Shown piece after piece: positions 1 to 64,000 of a stretch of DNA of 64,000 nt. A model generated the notes under the pieces. It did not search any database, was not told the origin of the DNA, and saw nothing but the letters and a program-made list of their open reading frames with translations. A program made the position numbers and the translations under genes. The DNA comes from Leptotrichia shahii. Lineage in GTDB: Bacteria > Fusobacteriota > Fusobacteriia > Fusobacteriales > Leptotrichiaceae. The stretch lies in assembly GCF_008327825.1 (NCBI RefSeq), contig NZ_AP019827.1, positions 1,612,001-1,676,000 on the forward strand, written 5' to 3'. Within the stretch, counting starts at the first letter, position 1. Every line of letters begins with the position of its first letter.

Positions 1-503
1 TTTCGAGGGAAAAAAGAATTCATTTGAATTTATATATGGATGACAAATTATATATTGAAAATGAAACAGATGAAGGTGCAAAATATTCAGAAAGCGTGGA
101 AATTCCATATTATGTGAAAAATTTTGACGAATTTATTGGAAAAACTTCTACAAAAGCGTTATTTATTGCAGAAAATTCGATTTTACTGGAGTTAAAAAAG
201 GAATTGGAAGAAAAATTGCCACATATTAATTTTGTATTTTCAAAACCGCATTATTTAGAATGCTTGAATAAGGAAGTAAATAAAGGGCTGGCAATAAAGG
301 AACTGTTGAAAAAATATGATATTTCTCCAGAAGAAACAATGGCATTTGGGGATCAGTGGAATGATTTGGAAATGTTGAAGTTTGTGAAATATGGGTATCT
401 TATGGGGAATGCTACGGAAGAGCTGAAACAGGAATTTTCAAAAGAAAGAATTACATTGTCAAATGATGAAGATGGAATTTATGAAATAATAAAAGAACTT
501 TAG
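1..503 (+). CDS. HAD-superfamily (Cof-type) phosphatase, 3' part
   Basis: The reading frame is open to the left edge, so the N-terminal part, with the DxD nucleophile motif, lies outside the window. What remains is the C-terminal half of a Cof/YidA-type sugar-phosphate phosphatase: part of the cap, then the conserved core end KGLAIKELLKKY followed by AFGDQWNDLEMLK, which carries the GDxxND metal-binding motif (here GDQWND). A TTG at 24 could be read as a start, but homologous sequence continues upstream of it. The substrate cannot be told. The gene ends 33 bp before dnaE on the same strand. Confidence 0.85.
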   Translation, partial: SREKRIHLNLYMDDKLYIENETDEGAKYSESVEIPYYVKNFDEFIGKTSTKALFIAENSILLELKKELEEKLPHINFVFSKPHYLECLNKEVNKGLAIKELLKKYDISPEETMAFGDQWNDLEMLKFVKYGYLMGNATEELKQEFSKERITLSNDEDGIYEIIKEL

Positions 504-536
504 GTATTTTATAAAAATAGAAATTAGGTAGAAATT

Positions 537-3500
537 ATGGAAAATAAATTTGTACATTTGAAATTGCATACGGAGTATTCACTGCTTGAAGGAGTAGGGA
601 AAATAGATGAATATGTTGAAAAGGCTAAGAAAATAGGAGTAAAAGCACTTGCAATTACCGATACTTCGATGTTTGGGGCAATCGAGTTTTTTAAGAAGTG
701 TAAAAATGCTGGAATAAAGCCGATTATTGGACTTGAGGTGTTTCTTGATGGACTGGAGAAAGTAGGGGAGTTTTCGCTTACTTTACTTGCTAAAAATCAG
801 AATGGGTATAAGAATTTATCAAAATTGTCGTCAATTTCATATAGCAGATTTACACGGAATCGGAATAAAATTAAGTATGATGAATTGAAAAAATATTCAG
901 ATGACTTGTATATTTTGTCAGGTGGCATAAATAGTGAGGTTGTAAAGGGTATTCTAGATTTGGAAAATACTCAAGTTAGAAGGGTTATTGAGAAACTTGG
1001 TAAGGATTTTGGGGATAATTTTTTTATTGAAGTTCCTGCTGTGGAAAGGCTGGGAAAGGCTAGGAAAATGCTTTTTGACATTGTGCGTAAAAATAAATTT
1101 GATAATTTTGTTATTACAAACGATGTTTATTATCCAAATCGGGAAGATGCAGTTTTGCAGAAAATTGTGGAATCAATAAAAGAGGGAAGCAAAATTGATA
1201 CAGAAAAATCGGAAAATAGTGAAATTTTGTATGATGACCTATATCTAAAATCTGAAAATGAAATAGAAAAAAGTTTTGAAAATAAGGAATATAGCGAGTT
1301 TTATGAAACTGGAATTAATAATGTGGAAAAAATTGTGGAAAACTGCAATGTTGATTTTGAGTTTCATCATTTTAAATTTCCAAAATATTCGTTGCCACAA
1401 AATGTAAGTGAAAAGGAATTTTTGCGAAATCTAGTATTTGAGGGGCTTTTTCACAAATACTTGAAAAAATCTGTTTCAGATTCTGAAAAATTGCAGCTGG
1501 ATAAAAATTTTGAGATAATTGAAAAAGAGATTGCAAAAGATGAAATTGCTGGGCAGAAATTGAAGGAAGTTAAAATTCGGGAAGAATTATTAAAAAATAA
1601 TTTGGAAAATGTTTTGGAGCGTGCAGAGTATGAGCTGGAAATTATTGATAAAATGGGATACAATGGATATTTTATCATTGTCTGGGATTTTATAAAATTC
1701 TCACGTGAAAATGGGGTTTATGTTGGGCCTGGAAGGGGTTCTGCGGCTGGGAGCATTGTTTCGTATGCCTTGAATATTACGGAAATTGATCCGATTGAAT
1801 ATAATCTGATTTTTGAGCGGTTTTTGAATCCTGAACGTATTTCGATGCCTGATATTGACATAGATTTTGATCAGGAACAGCGGGAAATTGTCATAAATTA
1901 TGTGGTGAATAAATATGGGGCGGAATACGTGGCACATATTATTACGTTTGGAACGCTAAAGGCTAGGCTTGCGATTCGTGATGTGGGGCGTGTGTTAAAT
2001 GTTTCGCTTGTAAAAGTGGATAAAATTGCTAAAATGATACCGTTTAATACGGAACTGAAAGATGCCTTGAACAATATCCCTGAAATTAGAAAAATGTATG
2101 AAACTGACAGGGAAATAAAAAGGGTGATTGATTATTCGCTTAAATTGGAGGGAAAAGTGCGGCACGCCTCTGTTCATGCTGCTGGAGTCGTTATTTCCAA
2201 AGATGTGCTAAGTGATGAGATTCCGACATATTCAGATGGAAAAACGAAAATTGTTTCGACGCAATATCAAATGAAGGAACTAGAAGAGCTAGGAATTTTA
2301 AAAATGGATTTTCTTGGTTTGAAAAATCTTACGATTTTGCGAAAAACTGTGGAAAATATTGAGAAAAGAAGAAAAACAAAGATTGTATTAAATGACATTC
2401 CGCTAAATGATGAAAAAACTTATGAATTGCTTACAAAAGCTGATACAATGGGAGTTTTTCAATGTGAGTCGGCAGGAATCAGAAGTCTTATGAGAAAAAT
2501 GAAAATTGAAAAATTTGAAGATATAATAGCTCTTTTGGCACTTTATCGTCCAGGTCCTTTGCGAAGTGGAATGGTGGATGATTTTATTAATGTGAAAAAT
2601 AACAGGACTGAAATAAAATATATTGATAATTCACTAAAATACATACTTGAGGAAACTTACGGAATAATTCTGTATCAGGAGCAGGTTATGAAAATTGTGA
2701 GTGAAATGGCAAATTATTCACTTGGGGAAGCTGACGAGCTGCGGCGTGCGATTGGAAAGAAAAATCCTGAATTAATGAAAAAAAATCGTGAAAAATTTGT
2801 AACAAATGCCCAAAATAAGGGAGTTTTATCGAAAAAGGCAAACGAAATTTATGATTTAGTGGAAAAATTTGGTGGATATGGATTTAACAAGTCACATTCG
2901 GCGGCTTATGCTTTGATTGTTTACTGGACAGCGTATTTTAAGGCAAATTATCCATTGGAATTTTTTGCTGCGATAATGACAACCGAAGTACATAATCTGG
3001 ATAGATTTGTTGTTTTTGTGAATGAAGCGAAGGAAAAGGGGATTAATATATTTTTGCCAGATGTGAATTTATCTGACTATGATTTTGGAATTGAAGAAAG
3101 TTTTGAAAATAATAATGAAATAAAAAAAATAGGAATTAGATTTGGACTATTTGCGGTAAAAGGTATTGGAGCGGCTTTAATTAATGAAATAAAAAAAGAA
3201 AGAAAAAATGAGGAATTTTCCTCTTATGAAGATTTTGTTTATCGAATGAAACAAAATGGGATTACGAAAAAGCAGCTGGAATCACTTATTTTATCAGGAG
3301 CTTTAGATAAATTAAACGGGAATAGATTTGAAAAATATAAATCTATTGATAAAATTTTAGAATATAGCCAGAAAAAATATGAATCTGAAGAGGATTTGCA
3401 AATGATTTTATTTAGTGGCGAGAAGGAATTTAAAGGTAAGTTTGAAATGGAAAAGGCTGATGAATTTCTTCAAAAAGTTTTGCTTGAAAATGAGAAAGAA

Positions 3501-4094
3501 TATCTTGGAATTTATGTTTCAAGCCATCCCTTAAATGAGAAAAAAAATCTAATAAATATAATTTCCCATAATAAAATATCAGAAATTTCTCAAAAAGAGC
3601 TAAAAAAAGTACGAATTATCGGAATAATAAAAAACGTAAAAAAATTTGCAACACGGGCTGGAAAAGAGCCAATGGTAAAATTTGAAATGGAAGATTTTCA
3701 AAAAAGTATTGAAGTAATCTGTTTTCCAAGAGAATACATAACTTTTGGCTATAAAATCACAGAAGGGCAGATTATGGTGCTGGAAGGAATTGTAAATTCT
3801 GAGCAAAATAGAAATACAGTTATTTTAAATAATATTTGTAACATTGAAAATCTGGAAGAAAATAAAAATCTGAAATTATACATCTTAATCGACGAAGAAG
3901 TGAAAGAAACAAATCAAAAATTGAAAGAGATTATTTTAAAAAATAAAGGCGATAGTCAAGTATTTTTGGCATTTAAAACGAATGAGAAAAAGGAAGTTGT
4001 GAAATTGTCTAAGAAGTATAATGTGAATTTGTCGCTGAAATTTATTAGAAAAGTTGCAAAATTGCTTGGAATTGAGAGAATAAAACTAAGATAA
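537..4094 (+). CDS. dnaE: DNA polymerase III alpha subunit
   Basis: Replicative DNA polymerase of the C family, 1185 aa, the usual DnaE length. An N-terminal PHP domain opens with HLKLHTEYSLLEG (about residues 7-19). The palm shows GRGSAAGS near 399 and the catalytic PDIDIDFD at 438-445; the third catalytic Asp is in KMDFLGL near 591. Fingers and a helix-hairpin-helix region follow, with an OB-fold segment near 1020-1080 (VRIIGIIKNVKKF). It lacks the 3'-5' exonuclease insertion of PolC. No conventional Shine-Dalgarno is obvious before the ATG at 537. It stands between a HAD phosphatase and an exported protein and looks singly transcribed or weakly linked to the upstream gene. Confidence 0.97.
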   Translation: MENKFVHLKLHTEYSLLEGVGKIDEYVEKAKKIGVKALAITDTSMFGAIEFFKKCKNAGIKPIIGLEVFLDGLEKVGEFSLTLLAKNQNGYKNLSKLSSISYSRFTRNRNKIKYDELKKYSDDLYILSGGINSEVVKGILDLENTQVRRVIEKLGKDFGDNFFIEVPAVERLGKARKMLFDIVRKNKFDNFVITNDVYYPNREDAVLQKIVESIKEGSKIDTEKSENSEILYDDLYLKSENEIEKSFENKEYSEFYETGINNVEKIVENCNVDFEFHHFKFPKYSLPQNVSEKEFLRNLVFEGLFHKYLKKSVSDSEKLQLDKNFEIIEKEIAKDEIAGQKLKEVKIREELLKNNLENVLERAEYELEIIDKMGYNGYFIIVWDFIKFSRENGVYVGPGRGSAAGSIVSYALNITEIDPIEYNLIFERFLNPERISMPDIDIDFDQEQREIVINYVVNKYGAEYVAHIITFGTLKARLAIRDVGRVLNVSLVKVDKIAKMIPFNTELKDALNNIPEIRKMYETDREIKRVIDYSLKLEGKVRHASVHAAGVVISKDVLSDEIPTYSDGKTKIVSTQYQMKELEELGILKMDFLGLKNLTILRKTVENIEKRRKTKIVLNDIPLNDEKTYELLTKADTMGVFQCESAGIRSLMRKMKIEKFEDIIALLALYRPGPLRSGMVDDFINVKNNRTEIKYIDNSLKYILEETYGIILYQEQVMKIVSEMANYSLGEADELRRAIGKKNPELMKKNREKFVTNAQNKGVLSKKANEIYDLVEKFGGYGFNKSHSAAYALIVYWTAYFKANYPLEFFAAIMTTEVHNLDRFVVFVNEAKEKGINIFLPDVNLSDYDFGIEESFENNNEIKKIGIRFGLFAVKGIGAALINEIKKERKNEEFSSYEDFVYRMKQNGITKKQLESLILSGALDKLNGNRFEKYKSIDKILEYSQKKYESEEDLQMILFSGEKEFKGKFEMEKADEFLQKVLLENEKEYLGIYVSSHPLNEKKNLINIISHNKISEISQKELKKVRIIGIIKNVKKFATRAGKEPMVKFEMEDFQKSIEVICFPREYITFGYKITEGQIMVLEGIVNSEQNRNTVILNNICNIENLEENKNLKLYILIDEEVKETNQKLKEIILKNKGDSQVFLAFKTNEKKEVVKLSKKYNVNLSLKFIRKVAKLLGIERIKLR

Positions 4095-4293
4095 ATAGTT
4101 TTTTATAAAATAGATTTTATTATAAAAATTATAGTTAAGAAAATTTATAAAATGATTTAATTAAGTAGGAATAAGTTTAATCTTAAATTTTTTTATAGAA
4201 TTAAAATTTAGATTATCGAATAGTCCTGATATATTTATTTGATTTTAAAAAGAATTAGGTATATAATAAGAGAAAATTTAAAGGAGCGAGAAG

Positions 4294-5061
4294 ATGAATT
4301 TTTTTACAAAAAAATTGAAAAACTTTTTTTCAGTAATATTTGTTATAGCGATATTTATTACATTTACTGTTTTAACGTTTTCAGAAAATTCAGAATTTCT
4401 GGCAATTGGGAATTTAAAAATTGTACGGCAAGAGCCATTGGTAATAAAAAGGGAGGATTTAAATATTACAATTGAAAAAAATAGGACAATAAAAGTAAAT
4501 AGTGTCTATACATTTGAAAACATTGGAAATTACAATGTAAAATCAACATTTATGTTTTGGCTTGATACAAATGTGGAAAAGACTGATAAAAAGGATTTTA
4601 GTAATAAAAATACAAATAATCGGGGAAAATTTGTAAAAAATATAAAATTTCTAACAGACTATAAAAAAGCACAAAGTCTGCGGGCAGTCATTAACTTTGA
4701 TGAAAGTATTTATGAAAATCAAGTCACAGATAATATTCAGCGTGAATGGTTTGCCATTTCAAAAATAATTCCATCAATGGAAGAAGGAAAAGTGGCTGTT
4801 TATTATGACTTAATAAATACTAAATTTTCAAGAAATAAAGATTTTGTGTATAGTTTTGATTTAGTGGAAAACTTTTTTAATAAGAATAAAGCAGAAATTT
4901 TATACGTAAATATTTATAATAAATCAGATTTAAAAATTAAGAATATAGATTTTAAAGACTATGAATTTAAAAATATCAGTAAAAATAATAAAAAAGAGCA
5001 TTACCAGCTGCTTGAAGGTGGAATAAATTTAGATGGCAAACTTGTGATAAAATTTGAGTAG
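4294..5061 (+). CDS. exported protein, DUF4424-like
   Basis: 255 aa with a basic N-terminus and one hydrophobic segment (about residues 11-30), so secreted or membrane anchored. The mature part begins AIGNLKIVRQEPLVIKRED and continues with VNSVYTFENIG and a FWLD segment. This order (gain of beta strands, a KREDL-type motif, then 'YxFxN') resembles DUF4424 proteins; this is recognition by eye, not a search. The function of that family is not known to me. The start at 4294 has AAGGAG about 10 bp upstream. A longer overlapping frame from 4239 has no Shine-Dalgarno and is out of frame. rsmD follows after 53 bp on the same strand. Confidence 0.7.
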   Translation: MNFFTKKLKNFFSVIFVIAIFITFTVLTFSENSEFLAIGNLKIVRQEPLVIKREDLNITIEKNRTIKVNSVYTFENIGNYNVKSTFMFWLDTNVEKTDKKDFSNKNTNNRGKFVKNIKFLTDYKKAQSLRAVINFDESIYENQVTDNIQREWFAISKIIPSMEEGKVAVYYDLINTKFSRNKDFVYSFDLVENFFNKNKAEILYVNIYNKSDLKIKNIDFKDYEFKNISKNNKKEHYQLLEGGINLDGKLVIKFE

Positions 5062-5114
5062 ATTTTAAATTTATTTGAGATAAAAATTAAATATAAAAAA
5101 CGAAAAGAGGAAAA

Positions 5115-5669
5115 ATGAGGATTGTAGCAGGAACATTGAAAAATAGAAGAATAAAATCAAGAGAAGGAAGAGAAACCAGACCTACGCTAGAAAGAATAAA
5201 AGAGGCAATTTTCAGCATAATTGGAGAAAAAGTTGTGGAGGCAAAATTTCTGGACTTGTATTCAGGAACTGGGAATGTTTCATTTGAAGCACTTAGCCGT
5301 GGGGCAAAAAGAGCAATTATGATTGAGGAAGATAAGGAGGCTCTTAGAATAATTATTGAAAATGTAAATCATTTAGACATGGAAGAAAAATGCCGTGCCT
5401 ATAAAAATGATGTTTTTCGTGCGATAGAAATTCTGGCAAGAAAAAATGAAATATTTGACATAATCTTTTTAGATCCGCCTTACAAGGAAAATATTTCAAC
5501 GAAAACGATTGAAAAAATTTCGGAAGAAAATCTTTTGGAACGAGATGGAATTATAATTTCAGAACACAGCACGTATGAGAAAATGGCGGATAAAATAGGT
5601 AATTTTGTGAAGTACGATGAGAGGGATTATAATAAGAAGGTAGTTAGTTTTTATAGGTTTGATGATTAA
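5115..5669 (+). CDS. rsmD: 16S rRNA (guanine(966)-N(2))-methyltransferase
   Basis: SAM-dependent methyltransferase that modifies G966 of 16S rRNA in the 30S subunit. 184 aa, the normal RsmD size. It starts MRIVAGTLKNRRIKSREG, contains RPTLERIKEAIFSI, the SAM-binding loop FLDLYSGTGNVSFEALSRGA and the catalytic DPPY at 120-123. The start has AGAGG 6 bp upstream. It ends just before xseB. Confidence 0.96.
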   Translation: MRIVAGTLKNRRIKSREGRETRPTLERIKEAIFSIIGEKVVEAKFLDLYSGTGNVSFEALSRGAKRAIMIEEDKEALRIIIENVNHLDMEEKCRAYKNDVFRAIEILARKNEIFDIIFLDPPYKENISTKTIEKISEENLLERDGIIISEHSTYEKMADKIGNFVKYDERDYNKKVVSFYRFDD

Positions 5670-5696
5670 ATAAAAAATATGAAGGAGAAAATAAAA

Positions 5697-5918
5697 ATGG
5701 CAGTAAAAAAACAAAGTTATGAAGAAAATATTGCACAAATTGATGAAATTTTGGAAAAATTGGAAAGTGAGGAATTATCACTAGATGATTCAATTTCTGA
5801 ATACGAGAAGGCGATTAAACTGATTAAGGATTCGGAGAAATTGCTTGAAGCTGGGGAAGGGAAAGTTATGAAGGTACTTGAAAAAAATGGAAAAGTGGAA
5901 ATGGAAGAATTTGAATAG
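5697..5918 (+). CDS. xseB: exodeoxyribonuclease VII small subunit
   Basis: Small helical subunit that binds XseA and activates exonuclease VII. The core YEENIAQIDEILEKLESEEL then LDDSISEYEKAIKLIK is the family signature. An upstream in-frame ATG at 5679 would overlap the ribosome binding site AAGGAG (5682-5687); that site is correctly spaced only for the ATG at 5697, giving 73 aa, so the shorter start is chosen. xseA is not adjacent in this window; ispA comes next, as in many bacteria. Confidence 0.93.
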   Translation: MAVKKQSYEENIAQIDEILEKLESEELSLDDSISEYEKAIKLIKDSEKLLEAGEGKVMKVLEKNGKVEMEEFE

Positions 5919-5985
5919 AAAAAGTAAATATTAAATTAAATAAAAGGCTGTTTGATAACTATGTAAATTTGGATATGGTTAAATA

Positions 5986-6088
5986 ATACTAAACCCAGTT
6001 TAAATAACGAACTTATCACAAACTTTTCCAAATTAATATTTCAAAATAATTAAAATATAATTTTCACTTTTTAAGTGGAGAATAGTAT
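5986..6088. repeat. R3 short inverted-repeat element, copy 1
   Basis: About 103 bp starting ATACTAAACCCAGTTTAAA and ending in the inverse TTTTAAGTGGAGAATAGTAT, an imperfect terminal inverted repeat of roughly 20 bp. The same ends (ATACTAA...TTAGTAT type) occur at 42042-42151, and the right end recurs near 32508. It contains no reading frame. An R1 palindrome follows directly. Confidence 0.5.
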
Positions 6089-6093
6089 AAGTC

Positions 6094-6115
6094 ACAAGGG
6101 GTTAAGACCTCTTGT
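6094..6115. repeat. R1 core palindrome
   Basis: ACAAGGGGTTAAGACCTCTTGT is an almost perfect 22-bp palindrome and a variant of the core found at 9505, 20633, 38833, 43217 and 48032. A possible left end, CTGTTTGATAACTATG at about 5949, matches the outer end of complete R1 copies, but R3 copy 1 lies between them, so this looks composite. Confidence 0.55.
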
Positions 6116-6149
6116 CTAAAATAAAAGATATTGAATGACGGGAGATAAA

Positions 6150-7040
6150 ATGTTACGGGAATATTTGGAAGAAAAAAAAAAGATTGTGGAAAGCAGTCTA
6201 ATAGAATTGCTTGGGAATTATAGGGGTAAATATCCTGAAAAATTGGCAGAGGCAATGGAATATGCAGTTATGAACGGAGGAAAGCGAATACGTCCTATTT
6301 TGATGTATATGATTTGTGATTTGTTTGAAAAAAATAATTGTAAAAGTTATGATAAAATTAAGGAAATTGCTGCTGCACTTGAATTTATACATTGCTATTC
6401 ACTTGTTCATGATGATTTACCAGCGATGGACAATGATGATTACAGGCGTGGTAAACTTACAGTTCACAAAAAATACAATGAAGCAATTGGGGTTCTTGTG
6501 GGAGATGCTCTTTTGACGGAAGCCTTTGGGATAATTGCAAATTCTAAAAAATTGGAAGATAAAAATAAGGTTGAAATTATTTCGAAATTGTCTGAATATG
6601 CAGGATTTTTTGGAATGGTCGGAGGGCAGTTTGTAGATATGGAGTCTGAAAATAAACAAGTGGAAATCGACACATTAAAATATATTCATGCTCACAAGAC
6701 TGGAAAATTGCTGACTGCTGCGATTGAATTACCAATGATTGCTTTGGATATTGAAAGTGAAAAGCATGAAAAAATGGTAGAATATTCAAAATTATTGGGA
6801 ATCGCCTTTCAGATTAAGGATGATATTTTGGATATTGAAGGGAATTTTGAGGAAATTGGTAAAAAATCGAATGATGTGGAAAATGAAAAAACTACTTATC
6901 CTAGCATTTTTGGATTGGATGAAAGTAAAAGGCTACTTCAGGAATATTTGAAAAAAGCAAGAAAAATTATTATTGATGACTTTAATGGGAATCAATTGTT
7001 TTTGGAATTGACGGATTATTTTGGGAATAGGAAAAAATAA
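6150..7040 (+). CDS. ispA: geranylgeranyl/farnesyl diphosphate synthase
   Basis: Short-chain trans-prenyl transferase that condenses isopentenyl diphosphate with allylic diphosphates to supply undecaprenyl and quinone precursors. The first Asp-rich motif is DDLPAMD at 88-94 and the second DDILD at 224-228; GGKRIRP and a VHDDLPAMDND context are also typical. The ATG at 6135 lies before the ribosome binding site GGGAG; the ATG at 6150 is properly spaced, giving 296 aa, the usual IspA length. The gene follows xseB after a gap carrying repeats. Confidence 0.93.
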   Translation: MLREYLEEKKKIVESSLIELLGNYRGKYPEKLAEAMEYAVMNGGKRIRPILMYMICDLFEKNNCKSYDKIKEIAAALEFIHCYSLVHDDLPAMDNDDYRRGKLTVHKKYNEAIGVLVGDALLTEAFGIIANSKKLEDKNKVEIISKLSEYAGFFGMVGGQFVDMESENKQVEIDTLKYIHAHKTGKLLTAAIELPMIALDIESEKHEKMVEYSKLLGIAFQIKDDILDIEGNFEEIGKKSNDVENEKTTYPSIFGLDESKRLLQEYLKKARKIIIDDFNGNQLFLELTDYFGNRKK

Positions 7041-7083
7041 ATAGTTAAATATATTGAAAATTATAATTTAAATGGGAGAAAAA

Positions 7084-7887
7084 ATGTTTATCGAGAAGAA
7101 AAACTACTTTTATATTGAAGAATTTGAAAAATATGGAATAACAGCAGTTTATACCAAAAAAATTGCTGGAAATATGTCTGATTATTGTCCACTTGGAAAT
7201 CAGGAAGAAGGAATACAGAAAAAAAATCGGAAAAAGTTGTTAAAGGAGCTGGATTTAGAAGATAAACAAGAAGTTATGGCTTTTCAGACACATTCTAACA
7301 ATGTGAAAATTATTGATGAAAATACAAGGAAATATTATTATGAAAAACAAGATGATATTGATGGATTTTTGACAAAAAGAAAAGATATTGCGATTTTTAC
7401 GTTTTATGCAGATTGTCTGCCAATTTTTGTTTATGATAAGGAAAATCAAGTTATCGGGGTCTGGCATTCGGGATGGCCTGGAACGTTTAAAGAAATGATG
7501 AAATCTGGACTTCTGGAAATGAAAAAAAATTATGGAACAAAAGTTGAAAATGTAATAATGGGATTGGGAATTGGAATGCAGCAAAAATTTTATGAAGTTG
7601 GAATGGAATTTTATGAGAATTTTGCAAATAAATTTGGAAAAGAGAGTGAACTGGTGCAAAAATCATTTGAATGGAATGAAAATACTGGGAAATATCACTT
7701 TGATAATACAAAATTTAATGAAATAATGGCTTTATCACTTGGAATAAAACCAGAAAATCTGATTATTTCCTATGAAGACACGTATGGTAAAATTGATAAA
7801 ATGGGAAATATAAGTGATAAATTTCATTCTCATAGACGAGAAGGGAAAAGTGCTGGAAGGGCTACGGCTATGATTAGTTTTAAATAA
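7084..7887 (+). CDS. pgeF: YfiH/PgeF-family peptidoglycan editing factor (laccase domain)
   Basis: Multi-copper polyphenol oxidase-like fold; family members act as purine nucleoside phosphorylases and, in E. coli, keep peptidoglycan stems correct. Family hallmarks seen are FQTHSNNVKI, the ADCLPIFVYD motif with the conserved Cys and the following WHSGWPG with the conserved His, then GLGIGMQQKFYEVG near the usual 'GPxIGxCxYEV' site, and a C-terminal SHRREGKSAGRAT. The start is taken at 7084 because GGGAG (7074-7078) is spaced for this ATG, not for the one at 7072. 267 aa. Confidence 0.9.
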   Translation: MFIEKKNYFYIEEFEKYGITAVYTKKIAGNMSDYCPLGNQEEGIQKKNRKKLLKELDLEDKQEVMAFQTHSNNVKIIDENTRKYYYEKQDDIDGFLTKRKDIAIFTFYADCLPIFVYDKENQVIGVWHSGWPGTFKEMMKSGLLEMKKNYGTKVENVIMGLGIGMQQKFYEVGMEFYENFANKFGKESELVQKSFEWNENTGKYHFDNTKFNEIMALSLGIKPENLIISYEDTYGKIDKMGNISDKFHSHRREGKSAGRATAMISFK

Positions 7888-7907
7888 AAAAGGGAGGAGA
7901 CAAATTT

Positions 7908-8465
7908 ATGAAAAAAATTTTATTTTTAGTATTTTTAATGATAGAAGCAATAGGATTTTCAGTTAATTGCAATTGGTATACAGGGAATACAGAATCTGCA
8001 AGTAAAATGGTAGAACTGGTTAAAAATACAAAATTAACAGATAAAATTTATTGTGATGTAGAAAAAAATAAAATGGTATATGAAACAGAGGATAAAAATA
8101 ATGATAGTTTTATGGAAGTAGGGTTAATTTATAACAAAGGAAGCAAAAAGGGGCTTACCTATATTGAAATTGCTAATTATTTGGATGAATTTGAAAAGGA
8201 TGTAATTAAATTATATCCTTGGAAAAATTTGACAGAGTTAGAATATAGTAATTCTCCAGAATATTATAAATACAGAATGTATATTTACAGTCCTGAAAAT
8301 AAGGATGAATTTATGATTTATATGATTCTTTATGATACAATAAATGGTGAATGGAAGCGTTTTTATAGTAAAGATTTTTGGAATAAAAATGATGAGAATG
8401 CTGTTGAAATGATAGAAATTATGGAAAAAGTGGGAGCAAGGGCAACAGATGATATAGTTTATTAA
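7908..8465 (+). CDS. secreted protein of unknown function, paralogue 1
   Basis: 185 aa with a cleavable-looking signal (MKKILFLVFLMIEAIGFSV). It has a clear paralogue on the other strand at 16000-16545. Both share, in order, an IYCDVE segment, EVGLIYN, a LTY motif, a DV-KL-P segment, YY-R-Y-Y, an FM segment, a DT-GxWK-Y segment and an identical C-terminal pentapeptide DDIVY/EDIVY at the very end. No known domain is recognised. A strong AGGGAGGAG ribosome binding site precedes the ATG. It lies between pgeF and cbiB. Confidence 0.75.
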   Translation: MKKILFLVFLMIEAIGFSVNCNWYTGNTESASKMVELVKNTKLTDKIYCDVEKNKMVYETEDKNNDSFMEVGLIYNKGSKKGLTYIEIANYLDEFEKDVIKLYPWKNLTELEYSNSPEYYKYRMYIYSPENKDEFMIYMILYDTINGEWKRFYSKDFWNKNDENAVEMIEIMEKVGARATDDIVY

Positions 8466-8532
8466 AAAAGTGATTTTTAAGTAAAATAGTTTATAGAAGA
8501 GTTACACAATAATGAATAATAGGAGATAAATA

Positions 8533-9474
8533 ATGAATTTTTTAATAAAAATATGGATTTCATTCATTTTAGATTTAATTTTTGGAGATCCAGAAAAAAT
8601 TAGACATCCAGTCCAGATTATTGGTAAAATGATTACATTTTTAGAGAAAAAATTATATGGGAAAAAAGGAAGCTTTGCTGGTGGAGTAGTTTTAGGTATT
8701 TTAGTAGTTGCAAGTACATTTTTTGTAATGTATGGATTTGTGGAATTGACAAAAATTGTAAAAGTTTTGGAAATTTTGGAAATTTATTTGATGTATACAG
8801 TATTTTCAGTAAAATCACTGGCCCGTGAAGGAAAAAGAGTTTATAAAATTTTAAAATTAGGAAATCTGAAAGTAGCAAGGGAAAAATTGTCTTATTTGGT
8901 TTCAAGAGATACTGAAAAGATGGATAAAGTTATGATTATTAGAAGTACGATGGAAACTATTTCGGAAAATATGGTGGATGGAGTGATTGCACCGATGTTT
9001 TATATGTTTTTGGGTGGTCTTCCACTGGCGATGGCTTATAAGGCGATAAATACTCTCGATTCAATGGTTGGATATAAAAATAAGAAGTATGCGAAATTTG
9101 GTATGTTTTCAGCAAAATTAGATGATATGGCAAATTTTGTTCCTGCTAGAATTTCTGGAATTTTCATAACGATGGCAAGTTATACTTTAAGATACAATTA
9201 TAAAAATGCCTGGAAAATATTCAAAAGAGATAGAAAAAATCACGCAAGTCCAAATTCTGCTCATCCAGAAAGTGCTGTAGCTGGAGCATTGGGAGTTCAG
9301 TTTGGTGGAAAAGTTTCATATTTTGGAAAAGAAGTAAAAAAGCCGACAATTGGAGATAAATTAAAAGAATTTAGATTAGATGATATAAAAAAAAATATAT
9401 TATTAATGTATATGACAAGTTTTGTCTCAATCTGCTGTTTTTCTACAATTTATTTAGTTTATTTAATGTTATAA
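8533..9474 (+). CDS. cbiB: adenosylcobinamide-phosphate synthase CbiB/CobD
   Basis: Integral membrane enzyme that joins aminopropanol or its phosphate to adenosylcobyric acid late in cobalamin synthesis. 313 aa. Characteristic segments are ILDLIFGDPEKIRHPVQIIG at the N-terminus, ENMVDGVIAPMFYMFLGGLP, AINTLDSMVGYKN and SPNSAHPESAVAGALG. Several hydrophobic helices are present. GGAGA lies upstream of the start at 8533. It is the only cobalamin gene in this part of the window; others are at 38-40 kb and 54.6-56 kb. Confidence 0.95.
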   Translation: MNFLIKIWISFILDLIFGDPEKIRHPVQIIGKMITFLEKKLYGKKGSFAGGVVLGILVVASTFFVMYGFVELTKIVKVLEILEIYLMYTVFSVKSLAREGKRVYKILKLGNLKVAREKLSYLVSRDTEKMDKVMIIRSTMETISENMVDGVIAPMFYMFLGGLPLAMAYKAINTLDSMVGYKNKKYAKFGMFSAKLDDMANFVPARISGIFITMASYTLRYNYKNAWKIFKRDRKNHASPNSAHPESAVAGALGVQFGGKVSYFGKEVKKPTIGDKLKEFRLDDIKKNILLMYMTSFVSICCFSTIYLVYLML

Positions 9475-9496
9475 ATTTTAAATTACATTTAAGTTT

Positions 9497-9530
9497 TGTG
9501 TACACAAGGGGTTAAAACCCCTTGCTAAAT
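9497..9530. terminator. R1 palindrome acting as bidirectional terminator
   Basis: CAAGGGGTTAAAACCCCTTG at 9505-9524 is a perfect 8-bp stem, flanked by a second weaker inverted repeat (AAGTTTTG and CAAAAACT). It lies exactly between convergent cbiB and speB, so it probably ends both transcripts. The core belongs to repeat family R1. Confidence 0.65.
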
Positions 9531-9536
9531 CAAAAA

Positions 9537-10388
9537 CTATTTATAAATAAATAACAAGATTTCTCTTAATAATTTACAAGCTAATGCTGTAGATTGCCCA
9601 GATTGATCATATACAGGCGACAGTTCATTCATATCAAGTCCAACAATATTTAACTGAGAAATTTTTTCTATCGCCTTATGAAGTTCCACAAAAGTGACTC
9701 CGCCCGCTTCAGGCGTTCCAGTTCCTGGAAACTCAGATGGATCAAGTACATCTAGATCCAATGTAAAGTATACTGGTTTCCCTTTCAATTTTTCCACAAC
9801 TTCATCAAGTCCATCAAAATTAAATTTTGTTGTGTGAAGATGTTCCTTTGCAAACTTCCATTCATCTCTTTCTCCACTTCTTATTCCAAATTGAAAAATC
9901 TTACCATCTCCAACAATATCCCAGCATCTTCTAATTACAGAAGCATGCGAATAATACTGCCCTAAATATTCATCTCGCAAGTCAGTATGCGCATCAAACT
10001 GTATAATATGCAAATCTGGATATTTCTCAGCAACCGCCTTCACAGAGCCCAATGTTACTGAATGTTCTCCACCAATCATAAACGGAATTTTCCCATCCTT
10101 CAAAATTTTTGCCGTTTCATCTTGAATATCATGTAGCGTACTTTCCGAATTTCCAAACGAAAGCTCCAAATCTCCCCCGTCAAAAACATTTATATCTTCC
10201 AAATCCTTATCCTGATAAGGACTATAAGTTTCTATCCCAAAACTCTCATTTCTCATAACCGCCGAAGCAAACCTAGTCCCTGGCCTAAATGAAGTTGTAC
10301 TGTCAAACGGTGCTCCAAAAATAGCGATTTTGCTCTCATTATATTCATTATCACACCCTATAAATGTATGTATATTTTTATTTTTCAT
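9537..10388 (-). CDS. speB: agmatinase
   Basis: Ureohydrolase that converts agmatine to putrescine and urea with two Mn ions. 283 aa. Metal-ligand motifs are visible: GGEHSVTLG, DAHTDLRDE and DLDVLDPSEFPGTGTPE. IAIFGAPFDSTTSFRPGTR near the N-terminus is typical of agmatinases. It lies 29 bp after speE on the same strand and is the last gene of the polyamine block. Formiminoglutamase or proclavaminate hydrolase are possible but less likely given speE, speD and a decarboxylase alongside. Confidence 0.93.
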   Translation of the reverse strand: MKNKNIHTFIGCDNEYNESKIAIFGAPFDSTTSFRPGTRFASAVMRNESFGIETYSPYQDKDLEDINVFDGGDLELSFGNSESTLHDIQDETAKILKDGKIPFMIGGEHSVTLGSVKAVAEKYPDLHIIQFDAHTDLRDEYLGQYYSHASVIRRCWDIVGDGKIFQFGIRSGERDEWKFAKEHLHTTKFNFDGLDEVVEKLKGKPVYFTLDLDVLDPSEFPGTGTPEAGGVTFVELHKAIEKISQLNIVGLDMNELSPVYDQSGQSTALACKLLREILLFIYK

Positions 10389-10417
10389 ATAAATTCTCCT
10401 TCTAGTTTTTATTCTAA

Positions 10418-11260
10418 TTATTTTATTAAATCTTTCACATAATTTGGCAAAGCAAATGCCCCTTTATGCAATTCCGTATTATAATATCTTGTTTCTATCC
10501 CAAACTTATTCCATTCATCTGCCTTCAAATCTCCTACAGGATTGTATTTTTTTGAAGCAAAGCCAAATAGCCAATGTCCTGACGGATATGTCGGTATATG
10601 CAGCTGATAAACTGTTGCAAATGGGAAAACTGCTCTTAACTGTTTATTTGCTCTTGCTGTTGCTTTAGCATCTGCCTCATAATATGGACTTTCGTGCTGA
10701 TTTACAAGGATTCCATCTTCTTTTAATGCGTTAAAGCAATTTCCATAAAATTCCCTCGTAAATAAATCTTCTCCAGGCCCAAATGGATCTGTCGAATCCA
10801 CAATTACAATGTCATATTCATCTGTCTTGGAACGTACAAATTTCAATCCATCCTCGTAATAAATACAAACTCTTTCATCATCCAGCTTATTCGCTGTCTT
10901 AGGCAAATATTCACGGCAAACATCAACAACCATCTTGTCAATTTCCACCATATCAATTCGCTCAATATGTTCATATTTTACAAGTTCACGGACAGTCCCG
11001 CCATCTCCAGCACCAATAACCAATATTTTCTTAGCTTTAGGATTTACCGCCATTGGAATATGTGTTATCATCTCATGATAAATAAACTCATCCTTTTCTG
11101 TTAACATCATAAATCCATCCAGCGTTAGAAACCGCCCAAATTCCTGCGATTCAAAAATATCTATTCGCTGAAAATCACTCTTCACACTAACCAATTGCTT
11201 ATCAACCTTTATAGAAAATCGAACATTTTTCGTATGCTCTTCTGTATACCATAATTCCAT
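10418..11260 (-). CDS. speE: spermidine synthase
   Basis: Aminopropyltransferase that uses decarboxylated SAM and putrescine to make spermidine. 280 aa. It begins MELWYTEEHTKNVRFSIKV, has the SAM-binding IGAGDGGTVRELVKY, the catalytic loop VDSTDPFGPGEDLFTREF and the gatekeeper region NQHESPYYEADA. AAAGGAG precedes the start. It lies between the GH108 gene and speB. Confidence 0.96.
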   Translation of the reverse strand: MELWYTEEHTKNVRFSIKVDKQLVSVKSDFQRIDIFESQEFGRFLTLDGFMMLTEKDEFIYHEMITHIPMAVNPKAKKILVIGAGDGGTVRELVKYEHIERIDMVEIDKMVVDVCREYLPKTANKLDDERVCIYYEDGLKFVRSKTDEYDIVIVDSTDPFGPGEDLFTREFYGNCFNALKEDGILVNQHESPYYEADAKATARANKQLRAVFPFATVYQLHIPTYPSGHWLFGFASKKYNPVGDLKADEWNKFGIETRYYNTELHKGAFALPNYVKDLIK

Positions 11261-11415
11261 CTGCTATACTCCTTTCAATTTGTATTACCTTTTTTATAAA
11301 AATCTTACAATAAAAAAATATCTAGTATTTTATTTTCAATATTTCTTACTTTGAAACTTTTTTAATTCCTCAGTTTTTCCACTTTTTATAATTTTGTTCT
11401 ATTTTCTTACATTCA

Positions 11416-11946
11416 TTAAACGTTTCTCAAATAATTTTCCTTAACCTTAACCCTATTTAACCATCCTGTCAAAAAATCATTCTGAGTCGCATCTCTTTTA
11501 GCAAGATATTTATAGTATTCACGCTGTAAACTGTGATATACAACCAAAAATTTATCTGGATTAACTTCATTTAAATATTTTAGCGTCTGAGTTCCAATTG
11601 CTCCATCCATACTCACAACATTTTTACCATAAACCTTATTCACAGCCTCCTGTGCCTTTTTAATTCCATATCTCCCAGCATTTACTGAAAAATCAAATAT
11701 ACTTAATGCCATTTTATCATTTTTCACTTGATCCAATTTTCTAGCCTTGTAATATTTTTCCTCATAAATTTTCTGTGCCATTACTTTTGTTAAATCTTTC
11801 ATATTTCCTTTGTACCCACATTCTCTGGCTCTTTCTTTAGTAATTCCGTACTTTGTTTCCCCGCCTTTATCATTCTTATCATTAGAGTAGCTTCCTTCAA
11901 CTAGCAAAATATAATTAAAAAATTTCAAAAATCTGCTGTCAGCCAT
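11416..11946 (-). CDS. GH108-type muramidase/endolysin-like protein
   Basis: 176 aa. The N-terminus carries the glycosyl hydrolase 108 signature: a catalytic Glu in LLVEGSYSNDKNDKGG followed by ETKYGITKE, matching the 'EGGxxNDPxDxGGxTxxGIT' pattern. FDFSVNAG and a C-terminal peptidoglycan-binding-3-like part follow. Such proteins cleave peptidoglycan and are usually phage endolysins or secretion-associated muramidases. No signal peptide and no holin, tail or other phage gene is near. It sits inside the polyamine block (155 bp from speE, 71 bp from the decarboxylase), which is odd. A domesticated prophage gene is the simplest reading. Confidence 0.85.
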   Translation of the reverse strand: MADSRFLKFFNYILLVEGSYSNDKNDKGGETKYGITKERARECGYKGNMKDLTKVMAQKIYEEKYYKARKLDQVKNDKMALSIFDFSVNAGRYGIKKAQEAVNKVYGKNVVSMDGAIGTQTLKYLNEVNPDKFLVVYHSLQREYYKYLAKRDATQNDFLTGWLNRVKVKENYLRNV

Positions 11947-12017
11947 TTTTATTTCCTTCTTTCATTTATTTTAAGTGGAATTCTGCAGATATTGTCTACA
12001 TTTTTATGTCAAAAATT

Positions 12018-13481
12018 TCACTCCAAAACAACATTTATCTTTTCAACATGCATATCTTCAGTTCCCGTAAGCAAACATCCTTTTTCCTTTGCATATTCAA
12101 TATAATTTATAATTTCCTCTGTGATTCGCTCTCCCGGTGCCAAAATCGGTATTCCTGGCGGATAAGCCATAACAAATTCCCCGCTTATTTTACCAGCACT
12201 TTCCTTTATGGGAACCATTTCCTTTTCTGAATAAAAGGCTTTTTGTGGCGGAAGCACAACATCAGGGTTTATATATTCATGATCAAACATTCCTGTAGAA
12301 TCTTTTGAGTAAAGCCGTTTAATTTCTGCAAGTGAAGAAATTAGCCGCTCTATTTCCAAACCTCTGTCCCCAGCTGAAATTATTGCCAAAATATTTCCCA
12401 AATCTCCAAATTCAATCTGAATTTCATAATCATCTCGCAAAATATCATAAACTTCAATTCCAGCAAGTCCAATATCCTTTGTATACACAGATAATTTTGT
12501 TGTATCAAAGTCATAGACCGAATCTCCATCAATCAGTTCCTTCCCATACGCATAATATCCACCTAGTTTATTAATTTCATTTCTGGCATATTCTGCAAAT
12601 TTAACCGTCTTTTCAAAAAGTTCCTTCCCATTTATTGCTAAATTTTTTCTTGCCACATCAAGCGATGTCATAAGCAAGTATGAAGAACTTGTAGTTTGAG
12701 TCAAATTAATAATTTGACGGACATAATCGGCATTTATTCGCTCTCCACTTAACAAAATCGAACTTTGTGTTAAAGAACCGCCTGTCTTATGCATACTAAT
12801 CGCCGCCATATCCGCTCCAGCTGCCATTCCTGAAATTGGTAAATTATCGTCAAAGGAAAAATGTGCTCCATGTGCTTCATCAACTAACACAAGCATATTA
12901 TTTTCATGTGCCAGTTTTACAATAGATTTTAAATCTGAACAAATCCCATAATAAGTGGGATTATTCACTAGTATTGCTTTTGCATCAGGATTTTCATGAA
13001 TTGCTTTTTTTACATCATTAATTGACATTCCAAGTGATATTCCCAGTTTCTTGTTAAGCCCGGGATTAATATAAACTGGGATTGCTCCGCAAATTACCAT
13101 CGCATTAATGGCACTTCTATGCACATTTCGTGGAATAATGATTTTATCTCCAGCCTTGCAAGTTGCCATAATCATAGCCTGTACAGCCCCAGTCGTTCCA
13201 CTTACCATAAAATAAGCCTCTTTTGCCCCAAAAGCCTCCGCTGCTATATCCTGTGCCTCTTTAATAACCGAAGTCGGATGGCATAAATTATCAAGCGGCT
13301 TCATCGAATTAACATCCATCTGCATTGCATCCAGCCCAATAAAATCCCGAAACTCCTTATTTCCACGCCCTCCTTTATGCCCTGGCACATCAAATCTCAC
13401 AACCCTGTTAGAAAGATGATTTTTCAACGCATCAAAAAGAACAGTCTTATTTTGTCTATCTTTATCAATATTTTTCCCCAT
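12018..13481 (-). CDS. speA: Orn/Lys/Arg decarboxylase, probably arginine decarboxylase
   Basis: PLP enzyme of the aminotransferase-like decarboxylase family, short Bacillus SpeA type (487 aa). Seen motifs are RFDVPGHKGGRGN, SGTTGAVQAMIM, VDEAHGAHFSF, the PLP lysine in SMHKTGGSLTQSS and the C-terminal MAYPPGIPILAPGE. AAAGGAG at the correct distance selects the ATG at 13481 over the upstream ATG at 13532. The neighbouring agmatinase indicates arginine as substrate, giving agmatine; lysine cannot be excluded by sequence alone. Confidence 0.9.
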   Translation of the reverse strand: MGKNIDKDRQNKTVLFDALKNHLSNRVVRFDVPGHKGGRGNKEFRDFIGLDAMQMDVNSMKPLDNLCHPTSVIKEAQDIAAEAFGAKEAYFMVSGTTGAVQAMIMATCKAGDKIIIPRNVHRSAINAMVICGAIPVYINPGLNKKLGISLGMSINDVKKAIHENPDAKAILVNNPTYYGICSDLKSIVKLAHENNMLVLVDEAHGAHFSFDDNLPISGMAAGADMAAISMHKTGGSLTQSSILLSGERINADYVRQIINLTQTTSSSYLLMTSLDVARKNLAINGKELFEKTVKFAEYARNEINKLGGYYAYGKELIDGDSVYDFDTTKLSVYTKDIGLAGIEVYDILRDDYEIQIEFGDLGNILAIISAGDRGLEIERLISSLAEIKRLYSKDSTGMFDHEYINPDVVLPPQKAFYSEKEMVPIKESAGKISGEFVMAYPPGIPILAPGERITEEIINYIEYAKEKGCLLTGTEDMHVEKINVVLE

Positions 13482-13881
13482 TTCTTCAACTCCTTTCATA
13501 TTTTTTAATTTATTTATAATTTTAAATCCCAAAATTTTTTATTAAACATTTAGACAATTTACGTTTACATTTTGATTAGTAACTATTTTTTTGTAATTTA
13601 TATGTTTTTTCTTTTCACTTCGCTCAAACAGTAATTTTTATTTCCAAAAAATCACAACATTTCTGATTCAATTATAACAATTATTTTACTTAATTATTTT
13701 CATGAATATAATTAAAAAATTTTTTATAAATTTCCGAGATTTTAATTTTTCAGTAAAAGACAACTTGTTTGAGCTTTTCTGTTATATTTGAATTAAATAA
13801 CGATCTTATGAAATTAAAATAACTTTTGTTAAAAGCGAGTTTTGTCTTTTGCTGTAAAATTGAAATTCGAGAAGCGGGAGT
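13482..13881. other. intergenic region upstream of the decarboxylase
   Basis: Very AT-rich region that should hold the promoter of the decarboxylase. A 9-bp inverted repeat, GCTCAAACA at 13622 and TGTTTGAGC at 13766, spans about 150 bp. No reading frame is convincing and no clear -35/-10 pair stands out. Confidence 0.4.
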
Positions 13882-13909
13882 GCAGAGGTATGGCGTTTGA
13901 TACCTCTGC
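13882..13909. other. perfect 10-bp stem hairpin between speD and decarboxylase
   Basis: GCAGAGGTAT and ATACCTCTGC pair perfectly around an 8-nt loop. In the direction of the flanking minus-strand genes the T-run lies before, not after, the stem, so it is not a standard terminator. It could be a protein-binding site, an RNA processing or leader element, or the core of another small repeat. Confidence 0.5.
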
Positions 13910-14025
13910 TTTAAAAAAAATTAATATAAATAAAAATAAGAGAAATACTATTATTAATCAAAATACTTTAGAAACCAAAATATAAAAAATATTTTTTTGA
14001 TATTTAATTTAAGTGTAGAATGATT

Positions 14026-14889
14026 TTAATAAATATTCATTCCACTATAAATTTCAATCATTTCCTTCCTAAGTCTATCTGTAATTTCCAATCTTTTTTT
14101 AGGTGCAATTTCATAGACATCCTGATTAAAAAGATAATTTTTAAGCTCAATTTCCTTTATAAGCATTTTTGTATGAAAAATGTTGGACTGATACACATTT
14201 ACATCTATCGCATCATAAATTTTCAGCTTTTCAGGATCAATATAGTCCTGAATAGAAGTTATATTGTGATCTGTAAAAAATTTCTTTCCTGAAATATCCC
14301 TTGTAAATCCACGTATTCTGTAATCAATTGTAATTATATCCGAATCAAAGCTGTCTATCAAATAATTTAACGTATTTAATGGAGAGATTTCCCCACAAGT
14401 TGCAATATCAATATCCACTCTAAAAGTAGAAATTGAATTATCTGGATGGTATTCTGGGAAAGTATGCACTGTTATATGGCTTTTATCCAAATGAGCATGA
14501 ACCGTATCAGTGTCCTGGCTTGTATTTTCCTTTTTCATATTCTGACTATCTATCCCAATTTCCTCAAAGAATGGCTTTCCTTGATTACAAGATTTATCAA
14601 TATTCTCAGGACTTATCCTTTCTTCTGCAATCAAAACATTTACAGAAGCTCCTTGTGGCTCATAATCCTGCTTTGATATATTCAAGACTTGTGCCCCTAT
14701 CATTTCTGCCACACGAATAAGTATTTTTGTAAGTCTTTCTGAATTATATTGCTCGTCAATATATGCAATATAGTCCTTCTGCTCCCTCTCTGTTTCCGCA
14801 TAGCAAATATCATAAATATTAAAACTTAATGTTTTTGTTAAATTATTAAATCCATATAGCTTAATTTTATTATTTTCCAACTCATTCAT
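14026..14889 (-). CDS. speD: S-adenosylmethionine decarboxylase proenzyme
   Basis: Makes the aminopropyl donor for SpeE. The proenzyme cleaves itself before the Ser that becomes pyruvate, in LDKSHITVHTFPE; HTFPE, a CGEISPLNTLNYL region and YRIRGFTRD are also characteristic of the E. coli-type (class 1A) enzyme. The start is taken at 14889, where GAGAGG is 5-6 bp upstream; a longer frame from 14922 has no ribosome binding site. 287 aa, slightly longer than E. coli SpeD (264). Confidence 0.92.
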   Translation of the reverse strand: MNELENNKIKLYGFNNLTKTLSFNIYDICYAETEREQKDYIAYIDEQYNSERLTKILIRVAEMIGAQVLNISKQDYEPQGASVNVLIAEERISPENIDKSCNQGKPFFEEIGIDSQNMKKENTSQDTDTVHAHLDKSHITVHTFPEYHPDNSISTFRVDIDIATCGEISPLNTLNYLIDSFDSDIITIDYRIRGFTRDISGKKFFTDHNITSIQDYIDPEKLKIYDAIDVNVYQSNIFHTKMLIKEIELKNYLFNQDVYEIAPKKRLEITDRLRKEMIEIYSGMNIY

Positions 14890-15041
14890 CACTTCCTCTC
14901 TCATTTCATAAATTTCATTCATAGCAATATTAAAAATCTGTCTATTCCCCTAAATTCTATTCATAATTCGTAACTTATTTTTTCGACAAATTATAACATT
15001 TATATACAATTTTTACAATGAAAATTATAAAATGAACTTTC

Positions 15042-15073
15042 AAAAAAAATCACAGCTAAATTAATAACTGTGA
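15042..15073 (-). terminator. Rho-independent terminator
   Basis: On the minus strand TCACAG, a 12-nt loop, CTGTGA and then eight T. It lies 39 bp after the stop of the propeller-like gene. Confidence 0.75.
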
Positions 15074-15111
15074 GTTTAAATATTTTATTCTGTCATTTTA
15101 ACATTTTTATT

Positions 15112-15987
15112 TCATAAAATCATTCTATACTTTACTATCCTATTTTCACACCCCATCACATAAATCTCATTCTCAATTACACAAATTTTTACAATTCTTT
15201 CCTTCAATACTCTTTCCTGTTTTAAAATATCGAACTTACTATCTGTAATTATTAATTCTCCGTTTTCCAAACCAATAAAATATTTCCCTTCAAATTCTTC
15301 AATGTATGTTATTTTTCTGTCTGAAATTTTTATTGAATTATAAAGCTCCTGATCCAAAATATTCCATATTTCAACTTCACCATCTTCTGTTCCTGCAAAA
15401 TACTGAAGTCCAACTATTTTTGAATAGGCATGATTGTTTTCTGTCTTTACTTCAAATATTTTTTTTAATCTGTTTTCAAAGATATTTATTGTATTTATTT
15501 GCTTATGATCTTCCCTAAATTTAATTATAACATTTTCTCCACTTGTAAATATCTTGTAATTTCCATTTTTTTTACATTTTGAAAGTTTTGTGGAAATTAA
15601 TTCCTTTGTATCGACATCATAAGAAAAAAGGATACTATCCTTAATATAAACAATTCTTCCGCTTGTTATAAAATTCATAACCTGAATTATATCTCCCATA
15701 TCAAATACAAGCTCTACTATTCTTTTTTTATTTCCGTCACATTTATATACTTTCCCGCTTGGCGTAGAAACAAAAAATATACTAGAAACGAATAATTGAT
15801 TTTTTTCTTTTATATATTTTATAATTTCACAATTTTTTACTTTTCCTCCGCTTTTCTTCTCAAATTTTCCTTTATTAAAGTATATTAACTTTTCTCCTGT
15901 TGTTATAATCCGTTTATTTATGGGTTCGACTCCAAAATCATTTATTTTTGCCTTATACTCTATATCATCTTCTAAAATTAGTTTCAT
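15112..15987 (-). CDS. beta-propeller-like protein of unknown function
   Basis: 291 aa, no signal peptide. It has repeated four-strand blocks with a GEVEIWN-type motif (for example EDGEVEIWNILD, then EGKYFIGLENGELIITDSKF), as in WD40/PQQ-like propellers. A scaffold or binding role would fit, but no partner is evident. GAGGGG precedes the ATG at 15987; the longer frame starts with TTG inside the ribosome binding site and is rejected. The start is only 12 bp after the stop of the upstream secreted protein, so the two are cotranscribed. Confidence 0.65.
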   Translation of the reverse strand: MKLILEDDIEYKAKINDFGVEPINKRIITTGEKLIYFNKGKFEKKSGGKVKNCEIIKYIKEKNQLFVSSIFFVSTPSGKVYKCDGNKKRIVELVFDMGDIIQVMNFITSGRIVYIKDSILFSYDVDTKELISTKLSKCKKNGNYKIFTSGENVIIKFREDHKQINTINIFENRLKKIFEVKTENNHAYSKIVGLQYFAGTEDGEVEIWNILDQELYNSIKISDRKITYIEEFEGKYFIGLENGELIITDSKFDILKQERVLKERIVKICVIENEIYVMGCENRIVKYRMIL

Positions 15988-15999
15988 ATTTCCCCTCAA

Positions 16000-16545
16000 T
16001 TAATACACAATATCTTCTGTTGGAAGATATCCTGTATTTTTCAGAATCTTTTGCATCTTCTCACTTGTTTTTGAAAAAATTTCATTATTATAATAAATTT
16101 TCCAATCCCCATCAGGTTTATCTGTATCAAAAATATATTTAAATAGCATAAAAGTATCATTTTTCTTTGCATTATATGCATAAAGCCTAAAAGTATAGTA
16201 TTTCGGTTTTTTCTTCAAATTCTTTTTAGGTATATTCCTAGGAAGTAATTTTGCAACATCCTGTTGAAAATCAGTCATTATATTAAAAATATTATCATAA
16301 GTAAGCTCCTTTTTTTCATTAACATTATAGATTAGTCCCACTTCTATATTTTCCATTCCAATATAATATGTCATAAAATCACCTTCTACATCACAATAAA
16401 TGTTTCCTTTTAACTGGGAATGATTTATTAATTCAATTTCCTTAGTCACATATATATCTGGATTCTTTATCCATTTACATGTATCAGCACCTGAAAATGA
16501 AATCCCCGATATTAATAAAATAAACATCATTATTAATTTTTTCAC
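16000..16545 (-). CDS. secreted protein of unknown function, paralogue 2
   Basis: 181 aa with signal peptide MKKLIMMFILLISGISFSGA. Paralogue of the protein at 7908-8465: shared GNIYCDVE/DKIYCDVE, EVGLIYN, a DVAKLLP/DVIKLYP segment, YY-FR-YAY, a GDWKIYY/GEWKRFY segment and the terminal EDIVY/DDIVY. No recognised domain. AGGAGG lies upstream of the ATG. It forms a two-gene unit with the propeller-like gene. Confidence 0.75.
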   Translation of the reverse strand: MKKLIMMFILLISGISFSGADTCKWIKNPDIYVTKEIELINHSQLKGNIYCDVEGDFMTYYIGMENIEVGLIYNVNEKKELTYDNIFNIMTDFQQDVAKLLPRNIPKKNLKKKPKYYTFRLYAYNAKKNDTFMLFKYIFDTDKPDGDWKIYYNNEIFSKTSEKMQKILKNTGYLPTEDIVY

Positions 16546-16569
16546 TTTTCCTCCTAAAATCTACAATTA

Positions 16570-16612
16570 CTATACTAAAATCATTTTAAAACCAAACTCA
16601 AAGGTTATACTT
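16570..16612. repeat. R2 element, partial and degenerate
   Basis: TATACTAAAATCATTTTAAAACC followed by AAACTCAAAGGTTATAC matches the outer ~40 bp of R2 copies at 36214 and 61656. The rest of the element is not recognisable. Confidence 0.4.
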
Positions 16613-16864
16613 TCTCTATTCAATTTTTAAATTTATTAAATTCTAAATAAACATATTTTAATCCTATATTGCTAATAATAAGTTTATCATACTTTCTTAT
16701 TAATTTCAAGATTAATGTCTATGTGAAGTTTCTTTAAAGTGAAATCTAAAAATTATAATTTTTCTATAAAATATCCTAGTTTTATCCAATTTAAATCAGT
16801 TCGATTTTAAATAAACTTAAGTATGTAAAAATAAAACAAATAAATTTAATTAATACTTTAGTCA
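16613..16864. other. AT-rich intergenic region, no gene seen
   Basis: Separates the AEC transporter from the secreted-protein unit. All frames are short. It may hold the promoter of the secreted-protein unit, but no clear hexamer pair was found. Confidence 0.3.
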
Positions 16865-16895
16865 TTAAAAAAGAAAATCAAATTAATGATTTTCT
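16865..16895 (-). terminator. Rho-independent terminator of the AEC transporter gene
   Basis: On the minus strand AGAAAATCA, 6-nt loop, TGATTTTCT followed by six T, 11 bp after the stop codon. Confidence 0.8.
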
Positions 16896-16905
16896 AAATT
16901 TTAAA

Positions 16906-17871
16906 TTAAATATGAATTACATTAAGTATACTCATAAGAATTGGCACAACTAATATAAATAAAATCGTACTTGTAGTAACCACATTCGTAGAATATCCAA
17001 TATCACCATCAGTTTCATTTACTAAGATAGGCAATGCTGCAAATACAGGGGCTGCTGACTGAATTACAAAAGTTTTTATTTCCAAATCAGCAAGTTGCAC
17101 AAAATGACCCGAAATTTTTAAAAGTACAATCATAACAATTGAAGAAAATACAAATCTCCCAAGTAAAGCTAAATTTGTATCCAAGTCAAATCTAATGCTA
17201 TGAAGCCCTGCATCTGCCAGTACAATTCCAATATACAGTAAAGCAAGCGGTGTTACAATACTTCCAAGATATTTAGTAGTTTCCACGATTGGGGTCATAA
17301 CCTTTATTCCTGAAAGAAGTACGACAAAAGCAATAACAAAGGCAATAAGCGGTGGCGACAATAATTTTTTTAAGTTAAATCCACCTTTTCCATCTTTACT
17401 TCCTCCATTCATTGGATCATTTGCCAAAAGCATATATCCCAAAGTCCATATTGACACTGTATTAGTAATGTAATACATTAAATAGTATTTTGAGGCTGCC
17501 TCTCCAAAAAGAGCCATATTTAGTGGAAGCCCGATAAATATTGTATTTGCATTAACTACCGCATTATAAAATACTCCACGTCTTCCATCTCGCATTTTCA
17601 CTATCTTTATAACTGCAAAAGCTGTAACATATCCAATAATCACTGAAGCAAATGTAAAAATTAAACGGTTTGACACTTCCTTCAGGGCATCCATATTTAA
17701 ATATTTTAAAACTGAATAAAATATTGAACAAGGCAAAGCCACATTTGTTATAAGTTTTGATACATTTTCACTAAATGTATGGTGAAACCAGTGTCTTTTT
17801 TTCAAAATATAACCAATTGCAATCATAACAATGATGGGAAAAATACTTCCCAACGATTTTAAAAAAATCAT
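16906..17871 (-). CDS. AEC-family (auxin efflux carrier-like) transporter
   Basis: 321 aa, almost entirely hydrophobic helices, about ten membrane segments. N-terminal PIIVMIAIGYILKKRHWF followed by NVALPCSIFYSVLKY is typical of AEC permeases (malate/malonate or auxin-carrier family), and the C-terminal QSAAPVFAALPILV is the conserved second half-repeat motif. Substrate unknown; bacterial members often export or import dicarboxylates. Own terminator downstream; glutamine synthetase lies upstream on the same strand. Confidence 0.85.
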   Translation of the reverse strand: MIFLKSLGSIFPIIVMIAIGYILKKRHWFHHTFSENVSKLITNVALPCSIFYSVLKYLNMDALKEVSNRLIFTFASVIIGYVTAFAVIKIVKMRDGRRGVFYNAVVNANTIFIGLPLNMALFGEAASKYYLMYYITNTVSIWTLGYMLLANDPMNGGSKDGKGGFNLKKLLSPPLIAFVIAFVVLLSGIKVMTPIVETTKYLGSIVTPLALLYIGIVLADAGLHSIRFDLDTNLALLGRFVFSSIVMIVLLKISGHFVQLADLEIKTFVIQSAAPVFAALPILVNETDGDIGYSTNVVTTSTILFILVVPILMSILNVIHI

Positions 17872-18029
17872 TTTTCAATCCCTTCCTTTTATTTATTATT
17901 TTTTAAACTTAATTTGATAATTTTGTAAATATCATCTAACAAAAATCTAACTTTCTCAATACAGTCTTTAAATTTATAAATTAAACAAGGCAAGGACTTA
18001 AAAAATCCCTGCTCTTTCCATAATTTACT

Positions 18030-20133
18030 TTATAATTTAAACAATAAATCCGTATAAGTTGGAAAATCCCAATATTCCTTACCAATAACTTTTTCCAAAT
18101 TATCACAAGGAACTCTCAATGCTTCAAGTCCTGATATTAATTTTTCTTTTGCTAGATCAGTTTGTTTAGAAAGATCTTCCTCGTTTGAAACTCTTGCAAT
18201 TTCTTTTTCAAGCGATTTTGTTTCTTTTCTTAATGCTGTCACATTTGACAAAACATCTTTTAACAAGTCTTCCTGCTCTTTTATAAAGGCTTTTCCGTAT
18301 TTTGAATTTTTTTCAATATGGTCTGCCAACAGGTTCGCAAATTTTAGAGCTGATGGCAGGATGTTTTTGTTTACAATGTCAATGAATGTTCTTGATTCGA
18401 TAGTAAGCTGCTTTACATATCTTTCAGCATAAGCGTTGTATCGTGCTAATGATTCTTGTTCTGACAGCATTCCAATTCCATCTACTAATTCCAGAATTTC
18501 TGGGTCAACCATTTTCCTAAGTGCTGTGTTTGCGGAAACTTCGTTTGTAAGTCCTCTTTTTTTGGCTTCCTTAACCCATTCTTCGCTGTATCCGTTACCG
18601 TTGAAAATAATTCTGTGGTGTTTTTTGTAGGCATTTGCAATGATTTCATTTTTTATTTTTGGTAAAGTTCTCTCTGTTGCTTTTTCAAGCTTCTCAGCAT
18701 ATTCAGACAGCACTTTTCCTACCATGGCATTTATTACCGCCGCTGTTGTTGCTGGAGTTGAGCTTGAACCTGGCATCCTAAATTCAAATTTGTTTCCTGT
18801 GAATGCGAAAGGTGAAGTTCTATTTCTATCTCCTGAATCCATGCTGAATGTTGGAAGCACATCAACTGACAAGTTTACTTCTGAAGCTTCTGACACAGGT
18901 GCATCTTTTTTGTTTGCAATGTTGTCTAGAATTGTTGTCAATTCTTCACCTAGGAAGATTGAAATAATTGCTGGCGGTGCTTCATGCCCTCCAAGTCTAT
19001 GGTCGTTTGTAGCAGTTGCAGTTGAATATCTCAGCATTGGATAATACCTGTCAACAGATTCAATTACTGCAGATGCAAAGATTAGGAAGTTTGTATTTGT
19101 CTTAGGATCTTTTAGGGCTAAACAAGTTCTTTCCGTCATCTGTTCCAAGCGACCAGTTGTTATGTTTTCCTGAACCATTTACGCCGTCAAAAGGTTTTTC
19201 GTGAAGTAATGCGACTAATCCGTGTTTTAATGCAGTTTTCTCGATTGTCTCCATTATAATCTGGTTCTGGTCTGAAGCCAAGTTTGCAACTGAAAATAAT
19301 GGCGCTACTTCAAATTGGTTTGGAGCAACTTCGTTATGTCTAGTTTTTGATGGAATTCCTAATTTCCAAAGTTCCACATCGACATCGCTCATAAAGTTTA
19401 TAACTTTATCTTTGATTTTTCCAAAGTAGTGGTCGTTCAGCTCTTGACCTTTTGGTGCTGGAGCTCCGAACAATGTTCTCCCAGTCAGAAGTAAATCATC
19501 CCTTGCTTCAAACAATTCTTTTTTAACCAAGAAATACTCTTGTTCAACTCCAAGTGTGTTAAATACATGCTTTGAAGTTGTATTTCCCAATGCTCTTAGC
19601 ACTCTTAAAGCCTGCTCATTTATATACTTCATTGTTCTTAGCAAAGGAACTTTCTTATCCAGCGCTTCACCTGTAAATGAAATAAAGGCGGTTGGAATAT
19701 ATAATGTAACTCCATTTTTATTTTCTCTTATGAATGGATATGAACTTGTATCCCAAATTGTATATCCTCTTGCTTCAAATGTGCTACGAAGTCCTCCATT
19801 TGGAAATGATGAAGCATCAGGCTCACCTTTTATCAAATTGCTTCCTGAAAATTTGTAAATTAATTCTTCACTTTCAGTTGGTTCCAAAAATGAGTCGTGT
19901 TTTTCAGCTGTCAAGTCTGTTAGCGGCTGAAACCAGTGGCAGTAGTGAGTTGCTCCCCTTTTAGTTGCCCAGTCTTTTATCGCATTTGCAATTACTTCCG
20001 CAGCTTCTTTTGACAATTCTGTTTTTCCTAGTTGCGATGCTTTAAATTCTTTGAAAACTTCTTTGGAAACTCTTTTTTTAAGGTTGCTGTCTCTGAAGAC
20101 GTTTTCTCCAAAACTTTTCATAGCATTTTCCAT
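18030..20133 (-). pseudogene. glnN: type III glutamine synthetase, split by one-base frameshift
   Basis: GSIII makes glutamine from glutamate and ammonia as a large ~700-aa subunit. The N-terminal part (20133-19102) runs from MENAMKSFGENVF to NGSGKHNNWSLGTDDGKN and then reaches a TAA. The C-terminal part continues in another frame from KDPKTNTNFLIFASAVI to the stop at 18030. The break is in a run of four A (plus-strand T at 19110-19113): removing one A joins PKDPKTNTNF in frame and gives about 697 aa, the normal length. All motifs are otherwise intact (GVEQEYFLV, NEVAPNQFEVAP). This may be a recent mutation, phase variation in a very short tract, or an assembly error. A good promoter lies upstream. 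Confidence 0.9.
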
Positions 20134-20208
20134 AAATTTACCTCTTTCTCTTCCATATCTTTCTTATGGCTCAGTTTTTTCACTCTCCACTTTTATAAAC
20201 ATAAGTTT

Positions 20209-20237
20209 ATTATACAATGCTAGAAAATATAAGTCAA
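20209..20237 (-). promoter_or_regulatory. sigma-70-type promoter of glutamine synthetase
   Basis: On the minus strand TTGACT (20237-20232), 17-bp spacer, TATAAT (20214-20209). The ATG of glnN is about 75 bp downstream, preceded by AGAGG. Confidence 0.75.
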
Positions 20238-20452
20238 ATAAAAATTTTTTTCTACTTTTTTCTATTTTTACAAACAAAAAATAATATACTTTATTTTACA
20301 ACTAAAGTCATACTAATTAATAAAATATACTCACAAAAAAATACGTTATTCATATTAAATAAAATAAATGTTAAAATATAACTGAGTTATTTTACAATCA
20401 AAATTTTCAAAATTAAAAAATTATTACAAAAAACTGAAAGAGAGAAAACAAA

Positions 20453-20662
20453 ATGAAAGACTTAACAAAAGGAAATGAACCAAAAACTATAATTTATTTT
20501 TCTTTACCAATTTTAATAGGAAATTTATTTCAGCAGATTTATAATATTTCAGACACAACCATTGTAGGAAATTTTTTAGGAAAGGAAAGCCTTGTGAATG
20601 ATTTTTATAGGAAATCCTATTTTTATTTAAAAACAAGGGGTTTTGAACTGACCCCTTGTTAA
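20453..20662 (+). pseudogene. MATE efflux pump remnant, 5' end only
   Basis: The first ~46 residues, MKDLTKGNEPKTIIYFSLPI then LIGNLFQQIYNISDTTIVGN and FLGKESL, are a clear N-terminus of a MATE-family multidrug/Na+ antiporter (normally ~450 aa). Homology stops at about 20593, where the sequence becomes an R1-like repeat and soon a stop. The rest of the gene is not in the window. It keeps a start and a GAGAG ribosome binding site. An element insertion followed by deletion explains the structure. Confidence 0.8.
20633..20659. repeat. R1 core palindrome
   Basis: ACAAGGGG, an 11-nt spacer and CCCCTTGT, followed by TAAATCG as in other R1 copies. It directly follows the point where the MATE gene is broken and may terminate the J-like operon arriving from the other side. 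Confidence 0.6.
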
Positions 20663-20733
20663 ATCGTAATAATTTAATTTGAGAAAATATAATCTTAGAG
20701 TACTGGCACAATAATAAATCTTCCCATTTAATA

Positions 20734-22572
20734 TTAATTTCTATGGCTATTATAATAATTATCTATTTCATCATTGTAAAACTGTTTTGCTTTATACTGT
20801 GAATTTGCATTATTCCAATGAGTTCCTTTATAATAACAGCCTACCTCATTTTCCATATCCTCATTTGCTATTGCCAAAATTACTACTTGCCTAATCTGTG
20901 CAATTTGTTGTAAATATTCTCGATAAGCATCATCAACTTGAGTGTATGTAGCCTGTGAAAATGGAGTATTTGTTCCAGGAACTATACCTTTGTCAACTTT
21001 TTCAATTTCATTTACTGCATTGCAATATTCAGATTTTATATCCATATAAGGTTGATATTGGTCTTCTACCCCAATTAAAGTTTGTTCATATCCAAGACTT
21101 CTTTTTGAAAATGTCGAATTTTTTCCGTCATCTTTTAAATACGTATATCCGTTTATTGTTTCGTGATTAGTATCTACAGGTGGTGTAGTATTTTCATTAT
21201 TTTCTGGGGTTGTTTCTGAAGTTGGACTTGTCTCTTTTGGAAAATTATCTTCAGATTGAGTTCTTTTTAATGAATAGCTGTCGTCAGAGGAATTTGCTGA
21301 CATATTTTTCATTGTTAAAAATATCATAACTGCTATTACTATAAAAAGTATTACTCCGCTAACAATTAATATGACATTAGTTGTATTGCTATTACTATTC
21401 CTAGAACTTCTATTTTGATTATTATTATTACCGTAATTATTATTATTATTATTATTAGAACTTACCCCCGCTTTTTCATCCATTCTTTTTCTTATCATCT
21501 CTATCCGTGGATTTTCTGACCAGTAATATTTCGCCTCGTTTAAACATTTTACAGCTTCATTGAATCTAAAATTCTCTATAGCATTTAAGGCTCTTTCACA
21601 TGCAGCTTCACTTAATTTTTTTGACTCATTATTATCATTTTTATATGTATTTTGTGGTTTGTTTATATCATCTGAGCTTTTTGAAATATTATAAGGTATT
21701 TTATTTGCTTCACAAAATCCTATAAATATGTTTTTTGCTTCCCTTTTGCTATTCAATATATTTTTTATATTATTAAAATTGTCACTTTTCTCATTTGAAA
21801 TTTGCTTATCAGTAACTTCATAAATTGCTTTTATTTCTTCCAATTCTTTTTTTACTTTTATATATTTCAAATATTTCAGATATTCATCGTATTCATTCCT
21901 TTTTCCAATACTTCCAAATATCTTCTCACATTCAGTAAGTAATTTTTTCTTAGCTGAAGTTTCATTATCAGATTTAATCAAATCTTTTCTTTTTTCTTTA
22001 ACAGCCTCAATAATTCCTTCTTTATTGAATTTTTTCATATTTATATTTTCAGAGTTCAAAAATTCGTATAAATCCTTTTTATCCAATATTTTTAAATTTT
22101 GCTCAACTGTCAAAAATTCATATTTTCTATTAATACACTCACAATAGTTTTTATATATTTTTTCATCATATAATTCTATTTTACCGTTTTCTTCAATCCG
22201 TTTTTTAATTAATTCTTTTTTTCTTTTAGTTCTATTTGCTATATCTTGTATTTTTTCTGATGTAATAACACTTCCCTCAAAAAATTTCAAAAATTTATCT
22301 ATCGGTTCAAATAGCTTATTTTGTGCATCTTTTATTATTTCTTTTCTTTTGATGCTGTCAAGCATTTCACTTTCTATAACCCCACGTTTTAAAAGTTCAC
22401 CATAATTTTTATATTTCGTGCCATTTAATGGATCTGTTTCTTTTCTTAACCATTCTTTTCTTTTCTCTTCTATTCTATTTTTTATTTTCTGCTCATTCTC
22501 TTCTGCTACTGGATAATACTCTAATTCAAGTATTTCATACCAGTTATATTCAATTTCATTTCTTTCTGTCAT
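20734..22572 (-). CDS. membrane-anchored J-like cochaperone, paralogue A
   Basis: 612 aa, no N-terminal signal. Residues ~9-95 resemble a degenerate J domain: YNWYEILELEYYP (helix I), a charged helix ending KRKEW, and a third helix; the HPD tripeptide is absent and a TDP stands in its region. Residues ~100-370 are charged and helical, ending with ACERALNAIENFRFNEAVK, a TPR-like pair. An Asn-rich linker leads to one membrane segment (about 397-421, VILIVSGVILFIVIAVMIF). The ~190-residue C-terminal domain is predicted outside, with two Cys shared with paralogue B (EYCNAV and GCYYKGTHWN). Last gene of the Hsp70 block. The Hsp70-partner role is inferred from context. Confidence 0.75.
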   Translation of the reverse strand: MTERNEIEYNWYEILELEYYPVAEENEQKIKNRIEEKRKEWLRKETDPLNGTKYKNYGELLKRGVIESEMLDSIKRKEIIKDAQNKLFEPIDKFLKFFEGSVITSEKIQDIANRTKRKKELIKKRIEENGKIELYDEKIYKNYCECINRKYEFLTVEQNLKILDKKDLYEFLNSENINMKKFNKEGIIEAVKEKRKDLIKSDNETSAKKKLLTECEKIFGSIGKRNEYDEYLKYLKYIKVKKELEEIKAIYEVTDKQISNEKSDNFNNIKNILNSKREAKNIFIGFCEANKIPYNISKSSDDINKPQNTYKNDNNESKKLSEAACERALNAIENFRFNEAVKCLNEAKYYWSENPRIEMIRKRMDEKAGVSSNNNNNNNYGNNNNQNRSSRNSNSNTTNVILIVSGVILFIVIAVMIFLTMKNMSANSSDDSYSLKRTQSEDNFPKETSPTSETTPENNENTTPPVDTNHETINGYTYLKDDGKNSTFSKRSLGYEQTLIGVEDQYQPYMDIKSEYCNAVNEIEKVDKGIVPGTNTPFSQATYTQVDDAYREYLQQIAQIRQVVILAIANEDMENEVGCYYKGTHWNNANSQYKAKQFYNDEIDNYYNSHRN

Positions 22573-22689
22573 TCCTTTTTCTCCTTTAATTCAAATATTT
22601 ATCAAAAATATTTTCTCTAATTAAAGTATACCTATATTTCCTTAAATTACTAAATCCATATATTCAAATAAAATTGTGAATACCTTCAT

Positions 22690-24507
22690 TTAATATTGAT
22701 TTCCATAGTTATTATAATAATTAACTATTTCATCTCTTTCAAATTGTTTTGCCTTATACTTGGAATTTTCTGTATTCCAACGAGTACCCTTATAAAAACA
22801 TCCAGATTCTGGCTCTATTACACTATCATTTCCATTATTTAATAAGAAAACAACTTGTCTCATTTGTGCTATTTCCTGCAAGTATTCCTTATATGCATCA
22901 TCAACTTCTATATATGTGGCCTGTCTAAATGGAGTATTTGTTCCAGGAACTATTCCTTCGTCTACTTTTACAATTTCATTTACTGCATTGCAATATTTCG
23001 CTTTAATATTTTCATAAGCAGATGAGTTATCACTTACACCCATCATTCCTTCTTCATATCCAAGATCTCTACTTGAAAATGTTGAAGCTTTTCCGTCATC
23101 TTTTAAATAAGTATACCCGTTTATTGTTTCGTGATTAGTATCTACAGGTGGTGTAGTATTTTCATTATTTTCTGGGGTTGTTCCTGAAGTTGGACTCGTC
23201 ACTTTTGGAAAATTATCTTCAGATTGAGTTCTTTTTTCGTCAGAAGAATTTGCTGACATATTTTTTATTGTTAAAAATACCATAACTACTATTACTATAA
23301 AAAGTATTACTCCGCTAACAATTAATATGACATTAGTCCCATTGCTATTACTATTCCCAGAACTTCTATTTTGATTGTTGTTATTACCGTAATAATTATT
23401 AGGACTTGCCCCCGCTTTTTCATTCATTCTTTTTCTTATCATCGCTATTCGTGGATTTTCTGGCCAGTAATACTTTGCTTCATCCAAACATTTTACAGCT
23501 TCATTGAATCTAAAATTCTCTATAGCATTCAAGGCTCTTTCACAGGCGGCTTCACTTAATCTTTTTGCATCATTTTGACGTGTTTCTTGCGGTCTATTTG
23601 AATCATCTGATCTTTTTGAAATATTATAGGATATTTTATTTGCTTCACAAAATCCTATAAATATATTTTTAGCTTCCTTTTCACTATTCAATATATTTTT
23701 TATATTATTAAAATTATCATTTTCCTTATTCGATACTTGTTTATCAGTAACTTCATAGATAGTTTTTATTTCTTCCAGTTCCTTTTTTACATTTACATAT
23801 TTTAAATATTTAAGATATTCATCATATTCATTTCTTTTTCCGTTATTCCCAAATATCTTCTCACATTCCGTAAGCAATTTTTTCTTGGCTGAAGTCTCAT
23901 TATCAGATTTAATTAGATTTTTTCTTTTTTCTTTAATCGCTTCAATAATTCCCCCTTCATTCAATCTTGTTGCATTTATATTTTCAGAATTAAGAAACTT
24001 ATATAAATCCTTCTTATCCAATATTTTTAAATTTTGTTCAACTGTCAAAAATTCATATTTTCTATTAATATATTCACAATAATTTTTGTATATTTTTTCA
24101 TCATATAATTCTATTTTACCATTCTCTTCAATTCTTTTTTTTATTAGTTCTTCTTTTCTCTTAGTCTTATCGGCTATCTCTCTTATTTTCTTTGATGTAA
24201 TAATACTTCCTTCAAAATACTTCAAAAATTTATCTATCGGTTCAAATAGCTTATTTTGTGCATCTTTTATCAATTCTCTTCTTTTAGTGCTGTCAAGCAT
24301 TTCACTTTCTATAACTCCATGCTTTAAAAGTTCACCATAATTTTTATATTTTGTACCATTTAATGGATCAGTTTCTTTTCTTAGCCATTCCTTCCTTTTT
24401 TCTTCTATTCTAGCCTTTATTTTTCCTTCATTTTCTTCAGCAGCCGGATAATACTCCAATCCAAGTATTTCATACCAGTTATATTCAATTTTATTTCTAT
24501 CTGCCAT
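22690..24507 (-). CDS. membrane-anchored J-like cochaperone, paralogue B
   Basis: 605 aa, close tandem duplicate of the next gene downstream (very similar cytosolic part, more diverged outer domain). YNWYEILGLEYYPAAEEN keeps the J-domain helix I 'YEILGL' better than paralogue A; HPD is again missing. TPR-like ACERALNAIENFRFNEAVK and an Asn/Ser-rich linker precede one membrane segment at about 389-415. The outer domain starts near NHETINGYTYLKDDGK and holds the conserved Cys in KYCNAVNEI and GCFYKGTRWN. AGGGAG precedes the ATG. It follows Hsp70 after 364 bp that include a terminator, so it may have its own promoter. Confidence 0.75.
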   Translation of the reverse strand: MADRNKIEYNWYEILGLEYYPAAEENEGKIKARIEEKRKEWLRKETDPLNGTKYKNYGELLKHGVIESEMLDSTKRRELIKDAQNKLFEPIDKFLKYFEGSIITSKKIREIADKTKRKEELIKKRIEENGKIELYDEKIYKNYCEYINRKYEFLTVEQNLKILDKKDLYKFLNSENINATRLNEGGIIEAIKEKRKNLIKSDNETSAKKKLLTECEKIFGNNGKRNEYDEYLKYLKYVNVKKELEEIKTIYEVTDKQVSNKENDNFNNIKNILNSEKEAKNIFIGFCEANKISYNISKRSDDSNRPQETRQNDAKRLSEAACERALNAIENFRFNEAVKCLDEAKYYWPENPRIAMIRKRMNEKAGASPNNYYGNNNNQNRSSGNSNSNGTNVILIVSGVILFIVIVVMVFLTIKNMSANSSDEKRTQSEDNFPKVTSPTSGTTPENNENTTPPVDTNHETINGYTYLKDDGKASTFSSRDLGYEEGMMGVSDNSSAYENIKAKYCNAVNEIVKVDEGIVPGTNTPFRQATYIEVDDAYKEYLQEIAQMRQVVFLLNNGNDSVIEPESGCFYKGTRWNTENSKYKAKQFERDEIVNYYNNYGNQY

Positions 24508-24734
24508 CTCTTTTTCTCCCTTGATTTCTCGAAAATATTTTTCCCAATTAAAATATACTCAAACTTCTCTAAATTACATTTATAATTTTTCAAAAAATAT
24601 AAAACAGTATTAATAAAAGAAATTTGAGTAATTTTAATTATGTTTAGTTGTAATTTATAAATTTAACTTATTCAGAAACTATATATTTAAAATTTATCAA
24701 AAAATTTTCTAAAGCAAGGAAATCTTGAACTCTG
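24508..24734. other. intergenic region between Hsp70 terminator and paralogue B
   Basis: No reading frame. It should contain the promoter of the two J-like genes if the terminator at 24735-24765 works; candidate -10 boxes are many in this AT-rich DNA and none has a convincing -35. Confidence 0.35.
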
Positions 24735-24765
24735 ATAAAAAAGTTCTAACTATTAAACTTTTTTT
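24735..24765 (-). terminator. Rho-independent terminator after Hsp70
   Basis: On the minus strand AAAAAGTT, 10-nt loop, AACTTTTTT. It is about 107 bp beyond the Hsp70 stop and divides the block into two transcription units, or lets only part of transcription through. Confidence 0.65.
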
Positions 24766-24871
24766 GTAAATAATATTCACATAAGCTACTTCTATTTTCA
24801 GAAACCAAAGACCCTTTACTAAATTCTTTAAGATCATAAAATTATTGAATAAGTCATTAATTAACTGGAAC

Positions 24872-26521
24872 TTATAGAACCGAGATGCCTTGTGAACGTT
24901 GTTTTATTTTTTCTAATTCTTCTTCAGACATTACACCTTTTGTTTCCATTCTTACATTTACTTCCCTATTTCCAGTTTTATCTACTCCTTTAACATCCAG
25001 GATTCCTTCTTTATTCAATTTCAATGTAACTTCAATTGGTGCCCCTTGTGAAAGTCCCGCAGGAAGTTCCAATATTGCTTCTCCAATTTTTAAATCATCA
25101 TCAACATTAAAATATTCATCCATATAATCATTTTCATAAATTTCTATATTTGCTGTATTCTGATTGCGAACATTTGTTCCAAAAACTTGAGAAACATTTA
25201 CAAATCCATTATTCATAGGTTCATTTTTTACTATCATATTGTAACATTTTTCTTCATTCCTATGAATTATCTTTATTGCAAAACTTTTTGTTGTAGCTAT
25301 TATAATTTGTCTAGCAGCTCCACCAATGCTCATCATCTCAGGCGTTACTGACAAATCTTCCTTATAATCACTTGCATTTAATTCCTTTTCATCTCCATTA
25401 ACTGATACTTTCACTTCCTTATCAGAATTAAAATCATGACCCGCAAGACTTTTTTGATTATTTACATATACATTTACAGCATGAATAGCAGCTCCTTTAG
25501 CAACAGCCTCATCTGGCTCAAGTATTTTAATTTCGCTTTCTCCAAAATTCTCTGTCAACATTTTTTTTACTTGAGGCATTCTTGTAGATCCACCTACTAA
25601 AAGTATTTCATCAATTTTACCATATCCTTTATTTCTAGCAACTTCAATTGCCTCTCTCGTTTTATTTAAAGTTTCATCAAGCAATGTAGAAGTTATTTCA
25701 TCAAATTTTTCTCTTGTTACAGAAATTTTTGATCTTTTTCCATTTACTTCTAACATATCACTAGCCTGATTTTTTGAAGTTAACTGCTTTTTCATCTTTT
25801 CAGCTTTCAATCTCAAATCCTGTATCGCATATTCATCAAATTCTACTTCAGCTCCTATATTTTCTATAAATTGATTAGCTAAATATCTTATTAATACTTC
25901 ATCCCAGTTTCTTCCACCTAGGTCATGATCTCCGTCTGAACATATAACTTCAATTTTATCAGAACTTATTCTCATAATTGTTACATCAAATGTTCCACCA
26001 CCAAGATCGTATATTAAAATAGTTTTTTCATTTTGTTCATTTGCACAGCCATAATACAATGCTGCCGCTGTAGGTTCACTTATAATTTCCAATACATTTA
26101 AACCTGCTATTATTCCTGCATTTTTAGTTGCTGTACGCTCTGCTGTACCAAAATAAGCTGGACAAGTTATAACTACATCTTTAACTTCTATTCCTAACTG
26201 TTCTGAGGCATCTTTAGCCAATTTTCTCAAAATATATGATGATATTTCCTCTGGTGTCTTATCTTCATAATTATATCTAATTGCAAAGTCCGTTTTTCCC
26301 ATCAATGTTTTTACCAACATGGAAGTTGTGTCTGGATTTAAAACTGCTTCAGCCTTTGCATCATTTCCAACAATTACATTATCCCCTTCAAAAGCGACTA
26401 CAGAAGGAGTTATATTTTCACCTTCATTATTTTTTATTACTTCTGCCCTTGCAGTATCATCTACACGAGCTATACATGAATAAGTTGTTCCCAAATCAAT
26501 TCCAAATACATATTTTGACAT
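24872..26521 (-). CDS. Hsp70 (DnaK-like) chaperone lacking the helical lid
   Basis: 549 aa against ~600-640 for DnaK. The ATPase domain is complete: FGIDLGTTYSCIARVDD, VVITCPAYFGTAERTATKNA, GLNVLEIISEPTAAALYYG, YDLGGGTFDV and LLVGGSTRMPQVKK. The interdomain stretch (about 366-395) is unusual: the normal DVLLLDVTPLSLG is replaced by YKEDLSVTPEMMSIGG. A beta substrate domain follows (about 396-530), but the protein ends after EELEKIKQR with no lid and no EEVD-type tail. E. coli HscC, another short Hsp70, is a fair comparison. It is 1 bp from the GrpE-like gene and is preceded by GGGAG. Confidence 0.9.
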   Translation of the reverse strand: MSKYVFGIDLGTTYSCIARVDDTARAEVIKNNEGENITPSVVAFEGDNVIVGNDAKAEAVLNPDTTSMLVKTLMGKTDFAIRYNYEDKTPEEISSYILRKLAKDASEQLGIEVKDVVITCPAYFGTAERTATKNAGIIAGLNVLEIISEPTAAALYYGCANEQNEKTILIYDLGGGTFDVTIMRISSDKIEVICSDGDHDLGGRNWDEVLIRYLANQFIENIGAEVEFDEYAIQDLRLKAEKMKKQLTSKNQASDMLEVNGKRSKISVTREKFDEITSTLLDETLNKTREAIEVARNKGYGKIDEILLVGGSTRMPQVKKMLTENFGESEIKILEPDEAVAKGAAIHAVNVYVNNQKSLAGHDFNSDKEVKVSVNGDEKELNASDYKEDLSVTPEMMSIGGAARQIIIATTKSFAIKIIHRNEEKCYNMIVKNEPMNNGFVNVSQVFGTNVRNQNTANIEIYENDYMDEYFNVDDDLKIGEAILELPAGLSQGAPIEVTLKLNKEGILDVKGVDKTGNREVNVRMETKGVMSEEELEKIKQRSQGISVL

Positions 26522-26522
26522 T

Positions 26523-27305
26523 TTATTCTCCCTTCAAATCTTCTTCTGGTTTTTTATAAATATTTACTTCAACTTTTTCTGGTGAAATAATTTTATCTTT
26601 ATATTTATAACCGCTGCTTAAAATATTTTCTATTTTCCCATGCAGCTGTTCATAAGGTGTTTCTATTTTTTTTATTATTTTTTGTTTTTTTACATCAACA
26701 TAGCTATCATTTTCTATATTGGTTTCATAAATTTCTATATCATTATTTTCCAAGATAATTTCCACTTCTTCAATATAACTTTGGAGTATTTCTGACTTTT
26801 CCTCTTCTGACATTGCACCAAAACTCTTTAAATTTTTTTTCATACTTTCCCTTATACTCACTAAGCTCATCACAATAGGTTTTATAAGCTGAAAATACAT
26901 ATCATTCTTATACTCCTGAAGTTCCTTATATAGTTTATCCGTTGTCTTTTTTTCAAATTCAATACTTTGAATCTTTTTCAAAAATAAATTATTTAATATT
27001 TCAACTTTTCCATTAATGTCTTCAATATTTTCCAAGATTTTTTCTAATTTATTTTCATCATTCTTACTATTATCATTCTTATCTGTTTCTTCTTGTTCAG
27101 CTTCTTCTCCATATTCCTCCCCTTCAATTTCTCTTCCCACAGGTTTATCCACTTTATCATTTTCTATTTTTTCCACCTCTTCAGGCTCATTTTCCTGTTT
27201 CATTTCTTCTTCTGAATTTCCTGTTTTTCCAACCTCATCCTTTTCTTCAAATTCCTTTTTTTCATCCGATTTACCCTTTTCATCTGAATTCCAAAAAAAT
27301 TTCAT
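26523..27305 (-). CDS. GrpE-like nucleotide exchange factor
   Basis: 260 aa. Residues ~10-90 are an acidic, low-complexity segment (Glu/Asp/Lys), then a coiled-coil helix (~95-150), and a C-terminal beta domain with the GrpE pattern: TPYEQLHGKIENILSSGYKY then KDKIISPEKVEVNIYKKPEE. The canonical general GrpE is ~200 aa, so this is a specialised variant with a long acidic head. ATG at 27305 is chosen because GGAG is 9 bp upstream; the ATG at 27320 overlaps the previous stop (TAATG) and has no ribosome binding site. Coupled to Hsp70. Confidence 0.82.
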   Translation of the reverse strand: MKFFWNSDEKGKSDEKKEFEEKDEVGKTGNSEEEMKQENEPEEVEKIENDKVDKPVGREIEGEEYGEEAEQEETDKNDNSKNDENKLEKILENIEDINGKVEILNNLFLKKIQSIEFEKKTTDKLYKELQEYKNDMYFQLIKPIVMSLVSIRESMKKNLKSFGAMSEEEKSEILQSYIEEVEIILENNDIEIYETNIENDSYVDVKKQKIIKKIETPYEQLHGKIENILSSGYKYKDKIISPEKVEVNIYKKPEEDLKGE

Positions 27306-27319
27306 CTCTATCAACTCCA

Positions 27320-27943
27320 TTAATTCAATCTATCATATCTTTCTGCCAATTCTATTGCCCTAGACTTTATTGTATCAATTTCACTATTCTCAATCTCTAT
27401 ATTTGCTGAACAGTCATCAGATGCTTCACTTCTTATTCTATCCGTTGTTCTTTCACGTTCCTTTATCCAGGCTAGTTCCTCACTTTTAAGTGATTTCTTT
27501 TGTGAATCTGGATAGCTGGACATTAACAGCTTATATATTTGATTTAATTCATTATCCCATTTGTTATGTAGAGATACACGATAACCTACATATTCATCAC
27601 ATGAAGAAGTATTATCAAGTGTGTAATAATTTAATTCATTTTCAACTGAAGCCATCCTATTTACCATTGACTTTTCATACAATGTTTTTGGTCTGCTTTG
27701 AGTATTATTGCTGTATACTTTTTTCTCCTGACTATTATTAACTTGGGGCTTTACAGACTTTATTGAAATCATATTCGGGTCTTGTACTATATTTGGCTTC
27801 TTCTTTTTGTCGTTTTCCAATTTTGCCATTTTATTTTGAGTAGTAAAAATATAAAATCCCACACTAAGAACTGTCCCTATTACTAAAACAATTATAATTA
27901 CTATTAAGATATTCCTCATTCCATTATTATTATTTTGCTCCAT
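27320..27943 (-). CDS. membrane-anchored LprI/DUF1311-like protein
   Basis: 207 aa. A single N-terminal membrane segment (about 10-30, NILIVIIIVLVIGTVLSVGF) with the C-terminal domain predicted outside. That domain fits the lysozyme-inhibitor LprI (DUF1311) pattern: KWDNELNQIYKLLMSSYP, KSLKSEELAWIKERERTTDR, plus two Cys (SSCDEY and DDCSANIE) likely to form a disulfide. The WIKERE segment corresponds to the family's 'AWIxxRD'. First gene of the Hsp70 block; its stop overlaps the longest GrpE-like frame. AGGAG is 7 bp before the ATG at 27943. Lysozyme inhibition is the family's described role, not shown here. Confidence 0.75.
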   Translation of the reverse strand: MEQNNNNGMRNILIVIIIVLVIGTVLSVGFYIFTTQNKMAKLENDKKKKPNIVQDPNMISIKSVKPQVNNSQEKKVYSNNTQSRPKTLYEKSMVNRMASVENELNYYTLDNTSSCDEYVGYRVSLHNKWDNELNQIYKLLMSSYPDSQKKSLKSEELAWIKERERTTDRIRSEASDDCSANIEIENSEIDTIKSRAIELAERYDRLN

Positions 27944-28437
27944 CCTCAATCTCCTGTCTTATTTAATTTTTTTATTTTATATTTTTTTAAAAAATATTAT
28001 ATTAATATATATATGCCATTTATTATTCTTAAAAAATACTTAGCAATATTGTAACTAAACTTTCCATAATTTTTATTTTGGATCTACCAATAATTAACTT
28101 TATTTATTTTATTCTTTTAAAAAAAATTAATAATAAATGCTCATTTAAAAAAATCGAAATGTAGTAATTTTTATTACTATTTATCAATGTTTTCGACTTT
28201 ATTTTATAACCTTTTGATATTTCTTTATGATATTTCAATTTAACTTTTTTAATTTCAGCAAAACCAAATATTCATTTTCTTCGATTTTTATCGAATTATT
28301 CACACAATTTGTCGTATAACTTTTAACAGCATTCTTTTTAGATTTGAATTTTTGTTAAAAAATTCTTAATAATTTCAACATTTAAATGAAAAATAATACT
28401 ACATAAAAATAATCTAAAATTTATACAATTATCTTTT
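27944..28437. other. AT-rich intergenic region upstream of the Hsp70 block
   Basis: Nearly 500 bp without a convincing gene. It must hold the promoter for the LprI-GrpE-Hsp70 unit and the 3' end of the ABC transporter unit. I see no CIRCE-type inverted repeat (TTAGCACTC-N9-GAGTGCTAA), so heat-shock control by HrcA is not supported. Confidence 0.4.
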
Positions 28438-29157
28438 TTACAACACTTTCAAAAAATTCTGAGTCCTCTCATTTTGCGGATTCAAAAATACTTCTTCAGG
28501 TTTTCCCTGCTCTACGATTTCTCCGTCAGCCATAAAAATAACTCTGTCACAAACTTCCCTTGCAAATCCCATTTCATGCGTCACGACAATCATTGTCATT
28601 CCTTCTTTAGCCAAATCCTTCATAACTTTCAAAACTTCTCCAACCATTTCAGGATCTAATGCACTTGTCGGCTCATCAAACAGTAATGCTTCCGGTTTCA
28701 TAGCGAGAGCTCTTGCAATTGCCACTCTTTGCTTTTGCCCACCAGACAGACTTGACGGATAGACATTGGCTTTATCAAGAAGTCCAACTTTTTCAAGGAG
28801 TTCTTTTCCCGATTTCATAGCTTCTGGCTTTGTCATTTTTTTTAGAGTTACTGGAGCTAGAGTTATGTTCTGCAAAACTGTTAAATGTGGAAATAAATTA
28901 AAATTTTGGAAAACCATTCCAACTTTTTCACGAAATTTGTCAATGTTCAAATTTTTATCCGCAAGGTCAAATTCATCCACGCAAATATGTCCGCCAGATA
29001 ATTCTTCAAGCCCATTTATACATCTCAAAAATGTACTTTTCCCCGAACCTGACGGTCCAATCACACTTATTGCTTCCCCTTTTTTCACATTAAGACTTAT
29101 ATCTTTTAAAACGACATTATTTCCATACTGTTTTTTTAAATTTTCTATTTTAATCAT
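28438..29157 (-). CDS. polar amino acid ABC transporter, ATP-binding protein
   Basis: 239 aa, GlnQ/ArtP type. Walker [11 protein letters not shown]-loop [12 protein letters not shown], signature [15 protein letters not shown], Walker [14 protein letters not shown] and the H-loop [12 protein letters not shown] are all present. Translationally coupled: its ATG overlaps the TGA of the fused binding protein/permease gene (ATGA). Substrate is probably a polar amino acid such as glutamine, arginine or cystine; sequence alone does not say which. Confidence 0.95.
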
Positions 29158-30686
29158 ACTTTTAACTTATCCTCCACTTTCTTGAACAATTTAGACAATA
29201 ATTTAATTACTATATAGTAAATTGCCGCAACTATAAGCATCGTTTCAAATGTTTTAAAATTAGTTTTATAAGCAACTTGCCCTTCCTTCATCAAATCTGC
29301 CACTCCAATTACAACTAATAAGGAAGTATCTTTTAGTGAACTTATAAACTGATTTAAAATGGCAGGAATCATATTTTTTATAGCCTGTGGCAAAATTACT
29401 TTAGTCATAGACTTGTTAAAAGAAAGCCCCAAACTTCTAGCCGCCTCCATTTGTCCTTTGTCAATCGCCTGTATTCCGCCTCTAAAAATTTCAGCTAAAA
29501 ATGCTCCAGCATTTAGTGCGATTATAATTATCCCTGAAATTTCAGGAGAAAGCATTCCTGGCTCACTACTCAAATGAAATGTCAATTTTAAAAGTTTTGG
29601 AAGCAGCGGCACAACTCCGAAATAAAAGAATATTGTCTGAACCATAAGTGGCGTTCCTCTTATTAAATCAATATATTCTTTTCCTAAAAATTGCGAAACT
29701 TTTACCATTTTCGAGTGAAAACCTTTTTTATCCGTCGGCACAAAATTTAAATATCCTATCCCTAAACCAATCAATGTTGCAAAAAATAACGAAACAACTG
29801 TGATATAAATGGTAACTGCAAGTCCTCTTAAAAACTTTAGTCCGTAACCAGTCAAAATTCCCTTGTAGGAATCAATAACTCCAGCAATTCCACCTTTTTC
29901 CACAGTTTTTCCACCTTTAGTGTATCTATCCACAATTTTTTGATATTCACCATTTTGTCTTAAAGTCTTCAAACCTTTGTTAAACTCTTCCAGCAACTCT
30001 TTGTGAGTTCCCTTTTTTACCATAAATCCATTTCCAACATTTGTCAACTTTCCAGTTCCAACTTTTAACTGCGTATCTGGATCTTGATTCAAAGTGTACA
30101 AAACTACCGGTAAATCTTCAAATCCCGCATCAGCCTGTTTATTTTCAACCGCTTTTAACATTGAAACTGTGTCATCATAAATTCTTACCTCAGATTTTCC
30201 CTTCAAATTTTCTTGAACATATCTTTCCCCTGCAGTTCCACTTTTAACTGCCAGTCTTTTTCCAACCAAATCTTTTCCAGTTTTTATCGTATTATTATCT
30301 TTATGAACTATCGCAACAATTCCTGTATCATAATATGGATCAGAAAAATCTACAACCTTTTTTCTCTCCTCGGTAATATTCGCTCCCGCAATCGCACCAT
30401 CAATTTGCCCAGATTCCATCGCAGGAATAATTCCTCCAAAATCCATCGGCTGAATTTCCACTTCAAATCCTTGCGTTTTTGCCACCGCCTTCATCAAATC
30501 CACATCAATTCCCTTATCCAAATTGTTCTCCTTAAAAGAAAACGGCGGATAAATCAAATCTACTGCAATAATATATTTTTTTCCTGTCTTCACATTTTGA
30601 TTTTTTGTATCTTTTTTTTCACAAGCTGTAAAAAATATTAAAATTGTCAATACTAGCGACACTAAAACTAATGCCCTCTTTCTCAT
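29154..30686 (-). CDS. fused amino acid-binding lipoprotein and ABC permease
   Basis: 510 aa. It starts with a lipoprotein signal ([15 protein letters not shown], lipobox FTAC), followed by one periplasmic-binding-protein domain (about 35-255) with [38 protein letters not shown] and [12 protein letters not shown] HisM/GlnP-type membrane domain (about 280-505) has the EAA loop [20 protein letters not shown]. Such binding protein-permease fusions are well known in Gram-positive GlnP; here it pairs with the GlnQ-like ATPase just downstream. Confidence 0.94.
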
Positions 30687-30903
30687 TTTTCCTCCTAACT
30701 CTCAAATTAAAATTTTTTCTAAAAATAATCAAATTTTTTTCAATGCGTAAATTTTACTACAAAAAAAATATATTGTCAAAGAAAATAAAATTATATATTT
30801 CTATACTAAATCATATAAAAAATAGAACTTATATCCAATTTATTAATAACAGAAAAATTTTAAGCTACTATTAAATAGGAATTTAAAATATTTCTATTAT
30901 TTA
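30687..30903. other. intergenic region upstream of the ABC transporter unit
   Basis: AT-rich, no gene. The segment near 30796 (ATACTAAATCATATAAAAAA) resembles an R3 end but no partner end is evident. Confidence 0.3.
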
Positions 30904-30958
30904 AACAAAAAAATCTGCTTTCCCTAATTTAGAAATTCTAAAAAATAAAAGCAGATTT
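30904..30958 (-). terminator. terminator of butanediol dehydrogenase gene
   Basis: On the minus strand AAATCTGCTTT pairs with AAAGCAGATTT, followed by seven T in all; the loop holds a second stem (TTTAGAA/TTCTAAA). It is about 120 bp past the stop. Confidence 0.7.
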
Positions 30959-31077
30959 ATCTAATATTAATCTATATTTAAAAATAAAAAATTAATTTTA
31001 TCAATATCAAGGAAAATAAAATTTCCCGCTAAACATTATTTATTTAAGTATAATTTGAGATTTAATTAATTATCAAA

Positions 31078-32127
31078 TTATTTTGGAGATACTAAAATCT
31101 TAACTTGGCTTTTTTCTTTAACTAACGCTTCAAATCCTTCATTTACAATATCTTCCAATTTAATTCTCTTTGTCACTAATAAATCTTTTGAGAAATATCC
31201 TTGTTTCATTAATTCCAATGTTTTAGGAAATACATCACGATATGCGATAACTCCTTTTATTGTTCTTTCTTGAATTACCACTTCATTAGGCTGAATTGAT
31301 GCTTCTGTTTCCCAGATGCTTACAACCATTAACTCTCCATCTTTTTCCGCAGCTTCAAGTGACTGCTGCAATACAGCAGGAACTCCTGTCACTTCATAAG
31401 AAACATTTACTCCTCCATTTGTTCTTTCTTTTATAAATTCAACTGAATTTACTTTTGCAGGATCTACAATAATTGCTCCCAGTTTTTTAGCGATTTCCTG
31501 TCTTTCAGGTGAAACTTCCACAGCATAAATTTCTGTTGCTCCAGAAGCTCTTAAAGCATCAATAATAAGAAGCCCAATTGGTCCGCATCCAAATACTGCT
31601 GCTGTATCTCCTGTGTTAAATTTACTTTGTCTGACAGCATAAACTGCTACTGCTGCAGGTTCAGTTAATGCTCCTTGTTCATAATCAATTTCATCTGGCA
31701 ATTTATGAGCCTGATCCTCATTTACAACTACAAATTCAGAAAAACCTCCTCCTCCACCTGCAAGTCCAACAAAATTCAAGTTTGGATCCAAATTATATTT
31801 CCCAATTAATCCATTTTTTGCCAAAATAGGCTCAACTGTAACTCTATCTCCAACTTTAAATTTAGTAACTCCGCTTCCAATCTCTATAATTTCTCCACAA
31901 AATTCATGTCCCATTGTAATTGGCGCTTTTTCTCCCGTATAAGGATGTGGTTCATTTGCAGGAATAAAAATCGGTCCCCCTAAATATTCATGTAAATCAC
32001 TTCCACAAATTCCTGCATATTTTACTGCAATTTTTACTTGTTTTTCCTTTCTTATTTCTGGAATTTCAACTTCTTCTACTCTTACATCTTTTCTATTATG
32101 CCATCTCGCCGCTTTCATTGTTGCCAT
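31078..32127 (-). CDS. bdhA: 2,3-butanediol dehydrogenase-like zinc alcohol dehydrogenase
   Basis: 349 aa medium-chain dehydrogenase. The catalytic zinc ligands are in GICGSDLHEYLGGP (Cys) and MGHEFCGEI (His-Glu); the NAD-binding fingerprint is FGCGPIGLLIIDAL. The four-Cys structural zinc loop is absent, replaced by LNFVGLAGGGGGFSEFV, as in Bacillus BdhA, which supports (R,R)-butanediol/acetoin dehydrogenase rather than sorbitol dehydrogenase. Expected role: reversible acetoin/2,3-butanediol conversion in fermentation. Single gene with its own terminator; a GGAGGG ribosome binding site is present. Confidence 0.82.
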   Translation of the reverse strand: MATMKAARWHNRKDVRVEEVEIPEIRKEKQVKIAVKYAGICGSDLHEYLGGPIFIPANEPHPYTGEKAPITMGHEFCGEIIEIGSGVTKFKVGDRVTVEPILAKNGLIGKYNLDPNLNFVGLAGGGGGFSEFVVVNEDQAHKLPDEIDYEQGALTEPAAVAVYAVRQSKFNTGDTAAVFGCGPIGLLIIDALRASGATEIYAVEVSPERQEIAKKLGAIIVDPAKVNSVEFIKERTNGGVNVSYEVTGVPAVLQQSLEAAEKDGELMVVSIWETEASIQPNEVVIQERTIKGVIAYRDVFPKTLELMKQGYFSKDLLVTKRIKLEDIVNEGFEALVKEKSQVKILVSPK

Positions 32128-32432
32128 CTTATTCCCTCCTATGCTTAAGTTATTTGTAAAAGTCTAAAATCTCCAATAATTACAATACTTTTACACTTGT
32201 AATTCTTACTATTTTTCTCTGACATTTTTGATATAAAATTTTAATATTTCAGGTTAAAATACTGTATTTTTTGAGTTTTTATATTATTACTTTTACAATC
32301 ACCTATTATACTATTTTAGACTTTAATAGTATACCCTATTTTTTTTCAAAATCAATATGTACTTACAATTTTTTTCATCTAAATATTTTAATAACAAAGT
32401 AATTTAAATAAAATATTATTTTATATCATTTT
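32128..32432. other. intergenic region, no gene seen
   Basis: AT-rich leader region of the dehydrogenase gene. No convincing frame, hairpin or promoter pair identified. Confidence 0.3.
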
Positions 32433-32508
32433 CTAATAAGAGGTCTTGATCCCTTGCTAAACAGCATGTAATTTATAATAAATCTGCTATTTAAATGGGA
32501 AATAGTAT
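32433..32508. repeat. R3-type element with degenerate R1 core
   Basis: Contains AAGAGGTCTTGATCCCTTGC (a worn R1 core) then CTATTTAAATGGGAAATAGTAT, the same right end as R3 copy 1. The segment also aligns with 42085-42151 (CTTGCTAAA...GGGAAxTAGTAT). The left end is not clear. Confidence 0.4.
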
Positions 32509-32618
32509 CAAACTCTATTACAAAAAAAATGAAGAGTCTTAAAAACGCCTCCAAAATGTCTCCAAAGGTATTTTTAAATCTCTTCAAGCTATGTAAATAT
32601 TGTATTTTATTTATAAAA

Positions 32619-32695
<77 letters not shown>

Positions 32696-32730
32696 ATGTA
32701 TATTTTTTCCATTCTTTTATTAAAAAAAAA

Positions 32731-32824
32731 TGGCGGAGAAGGAGGGATTTGAACCCTCGATCCAAGTTTTAGCCCGGATACTCCCTTAGCAGGGGAGCGC
32801 ATTCGGCCTCTCTGCCACTTCTCC
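32731..32824 (-). tRNA. tRNA-Ser (anticodon GCT)
   Basis: Class II tRNA with a long variable arm. Acceptor GGAGAAG/CTTCTCC, anticodon loop CTGCTAA within CTCCC/GGGAG, variable arm near TATCCGGGCTAAAACTTGGAT, T arm GGGTTCAAATCCC and an encoded CCA (32733-32731). Confidence 0.95.
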
Positions 32825-32837
32825 AAAATTATTCAAA

Positions 32838-32924
32838 TGGCGGGTGAACTGGGATTCGAACCCAGACATCTTGCGATTTCGCCGGTTTTCAAGACCGGTC
32901 CCTTAGCCGTTCGGACATCCACCC
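32838..32924 (-). tRNA. tRNA-Ser (anticodon TGA)
   Basis: Class II tRNA. Acceptor GGGTGGA/TTCACCC, anticodon loop CTTGAAA within CCGGT/ACCGG, long variable arm, T arm GGGTTCGAATCCC and an encoded CCA (32840-32838). First of a three-gene tRNA cluster read on the minus strand. Confidence 0.95.
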
Positions 32925-32993
32925 ATAAACTACTCAGTAAGTATATCATACTTTTATATTAATTGTCAATAACTTTTTTCATATTTTCTAAAA

Positions 32994-33097
32994 TATGCTT
33001 GAACCAATTTAAAATTGAACTATTAAAAATTATACAAACTTAAGGTTTGAGTAAATAGTTATAGCTTTTGAATTTGGTTTTAGATCAGTTTACTATA
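32994..33097 (+). repeat. R2 element, full copy
   Basis: About 104 bp from TATGCTTGAACCAATTTAAA to TTAGATCAGTTTACTATA; internal AAATTATACAAACTTAAGG and GTTTGAGTAAATAGTTATAG match the copies at 36214 (inverted) and 61656. The two ends form an imperfect inverted repeat of the type TATAxTxAAACxxxTTTAAAA. Confidence 0.65.
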
Positions 33098-33101
33098 GCA
33101 C

Positions 33102-33150
33102 AAAAAAATATGCCATTCTCTTATAGTTAAAACTACTAGTGTCTTGGCAT
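33102..33150 (-). terminator. terminator of trkH
   Basis: On the minus strand ATGCCA and TGGCAT enclose a branched loop, followed by ATTTTTTTG. 27 bp after the trkH stop. Confidence 0.6.
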
Positions 33151-33176
33151 AATTTATAAATTAATTTTATATTTTT

Positions 33177-34622
33177 CTATTTTAATTTCCATGCTGTTGG
33201 TGAGAATAATATTAACATTGGAAAAATTTCTAATCTTCCTGCTAACATTCCAAAACTTAAAATTACTTTTGCAAAATTGCTTAATTCAGCAAAACTAAAT
33301 GCTGGTCCAACTTTTCCCAATCCAGGTCCAATGTTGTTAAATGTAGCAGCAACAGCACTGAAAGCTGTCATAAAGTCATCTGTAGAATAAGAAATCATTA
33401 GCAATATTCCTCCAAAAACTAATGAATAAACCAAAAAGTATACTGCAATGCTTTTTTGCATTTTCATATTTACAGGTTTGTCATCATATTTTATTGTAAC
33501 TACACGATTCGGGCTTATCATTTGAATTATTTCTGCAAAATAGATTTTTACCATTAAAACGACTCTTGATATTTTTAATCCTCCAGCCGTAGATCCCGCA
33601 CATGCTCCAAAGAACATTAAAATTAACAATATAACTTGTGAAAATAGCGGCCATTTTCCAAAATCAGCTGTGGAATATCCTGTTGTCGTAATAACCGATG
33701 AAACCGAGAAAAATACATCTCTTATACAATGTAAAATTGAATCATAACCTTTGCAGATATTTAGAACTATTAGGACAATCGCTCCAAATACGATTAACAA
33801 ATAATATTTTAACTCTTCATTTTTAAATACATCTTTTATCTTTCCAATTAAAATAAAATAATAAATGTTAAAGTTTACTCCAAACACTATCATTCCAATT
33901 CCAAGCACTACTTCAATGTAAGGACTATTGTATGGTAAAATACTTCCGTTTCTTACTCCAAATCCACCTGTTCCAGCTGTACCAAATGCCATAAGTGAAG
34001 ATTCAAATAAATCAAGTCCTCCAAACATTAGTAAAATTATTAAAACTATTGTCATAACAATGTAAATTTTGTAAAGCATTCTGGCAGTTGTTGACAATTT
34101 TGAAACTAATTTTCCAAATGTTGGTCCAGGAACTTCAGCCTTCATTACGTGAACTGATGTTGCAGAACTTGGAAAAATTGCAAGTGCTAGTACCAGAACT
34201 CCCATTCCTCCCACAAAATGGGTAAAACTCCTCCAAAACAAATTAGAATGGCTAATTTTAGTAAGATCTGTTATTATGCTTGATCCTGTTGTTGTAAATC
34301 CGCTTACAATTTCAAAAAAAGCATCAATAAACGACGGTATTTCCTTTGTAAACACAAACGGCAATGCTCCAAATATAGACATCAGAATCCAAGACAAGGA
34401 CACTATTATGTACCCTTCTCTTCCTTGAATCCTCTGATCTTCAGGAAGTTTCGCCGAAAGTGCAAATCCAATTGCCAAAAGAAGAGCTATTACAGATCCG
34501 TAAGCAATTTTATATTTTGCACTTTCATTATATAAAAAACTTATAATCAAAGGCAAAACCATTAATCCAGCCTCAAGTATAAGTATTTTTCCGATTATAA
34601 AACTTATCATTTTTTTATTCAT
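33177..34622 (-). CDS. trkH: TrkH-family potassium uptake membrane protein
   Basis: 481 aa with about ten membrane helices arranged as repeated M1-P-M2 units. Selectivity-filter segments are visible: SGFTTTGSSIITDL, FGTAGTGGFGVRNGS, VITTTGYSTADFG and FNNIGPGLGKVGP. It forms the K+ channel-like subunit and works with the cytoplasmic TrkA regulator encoded immediately upstream on the same strand (141 bp). Confidence 0.94.
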   Translation of the reverse strand: MNKKMISFIIGKILILEAGLMVLPLIISFLYNESAKYKIAYGSVIALLLAIGFALSAKLPEDQRIQGREGYIIVSLSWILMSIFGALPFVFTKEIPSFIDAFFEIVSGFTTTGSSIITDLTKISHSNLFWRSFTHFVGGMGVLVLALAIFPSSATSVHVMKAEVPGPTFGKLVSKLSTTARMLYKIYIVMTIVLIILLMFGGLDLFESSLMAFGTAGTGGFGVRNGSILPYNSPYIEVVLGIGMIVFGVNFNIYYFILIGKIKDVFKNEELKYYLLIVFGAIVLIVLNICKGYDSILHCIRDVFFSVSSVITTTGYSTADFGKWPLFSQVILLILMFFGACAGSTAGGLKISRVVLMVKIYFAEIIQMISPNRVVTIKYDDKPVNMKMQKSIAVYFLVYSLVFGGILLMISYSTDDFMTAFSAVAATFNNIGPGLGKVGPAFSFAELSNFAKVILSFGMLAGRLEIFPMLILFSPTAWKLK

Positions 34623-34763
34623 TTTTACTCCTTAAACCCAATATGTATATCAAAAGTTTATACAGCAGTATTTTTTAGCTTAATTCTAAAATTTTTAATA
34701 AAAAATTTTAGCTGTCATTTTATTTTTAGGGCTTTCACTTTTATATTAACACATATTTAAATT

Positions 34764-36116
34764 TTATTCTAGAATATCATCAAAATCTTCGATCGAAGAT
34801 GCTGTTGTAACGACCATCACACTATCGTTAATTTTTATTGCATCATTTCCTCCAGGAAAAATCATTTTGCCATCTCTTAATATGCTTGCAATTAATGTAC
34901 CTTTTTTTATTTTTAAATCTTTCAGCGAGATATCAATAGCACGGCTGTTTTTATTAATTTCAAAAGTAATAAATTCTACTTGACTTTCTAACCTATATAG
35001 AAAGCTCATTGTAGAGCCTCGCATATTAGTTTTTGATCTTACAACGCTTATTATCATATCGGAAATAACTTTTTTAGGTACAACTGTAGATGTTCTTGTA
35101 TTTTTTTCAAGTATTGAAAGCATTAGAGTCCTGTTCATTTTTGTGATTAATTTAGAATTTGTTATGGAATTTACAAACATTGTAATAACTGTATTCTCTT
35201 CGTCACTATCTGTAAGAATTACAGTTGAATCATAATTATTTATCCCTTCCTGCATCAGAAATTCCTGATCAGCTTCATCTCCTCTTATTACAATTGCCTT
35301 TGGATACGACTCACTTAATTTTTCTGCACGTTCCTTATTATTTTCTATAACTTTTACTTTAATTTTGTTTTCCAGCAGCTTTCCTATTAAATAATGGGAA
35401 ATTGTTCCTCCACCAACAAGCAGTGCAGAATCAATTTTTAAATTACTTTTTTCGATTTTATCGTAAAATTTATGTACTGCCTCCTTTGATCCTGCAATAT
35501 GGACAATATCCCCTTCTAAGATAGTAAAATCTCCACTTGGAATAAATACATCTTCACCTCTTCTAACAGTACAAATAATCACTTTATCCTTTGAACTGAA
35601 TTCGAGTTCTTTTAACTGCATTCCATTTAAAAAGTTATCTTTTTGAACTCTTATTGAAATAAATCCAGCTCTTTGACCAAAAAAGTTTTCTACACTTAAA
35701 GCGACTGGAAACATTAATTTATTTGCAATACTTTTAGCAGTTTCCTGTTCAGGATTTATCATAAGAGAAATTCCAAGCCCTTCCCTTACAAACTGCATAT
35801 TTGAACTATATTCAGGATTTCTCACTCTTGCTATTGTAAATTTTGTTCCAAGTTTTTTTGCTATAATAGAAGAAATTATATTTAACTCATCTGATTCTGT
35901 CGCTGCAATAAAAATATCAGCAGTATCTGTTCCCGCTTCCAGCAAAGTTTCATAAGAAGCTCCATTCCCAACAAGTCCAGTTATATCATAAGTTTCTACA
36001 AGTTTATTTAATATTTTTTCTTCCTTTTCAATAAGAATAACATCATTTCCTTCTGCTGAAAGTTCACTGCAAAGTGACTCTCCAACAACACCAGCTCCCG
36101 CTATAACTATTTTCAT
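34764..36116 (-). CDS. trkA: Trk potassium uptake regulator TrkA
   Basis: 450 aa with two RCK units, as in full-length TrkA: first Rossmann domain at MKIVIAGAGVVGESLCSEL, with LVGNGASYETLLEAG, then an RCK-C; second Rossmann domain at SALLVGGGTISHYLIGKLL with VIRGDEADQEFLMQEGI, then RCK-C to the end. It binds NAD(H)/ATP and gates TrkH. Transcribed ahead of trkH. Confidence 0.94.
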   Translation of the reverse strand: MKIVIAGAGVVGESLCSELSAEGNDVILIEKEEKILNKLVETYDITGLVGNGASYETLLEAGTDTADIFIAATESDELNIISSIIAKKLGTKFTIARVRNPEYSSNMQFVREGLGISLMINPEQETAKSIANKLMFPVALSVENFFGQRAGFISIRVQKDNFLNGMQLKELEFSSKDKVIICTVRRGEDVFIPSGDFTILEGDIVHIAGSKEAVHKFYDKIEKSNLKIDSALLVGGGTISHYLIGKLLENKIKVKVIENNKERAEKLSESYPKAIVIRGDEADQEFLMQEGINNYDSTVILTDSDEENTVITMFVNSITNSKLITKMNRTLMLSILEKNTRTSTVVPKKVISDMIISVVRSKTNMRGSTMSFLYRLESQVEFITFEINKNSRAIDISLKDLKIKKGTLIASILRDGKMIFPGGNDAIKINDSVMVVTTASSIEDFDDILE

Positions 36117-36213
36117 ATTTTTTTCTCTTTCTTTATAAAATTTTTATTTATTTTTTACATAATCTAATTATATGTTTTTTTATTTAAAAAAGTGGTCAAA
36201 ACTTTTATAATAC

Positions 36214-36319
36214 CATAGTAAAACTGATTTAAAGCCAAACTCAAAAGCTATAACTATTTTACTCAAACCTTAAGTTTATATAATTTTTTATAGCTCAATT
36301 TTAAACGGATTCAAATATA
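36214..36319 (-). repeat. R2 element, full copy overlapping the hemB 3' end
   Basis: Inverted relative to the copy at 32994: TAGTAAAACTGATTTAAAGC, CAAACTCAAAAGCTATAACT, ACTCAAACCTTAAGTTTATA and CAATTTTAAACGGATTCAAA. The right end covers the last codons and stop of hemB (TGA at 36313-36311). Confidence 0.65.
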
Positions 36320-37273
36320 TTTTGCAACTTCCTTTGCATAATAAGTAATAATCGCATTTGCTCCAGCACGTTTCATAGCATACATTTGCTCCATCACAAT
36401 TTTCATTTCATCAATCCAGCAATTTTGAGCCGCAGCTTTTACCATCGAATATTCACCCGAAACACTGTAAGCCACGATCGGAACTTCAAAATTATCACTT
36501 ACTTTTTTTATTATATCAAGATATGCCATAGCAGGCTTTACAATTATAATATCCGCTCCTTGCCGTAAATCTTCATCAACTTCGTCTATTGCATCCTTTG
36601 AATATTGAAAATTCATCTGATAGGACTTTCTATCGCCAAATTGTGGTGCTGAATCTGCCGCATCTCTAAAAGGTCCATAAAATGCAGATGAATATTTTAC
36701 TGAATATGCCATTATTGGAATATTTTCAAAATGATTTTGAGCCAAAACTTCTGAAATTTTTTCCACACGTCCATCCATCATATCAGATGGAGCCACAATG
36801 TCAACTCCAGCCTTTGCATAAGAAAGTGCTATTTTCCCCAAAATTTCCAAAGTTTCATCATTCTTAACATAACCATTTTCATTAAGTATTCCACAATGCC
36901 CGTGGTCTGTGTATTCACAACAGCAAATATCGCAAATCACAAGGAAATTATCATAATTTTTCTTAATAAATCTAACTGCATTTTGAATAATTCCATTTTC
37001 ATTATATGCCTGTATAGCACAGGCATCCTTTGTTTTAGGAATTCCAAAAAGTAAAATTGAATTTATTCCCAATTTCACAAGTTCATCCAGCTCTTCTGAA
37101 AGTCTGTCAATCGAATATCTAAAGATTCCAGGCATTGACGGAATCTCACTTTTTATATTTTCCCCTTCTTCAACAAAAATTGGATAAATCAAATCTTCCT
37201 TTGCAATATAGACATCTTTTACAAGATTTCTTACAGCTTCATTTTTTCTCAATTTTCTATGTCTTTTAAACAT
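36311..37273 (-). CDS. hemB: delta-aminolevulinic acid dehydratase (porphobilinogen synthase)
   Basis: Condenses two ALA to porphobilinogen. 320 aa. Starts RHRKLRKNEAVRNLVKD; active-site lysines lie in IMAYSVKYSSAFYGPFRDAA and DIIIVKPAMAYLDII, and the ligand site VAYSVSGEYSMVKAA is present. A Cys-rich metal segment ICDICCCEYTDHGHCG indicates a zinc-dependent type. The last two residues and stop come from the R2 repeat end. Follows the SirC-like gene by 54 bp. Confidence 0.96.
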   Translation of the reverse strand: MFKRHRKLRKNEAVRNLVKDVYIAKEDLIYPIFVEEGENIKSEIPSMPGIFRYSIDRLSEELDELVKLGINSILLFGIPKTKDACAIQAYNENGIIQNAVRFIKKNYDNFLVICDICCCEYTDHGHCGILNENGYVKNDETLEILGKIALSYAKAGVDIVAPSDMMDGRVEKISEVLAQNHFENIPIMAYSVKYSSAFYGPFRDAADSAPQFGDRKSYQMNFQYSKDAIDEVDEDLRQGADIIIVKPAMAYLDIIKKVSDNFEVPIVAYSVSGEYSMVKAAAQNCWIDEMKIVMEQMYAMKRAGANAIITYYAKEVAKYI

Positions 37274-37327
37274 TTTTATTTCACCTTTTTCATTTTCTCT
37301 ATTTTAAATTTAAAATCAGATATTTTT

Positions 37328-37798
37328 TTATTTTTCAATTCTATCCAAAACCTTTTGAATCTCACTTTTCATTGCACGTGAACGCTTACAATTTTTTCCA
37401 CTTGTAGAAATTGCAATTTGAAATTCATCATTTTTTACAATTCCTCCAAACATCGAATTCATCTTAGTTTTTGAAGATACATTGTTTACTAGTATCCCTT
37501 TAGAGTCACAAATTTCAGCTATATTTTCATTCAATTCCTCATTATCTGTAGCTGCAATAACTAAAAAATACTCTTCTACAAGTTTTTCAATCTCATCTTT
37601 ATTATTTTCAATTTTTCTATTATTCTCTATTTTCAAATTTTTTAGTTCCAGCAACTTCTCTTCTGGAATATTTTCCGCAATAACTCTAATATCAGCCTCA
37701 TATTCCATAATTTTACTAATCTTTTTAAACGCAACTTTTCCGCCACCAATAACTAAAACTTTTTTATTTTTTAAGTTTACAAATAATGGAAACCACAT
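37328..37798 (-). CDS. precorrin-2 dehydrogenase (SirC/Met8 N-domain type)
   Basis: 156 aa, the Rossmann part only: MWFPLFVNLKNKKVLVIGGG, then KVAFKKISKIMEYEADIRVI and VIAATDNEELNENIAEIC. Oxidises precorrin-2 to sirohydrochlorin with NAD+, and may also insert metal. Compared with Met8 or the CysG N-part (~200 aa) the C-terminal dimer domain is short; SNMFGG-like NSMFGGIVKNDEFQIAISTS is present. Coupled with hemB as a tetrapyrrole unit. AAGGAG precedes the ATG. Confidence 0.88.
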   Translation of the reverse strand: MWFPLFVNLKNKKVLVIGGGKVAFKKISKIMEYEADIRVIAENIPEEKLLELKNLKIENNRKIENNKDEIEKLVEEYFLVIAATDNEELNENIAEICDSKGILVNNVSSKTKMNSMFGGIVKNDEFQIAISTSGKNCKRSRAMKSEIQKVLDRIEK

Positions 37799-38011
37799 AT
37801 TTTAATGCTCCTTCTGTTTTTTATTTGATGACAATAGAATAACATATTCTAAACAGAAAAACAAGCAATTTAAAACATAATATTTTTTTCACTAATTTTT
37901 TACAAAAGAAGTAAAAATAACGTGATTTTTTAATATAAAAATGATAAAATAAATCTGTTTGATAACTACGAAAATAAACAAAAAAATCTAAAAAATAAAA
38001 ATGGAGATATT

Positions 38012-38779
38012 ATGAAATATATAAAAAATTTTTTTGAACAATTTATCATCCTGCTTCAATTTATGACAAGAATCCCAATACCACTAAAAATTAATTACAG
38101 TGAAAAAAAGCTCGGAAAATCAATTAAATTTTTCCCTTTAATTGGCTTAGTTATCGGCTTAATTTTATATTTTTCAAATTTTTTAATTACAGTTTATTTC
38201 AAAAATATTTTTTATAATAAAACAATAATTGCCATATTTTTAATAATTTTAGAAATCTTAATTGCAGGAATAATCCACATTGATGGGCTTGCAGATACTT
38301 TTGATGGACTATTCAGCTATGCCAAAAAAGAAAAAATGCTAGAAATTATGAAAGATTCAAGAATTGGGACAAATGGAACAGTTGTTTTAATTTTGTATTT
38401 TATCACAAAAACTGTCCTAACCTCTGAAATAATCATGATAAACCCAAAATATCTCATAATCTGTCCAATTATTGCCAGACTTTCAACCCCAGTAAACGCT
38501 GGACTTTCTAACTATGCCAGAAAATCTGGAATGAGCAATGCCATAATTTCTGAAAATGGTATATTTGAAGTGATTTTTTCACTTACTCTATCAACTATTC
38601 TGGTTTTTTTCATAATTGGCATAAAAGGAATTATTCCTATATCCATTGCATTTATATTTATAATTATTTTTATGTTAAATGTACGAAAAAAAATTGATGG
38701 AATAACTGGCGACACAATGGGAGCTTGTCTTGAACTTACTTCAATTCTAGTTTTATTTTTAGGAATTGTTTTAAGATAA
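38012..38779 (+). CDS. cobS: adenosylcobinamide-GDP ribazoletransferase
   Basis: Membrane enzyme that joins adenosylcobinamide-GDP and alpha-ribazole (phosphate). 255 aa with several helices. Hallmarks are LLQFMTRIPIPLK, HIDGLADTFDGLFSYAKKEK, LEIMKDSRIGTNGTV and the C-terminal ITGDTMGACLELTSILVL. GGAGA lies before the ATG. A half R1 end (CTGTTTGATAACTACG) lies ~50 bp upstream. No cobalamin riboswitch was recognised. Confidence 0.95.
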   Translation: MKYIKNFFEQFIILLQFMTRIPIPLKINYSEKKLGKSIKFFPLIGLVIGLILYFSNFLITVYFKNIFYNKTIIAIFLIILEILIAGIIHIDGLADTFDGLFSYAKKEKMLEIMKDSRIGTNGTVVLILYFITKTVLTSEIIMINPKYLIICPIIARLSTPVNAGLSNYARKSGMSNAIISENGIFEVIFSLTLSTILVFFIIGIKGIIPISIAFIFIIIFMLNVRKKIDGITGDTMGACLELTSILVLFLGIVLR

Positions 38780-38792
38780 GATTTTAATAATA

Positions 38793-38881
38793 GATAACCA
38801 TACAAACTTAGAATTTAATAAAATATCCTGAGGCAAGGGGTCTTGACTCCTTGTAGAAATAAAAAAAATTAGGTTATCGAA
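38793..38881. repeat. R1 element, nearly full copy
   Basis: GATAACCATACAAACTTAGA...core GCAAGGGGTCTTGACTCCTTGT (38833-38854)...GGTTATCGAAT. Order and spacing match the complete copy at 47982. Lies between cobS and cobC, 28 bp ahead of the cobC start. Confidence 0.65.
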
Positions 38882-38908
38882 TAAAAAATAAAGAAAGGAA
38901 AAAATAAA

Positions 38909-39508
38909 ATGACAGAAATTTTATTTATACGCCACGGTGAAACAGATTACAATAAAAAAAATTTATATTACGGGCATTTGAACCCCAGTTTGAACAAAAC
39001 TGGAATTAATCAGTTAAAAAATACGAAAAAAAGGCTTGAGGGAATGAATGAAAAAATTGACATAGTTTTTTCAAGTGATTTAAAAAGATGTAGAGAAAGC
39101 CTTGAATTAATCGAACTTGATGAAAATATCAAAAAATATTTTTCAAAAGAGCTAAGAGAACTTAATTTTGGAAATATTGAGGGAAAAAGTTATAATGAAA
39201 TTGGAAAAGAATTTCCGCATTATATTGATGAAATGAAAAATAATTGGAAATATTTTAAGGCTGAAGGCGGAGAAAGCCTGAATGATTTGCAAAAACGAAT
39301 TGTAAAAAAAATTGATAAAATAAAAGAAAAATATCAAAATAGAAAAATTCTTATTGTAGCTCATGCTGGTGTCATTCAAGCTGTAATTAGTTATTATTTA
39401 TTTAATAATTTAGATGGATATTGGAAATTTAAGCTGGATAATGGAAGTATTACAAAGATGGTTGTGACAGATGATGGGTTTATTTATTTTGATTATATAA
39501 ATAGATGA
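38909..39508 (+). CDS. cobC: histidine phosphatase, probable alpha-ribazole phosphatase
   Basis: 199 aa phosphoglycerate-mutase-like phosphatase. Catalytic RHGETDYNKK at residues 8-17, conserved FSSDLKRCRES, Glu in ELNFGNIEGKSYNE, and the second His in ILIVAHAGVIQ. Generic family members have many substrates; the position after cobS and before cobT makes alpha-ribazole-5'-phosphate the likely one. GAAAGG upstream. Confidence 0.82.
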   Translation: MTEILFIRHGETDYNKKNLYYGHLNPSLNKTGINQLKNTKKRLEGMNEKIDIVFSSDLKRCRESLELIELDENIKKYFSKELRELNFGNIEGKSYNEIGKEFPHYIDEMKNNWKYFKAEGGESLNDLQKRIVKKIDKIKEKYQNRKILIVAHAGVIQAVISYYLFNNLDGYWKFKLDNGSITKMVVTDDGFIYFDYINR

Positions 39509-39524
39509 AAATATTTGAATATTT

Positions 39525-40514
39525 CTAAACATCAGGATATTTTCTCACAACTCCAGTAATATTACAAGCTCCCTCAATCACAGGAAACATCATAACCGCC
39601 CCAGTTCCTTCCCCCAATTTCATATTCATAAAAAGCATTGGCTCTAAATCCAGCTCCTTCATAATATATTTCATTCCAGGCTCTTCACTTAAATGTGAAG
39701 CAATCATGAAATCTCGAGAAACTGGGCAGATTTTATACGAAATAAGAGCGGAAACAGCAGAAATAAAACCGTCTATCACAACAGGAACACGATTTTTAGC
39801 ACATCCTAAATAAATTCCAGCCATCCCCGCAATATCCAATCCTCCAACTTTAGCCAGCACATTTATTATACTTTTTTGATATTCTTCCGTTTTAAAATTC
39901 CCAAAATTTATTTTACTTTCAAAATCTGTATTTTTTTTATCTTTTTTAATATTCTTTTTTTCTTCAGCATTTTTACTTTTTTCAAAAAAATCCAGCAATC
40001 CATTTGTTTGAATCGCCTTTTTTACAACATTTTTTTTATGTTCCAAAGTTTTATCATCAATTCCGCTACCATAACCAACAATCTCATCTATCGGCAAATC
40101 CGTAAGAACCTTCAAAACCGTACTGCTAGTCGTAGTATTCCCAATCCCCATTTCTCCAGTTGCAAATAAATTATATCCATCCTTCACAAATTCATCAACC
40201 ATCTCAATCCCAGTTTCTATTGCTTTCACAGCCTGTTCATAAGTCATTGCAGCTTCTTTAACAATATTATTAGTGCCAGACTTTATAATTTTTTTTTCAA
40301 TGATTCCTGAAAGATTTATCTCTTTTTTAACATCTGAACTTTCATCAGGCTTATAATTTTCGTCAATTCCTTCCATCCGAATTGCCAATTCTTCGAGCTT
40401 TCCCAGCCCTTTTGGAGTTTTTAACAAGGAATTTAGTTCTTTTTCCTTTTCTTCCATTCTATTTTCATCTAGCGGTTTTATTTTTTTTATTGTATCAAAT
40501 AATAATTTCCCCAT
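39525..40514 (-). CDS. cobT: CobT-like nicotinate-nucleotide:DMB phosphoribosyltransferase with internal deletion
   Basis: 329 aa (typical ~350). Recognisable parts: LLKTPKGLGKLEELAIRMEG, GEMGIGNTTTSSTVLKVL, LAKVGGLDIAGMAGIYLGCA, DGFISAVSALISY, SHLSEEPGMKYI and the catalytic Glu in KLGEGTGAVMMFPVIE. However, the stretch after the first motif that normally carries 'xADHGV' and the following SP-x8-Q segment (~60 residues, with base-contact residues) is missing, and a Lys-rich insert (about 180-215) is present. It may therefore be altered or inactive. Convergent with cobC. Confidence 0.85.
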   Translation of the reverse strand: MGKLLFDTIKKIKPLDENRMEEKEKELNSLLKTPKGLGKLEELAIRMEGIDENYKPDESSDVKKEINLSGIIEKKIIKSGTNNIVKEAAMTYEQAVKAIETGIEMVDEFVKDGYNLFATGEMGIGNTTTSSTVLKVLTDLPIDEIVGYGSGIDDKTLEHKKNVVKKAIQTNGLLDFFEKSKNAEEKKNIKKDKKNTDFESKINFGNFKTEEYQKSIINVLAKVGGLDIAGMAGIYLGCAKNRVPVVIDGFISAVSALISYKICPVSRDFMIASHLSEEPGMKYIMKELDLEPMLFMNMKLGEGTGAVMMFPVIEGACNITGVVRKYPDV

Positions 40515-40631
40515 TTATTATTCCTCTATTCGTAATTTTATTATTTAGAAATGCTAACAATAAGTATTTTTCAACAAGGTATCCACCCCCTTGCCATAAA
40601 AAAATAAATAAAATATATTTTCTATTTTTCA

Positions 40632-40686
40632 AAATTATAAGTTTATGTAATTTTTAATAATTCAATTTTAAATATGTTTGGGTATA
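40632..40686 (-). repeat. R2 element, partial copy overlapping the hemL 3' end
   Basis: AAAATTATAAGTTTATGTAA, TTTTTAATAATTCAATTTTA and AATATGTTTGGGTATA correspond to the R2 right half. It contains the last six codons and stop of hemL. Confidence 0.55.
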
Positions 40687-41987
40687 GTTCCAGACTTTTT
40701 AGCAATTTTTTCAAAAGTTTTTTCCATACCAGTCAATATTTTTTCCATATCTTCATCACTATGAACATAAGATACAAAATGTGCTTCATATTTTGAAGGT
40801 GGCACAATTATACCATTTTCCAGCATTGTATCAAAATATATGCTATAAAATTCACTATCTGTATTCATTGCATCTTCCAAAGTTTTTACTTTTTCCTTTG
40901 CAAAAAATATTGTGAAAAGGCTTCCAAAATAATTTACAGTTGCTGGAACATTGTATTTTTTTATTAATTCATTAATTTTATTTACTAGATTTTCTGTTTT
41001 TTTATTTATATTTTCATAAATTTCAGGATTTTCCTTTAAAATTGAAATAGTTTCTATTCCAGCTGCAACCGAAATCGGATTTCCAGAAAGTGTTCCAGCG
41101 TGATAAACATTCCCAACAGGCGAAATCAAGTCCATAATCTCTTTTTTCCCTCCAAAGCCACCAACTGGATAACCACCACCAATAATTTTACCTAAAATAG
41201 TCAAATCAGGTATAATTCCAAATATTTTTTGAACTCCTCCCAATGAAACTCTAAATCCTGAAATTACCTCATCAAAAATTAAAACAATATTTTCCTTTCG
41301 TATAATTTCACGCACTTTTTCCAAGTACTCCATTTCTGTTTCAATAAGCCCCATATTTGCTGGAATTGGCTCAATAATCACACAGGCAATATCCTTCTCA
41401 CTTTCCAAAGTTTCCTTCAATTTTTCAAAATCCCCAAAAGGCAATGTTATCGTGTCTTTCACAACTCCTTCAGTAATTCCATTACTATCCTGATGTTCAA
41501 AAGTCAAAAGCCCTGAACCAGCTTTAACTAATAGCGAATCTGAATGTCCATGGTAACATCCTTCAAACTTTATAATCTTATTTTTCCCAGTAAATGCACG
41601 AGCAACTCTCACACTAGCCATTGCCGCTTCTGTCCCCGAAGTAGTCAATCTCAATTTTTCAATTGATGGAAAACAACTTTTTACAAGCTCTGCCAATTCC
41701 ACTTCTTTTTTCGTAGGCAGTCCAAACGAGGTTCCCTTTTCAAGCTCTCTTTTCACGGCTTCCAAAACTTTCGGATAATTATGTCCTAGAATCATCGGTC
41801 CCCAAGACCCAATCATATCCACATACTCATTTTCATCTTCATCGTAAAGTTTACTTCCACTTCCTCTTTTAATAAAAATTGGATACTCCTTATCAACAGA
41901 CTGAAATGCCCTAACTGGACTATTTACTCCGCCTGGTATTGATTTTTTCGCTTTTTCATAAATTTTTTTTGAATTATCTGTATTCAT
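40668..41987 (-). CDS. hemL: glutamate-1-semialdehyde 2,1-aminomutase
   Basis: PLP enzyme of the C5 pathway making 5-aminolevulinate. 439 aa. Starts KKSIPGGVNSPVRAFQSV; shows TTSGTEAAMASVRVARAFTG, CYHGHSDSLLVKAGSG, FDEVISGFRVSLGG and the PLP lysine in LGKIIGGGYPVGGFGGK. The final TIPKHI-stop is encoded by an R2 repeat end instead of the usual C-terminus. hemA and gltX are not in the window. Confidence 0.95.
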   Translation of the reverse strand: MNTDNSKKIYEKAKKSIPGGVNSPVRAFQSVDKEYPIFIKRGSGSKLYDEDENEYVDMIGSWGPMILGHNYPKVLEAVKRELEKGTSFGLPTKKEVELAELVKSCFPSIEKLRLTTSGTEAAMASVRVARAFTGKNKIIKFEGCYHGHSDSLLVKAGSGLLTFEHQDSNGITEGVVKDTITLPFGDFEKLKETLESEKDIACVIIEPIPANMGLIETEMEYLEKVREIIRKENIVLIFDEVISGFRVSLGGVQKIFGIIPDLTILGKIIGGGYPVGGFGGKKEIMDLISPVGNVYHAGTLSGNPISVAAGIETISILKENPEIYENINKKTENLVNKINELIKKYNVPATVNYFGSLFTIFFAKEKVKTLEDAMNTDSEFYSIYFDTMLENGIIVPPSKYEAHFVSYVHSDEDMEKILTGMEKTFEKIAKKSGTIPKHI

Positions 41988-42041
41988 TTTTGCTTTCCTC
42001 TTTTCTTTTTTCCATTTTCTAATTTACAGCAAGACTAATTT

Positions 42042-42151
42042 ATACTAAATCCTATTTGAAAAATAGAAAACGTATTTTATTTATTTTAGGATCAAAAAAC
42101 CTTGCTAAATAGGATTTATAACAAATCCATTACTCTAACGGGAATTAGTAT
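42042..42151. repeat. R3 short inverted-repeat element, copy 2
   Basis: ATACTAAATCCTATTTGAAA at the left and CTCTAACGGGAATTAGTAT at the right are an imperfect inverted repeat. Internal CCTTGCTAAATAGGATT resembles the R1 core flank. About 110 bp, no reading frame, upstream of hemL. Confidence 0.5.
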
Positions 42152-42258
42152 TAGATATATTTTATCATATTTATTTTAATTTGAAAAATATTAATCATCC
42201 TTTCAATTATACTGGAATTCTTATGGTTAAAACCACGAACATTGCTATGCTAATCAAT

Positions 42259-42302
42259 AAAAAATGTATCTTTAAACACTAAAGTTTATTGATACATTTT
42301 TT
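42259..42302 (-). terminator. terminator after the DeoR gene
   Basis: Perfect 12-bp stem AAAAAATGTATC/GATACATTTTTT with a structured loop (TTTAAAC...GTTTA). A near-identical hairpin is at 48310-48353. On the minus strand it is ~50 bp past the regulator stop. Confidence 0.75.
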
Positions 42303-42351
42303 ATCTTAGTAATTTTAAAAATTTTTTATTTCCCATAAAATTTGATCAAAT

Positions 42352-43122
42352 CTATATAATTAAAATTTCACATTCATCAAAAACTTTTTTATAGCTTTCC
42401 AAATAATCTTTCTGAGTCTTTTCACAAATAAATACATCAAAATCAGATAAATTACTAAATTTATAATTTCCTAGAATTCCTATTTTTTCATATTCAGTTG
42501 TTAAAAATATTTTTTTTGAAATATTCATTATTTCTTTTTTTGTATTTCCATCATTTACTTCAAAGTTCATAACTTTCTGAGTTTCCAGATCTATTCCAGC
42601 ACTGCCAACAAAAGCCTTATCAACATTGTATTTTTTTATATAATTAATTGCTTCACTTCCAATATTGCCACCTATTTTTTTATTATATTCCCCGCCTATC
42701 ATAATAATATCCACTTTAGAATCTTTATTAAAATGTGTGGTAATACTAGGCATATTTGTAATAAGAGTTATTTCTTTTTCAGAATTTGCAAGATATTCTG
42801 CCGCAATGTAATTTATACTTGTAACATCAAAAAATACAGTTTCTCCATTTTCAATATTTTCTATAATTTTTTTTGCAATAATTTCCTTTTGCTTTGTTCT
42901 ATTTATGATTCTTTCCTCAAGAGTGCTTGAATGTACCAATTTTTTTAGTAAAATAGCACCTCCGTGGGTTCTTTTTAATTTTCCTTCCTGCTCCAGTCTC
43001 TTCAAATTTTTTCTTATAATAACTTCTGAAACATTAAATTTTTCTGCCAAATCAGTAACTTTTACTTTTTTTTCATTTTTTAAAATTTCTAATATTTTTT
43101 CCAGTCTTTCATCCAAAAACAT
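42352..43122 (-). CDS. DeoR-family transcriptional regulator
   Basis: 256 aa. N-terminal winged helix with LEILKNEKKVKVTDLAEKFN and VSEVIIRKNLKRLEQEGKLK then RTHGGAI, the DeoR signature. C-terminal sugar-phosphate-sensing domain with ITNMPSITTHF, IMIGGEYNKKIGGNIGSEA and KAFVGSAGIDL. Such regulators repress sugar catabolic genes and are released by a phosphorylated sugar. It follows the aldolase gene on the same strand (~215 bp, with an R1 element between) and probably controls the divergent glycyl radical locus. Confidence 0.9.
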   Translation of the reverse strand: MFLDERLEKILEILKNEKKVKVTDLAEKFNVSEVIIRKNLKRLEQEGKLKRTHGGAILLKKLVHSSTLEERIINRTKQKEIIAKKIIENIENGETVFFDVTSINYIAAEYLANSEKEITLITNMPSITTHFNKDSKVDIIMIGGEYNKKIGGNIGSEAINYIKKYNVDKAFVGSAGIDLETQKVMNFEVNDGNTKKEIMNISKKIFLTTEYEKIGILGNYKFSNLSDFDVFICEKTQKDYLESYKKVFDECEILII

Positions 43123-43188
43123 ACCAAATCTCCAATATTTTTTATAATTATCTAAATTATAGCAAAATTTTCAAAACTTTATTATATC

Positions 43189-43270
43189 TGTTCGATAACT
43201 TAATTTTTTTATTTAACAAGGGGTCAAGACCCCTTGCTTCAGAACGTTTGTTTTATTAAATTTTAAATAA
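43189..43270 (-). repeat. R1 element, inverted copy
   Basis: Outer end TGTTCGATAAC at 43189-43199, core CAAGGGGTCAAGACCCCTTG at 43217-43236 (perfect palindrome), then CTTCAGAACGTTTGTTTTATTAAATTTTAAA, matching the reverse complement of the copy at 47982. The far end is degraded. Lies between the aldolase and DeoR genes. Confidence 0.65.
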
Positions 43271-43337
43271 ATATAATTTCTGAGCAAGTCTATTAATTAT
43301 GCCAGAACTAAGTTTTGAAAAGTTCAAGAAGTCAAAA

Positions 43338-44054
43338 CTATAATAAATCAAGCAATGTCTTATCTCCATAAACTTTTTCCCAGTCTAAATTAAATGTATC
43401 CATACTCCAGTCTGTGTAAGGATGATAAATTAATTTTTCAAAAACGTCTGGAGCGACTGTTACAGATTTTGATCCAGCTAGAATTGTTTCGTGAACTTGT
43501 CTTACATTCTTAAACGAAGCTCCTAATATTTTTGGTTCAAAGATTCTTTTGTACCGTGCCAATTTTTCTTCATCAGTCTTTTTATTCATTTCAAGAATTT
43601 TATAAGCATCTTTTACAATTTCAATTCCATTTTCGCCAATGTTGTCAGAACGGTTAATATATGGAGCCATGTATTCTGCCCCTGCTTCTGCCGCTATAAT
43701 TATCTGTTGTGGTGACAAAATTCCAGTTGCAGTTATTTTATGCCCATCCTTTGCCAAAATTTTCATAGCTTTTATCCCTTCAGGTGTAACAGGAATTTTT
43801 GTATATAAATTTTCTCCAAAAGTATCATGCAGAAGCTGCACTTCCTTTACTATTATTTCAGCTGTGCTTCCTACAGCCTGTGCATGCACAATTTTATCTC
43901 TTCCAACAATATCAAAAATATCGTTTATAATCTCTTTAAAATCTCTTTTTTCCTTCGCAATAATAGTAGGATTTGTAGTAACCCCTGCTATTGGAAAAAT
44001 ATCACTAATTTTTTTTATACTCTCCAAATTTGCCGTATCAATAAAATATTGCAT
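43338..44054 (-). CDS. fsa: fructose-6-phosphate aldolase (FSA)-type transaldolase family protein
   Basis: Small class I aldolase, 238 aa. FIDTANLESIKKISDIFP, GVTTNPTIIAKE, the Schiff-base Lys86 in YTKIPVTPEG, and MAPYINRSDN. Gln59 (HAQAVGST) is the residue that marks FSA as opposed to transaldolase, where it is Glu. FSA cleaves fructose 6-phosphate to dihydroxyacetone and G3P and also uses hydroxyacetone and related donors. The ATG at 44054 is chosen: GAGAGG overlaps the upstream ATG at 44063 and is spaced 9 bp from this one. A strong divergent promoter is present. Confidence 0.88.
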   Translation of the reverse strand: MQYFIDTANLESIKKISDIFPIAGVTTNPTIIAKEKRDFKEIINDIFDIVGRDKIVHAQAVGSTAEIIVKEVQLLHDTFGENLYTKIPVTPEGIKAMKILAKDGHKITATGILSPQQIIIAAEAGAEYMAPYINRSDNIGENGIEIVKDAYKILEMNKKTDEEKLARYKRIFEPKILGASFKNVRQVHETILAGSKSVTVAPDVFEKLIYHPYTDWSMDTFNLDWEKVYGDKTLLDLL

Positions 44055-44132
44055 TTTTATCATCCTCTCTTTTTCGTTTTTAGTTAAAACAATAATTTTA
44101 TATTTTAATTAGTTTCGTTTTATTTCGATATT

Positions 44133-44161
44133 ATTTTAATATATAATTTAAGAAAAGTCAA
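44133..44161 (-). promoter_or_regulatory. promoter of the aldolase-DeoR unit
   Basis: On the minus strand TTGACT (44161-44156), 17-bp spacer, TAAAAT (44138-44133). About 80 bp ahead of the aldolase start. Confidence 0.7.
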
Positions 44162-44262
44162 TGCTTTTTTTCAACTTTTCTAAAAATTTTGTTTGAATAA
44201 TTACTTTTTTTATGTTACATTTATTACAAAAAAAACAATCATAATACGAAAAAACAACTACA

Positions 44263-44293
44263 AAAGCTCGTTCAAATTGAACTGGCTTTTTCT
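44263..44293. promoter_or_regulatory. palindrome between divergent promoters, possible operator or terminator
   Basis: GTTCAAATTGAAC (44270-44282) is a perfect 13-bp palindrome, extended by AAAAGC/GCTTTT arms with a 2-bp mismatch and followed by T. It lies in the 355 bp between the two divergent promoters. It could be a regulator site or a hairpin that ends read-through; there is no matching second copy. Confidence 0.45.
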
Positions 44294-44515
44294 ATTTTTA
44301 TTTACATATATTTTAGTTTATTTTCCTAATCATTCTACAAATTGATACTATATCAAAATCGTATATAATATAATTTTTATTCTATTTCAATTTATATTCT
44401 CTTCTGATATCTTAAATTAAAAACAACTTCAAAACTAACAAGTTTATTTCTTATTTATAAATTAAATTAACTTTCATATTTTATATAAATTTTTTTAGAA
44501 AATTAAATAAAACTG

Positions 44516-44544
44516 TTGACAAATTTTCAAAAATAGGATAAAAT
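44516..44544 (+). promoter_or_regulatory. promoter of the glycyl radical enzyme operon
   Basis: TTGACA (44516-44521), 17-bp spacer, TAAAAT (44539-44544); nearly consensus sigma-70. The activase ATG is 65 bp downstream with GGGAGG. Confidence 0.8.
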
Positions 44545-44608
44545 CGAAATATAAAGAAATAAATTGAAACTAAAAACATTTTTAAAAAGAAAAAGAGGGA
44601 GGTAATCT

Positions 44609-45427
44609 ATGAGAGCGTTAGTTACAGATATTGAAAGAGGAGCTACATTTGATGGTCCAGGAATCAGAACAGTCGTGTATTTTAAAGGATGTCCGCTTAG
44701 ATGTCTGTGGTGTTCCAATCCTGAAACACAGAAGCTGGAAAATGAATTTTGGGATTATAACGGCTCTCTTTATAAAGGAAACAGAACTTCATGTTCTGAC
44801 TGCCTCACTACAAGTACATTAAAACAAGTTGCGAAAGATATGACTCTGGAAGAAGTTTTTACAATTGTGATGAAAGATGAAAATTTTTATAGAAATTCTG
44901 GTGGAGGAGTTACTTTAAGTGGTGGAGAAGTGCTTGTAAATTCGGCATTTGCGATAAAACTCTTTGAAAAATTAAAAGACGAGTATGTTAATACAGCGAT
45001 AGAAACTACTGGATATGGAAGTTACAGAGAGCTTGAAAAATTGGCAAAGTTGACAGATACGATTTTATTTGACATAAAGCATATGGATAGTGGAAAACAT
45101 AAAAAATATACCACTGTTTCAAATGAAATAATTTTGGAAAATCTTACAAAACTTTCCAAATGGCATAAAAAAATCATTATGAGATTTCCGTTTATAAAAG
45201 GAATTAACGATGATGAAAAAAACATTCACGAAACGGCAAAATTTTTAAAAAAGTTGCATTTGCTTGAAGTAAACATACTGCCCTACCACACAATGGGATT
45301 GGAAAAATATAGAAAACTAGGTCGTGAATATCCTATGAAAACACTGGAAAAACATACACAAGAAGAACTTAATAATGCTGTAAGCATAATGAAAAGTTAC
45401 GGATTAAAAGCAAAATTAAATGGATAA
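44609..45427 (+). CDS. glycyl radical enzyme activating enzyme (radical SAM)
   Basis: 272 aa radical SAM protein that installs the glycyl radical on the enzyme encoded next. The cluster motif is Cys28-x3-Cys32-x2-Cys35 in FKGCPLRCLWCSNPE; GGGVTLSGGEVLVN and AIETTGYG are the activase signatures. Most activases of dehydratase-type glycyl radical enzymes carry a two-cluster ferredoxin insert with eight Cys; here that region is short and keeps only Cys62 and Cys65 (SCSDC), closer to PflA in size. GGGAGG precedes the ATG. 46 bp separates it from the next gene. Confidence 0.92.
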   Translation: MRALVTDIERGATFDGPGIRTVVYFKGCPLRCLWCSNPETQKLENEFWDYNGSLYKGNRTSCSDCLTTSTLKQVAKDMTLEEVFTIVMKDENFYRNSGGGVTLSGGEVLVNSAFAIKLFEKLKDEYVNTAIETTGYGSYRELEKLAKLTDTILFDIKHMDSGKHKKYTTVSNEIILENLTKLSKWHKKIIMRFPFIKGINDDEKNIHETAKFLKKLHLLEVNILPYHTMGLEKYRKLGREYPMKTLEKHTQEELNNAVSIMKSYGLKAKLNG

Positions 45428-45473
45428 TATGAAAATTAAAGATAAATAATAAAATATATTGGAGGGAAAAGCA

Positions 45474-47876
45474 ATGAGAGAATTTGTTTTAAAAAGCGAA
45501 AGAGTAAAGAAACTAAGAGAATCAGCTTTATCAAAATTTCCTGGTGTCAGTGTCGAAAGAGGAAGGCTTTTAACAAAAGTATATAAAGAGCATGAAGGAA
45601 AATCCAAATACATTGTTCGTGCTTATGCAGTTAAAGAAATTCTGGAAAATATGACAATTTACATAAAAGATGGGGAACTTATCGTAGGAAATCAGTCTGT
45701 AGATGAAAGAACAGCACCACTTTTCCCAGAATACGCAGTAGACTGGATTGTAGATGAAATTAATACAAAAGGAAACTTTGACCACCGTGATGGAGATAAA
45801 TTTAGAATTCCTGAAGAAGAAATTCCTGAACTTTTGGAAATATGTGAATGGTGGCATGGAAAGACATTAAAAGATAAAGCACACGCTCAGATGCCACAGG
45901 AAATAAAAGAAGCTGGAATTGCAAAAATTATTCATGGTGAAGGAAATATGACTTCTGGTGACGGACATATTGTACCTGATTTTAAAAAGGTTTTGACAAA
46001 AGGGCTAAAAGGTGTAATTGAAGAAGCTAAGGCTTCTATGGAAAAAGTAGACATTACAGTTTATGGCGGGTACAATAAAATTGATTTCCTGAAAGCAGTA
46101 CAAATTGTAGCACAGGCAACTATTGACTTTGCTCATAGATTTGCAAATTTGGCAAAGGAACTTGCTGAAAAGGAAACAGATCCTCAAAGAAAAGAAGAAT
46201 TACTTCAAATTCAGAAAAACTGTCTAAACGTACCTGAAAATCCTGCTCAGACATTTTGGGAAGGAGTACAGGCAATCTGGTTTATTCATTTAGTAATTCA
46301 GATTGAAAGCAACGGACATTCAGCTTCTCTTGGAAGAGTGGACCAATATTTATATCCACTTTACAAAAAAGATGTACTGGAAGGCGATTTAGACAGAGAA
46401 TTTGCAAAGGAAATGCTGCAATGTCTATGGGTAAAACTTTACTCTGTAATAAAAGTCCGTTCAACTTCACATTCTGGATATGGTGCAGGTTATCCGACTT
46501 ATCAGAATGTTACAATTGGAGGATCAACTCCAAGCGGAAAAGATTCTACAAATGAATTAAGCTATTTAATACTGGAAAGTGTTGGAGAAAATAAGCTTAC
46601 ACAGCCAAACCTGTCAGCAAGATTTCACATAAATTCTCCAGAAAAATTTATCAGAAAATGTGCCGAAGTAGCAGCAACTGGTTATGGAATGCCTGCAATG
46701 CATACAGATGAAATAATAGTTCCTGCATTGTTAAACAAAGGCGTAAAAATTGAAGATGCCTACAATTATTCAATGGTTGGATGTGTAGAAGTGGCTGTTC
46801 CTGGAAAATGGGGTTACAGATGTACAGGAATGACTTTCCTGAACTTTGTAAAAGCAACTGAGCTTGTGTTAAACGACGGTTATGATGCCAGAACTGGACT
46901 TCAATTACTAAAAGCTGGAAAACTGACTGACTACGAAACTTATGAGGACTTGTGGGAAGCATGGAAAAAATATATGAAACACTATACAAAACTGTCTGTT
47001 GCACTTGATGCATTGGCTGATACACATTTAGAAGATTTTCCTGATATTTTATTATCAAGTTTAGTTGATGACTGTATTGGCAGAGGACTTTCTGCAAAAG
47101 AAGGCGGAGCTGTCTATGACATTATTTCAGGACTCCAAGTTGGAATTGCAAATGCTGCAAATTCACTATATGCTCTAAAAACAACTGTTTTTGATAAAAA
47201 AATCCTAACAAAAGAAGAAGTTTACAATGCACTTCAGACAAATTATGAAGGTGAGAACGGGGAAAGAATCAGAAAAATATTGTTAGAAGTGCCTAAATAT
47301 GGTAATGATATTGATGAAGTGGATGAATTTGCTACGAACATCTACTGGACATATATTGACGAAATTCAGAAATATCATAATACAAGATATGGAAGAGGAC
47401 CAATTAACGGTGGTTACGGAGTTTCAACATCTGGAATTTCTTCAAATGTTCCGATGGGAACAGTGAGCGGTGCGACTCCAGACGGAAGATACGCTTATAC
47501 TCCTGCAGCAGAAGGAGGTTCTCCAACTCAAGGAACTGACACAAACGGTCCAACAGCAGTATTAAATTCTGTAAACAAATTGCCAACTCTGATGATTACA
47601 GGTGGACAGTTATTAAATCAAAAATATTCACCAGAATTAGTAAATACTCCAGAACAGTTTGAAAAATTTGTAAATATAATAAAATCATTTATAAGTTCAA
47701 AAGGATGGCATATCCAATTTAACATTATTTCAGGAAAAACATTAAAACAGGCTCAAATTGAACCTGAAAAACATAGAGATATAATAGTAAGAGTTGCTGG
47801 ATACTGTGCTCAATTTGTTACACTTGACAGAACTACACAAAATGATATTATTTCGAGAACTGAACAAAGAATATAA
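45474..47876 (+). CDS. glycyl radical enzyme, PflD/YbiW-like
   Basis: 800 aa. The active-site thiyl is Cys437 in MVGCVEVAVPGK, with Glu439 forming the Cys-x-Glu motif typical of dehydratase/lyase members and unlike pyruvate formate-lyase (adjacent Cys-Cys). The radical Gly is Gly776 in RVAGYCAQF. SHSGYGAGYPTYQNVTIGG and LTQPNLSARFH are conserved. Start at 45474 follows GGAGGG; a TTG at 45459 is inside the ribosome binding site. With an FSA-type aldolase next door it recalls E. coli ybiWY-fsaA and pflDC-fsaB. A substrate such as a polyol phosphate is inferred, not shown. Confidence 0.9.
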   Translation: MREFVLKSERVKKLRESALSKFPGVSVERGRLLTKVYKEHEGKSKYIVRAYAVKEILENMTIYIKDGELIVGNQSVDERTAPLFPEYAVDWIVDEINTKGNFDHRDGDKFRIPEEEIPELLEICEWWHGKTLKDKAHAQMPQEIKEAGIAKIIHGEGNMTSGDGHIVPDFKKVLTKGLKGVIEEAKASMEKVDITVYGGYNKIDFLKAVQIVAQATIDFAHRFANLAKELAEKETDPQRKEELLQIQKNCLNVPENPAQTFWEGVQAIWFIHLVIQIESNGHSASLGRVDQYLYPLYKKDVLEGDLDREFAKEMLQCLWVKLYSVIKVRSTSHSGYGAGYPTYQNVTIGGSTPSGKDSTNELSYLILESVGENKLTQPNLSARFHINSPEKFIRKCAEVAATGYGMPAMHTDEIIVPALLNKGVKIEDAYNYSMVGCVEVAVPGKWGYRCTGMTFLNFVKATELVLNDGYDARTGLQLLKAGKLTDYETYEDLWEAWKKYMKHYTKLSVALDALADTHLEDFPDILLSSLVDDCIGRGLSAKEGGAVYDIISGLQVGIANAANSLYALKTTVFDKKILTKEEVYNALQTNYEGENGERIRKILLEVPKYGNDIDEVDEFATNIYWTYIDEIQKYHNTRYGRGPINGGYGVSTSGISSNVPMGTVSGATPDGRYAYTPAAEGGSPTQGTDTNGPTAVLNSVNKLPTLMITGGQLLNQKYSPELVNTPEQFEKFVNIIKSFISSKGWHIQFNIISGKTLKQAQIEPEKHRDIIVRVAGYCAQFVTLDRTTQNDIISRTEQRI

Positions 47877-47908
47877 ATACATATTTTTTATGGATAAGTT
47901 TTCTCTTT

Positions 47909-47949
47909 ATACAAGGAGCTAGTGATTTCAGCTTCTTGTATTTTTTTTT
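47909..47949 (+). terminator. strong terminator of the glycyl radical enzyme operon
   Basis: ATACAAGGAGCT, 9-nt loop, AGCTTCTTGTAT (one G-T pair) followed by nine T. Confidence 0.92.
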
Positions 47950-47981
47950 ACATTGACGAATTATTAGTTTTATAAGAGACC

Positions 47982-48063
47982 TGTTCGATAACTATACAAA
48001 CTTAGAATTTAATAAAATAAATATCTTGAAGCAAGGGGTCTTGACCCCTTGTATAATCGAACA
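47982..48063 (+). repeat. R1 element, complete 82-bp copy
   Basis: Ends TGTTCGATAAC and TAATCGAACA are inverted repeats (8 bp perfect). Internal ATACAAACTTAGAATTTAAT is shared with 38793; the core CAAGGGGTC-TT-GACCCCTTG (48032-48051) is perfect. Reference copy of the family. An IS630-type transposase remnant begins ~50 bp downstream. Confidence 0.75.
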
Positions 48064-48115
48064 TATCTAATATAAATATCTATCTATAAGTACTTGTTTA
48101 AAAAAGAAAGAAAAA

Positions 48116-48273
48116 AAGTTTATACATCTATTTAAAAAATTAAAGAAAAATATGGTAATAGTAATAGATAATGCCAGATTTTATAGAAAAAGGGTATTAG
48201 AAAAAACATAGCCCATAATTTTAATATACTCGAAGAGGCAGTCATCTCTGATTTATTTGATAATTTTAAATAG
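48116..48273 (+). pseudogene. IS630-family transposase remnant
   Basis: One frame reads FIHLFKKLKKNMVIVIDNAR then FYRKRVLEKT and a stop: the catalytic 'DNARxH' region of IS630/Tc1-type transposases. Directly after, in another frame, HNFNILEEAVISDLFDNFK and a stop is the usual C-terminal end of such transposases. The 'YLPPYSPELNPIE' segment between them is deleted. Not functional. Confidence 0.75.
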
Positions 48274-48309
48274 GTTTAACTATACAAAAAAATTTTAATT
48301 TCAATAAAT

Positions 48310-48353
48310 AAAAAATGTACCTTTAAACATTATAGTTTATTGATACATTTTTT
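48310..48353 (-). terminator. terminator after the AhpF-N-like gene
   Basis: AAAAAATGTA...TACATTTTTT stem with loop CCTTTAAACATTATAGTTTA, nearly the same as 42259-42302 including the loop. ~90 bp past the stop on the minus strand. Confidence 0.7.
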
Positions 48354-48444
48354 AATTAATTTATAATTTCACAAGTTTTTTATTTTCTCTTTTCACAGAT
48401 TTTATTTTTTAGATAAATCAATTTTTTATTACTTTAACCTTATT

Positions 48445-49077
48445 TTATACATTAGCAATAAGATTTATCAACTCTTCAATAGTTTTAGCACCAACTGATT
48501 TTTGCTCTCCATTTATAAATACAACTGGTACTGCCTGAATATCCTTTTCCTTTGCTTCTTCAAAGAATACTGCACTATCAACCATTGTTACTGTAATATT
48601 CTTATTATATGTTGAAATAAGATTTAAAGCTTGAATTACATCTGGACAATGTGTACAAGATAATGAAACAAATGTCTCAACATTTAAAGGCTTATCAACA
48701 GACTCAACTTTTGAAAGCTGATCTCCTTCTAATTTTTTCCCAAGCCCAGCTAATCCTAAAACTGCTAGAATAAAGCTGTTAAATTCATGTCCGCCAGGAA
48801 TTCCTGAAAAATTAATTCCCGTATTTTCTCCATCCTTTAAAATTGTAAAAGATGTTGGACGAGTAATATTCGCTCTATCTAAATCAGCCTTATCATTTTC
48901 AAACGACTTTTTCACATAGTTTACTTTTTCAGAAATTGCATCAACTTCTTTTAGAAAACTATCTAATTCCTTTGATTTTTCACTATCATCTAAAAATGCG
49001 GCCAATTCAATATTTGCGTTGATTTTATCAAAATACCCTTTTAGCTGCTCTACAATATTACTATCTAATAAAGCCAT
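48445..49077 (-). CDS. free-standing AhpF N-terminal-like dithiol protein
   Basis: 210 aa with two thioredoxin folds like the first ~200 residues of AhpF: a fold without Cys, then one with the CxxC in VSLSCTHCPDVIQALN, followed by VDSAVFFEEAKEKDIQAVPV and the cis-Pro region. The flavin and NADH domains of AhpF are absent. It probably passes electrons from a separate thioredoxin reductase-like protein to AhpC. It is 59 bp after ahpC on the same strand. GGAGGG upstream. Confidence 0.87.
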   Translation of the reverse strand: MALLDSNIVEQLKGYFDKINANIELAAFLDDSEKSKELDSFLKEVDAISEKVNYVKKSFENDKADLDRANITRPTSFTILKDGENTGINFSGIPGGHEFNSFILAVLGLAGLGKKLEGDQLSKVESVDKPLNVETFVSLSCTHCPDVIQALNLISTYNKNITVTMVDSAVFFEEAKEKDIQAVPVVFINGEQKSVGAKTIEELINLIANV

Positions 49078-49136
49078 TTTCCCTCCTTCTAAGTAATTTT
49101 TTTACAATTTATTTTTTTATAATTATCATAAAATTT

Positions 49137-49703
49137 TTAGATTTTACCTACTAGGTCTAATCCTGGTTTTAAAGTAGCTTCTCCTTCTTTCCATTTTGCT
49201 GGACAAACTAACCCTGGATTATCAGCTACGAATTTTGCAGCTTTTGCTCTTCTTACAAGTTCTGAGGCATCTCTTCCGATTCCTTCATCATTTACTTCAT
49301 AAGCAACGATTTTTCCTTCTGGATTTATGATAAATGTTCCTCTGTAGGCAAGTCCACTTTCTTCATTTAATACTTCAAATTCTCTTGAAATAGCTTTTGT
49401 TGGATCTCCAATCATTGTAAATTTAACTTTTCCGATTGCTTCAGAATGATCATGCCAAGCCTTGTGTGTAAAATGAGTATCAGTACTTACTGAATAAACA
49501 TTAAATCCTAATTTTTCCAATTCTTCCCTATGATCTTCCAAATCTTCCAATTCTGTAGGACATACAAAAGTAAAGTCAGCTGGGTAAAAAACCACAACAT
49601 TCCATTTTCCTAAAAAGTCCTTTTCAAAGTTTACTTCTCTAAATTCTTCATTTTGGTAAGCCTGTGCTGTAAAGTTTTCAATTTTTTTTCCTATTAGTGA
49701 CAT
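49137..49703 (-). CDS. ahpC: alkyl hydroperoxide reductase, peroxiredoxin subunit
   Basis: 188 aa typical 2-Cys peroxiredoxin. Peroxidatic Cys48 in [15 protein letters not shown], resolving Cys167 in [14 protein letters not shown], and [10 protein letters not shown]. Reduces hydrogen peroxide and organic hydroperoxides. GGAGGA upstream, and a near-consensus promoter at 49770-49797. First gene of a two-gene unit with the AhpF-N-like protein. Confidence 0.97.
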
Positions 49704-49769
49704 AATTTCCTCCTAATTATTAATATTATTATTTTTAATTTGAAATGATTACAATTATTTCTTAATTAC

Positions 49770-49797
49770 ATTATATCATAAAATATTAATTTGTCAA
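49770..49797 (-). promoter_or_regulatory. promoter of ahpC
   Basis: On the minus strand TTGACA (49797-49792), 16-bp spacer, TATAAT (49775-49770), about 65 bp before the ahpC ATG. Confidence 0.85.
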
Positions 49798-49826
49798 ATA
49801 ATTTTTTTTTGCATTTCATTTTTTTT

Positions 49827-50684
49827 CTAATGCAGCTGATCAAATCCTTCACCAAAGACTTTTGTTGTATCTGTAACTGTAACAAAAGCTGTTGGATCAT
49901 GCATTTTTAAAAATTTTCTTAATTGTATAAATTGTCTTCTTTCAATGATTGTAAGCAGAATATCCTTTTCAGTTCCAGAATATCCTCCTATTCCTTTTAA
50001 AATAGTGCATCCTCTGTCAAAGTCCTTTAAAATATAATTTAATACAAGATCCTTATTGGAAGTAATAACCATAATCTGTTTACGTGAATTAAATCCTTCA
50101 ATAAATTTATCTGTAATAAATCCTGTTACATAAACACTTAATAGTCCAACAAGCCCCAATTCCACACCAAATGCAAAAATTGCCAAAAGAGTAACAATAG
50201 CATCAACAATGAAACTGGACATTCCGTAGCCGATGTGGCAATACTTGTTAATAATTCTCGCAATTATTGAAGTTCCGCCTGTGGAAGCCTCATATAAATA
50301 AATAATTGTTATTCCTAAGGCACAAATTGCACTTCCAAAAACTGTGGCTAGAAATATGTCTTTAGTAATAGTGTAATTGGGATAATATTTTTCAAAAACA
50401 GAAAGAAAAAAAGATAAAAGTACAGTTGCATAAATGCTCTTAAATCCAAAATGTCCGCTAATTACGATAAAGGCTAAAGCAAATAAAATTAGATTGCTAA
50501 TAGCGACAAAAAGTCCTGTAGGAAAGCCAAATAAGCTATTTATAACCAAAGCTAGCCCTGTTACTCCTCCACTTGCTATTTTATTTGGGAAAAAGAAAAA
50601 CTGTAATCCCATTGCAAGAAAAAGAGTTCCTATTCCAATTAAAAAATATTCCTTGATTAATTTAAAAATTGTTTTTTTATTCAT
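49827..50684 (-). CDS. YitT family membrane protein (DUF161/DUF2179)
   Basis: 285 aa. Five or six membrane helices with FLMAxGLQFFFFPNKIASGG-type N-terminus, then VTGLALVINSLFGFPTG, YEASTGGTSIIARIINKYCH and GLLSVYVTGFITDKFIEGF. The cytosolic C-terminal domain holds KDFDRGCTILKGIGGYSG and VTDTTKVFGEGF, the DUF2179 pattern. Function unknown; sometimes proposed to be a transporter. Confidence 0.9.
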   Translation of the reverse strand: MNKKTIFKLIKEYFLIGIGTLFLAMGLQFFFFPNKIASGGVTGLALVINSLFGFPTGLFVAISNLILFALAFIVISGHFGFKSIYATVLLSFFLSVFEKYYPNYTITKDIFLATVFGSAICALGITIIYLYEASTGGTSIIARIINKYCHIGYGMSSFIVDAIVTLLAIFAFGVELGLVGLLSVYVTGFITDKFIEGFNSRKQIMVITSNKDLVLNYILKDFDRGCTILKGIGGYSGTEKDILLTIIERRQFIQLRKFLKMHDPTAFVTVTDTTKVFGEGFDQLH

Positions 50685-50799
50685 AAAATACTCCCTTCAT
50701 AAAGAAATTAAAAAAATAAATGAAAATAAAAAACGAAGCTACTTAAAAAAATTTATTCGATAAACACTATTCTTTTTTCGCTTCGCTTAAATTTACTCA

Positions 50800-52587
50800 T
50801 TAGTATAAATTCAATTTATATGTTAAATAGTATAATGGTTTGTTTTGATTCTGCATTGCAAAGTCATATTCATTGAATACATTTTTTGCTTGCGGAATAT
50901 TTTTTTGAAGCTGTGCAGACAAACTGAACTTTTCAGCAATCATTTTTGTAAGAGCTTTTAACTTTTTAGAAAAATCTTCTTCCAAATAAATATTTTCCAC
51001 AGCGTAATTATTACGTAATCCCAAATCTCTTGCCATTATTTTTATAACTTCATCAAGACTTGCAATTCCATCAACCAAATTTATATTTTTAGCTTCATCA
51101 CCGAGCCATATTTTACCTTGTGCATAATTTTCAAGAGTATTTTCATCAATTTTACGGCTTTTAGAAACACGTGATTTAAATTCACTGTATGTTTCTTGCA
51201 TTGATTGGGTAATTTTATCACGAGATTCTTGTGATAATGGTGCAAAACTATCATTAATGTCTGAATATTTACCCTTTGAAATTGAATTTGAATGAACTCC
51301 AAATTTTTCTTGTGCATTGTAAAATTTTGGAATCATTGAAACTACGCCGATTGAGCCTGTAATTGTCGCATTATTGGCAAATACCTTATTTCCTGCCATT
51401 GAGATGTAATAACCTCCAGAAGCTGTGGTATCTGACATTGAAACATAAATTGGAATATTTAATTTTGTCAATTCCTGATAGATTACTTCAGAAGCTAGAG
51501 CTGAACCTCCGCCTGAATTTACACGAAGCACGATACCTCTTAAATTTTTAGTTTGCATTGCTTTTTCAACTTTTTCTAAAATATTGTCGGGAGTTATGAC
51601 ACCTTCCGTAACTCCATTTGGATCGTACATAATTGAACCTTCGGCATAAATTACAGCGATAGTTCCATTTCTAGGATTCCCCACTTTTTCATCCTTTACC
51701 CTTTTTTCATAATAGTCAGTAATATCTGCAACATTATCTTCTCGAATATTTAAACGTTTTGTGAAATCAGAAAATTGTTCCAACTTGTCAACTAAGTTTT
51801 TATCACGTGCGGCAAATGGTGTTAAATTAGTGTCAGTTCCATTTACAATATCGTTATTTAGTATATTTTTGTCAATTTTACGATTTTTAGAAACATCTTC
51901 AATAAATTTACCATATCTATTTTCCAAGATTCTTGTAAGTTCAGAACGTAATTCAGGAGTCATCTCATTTCCAGTATAATTTTCCCCATAAGACTTGTAA
52001 TTTCCAATACGGACAACTTCCATATTCACTCCTAGTTTATCCAAAAGACCTTTATAATACATATCTGAATAATGATAACCTGTCAAATCCAAACTTGCTG
52101 AAGCAGATGGAATCATTACAACTTCATTTGCAATGGAAGCTAATTTATAATTGGCATTTGTAATATAAGCTCCAAAAGCATATATTTTTTTATTGTTCGC
52201 CTTTAATTCCTCAAATTTCTTTGACAATTCCTCTACTTTCGCAGATGACAGATTTACTGTGTCTAAAGCGATGATAACTCCCTTTACCTGATTATTTTTC
52301 TTTATGTCATCTAAGCTGTTTAAAACGTCCATATAGGATAAATTTTCTCTATCTGAGAGAAAATCTGAACCTATAACTTTATCCTCAACAACGTCAGAAA
52401 CATTAAAAAGTATATATTCATAACTTTTTTTAACATTTTCATTTTTATTTTTTGAATTAACAACAGCAATTATTGACATTCCGATAATAAAAATTATAAA
52501 TATTGATAATGAAAGTTTTAAAAAAAATGAATATATTTCTTTTGCTGTGAATATTAAAAATTTTTTGAAAAAATCCCAAAATTTCAT
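50800..52587 (-). CDS. sppA: signal peptide peptidase SppA (67K type)
   Basis: 595 aa membrane-anchored serine protease with two tandem ClpP-like domains. One membrane helix at about 20-43 (LSIFIIFIIGMSIIAVV). The N-domain holds the general base Lys in VRIGNYKSYGENYTGNEM; the C-domain has the nucleophile Ser in VNSGGGSALASEVIYQEL and TASGGYYISMAGNKV, TGSIGVVSM. Degrades cleaved signal peptides. GGAGG upstream. Confidence 0.94.
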   Translation of the reverse strand: MKFWDFFKKFLIFTAKEIYSFFLKLSLSIFIIFIIGMSIIAVVNSKNKNENVKKSYEYILFNVSDVVEDKVIGSDFLSDRENLSYMDVLNSLDDIKKNNQVKGVIIALDTVNLSSAKVEELSKKFEELKANNKKIYAFGAYITNANYKLASIANEVVMIPSASASLDLTGYHYSDMYYKGLLDKLGVNMEVVRIGNYKSYGENYTGNEMTPELRSELTRILENRYGKFIEDVSKNRKIDKNILNNDIVNGTDTNLTPFAARDKNLVDKLEQFSDFTKRLNIREDNVADITDYYEKRVKDEKVGNPRNGTIAVIYAEGSIMYDPNGVTEGVITPDNILEKVEKAMQTKNLRGIVLRVNSGGGSALASEVIYQELTKLNIPIYVSMSDTTASGGYYISMAGNKVFANNATITGSIGVVSMIPKFYNAQEKFGVHSNSISKGKYSDINDSFAPLSQESRDKITQSMQETYSEFKSRVSKSRKIDENTLENYAQGKIWLGDEAKNINLVDGIASLDEVIKIMARDLGLRNNYAVENIYLEEDFSKKLKALTKMIAEKFSLSAQLQKNIPQAKNVFNEYDFAMQNQNKPLYYLTYKLNLY

Positions 52588-52844
52588 TTTTTATTTTCCT
52601 CCTTGTATTTATATAATTTAATAATTTGCAAAAGTTTAGAAAGTTTTATTAAAATTTAAATTTTTCCTTTGTATTTTACTGTTTTCACTTTTACAATCAT
52701 CTATTTTGCACATTGCTATAAATATGACAAATTATATCACTTTACAAAATAAATATCAATAAATTTTCTACTTGCCAAATATCTAAAATTATGCGATAAT
52801 TTAATATATATGTATAATTTGAATTAAAAAATGGAGGACTGAAA

Positions 52845-53120
52845 ATGAATGATAGAGTTGTTATTACAGTTATCGGAGCAGATAAAACTGGAATTGTTGC
52901 AAATGTTTCAACAAAATTAAGTGAATTAAACTTAAATATTATTGACATTACACAAAAGGTTTTTGAAGATGATATTTTTGCGATGATTATGCTTGTAGAA
53001 GCACCTAAAAATACAGACATAAAAGGGCTTCAGGAAGAATTTAAGGTCTTTGAAGATCAAATAGGTGTAAGAGTTTACCTGCAGCATGAAAATATTTTTA
53101 AAACTATGCACAGAATATAG
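52845..53120 (+). CDS. ACT domain protein, UPF0237 family
   Basis: 91 aa, a single ACT domain: VVITVIGADKTGIVANVSTK, LNIIDITQKVFEDDIFAMIM. Small-molecule sensing fold; the family is generally encoded just before UPF0210 (DUF711), as here (27 bp). GGAGG upstream and a TATAAT box near 52813. Confidence 0.93.
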   Translation: MNDRVVITVIGADKTGIVANVSTKLSELNLNIIDITQKVFEDDIFAMIMLVEAPKNTDIKGLQEEFKVFEDQIGVRVYLQHENIFKTMHRI

Positions 53121-53147
53121 TTCATTATTAAAATTTAGGAGGAAAAA

Positions 53148-54512
53148 ATGAATTTATTACCTGATGAGATACTGGAAACGATAGATATGGTTGAAATGCA
53201 GCATCTTGATGTAAGAACTGTAACAATGGGAATAAGTCTACTTGACTGCATTGATGCCAGTGCAGAAAAAACAGCAGAAAATATCTATAACAAAATTATA
53301 AAAAACGGAAAAGACTTAGTAAAAATAGCCAATGAAGTGGCAAGTAAATATAATATGCCAATTATAAATAAAAGAGTTTCAGTTACTCCAATTTCAATAA
53401 TTGGAAATGCAACAGATGCACAAGATTATACAATTTTTGCAAAAGCTCTTGACAAAGCGGCAAAGGAAATTGGAATTGACTTTATTGGAGGATTTTCAGC
53501 TCTTGTTGACAAAGGCTTTACAAAAGGCGATATTAATTTGATAAACAGTATTCCAAAAGCACTTTCAGAAACTGATAGAGTCTGCTCATCTGTAAACGTA
53601 GGTTCTACAAAATCTGGAATTAATTTGGATGCAGTAAAAATGATGGGAAAAACTGTAAAAGAGCTAGCTGAACTTTCAAAAGACAACGACGGATTAGCGG
53701 CGGCAAAATTTGTTGTATTTACAAATGCTGTTCCTGATAATCCATTTATGGCGGGAGCATTTCACGGAGTTGAAAATCCAGATATTGTCCTAAATGTTGG
53801 AATCAGCGGACCAGGAGTTGTAAGACATACACTTTCAAATATTTCAAAAACTGCGAAAATTGATGAAATAACAGAAGCCATTAAAAAAGTAAGTTTTAAA
53901 ATTACAAGAATGGGAGAATTAATCGGAAAGGAAGTTTCCGAAAGACTTGGAGTTGAATTTGGGATAATCGACTTATCACTTGCACCAACTCCAGCTGTGG
54001 GAGATAGCGTTGGAAACGTTTTGGAAGAATTTGGGCTGGAAGCAGTTGGGGCTTATGGAACAACGCTTGCACTTGCGATATTAAATGATGCTGTGAAAAA
54101 AGGCGGAGCAATGGCTGCAACTCGTGTTGGTGGCTTAACAGGAGCATTTATTCCAGTAAGTGAAGATCAGGGAATGATAGAAGCCACAAGCAAAGGTTAT
54201 TTAACACTTGAGAAATTAGAAGCAATGACTTGCGTATGCTCTGTTGGACTTGATATGATTGCTATTCCAGGAGATACTTCAGAAGCTGTAATTTCTGGAA
54301 TAATAGCTGATGAAATGGCAATTGGAATGGTAAATACAAAAACTACTGCAGTCAGAGTGATCCCAGTCCCAGGAAAAAAAGCTGGAGATAGAGTAGTATT
54401 TGGTGGACTTCTTGGAGAAGCTGATATAATAAACATAAACAATTTAGATTGTTCAGTATTAATAAACCGTGGTGGAAAAGTGGCACCTCCGATTCAGGCT
54501 TTAAAAAATTAA
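53148..54512 (+). CDS. UPF0210 (DUF711) family protein
   Basis: 454 aa. Starts [20 protein letters not shown] then MGISLLDC; conserved [54 protein letters not shown] and [12 protein letters not shown]. The fold resembles the PFL-like glycyl radical barrel but it has no glycyl radical motif. Biochemical role unknown. Paired with the ACT protein, which may regulate it; a terminator follows. Confidence 0.94.
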
Positions 54513-54532
54513 TTAATAAAAAATATAAAAAT

Positions 54533-54567
54533 AAGAAAGTTAGGATTTATTCTTGACTTTCTTTTTA
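54533..54567 (+). terminator. terminator of the ACT-UPF0210 unit
   Basis: AAGAAAGT (54533-54540), 15-nt loop, ACTTTCTT (54556-54563) and T run. Confidence 0.8.
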
Positions 54568-54580
54568 ACAAAAGATAGTA

Positions 54581-54617
54581 AGAAGCCGCAGTCTTTCTAC
54601 AAGCGAAAGTAGTTCAC
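54581..54617 (+). other. structured leader segment, possible IS200/IS605 right-end relic
   Basis: AGAAGCCGCAGTCTTTC, 7-nt loop, GAAAGTAGTTCAC. A 'GAAGCC...hairpin...GTAGTTCAC' order is what I recall for right ends of IS605-type elements, where the TnpB guide RNA scaffold also ends. No tnpA or tnpB is near. Alternatively a leader hairpin of cbiT. Confidence 0.35.
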
Positions 54618-54644
54618 ACTACAAATAATAAAGGAGCTGTAAAA

Positions 54645-55214
54645 ATGTATCATATAAAAGATGAAGAATTTTTAAGAGGAAAAGTTCCAATGACAAAAGA
54701 GGAAATCCGATTTGTAAGCATTGGAAAAATGGAATTGCAGGATAATGACGTATGCCTTGACATTGGTGGCGGGACTGGCTCTATTAGCATGGAAATGGCT
54801 AGATTTGCACGAAGCGGAAAAGTTTTTGCAATTGAAAGAAATGATGAAGCAGTCGAATTAATTCAAAAAAATAAGGAAAAATTTGGATTAGAAAATATTA
54901 CTGTAATTAAAGGGATCGCTCCAGATGGATTAAAAAATTTGAATATAAAATTTAATAAAATTTTTATTGGCGGTTCAGCTGGTAATTTAGTTGAAATTAT
55001 AAAATATTCCTATGAAAATTTAGCAGAAAATGGGATTTTAACATTAAATTTTATTGTTTTAGAAAATATTTTTACAGCCATTGAAGAATTAAAAAAATAT
55101 AATTTTAAAGATGTTGACATTTGTCAATTAATTGTAAGCAAAAATAAAAAAATCAAAGATTTTAATATGATGATGGCGGAAAATCCTATTTATGTGATTA
55201 CTGCAAAAAAATAA
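54645..55214 (+). CDS. cbiT: cobalt-precorrin-6B/8 C15 methyltransferase, decarboxylating
   Basis: 189 aa class I SAM methyltransferase. Family start MYHIKDEEFLRGKVPMTKEE then IRFVSIGKM, SAM loop CLDIGGGTGSISMEMARFA, FAIERNDEAVELIQKN, and KIFIGGSAGNLVEIIKY. CbiT performs C15 methylation and C12 decarboxylation in the anaerobic cobalamin pathway. It is followed by cbiH after 21 bp. AAGGAG upstream. Confidence 0.94.
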   Translation: MYHIKDEEFLRGKVPMTKEEIRFVSIGKMELQDNDVCLDIGGGTGSISMEMARFARSGKVFAIERNDEAVELIQKNKEKFGLENITVIKGIAPDGLKNLNIKFNKIFIGGSAGNLVEIIKYSYENLAENGILTLNFIVLENIFTAIEELKKYNFKDVDICQLIVSKNKKIKDFNMMMAENPIYVITAKK

Positions 55215-55235
55215 AATAAAAAATAAGGAGACATA

Positions 55236-55985
55236 ATGAGTAAAAATGGAAAAATTTATGTAGTAGGAATTGGCCCTGGAAAAAAGGCAGACATGACTTT
55301 TAAGGCTTATGAGAAAATGAAAAATAGCGATATTATTGTAGGATATAAAACTTATACTGATTTAATTAAAGAATATTTTCCAAATACTGAAATCAGAAGT
55401 TCCAGTATGATGAAGGAAGTCGATAGATGCTTAGAAGTTCTAGATCTTGCAAAAGCTGGAAAAAATGTAGCTTTGATTAGTAGTGGAGATGCTGGAATTT
55501 ATGGAATGGCTGGAATTATGTATGAAATAATTAATGAAAATGATGATATAGAAGTTGAAGTAATCGCAGGAGTTACAGCAACAAATGCAGCAGCCGCAAT
55601 TGTTGGAGCTCCAATTATGCACGATTACGTAACAATTAGCTTAAGCAATCTTTTAACGGACTGGGAATTAATAAAAAAACGTCTGGAATTAGCAGCACAA
55701 GGTGATTTTATCGTAAGTTTATATAATCCAAAAAGTAAAGGACGAGCAACACAAATTGCTGAAGCACAGAAAATTATGTTAAAATATAAGTCAAAAGACA
55801 CTCCAGTTGCAATTGTAAGAAATGCAGGACGTGAAAATGAGGAATATGAAATTACAACTCTTGAAAATATGCTTGATTTTGAAATAAATATGCTTACAAT
55901 CGTATTAATTGGAAATTCAAATACTTATGTAAAAAATGGGAAAATAATCACACCTAGAGGATATGAAAAAAAATATGAATATTAA
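55236..55985 (+). CDS. cbiH: cobalt-precorrin-3 C17-methyltransferase
   Basis: 249 aa tetrapyrrole methylase that drives ring contraction. IYVVGIGPGKKADMTFKAYE at the N-terminus, GYKTYTDLIK, the GDxGIYGMAG motif in SSGDAGIYGMAGIMYEI, and VSLYNPKSKGRATQI fit CbiH/CobJ. It forms a two-gene unit with cbiT. Other pathway genes (cbiB, cobS, cobT) are elsewhere in the window. Confidence 0.94.
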   Translation: MSKNGKIYVVGIGPGKKADMTFKAYEKMKNSDIIVGYKTYTDLIKEYFPNTEIRSSSMMKEVDRCLEVLDLAKAGKNVALISSGDAGIYGMAGIMYEIINENDDIEVEVIAGVTATNAAAAIVGAPIMHDYVTISLSNLLTDWELIKKRLELAAQGDFIVSLYNPKSKGRATQIAEAQKIMLKYKSKDTPVAIVRNAGRENEEYEITTLENMLDFEINMLTIVLIGNSNTYVKNGKIITPRGYEKKYEY

Positions 55986-55990
55986 TTTTA

Positions 55991-56028
55991 AAAAGGGATA
56001 ATCTCAACTTGAGAAAATCCCTTATTTT
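55991..56028. terminator. bidirectional terminator between cbiH and adhE
   Basis: AAGGGAT and ATCCCTT (55993-55999, 56017-56023) with an inner TCTCA/TGAGA stem, flanked by A on one side and T on the other. The same motif recurs at 59477-59512. Confidence 0.82.
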
Positions 56029-56064
56029 ATTATGTTCTATTCTATTCTTTATCAAGAATTTAAA

Positions 56065-58692
56065 TTAAAAACCCAAAATCTGTGCTACTCTTTCCTTTTC
56101 ATTTTCCCATTCTTTTCCGTAGTAAGATTTTAAGTAAATTTCTCTTAATTCTTCCATCAATGGATATCTTGGGTTAGCTGGCGTACATTGGTCATCAAAA
56201 GCATCTAGGGACATTTCGTCTATTGCTTCCAAGAAGTCTTTTTCAGGCACTCCCCATTCTTTAATACTTGCTGGAATTCCTATTTTTTTATTTAATTCGT
56301 TAATTCCTTTAATTAAATTTTCTACTTTTTCTTCTTTAGTGTCTCCGCCAAATCCTAGATAATCGTTCATTTCAGCGTATCTTTGCATTGCGTCAGGATA
56401 TCTGTATTGAGGGAATAGTCCCATTTTTGTTGGTGCTTCAACTGCATTGAAACGGATAACCTCTTCAAGAAGCATAGCATTTGCGATACCGTGTGGAACG
56501 TGGAATTTTCCTCCAAGTTTATGTGCAAGCGAGTGGTTTATTCCTAAAAATGCGTTTGCAAAAGCCATTCCTGCAAGACAAGAGGCATTTGCCATTTTTT
56601 CCTTAGCTTTAATTGCTTTTACACCTAAATCTACTGACTCTGGCAAGTATTTGAATACAAGCCTAGCTGCTTCTTTTGAATATGGTTTTGTATATTCTGT
56701 TGCCATAACTGAAACATAAGACTCAAGAGCATGTGTGAATACATCGATTCCAGAAGCTATTGTAAGCCCTTTTGGCATTGTAAGCATGAGTTCAGGGTCG
56801 TTAATTGCTACGTTCGGTGTCAATGCATAATCTGCAAGAGGATATTTGATTCCAGTTTCATCATCTGTAATTACAGAAAAAGGCGTTACTTCTGAACCAG
56901 TTCCAGCTGATGTTGCCACTGCAATAAATTTGGCTTTTTTACCCATTTCAGGAAATTCAACGATTCTTTTTCTAATATCCATAAATCTCATTGCCAAATC
57001 TCTAAATCGAAGTTCTGGATGTTCATACAACACCCACATAATTTTAGCGGCATCCATTGCAGATCCTCCACCAAGAGCGATAACAACGTCAGGATTATAT
57101 TCAAGCATAGCTTTTGCTCCAGCCTGAGCTGAACTTAATGTTGGATCCTCTTTTACTTCTGAGAATATTCTATAATCAATGTGTATGCTGTCGAGTACTT
57201 TTGTAATATGTTCTGTATATCCTAATTCAGCCAATACTTTATCTGTCACGATAAAGGCTTTTTTATGATTTCCTTTTAATTCTTCTAAAGCTGTCGGAAG
57301 TGATCCGTATTTGAAATAAATTTTTTCAGGAACTTTGAACCATAGCATATTTTCTCTTCTTTCTGCGATTGTTTTTACATTTAATAAGTGTTTTACTCCT
57401 ACGTTTTCTGACACGGAATTTCCTCCCCACGAACCACATCCAAGCGTTAATGATGGTTCTAATTTAAAGTTAAATACATCTCCAATTGCTCCAAGTGAAG
57501 CCGGCATATTAATTAATGTACGTCCTGTTTTCATTAATCTTCCAAATCTGTCTATTTTTTCTTTTTCTGCTAAATTAATGTATAATGAAGAAGTATGTCC
57601 CAAGCCTCCAAGTCTTACTAGTTCATCAGCTTTTTTAAGTCCATCTTCAAAATCTTCAGATTTGTACATTGCAAGCACTGGAGATAATTTTTCGTGTGCA
57701 AAAGGTTCTTCCATTCCAGTTGAAGTCACTTCTCCAATTAATACTTTTGAATTTTTAGGAATTTCAAATCCTGCCATACTTGCAATAATATAAGCACTTT
57801 TACCAACTATATCTGCATTCAGGCTTCCATTTTTAAATAGTACTTCTCTTACTTTATCCAATTCCTCTTCATTTAAGATATAAGCTCCTCTATTTAAAAA
57901 CTCGTTTCTAACTTTATCATAAATTTCCTTGTCTATAATTACAGATTGTTCTGTTGCACAAATTACTCCGTTATCAAATGTTTTAGACATTAGAATATAG
58001 TTTGCCGTCATTTTTATATCTGCAGACTTGTCTATTACAACTGGCGTATTTCCAGCTCCAACTCCAATCGCAGGAGTTCCAGATGAATAGGCAGCCTTAA
58101 CCATTCCAGGCCCACCTGTTGCAAGTATTAAGTCGGCATTTGCCATAAGTTCTCTTGACAACTCTACACTTGGTTCATCAATCCATCCAATTATATCTTT
58201 TGGCGCTCCATATTTTACTGCTGTTTCCAAGGCAATTCTAGCTGTTTCAATTGTTGCCTGTTTTGCTCTTGGGTGCGGTGAAAATATTATTGCATTTCTT
58301 GTTTTTAACGAAATTAATGTTTTAAACATTGCTGTTGAAGTTGGATTTGTTGTAGGTACAATTCCTGCAATAATTCCTATCGGAGTTGCAATTTTTTTTA
58401 CTCCATAAGATCTGTCATCTTCCAAAACTCCACAAGTTTTTTCATCTTTGTATTTATTGTAAATATATTCAGAAGCAAAGTGATTTTTTATAACTTTATC
58501 TTCTACAATTCCCATTCCAGTTTCAGCCACTGCTAAATTTGCCAATGTAATTCTTTCATCATTCATTTTTTGAGCCACTTTTCTAAAAATCTTATCGACT
58601 CTTTCCTGATCAAATGTTGCAAATTCCTCCTGAGCCTTTTTAACCCTTTGAATAAGATCCTTCAAACTCTCTAAATCCTTAACTATTGCCAT
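56065..58692 (-). CDS. adhE: bifunctional acetaldehyde-CoA/alcohol dehydrogenase
   Basis: 875 aa. N-terminal CoA-acylating aldehyde dehydrogenase (about 1-440) with the catalytic Cys in FDNGVICATEQSVI and GAGNTPVVIDKSA; C-terminal iron alcohol dehydrogenase (about 455-870) with GGGSAMDAAKIMWVLYE, NASCLAGMAFANAFLGINHS and the iron ligand His in LAHKLGGKFHVPHGIANA. Reduces acetyl-CoA to ethanol and reoxidises NADH. The start at 58692 (MAIVKDLESL) follows AGGAGG; the longer frame from 58731 lacks a ribosome binding site. Confidence 0.97.
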   Translation of the reverse strand: MAIVKDLESLKDLIQRVKKAQEEFATFDQERVDKIFRKVAQKMNDERITLANLAVAETGMGIVEDKVIKNHFASEYIYNKYKDEKTCGVLEDDRSYGVKKIATPIGIIAGIVPTTNPTSTAMFKTLISLKTRNAIIFSPHPRAKQATIETARIALETAVKYGAPKDIIGWIDEPSVELSRELMANADLILATGGPGMVKAAYSSGTPAIGVGAGNTPVVIDKSADIKMTANYILMSKTFDNGVICATEQSVIIDKEIYDKVRNEFLNRGAYILNEEELDKVREVLFKNGSLNADIVGKSAYIIASMAGFEIPKNSKVLIGEVTSTGMEEPFAHEKLSPVLAMYKSEDFEDGLKKADELVRLGGLGHTSSLYINLAEKEKIDRFGRLMKTGRTLINMPASLGAIGDVFNFKLEPSLTLGCGSWGGNSVSENVGVKHLLNVKTIAERRENMLWFKVPEKIYFKYGSLPTALEELKGNHKKAFIVTDKVLAELGYTEHITKVLDSIHIDYRIFSEVKEDPTLSSAQAGAKAMLEYNPDVVIALGGGSAMDAAKIMWVLYEHPELRFRDLAMRFMDIRKRIVEFPEMGKKAKFIAVATSAGTGSEVTPFSVITDDETGIKYPLADYALTPNVAINDPELMLTMPKGLTIASGIDVFTHALESYVSVMATEYTKPYSKEAARLVFKYLPESVDLGVKAIKAKEKMANASCLAGMAFANAFLGINHSLAHKLGGKFHVPHGIANAMLLEEVIRFNAVEAPTKMGLFPQYRYPDAMQRYAEMNDYLGFGGDTKEEKVENLIKGINELNKKIGIPASIKEWGVPEKDFLEAIDEMSLDAFDDQCTPANPRYPLMEELREIYLKSYYGKEWENEKERVAQILGF

Positions 58693-58890
58693 TTTTCCTC
58701 CTAAAATAAAACATATATTTTCTAGTTCCACTTATATTATAATAATACTCTATTTTCTAAAAAAACTCAAGTTTTTTTTTTCACTTTTTAATTTTAATTT
58801 ATATTTTCATAACAAAGTTTGTCTCAAAAACTAAAAAAATCTAAAATTTACAAATACATTTAATATATTCCTGTTTCATTTCATTTGTGT
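58693..58890. other. adhE upstream region
   Basis: AT-rich leader. A TATAAT at 58741-58736 on the minus strand is a likely -10; no good -35 at 16-18 bp. Confidence 0.35.
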
Positions 58891-59010
58891 TTAACCACCT
58901 TTTTTTATCCATTCCTCAAATTGCTTCAAGAACTTCTCTTCTTCTTCAAATGTCATATTTTTTGTGATTTTCACCTTTTGACCTACTGATTTAAAAACAT
59001 GCGCATCCGT
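58891..59010 (-). pseudogene. short coding remnant, possibly transposase N-terminal piece
   Basis: Open frame without a start: AHVFKSVGQKVKITKNMTFE then EEEKFLKQFEEWIKKGG and a stop. The 'MTFEEEExFLxQF' run resembles a helix found early in some IS630 transposases. Upstream frames are closed by stops. Recognition is weak. Confidence 0.35.
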
Positions 59011-59312
59011 TTACTCACAACTTTTTTATGCACATCTAAACAACTATTTCATTATTCCTTATATTCTATTGGTTTGGCTTAATTAGCATTACGTGCTTTT
59101 CAGCAAAATTGTTCCTATCCCTGTAGACTTTCTCAATCCCATTTCCTATTCAAAAATTAATACTAAAAAATATTTTTATATTATGTTAAAATTCTAATAT
59201 CAATTTATTTTTTTAATAAAATTAGAATTTAAATAGTAGAATAAATACTATCAAATCTAGTTTTATTATAAATATTAATTGGAAATTTATTAAATAATAA
59301 AAGGAGAAATTA

Positions 59313-59465
59313 ATTATAAAAAACGCTTTTAGAGATTATATCTGTTTTACAGATATGCAAAATATAGAAAGCTTAAATCAGCAGATGAAGGAAAGTTTTT
59401 TATTTAAAGAAAATGAGATTAAGGATGAGAATATTGAGAAGATTCAGCTTAAAAACTTGAAATAA
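59313..59465 (+). other. small open frame of unknown identity
   Basis: KNAFRDYICFTDMQNIESLN, QQMKESFLFKENEIKDENIE, KIQLKNLK, stop. AAGGAG at 59301-59306 is correctly placed for position 59313, but the codon there is ATT, not a normal start; the first ATG is 59355 (36 aa). It may be a gene with a lost start or a fragment. It ends just before a terminator hairpin. Confidence 0.3.
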
Positions 59466-59476
59466 AGTAAAAAAAT

Positions 59477-59512
59477 AAGGGATTTTCTCAAAATAGAGAT
59501 TATCCCTTTTTA
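59477..59512. terminator. bidirectional terminator
   Basis: AAGGGAT...ATCCCTT with inner TTTCTC/GAGATT region, T run on the plus side and A run on the left. Ends the histidine kinase transcript and the small frame to its left. Confidence 0.78.
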
Positions 59513-59514
59513 AA

Positions 59515-60867
59515 TTATTCAGTTTTAATAAATTTAGCAATAAATTTTGTTCCTTTATTTAATTGACTCTCAACATCAATACTTGCATTATGCTGCTCAA
59601 TTATTTTTGCAACTAATGAAAGTCCTAATCCAAAACCTTTATTTACTTTTTTGTTTCGTGAGTCATTTACTTGGTAAAATCTACCCCAAATGAGTTTTTT
59701 ATCCTCTTCTGGTATTCCAATTCCATTGTCTTCAATTTCCATAACACAATTTTCATTTTCCGAATATAATTTTACATTTATTTTATCTTTTGTAAATTTC
59801 ATTGCATTATTAAATAAATTGTCAAGCAATCTTTCAATCATTACTTTATCTGCGTTTATAAATATATTTTGTTCAATATTTTTTGAAATCTTTATATTTT
59901 TTTCGTTTAAAAGATTTTTATAATCTTCTAATATTTTTTCCATTGTTTCTGAAAAATTTATTTTTTGCAATTCAATAACAGTCTGCTTTTCTATTTTGGA
60001 AAGTTCCATTATTTGATTTATCAGTTCCGACATTTTTTTTGCCTGACGCTGAATCACAGAAAAGGAGTCCTTTGCTTCTTCCATAGTGTCTGCATATTCC
60101 AGCGAATACTGACTTTCTGTAAGTATAACGCTCACAGGTGTCCGAAGTTCGTGCGAAACATCTGAACTGAACTGTTTTTCACGTGTATAGGAATTTTCAA
60201 GCGAATTTAGCATTTCATTAAAGGTATCTGCCATCCTGTGTATTTCATCTTTTCCTTCATCAATTTTGATTCTTTTGGAAAAATCACCGTTTTTTTGAAT
60301 TTCTGAAGCTGTATCTGATATTTTGGCTATTGGATTTAGAGCTTTTTTTACAATTCTGTATCCGCCATAAACTATTATTAGTAATAATAGTGGACTTAAA
60401 ATTAAAATTATAATAAGCAGTTTGCTTACTTCATCAGATAGCTGATTTATTGGAACAATCCCTCTAACCCATTCTCCTCTAGAATTGTCTATTTTTTTAT
60501 CGAAATAATAATATTTTTCTCCATTCTTTTCATAAGTTCTGACAGTGTTTTCTTTATATTTTAATGTTAAATCAAATCCTCGTGGCGACATTCCGCCCAT
60601 TTCTATTCCTTCGCTACTGTACTTAACAAAGTAAATTCCATCATCAAATTCATCAAACTCATTAGGATCAGAAACCATCTCAACAGTCATTTCAATCACA
60701 GCCTCCATCAATTCTCGATGGTTCAAGTCTCCTGTCATCTTATTTGCAACAGTAAATGATACTGTTAGCATAATCGAAATTAAGATTACTACAAAAACAG
60801 TATACCAAAGAGTTACTTTCACAGTAATTGGAAAGTCCCCCCAAATTTTATTTAATTTATTTTTCAA
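59515..60867 (-). CDS. two-component sensor histidine kinase
   Basis: 450 aa. Membrane helices at about 14-36 and 150-170 enclose an outer sensing domain of ~115 residues (contains YFVKYSSEGIEMGGMSP). HAMP follows, then the phosphoacceptor His239 in FSSDVSHELRTPVSVILTES, N box NLFNNAMKFT, G1 DNGIGIPEED and G2 GFGLGLSLVAKI. CusS/ArlS-like. Encoded 53 bp after its response regulator. Stimulus unknown. Confidence 0.95.
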   Translation of the reverse strand: MKNKLNKIWGDFPITVKVTLWYTVFVVILISIMLTVSFTVANKMTGDLNHRELMEAVIEMTVEMVSDPNEFDEFDDGIYFVKYSSEGIEMGGMSPRGFDLTLKYKENTVRTYEKNGEKYYYFDKKIDNSRGEWVRGIVPINQLSDEVSKLLIIILILSPLLLLIIVYGGYRIVKKALNPIAKISDTASEIQKNGDFSKRIKIDEGKDEIHRMADTFNEMLNSLENSYTREKQFSSDVSHELRTPVSVILTESQYSLEYADTMEEAKDSFSVIQRQAKKMSELINQIMELSKIEKQTVIELQKINFSETMEKILEDYKNLLNEKNIKISKNIEQNIFINADKVMIERLLDNLFNNAMKFTKDKINVKLYSENENCVMEIEDNGIGIPEEDKKLIWGRFYQVNDSRNKKVNKGFGLGLSLVAKIIEQHNASIDVESQLNKGTKFIAKFIKTE

Positions 60868-60920
60868 AACTCAATTATTCCTTTCTTTTCAAAAAATTCC
60901 TGATAATTAATTTATTTGAA

Positions 60921-61592
60921 CTAATCCTCCTTTATAACATATCCAAGTCCTCTTTTTGTATAAATTATCTGTTTTCCAGTTTCTATATCTATTTTTTTCC
61001 TAATATTTTTTATCAAAACATCAATTATATTAGAATCTCCTTCATAATCAAAGTCCCACACATGCTCCTTAATCTGATCTCTGCTTAAAATCCTATTTTT
61101 GCTTTGCATGAGATATTCCAGAACTTCGTATTCTTTTCCTGTTAATTCTATCTGCTTTCCAGCTCTTGTTACTGATTTTTCTGAAGTATCCAAAATCAAA
61201 TCTCCTATTACAAGCTTATTTGAACTATTTCCATATTTTCTTCTCACAACTGCCCTAATTCTTGCCAAAAGCTCATTAAAGTCAAATGGTTTTACAATAT
61301 AGTCATCAGCCCCCAAGTCAAGCCCTTTTACCTTATCGTCTGCACTATCCCTTGCAGTAAGCATAAGAATCGAAGTATGATTTCCCTTATTCCTAAGTTT
61401 TTTTATAACTTCAAATCCATCTACTTTTGGCATCATAATATCCAGAATTACTAAATCATATTCGCCATATTCCAAATAATCAAGTGCTTCTTCCCCATCA
61501 AGCACACTATCTACACTATATCCATTTTTTTTTAGATATCTTGTTACAACATTATTCAAATCTACTTCATCTTCTGCCAACAAAATTTTCAT
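60921..61592 (-). CDS. OmpR-family response regulator
   Basis: 223 aa. Receiver domain with phosphoacceptor Asp51 in DLVILDIMMPKVDG, acidic pair ED at 7-8 and Lys in DDYIVKPFDFNELLARIRA; C-terminal winged helix with LTGKEYEVLEYLMQSKNRIL and YTKRGLGYVI. Partner of the kinase downstream. An R2 element lies in its promoter region, between it and the PepSY gene. Confidence 0.96.
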   Translation of the reverse strand: MKILLAEDEVDLNNVVTRYLKKNGYSVDSVLDGEEALDYLEYGEYDLVILDIMMPKVDGFEVIKKLRNKGNHTSILMLTARDSADDKVKGLDLGADDYIVKPFDFNELLARIRAVVRRKYGNSSNKLVIGDLILDTSEKSVTRAGKQIELTGKEYEVLEYLMQSKNRILSRDQIKEHVWDFDYEGDSNIIDVLIKNIRKKIDIETGKQIIYTKRGLGYVIKED

Positions 61593-61655
61593 ATTTAATT
61601 CTCTCCTGTATTATTTTTAGCAAATGCTAAAATCTTAAGTTTCTATTATTCTAAT

Positions 61656-61762
61656 ATATACTCAAACCTATTTAAAATTAAACTACTAAAAATTATATAA
61701 ATTTAGGGTTTGAGTAAAATAGTCATAACTTTTGAGTTTGGTTTTAAAGCAGTTTTACTATA
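61656..61762 (+). repeat. R2 element, full copy
   Basis: TATACTCAAACCTATTTAAA at the left, AAATTATATAAATTTAGGG and TTTGAGTAAAATAGTCATAA inside, and GTTTTAAAGCAGTTTTACTATA at the right. The two ends are imperfect inverted repeats and the element is bounded by TA. Confidence 0.68.
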
Positions 61763-61877
61763 AAAACTATATCAATTTTACTATAATATATCACAAATTC
61801 CAAAAAATAAAAAGAGAGCAAACTGGAAATAATAAATTTCCAATTAACCCTCCAAAAGAATATCTTTTAATATTTTA

Positions 61878-62195
61878 TTAATCTCTATCCACTTTCCATT
61901 TTACAATGACTCCAGTTGTTGCATCAATGTCAAATTCATATTCCCAGCCGTTGTAGTAAATTTCCCCTTCATACACCATTCTCCCATTTTCTCTATCCAA
62001 ATGGATTTCTTTTACGTGAGAACTGTTCGCTCCTGGCACTTTTTTCAACGCAATGTTCATTGCCCTGTTTACTCCGATGTAGCTGTTTGAAGAAACATTT
62101 CTGTTATATTTGTGTTTACTTTTTGCGTTTACAGTCACTGATACTCCTAATACCATGATTCCTAATAATGCGATACTTAAAATTTTCTTTTTCAT
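61878..62195 (-). CDS. secreted PepSY-domain protein
   Basis: 105 aa. Signal peptide MKKKILSIALLGIMVLGVSV with AKS-type cleavage, then one PepSY domain: AMNIALKKVPGANSSHVKEI, MVYEGEIYYNGWEYEFDIDA and a TGVIVKWKVD end. PepSY domains often act as protease inhibitors or sensors in the envelope. It lies just upstream of a two-component system, so it could be a target or input, as an inference from position. Confidence 0.85.
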   Translation of the reverse strand: MKKKILSIALLGIMVLGVSVTVNAKSKHKYNRNVSSNSYIGVNRAMNIALKKVPGANSSHVKEIHLDRENGRMVYEGEIYYNGWEYEFDIDATTGVIVKWKVDRD

Positions 62196-62300
62196 AGTTT
62201 TTCTCCTTTAATATTCATTTATTTTTTGCTTTTCTCTCTTATCTTGAATACATTATAATACAGTTTTATGAATATAAAATGAATGGAAAAAAATTTTTAC

Positions 62301-62341
62301 AAAAAAAGGAACAGTCCTAATTTTAATTAGAAATATTCCTT
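62301..62341 (-). terminator. terminator of ppc
   Basis: On the minus strand AAGGAA...TTCCTT with inner CTAATT/AATTAG stem, followed by seven T. Ten bp past the stop. Confidence 0.75.
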
Positions 62342-62350
62342 CTATTTGTA

Positions 62351-64000
62351 TTATCCGCTGTTACGAAGTCCTGTTGCCAGTCCATTTATTGAAATATGAA
62401 TGGCTTTTTTAAGTTCTTCTGAATTATCTCCAGCTCTTGAACGTTTTATTAACTCAATTTGCAAATAATTCATTGAATCAAAATATGGCAGGCGATTTCG
62501 CAGACTGCTTACTAATTCTGGGTTATCTGCAAGTAAAACGTCATTTCCTGTAATTTTTTTCAAAACGTCAATCGTCAAAATCCATTCTTTTGCAATTTCA
62601 TTAAAGATTTTTTGAGCAGTTTCCTGATCACTTGCTAGTTTTACATATTCAGAAAAGATTGATAAATCAGATTTTGATAAAACCATATCTACATTTGAAA
62701 TTGTAGAACGGAAAAATGGCCATTCTTTATACATTCTTTGTAAAATGTCCATATTTTTATTATCATTGTTAATCCATTTTGTAAATGCTGTTCCAACACC
62801 ATACCATCCCGGAAGCATTATTCTAGCTTGCGACCATGAAAATACCCACGGAATTGCTCTTAAACTTTCCAATGACTGTGTTTTTTTACGTGAAGAAGGT
62901 CTTGAACCGATATTTAATCCAGCAATAAAGTTTATTGGAGTAACTTCAAAAAAGAAATCTGAAAATCCATCTGTATTGTAAACTAAATCACGATAAGCAT
63001 GGTAACTCAATTCTGAAACATCTTCTATTATTTTTTCATATTCTTCCCAGTTTGCGTCTTCTGCTGTCAATGCACTTGACTCAAGGGCAGCTGAAACTAA
63101 TGCTTCCAAGTTCTTTAATCCTAAATCAGGATTTCCATATTTTGCACCAATTACTTCTCCTTGCTCTGTAAGTCTGATTGTTCCATCTGTACTTCCTTCA
63201 GGCTGTGCTAAAATGGCTTCGTAGCTTGGACCTCCACCACGTCCGACTGTTCCTCCACGTCCATGGAAGAATGAGATTTCCACATCAAATTCACGTCCAA
63301 TTGCGGTAAGTTCTTTTTGTGCTTTATACAATGACCAGCTTGAACTTAAGTATCCTCCATCTTTGTTACTGTCTGAATATCCTAACATAACTTCCTGTTT
63401 TCTTCCTTTTTTATCCATCCATTTTTTTACTAATGACAAATTAAACCATTTTCTCAAGATATTAGGAGCTGCAATCAAGTCTTCAACTGTTTCAAAAAGC
63501 GGTACGATTTGTAAATCGCAAAATTCATTCCCTTCATTTCCTTTTGCAAGATTAGCTTCTTTTAATAAAATAGCTATTTCAAGCATATCTGAAACACTTG
63601 TAGCATGTGAAATTAGATTTTTTTCAATGATCTTATCTCCAAAACGATCTCTTAACGATTTTGCTTTTCTGTAAATTGCAAGTTCTGAAGCTAATGTTTC
63701 ACTTTGCGGAATTGTTGGATCACTTAAAATTCTAGGATCATACTCTAATTCCCTTAATAAAATTTCACATCTGGCATCTTCTGATAAACTTAAATAATCT
63801 CCCAAAATATTTGCACTTTTTAAAAGTTCTGCAACACACACTTCATGAACACTTGAATCCTGTCTTAAATCAATTGTTGCAAGATGAAATCCAAATGTTT
63901 TTGTAGCGCTGATTAAATTATTTAATTTTCCTTGTGTTAAAAATTCACTATTGTTCTTTTTAAGCGATTCTGCCACAATTACCAAATCTTTTGTAAATTC
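62351..64000 (-). CDS. ppc: phosphoenolpyruvate carboxylase, C-terminal part
   Basis: Fixes bicarbonate onto PEP to form oxaloacetate. About 549 residues of a normally ~900-residue enzyme are in the window; the frame is open through the right edge, so a TTG at 63985 is not the real start. Catalytic segments are FHGRGGTVGRGGGPSYEAIL, MLGYSDSNKDGGYLSSSW, GSRPSSRK and the family's C-terminal GLATGLRNSG. Own terminator. Supplies C4 acids for fermentation and biosynthesis. Confidence 0.96.
   Translation of the reverse strand, partial: EFTKDLVIVAESLKKNNSEFLTQGKLNNLISATKTFGFHLATIDLRQDSSVHEVCVAELLKSANILGDYLSLSEDARCEILLRELEYDPRILSDPTIPQSETLASELAIYRKAKSLRDRFGDKIIEKNLISHATSVSDMLEIAILLKEANLAKGNEGNEFCDLQIVPLFETVEDLIAAPNILRKWFNLSLVKKWMDKKGRKQEVMLGYSDSNKDGGYLSSSWSLYKAQKELTAIGREFDVEISFFHGRGGTVGRGGGPSYEAILAQPEGSTDGTIRLTEQGEVIGAKYGNPDLGLKNLEALVSAALESSALTAEDANWEEYEKIIEDVSELSYHAYRDLVYNTDGFSDFFFEVTPINFIAGLNIGSRPSSRKKTQSLESLRAIPWVFSWSQARIMLPGWYGVGTAFTKWINNDNKNMDILQRMYKEWPFFRSTISNVDMVLSKSDLSIFSEYVKLASDQETAQKIFNEIAKEWILTIDVLKKITGNDVLLADNPELVSSLRNRLPYFDSMNYLQIELIKRSRAGDNSEELKKAIHISINGLATGLRNSG

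Follow-up and report, generated by a model that had tools for sequence, protein, structure and literature searches.

An internally deleted MITE of Leptotrichia and a palindromic core common to several families of small elements

The repeat at positions 47982–48063 is an internally deleted copy of a MITE of the genus Leptotrichia (family A), a family that duplicates 3 bp of its target (AWT). The palindrome at its centre is a module of its own, common to at least two other MITE-like families (B and C), to mixed elements and to isolated sites. The repeat lies in a stretch of 64,000 bp (the window; G000, C1:1612001-1676000) in the 2.16-Mb genome of Leptotrichia shahii. Our overall reading, which we consider probable, is that an internally deleted family A MITE with IS5-type ends was moved in trans, and that its core is a separate REP-like module carried by several MITEs.

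An alignment of the genome copies gives the family A unit as TAGACC-TGTTCGATAAC...CAAGGGGTCTTGACCCCTTG-TATAGATAAAAAAACTTAG-GTTATCGAACA-TATCTA. The unit is about 110 bp long and non-coding, and it is bounded by the short inverted repeats that characterise a MITE (AGACCTGTTCGATAAC / GTTATCGAACATATCT), the two ends being slightly unlike (AGACC vs AGATA). The sequences named in the preliminary description are all present, 47982–48063 reading TGTTCGATAAC...CAAGGGGTCTTGACCCCTTG...ATCGAACA; the idea that these 82 bp form a complete unit was wrong, as the genome-wide unit has about 110 bp and the region between TATA and ATCGAACA is missing here. A search of the window for the core with up to 3 mismatches gave six matches (6095, 9505, 32437, 38834, 43217, 48032), while 100 shuffles gave none. 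The features of the window are as follows.

47977–48068, plus strand: family A MITE, internally deleted (92 bp of the 110-bp unit), including the 82-bp stretch (copy alignment)
48032–48051, no strand: palindromic core CAAGGGGTC-TT-GACCCCTTG (pattern search, fold)
38793–38881, plus strand: family A copy with worn ends, between a CobS-like gene and a His_Phos_1 gene (consensus match)
43183–43292, minus strand: inverted copy of family A with no counterpart at this place in L. hongkongensis (consensus match)
32410–32507, plus strand: worn family B copy, its right half recognised by score and its left half by eye
6095–6114, no strand: core whose halves were assigned to none of the three families, with a B-like end immediately upstream (by eye)
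9505–9524, no strand: core likewise without an assigned half
20634–20658, no strand: core-like palindrome with a longer loop
40575–40593, no strand: worn core-like palindrome, CAAGG...CCTTG
47911–47949, plus strand: hairpin plus T-run resembling a terminator, belonging to the pyruvate formate lyase-like gene and also kept by two relatives without the MITE

The further copies proposed at 38793 and, inverted, at 43189 thus belong to family A, and the lone cores at 6095 and 9505 stand, that at 20633 being a longer-looped version. Of the two sites described as worn, the one at 40574 is indeed a worn core-like palindrome, and the core near 32439 has to be reassigned to the worn family B copy. Another dispersed repeat of about 105–135 bp, which is not A, B or C and also occurs in L. 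hongkongensis, was seen at 32994–33103, 36215–36319, 61654–61787 and perhaps 40620–40690.

Family A is abundant in this genome and widespread in the genus. With the 112-bp consensus as query, at least 40 places reach E < 1e-20, a lower bound as 40 of 128 candidates were scored, and ten of these places show 96–100% identity over almost the full length. Matches were found in all 12 other genus genomes searched (at least 4–16 in each, several of them partial or weak), and a full-length match outside the genus is present in a sister genus (G022). At E 0.01, 34 of 60 relatives gave family A matches, those from outside the genus being mostly marginal. Three matches to the family A end were obtained in viral contigs; the flagged site had no match on plasmids, and the exact pattern TGTTCGATTATACAAGGGGTC had none among the genome contigs.

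The view that these repeats form a palindromic mobile family is borne out by the many copies, by ends identical to those of insertion sequences in relatives and by an empty site with a 3-bp duplication. The empty site was found in G006, where a perfect family A copy lies inside an IS200-type repeat of which other copies are uninterrupted: what sets the filled form apart from the empty one (GAAAAG-AAT-AAAATT, in L308 and L311) is the element together with a 3-bp duplication, AAT. Among the 42 family A copies with both ends matching, the flanking 3-mers (AWT) are equal in 31, compared with 14.5 after shuffling of partners, a count that superseded an earlier assignment of a 2-bp TA duplication. 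The 3-bp target is presumably ISL2-like (a subgroup of IS5). Family B also has an empty site in G006, corresponding to the B copy at 524748 here, and its flanking 3-mers (TNA) are equal in 14 of 20 cases (7.5 when shuffled); no clear target duplication was seen in 13 copies of family C.

Within the window, the joined flanks of the copy at 43183–43292 align with the corresponding place in L. hongkongensis (81%), where the element is absent. L. hongkongensis and oral taxon 879, both of which carry the neighbouring pyruvate formate lyase-like protein with 97% identity, likewise lack the element at the flagged place, 47982; the exact empty site is not derivable there, the alignment being too poor beyond 47947 in both relatives. 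Adjoining the flagged MITE, positions 48132–48284 hold a remnant of the 3' part of this genome's IS630 (77–79% identity).

Candidate parents of two of the families were found in relatives. The family A end is borne by IS5-type elements, about 900 bp long, in which HTH_Tnp_4 and DDE_Tnp_4 parts occupy two frames; the assignment to IS5 by NCBIfam is below the curated cut-off. The end TAGACCTGTTCGATAAC is exact at both ends of such an element in G004 and near-equal in G005 and G003. Family A thus resembles the IS5 family (DDE_Tnp_4, two reading frames) in its left end, identical over 16–17 bp, and in its right end, which is nearly equal; it differs in its length of about 110 bp, in having no transposase and in the palindrome, which is missing from the IS copy compared. 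All IS5-type copies read have a stop or bases not displayed in the transposase (DDE) frame, so that an intact parent was not seen; the interruption may reflect either a programmed frameshift or decay. Matches to DDE_Tnp_4 occur in 6 of 13 genus genomes, and a search for DDE_Tnp_4 and the IS5-type family in this genome gave 0 matches. From these sequences we infer that an IS5-type transposase moved family A in trans and was later lost here.

The ends of family B, TACTAAACCCCGTTT, were found on IS630-type elements of 1.1 kb with an IS630 transposase in G002 and G004. The two copies of IS630 in this genome were considered as a parent of A, B or C and rejected, as their ends differ, and no parent IS was found for family C. 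Past the terminal repeats the likeness between MITE and IS is weak or absent, with the exception of one B end, and the core is absent from the IS copies compared. Other traces of insertion sequences were also noted. A remnant of the IS630-type element that shares its ends with family B occupies 58858–59060 of the window (77% over 231 aligned columns), at 28150–28348 there is a remnant (83.5%) derived from the non-coding end of an element of IS200 type, and a gene for an IS200-type Y1 transposase, its open frame 138 aa long, is located about 1.5 kb to the left of the window (G000:C1:1610095-1610457).

The core is found far beyond family A. Genome-wide, 100 places match it with up to 3 mismatches, and a reversed control pattern matches none. 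Only 2 of the 100 lie within ORFs, with 17 unclear in the simple ORF caller used, so the core is an abundant extragenic palindrome in the manner of REPs. When the halves on either side of the 100 cores were scored, with thresholds set from 400 random pieces of the window, 31 cores proved to be A-A, 12 B-B, 10 C-C and 3 mixed, 22 had one recognised half and 22 had none. For the counts of T-tracts, TCA and gene context given below, the 22 cores with one half were kept in class A, B or C and the 3 mixed ones were left out. The families have unrelated ends (A, AGACCTGTTCGATAAC; B, TACTAAATCCCATTT; C, TAGGCAATTGTAAAAGT). Two firm mixed elements are joined at the core, a C-right half with an A-left half at 339908 and a B-right half with an A-left half at 1248816, and further tentative ones were recognised by eye at 1213390, 1367081 and 914895; a candidate ‘BC’ element at 196868, scored as mixed, looked doubtful by eye and was not counted as firm. 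With up to 1 mismatch, the core is present in 13 of 60 genomes, namely in 12 of 13 Leptotrichia and in the sister genus (G022), and it is missing from the remaining 47.

Several features of the core recall REPs. The trinucleotide TCA abuts it at 10 of 22 isolated cores, 7 of 19 B, 10 of 16 C and 1 of 40 A cores, where 3.8% per site is expected; the GTAG/GGAG head of REPs is absent at the cores, which have the TCA tail on one side instead. Three isolated cores have orthologous places in other genomes: 1406641 in G022, G012 and G004; 524386 in G022 and G006; and 2000420 in G002. The core at 300380, with one weak C half by score, has an orthologous place in G001. Likeness limited to the stem, with other flanks, had been named in advance as the mark of simple convergent terminators, and it is what the 22 cores without recognised halves display; yet ten of these carry the TCA tail and three are the orthologous ones just listed.

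A stretch of about 900 bp in G001 holds three perfect cores, each in frame (ARGQDPLS, ARGLDPLS and RGQDPLS, in two ORFs), around RAYT-like pieces. The locus (L291, 2492–6250) is an Eco57I/MmeI-like restriction-modification gene broken by pieces of a Y1 transposase, the order of which looks permuted by eye. These pieces match Pfam Y1_Tnp (4e-8) and, below the curated cut-offs in both cases, the NCBIfam models for REP-associated tyrosine transposase (2e-11) and IS200 (3e-7). Among 96 genomes of the order, eight have matches to this type of transposase, strong in G001 and weak in the other seven, and no RAYT-like gene was found in the genome studied here. As the only convincing RAYT-like gene among the 96 genomes is in pieces, and the genome studied here has none, the link of such a gene to the cores of this genome is indirect. 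Searches for RAYT relatives on plasmids gave no match, and the exact core with TCA was found in none of the viral contigs. IS200-type Y1 transposases were rejected as movers of the core, since none of 30 genus loci (30 of 40 matches) has a core nearby with the 3-mismatch pattern.

Taken together, the shared core, the TCA tail, the orthologous isolated cores and the in-frame RAYT-like context suggest that the core behaves like a REP-like module within several MITEs. It would be a REP-like palindrome once moved by a RAYT, a connection that we treat as a lead and not as membership. On this reading, an IS5-type transposase acting in trans would have moved family A and would afterwards have been lost from this genome, and the palindrome would have entered, or been trapped in, the MITEs in which many of its copies now reside. 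The route might have been insertion, the landing of insertion sequences beside a core followed by shrinkage, or exchange between families. No core-free relatives of family A, B or C were found, and we can therefore only infer that the core entered the MITEs.

The palindrome may instead have been a target of insertion sequences and not a passenger, IS-palindrome-IS arrangements having shrunk by deletion, independently in each of the three families, to MITEs of the form end-core-end. The accessible text of PMC1525189 describes REPs as known IS targets. Families A and B each consist of two IS-type ends meeting at the core, and one of the two IS630 copies here lies beyond a worn core of B type, at a distance of a few bases (L218, 1032–1055, by eye). 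However, a core (up to 3 mismatches) is present in only 1 of 37 IS5- and IS630-type loci, and there it lies about 290 bp from the IS630 end (L233); several deletions would also be required per family. We regard this course of events as possible, if on the whole unlikely.

We are more doubtful of a process in which one MITE acquired the core, which then passed to the others when recombination or template switching occurred at the palindrome. The mixed elements joined at the core, both the firm and the tentative ones, are what such exchange between families would produce, but they could equally have arisen by deletions between neighbouring cores. Moreover, A, B and C differ in both halves, so that a single swap would be insufficient.

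Just as doubtful, in our opinion, is a broader proposal, namely that the REP-like hairpin serves as a ready-made centre for the building of MITEs, across which the ends of unrelated DDE insertion sequences, of IS5 type, IS630 type and a third kind, have repeatedly been joined. The hairpin may favour the birth of MITEs by template switching, or may bring two ends together. If this were true, a palindrome born with a single-strand (HUH) transposase would be spreading inside double-strand (DDE) elements.

Co-opted or convergent intrinsic terminators, with the hairpin kept for the ending of transcription and the repeats being secondary, are a very improbable explanation. The core hairpin is strong (-17.5 kcal/mol, z -4.9), and the original statement that many of the palindromes lie at gene ends holds for the isolated cores, as a gene 3' end is adjacent in 20 of 22 (median 35 bp). 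It does not hold for family A: the median distance of its copies is 105 bp to gene ends and 92 bp to gene starts, so that ends are not favoured, and the copies lie in tandem, convergent and divergent gaps in the proportion 28/3/4, with 5 unclear, compared with 26/4/4 for the window's own gaps; gene context was taken from the simple ORF caller, with 17 of the 100 cores unclear. A T-tract, defined as 5 or more T among the 8 bases that follow the hairpin on one strand or the other, was found for 0 of 40 cores in family A, 1 of 19 in B and 2 of 16 in C, against a background of 26.6% at random places of the window (not intergenic ones only); the isolated cores, with 7 of 22, are at about this background rate. 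Nor is there covariation in the stem: of 66 A hairpins, 14 with gaps were dropped and the remaining 52 collapsed to 30 distinct cores, in which 226 of 270 pairs are formed, compared with 226.5 in column shuffles, and 5 double changes occur, compared with 4.2.

A terminator scan of 36–50 kb called none of the four core or worn-core sites there, but as it also missed the gene's own hairpin at 47911–47949 it is coarse and insensitive, and counts for little. This hairpin with its T-run, kept in the two element-free relatives, belongs to the gene upstream of the flagged site, and the common flanks and target duplications show mobility. The suggestion that the family was co-opted for transcription ending thus finds no support in T-tracts, gene context or covariation, and the family A core is probably not a working terminator; the position of isolated cores near gene 3' ends makes a local role possible for some of them. 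The case calls for caution, as a strong hairpin in many intergenic repeats does not by itself make a terminator.

Inverted pairs of DNA uptake sequences are known elsewhere, as in Neisseria-type terminators, but this model can be dismissed here, since 11 of the 12 occurrences of the half-site CAAGGGG in the window are in a palindrome and only one is outside, where single copies in large numbers would be expected.

The preferred reading, MITEs with IS-type ends that hold a REP-like core, relates these elements to several known systems. Like known MITEs, among which EFAR is also counted, they are short non-coding elements with terminal inverted repeats, a target duplication, an intergenic position and a stable fold; unlike them, they form three families with unrelated ends and one identical central palindrome. 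The literature searched, ISfinder and full subscription texts excepted, contained no Leptotrichia MITEs and no unrelated MITE families with one common core. For RUP, BOX/SPRITE, NEMIS and QMITE, the accessible texts of PMC10969869 and PMC3733652 describe short, non-coding elements with terminal inverted repeats, target duplication, intergenic location and a stable fold, which may cluster and insert into each other. The core is similar to REPs and RAYTs (REPtrons) as a palindrome of 20–40 bp in about 100 mostly intergenic copies with an asymmetric tail, and the cores beside RAYT-like pieces in G001 recall the flanking of RAYT genes by REPs described in the accessible text of PMC2817692. It departs from REPtrons in that the GTAG head is absent, the RAYT is in pieces and in one genome only, and many copies reside inside DDE-type MITEs. 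Palindromes in frame within coding sequence, such as ARGQDPLS and ARGLDPLS in G001, are a feature of Rickettsia palindromic elements and CGTC REPs, as far as these are treated in the accessible text of PMC3733652; here, however, they were seen in a single relative, at a single gene region next to pieces of a transposase, and have no CGTC tag.

The origin of MITEs from insertion sequences has long been an open question. The three families described here, which differ in their ends but meet at one identical palindrome, are a natural replicate of MITE birth, and because the likely parents and the core are present in some members of the genus and missing from others, the sequence of events can be reconstructed. 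A core common to three families of such tiny elements in Leptotrichia bears on how elements of this kind are made.
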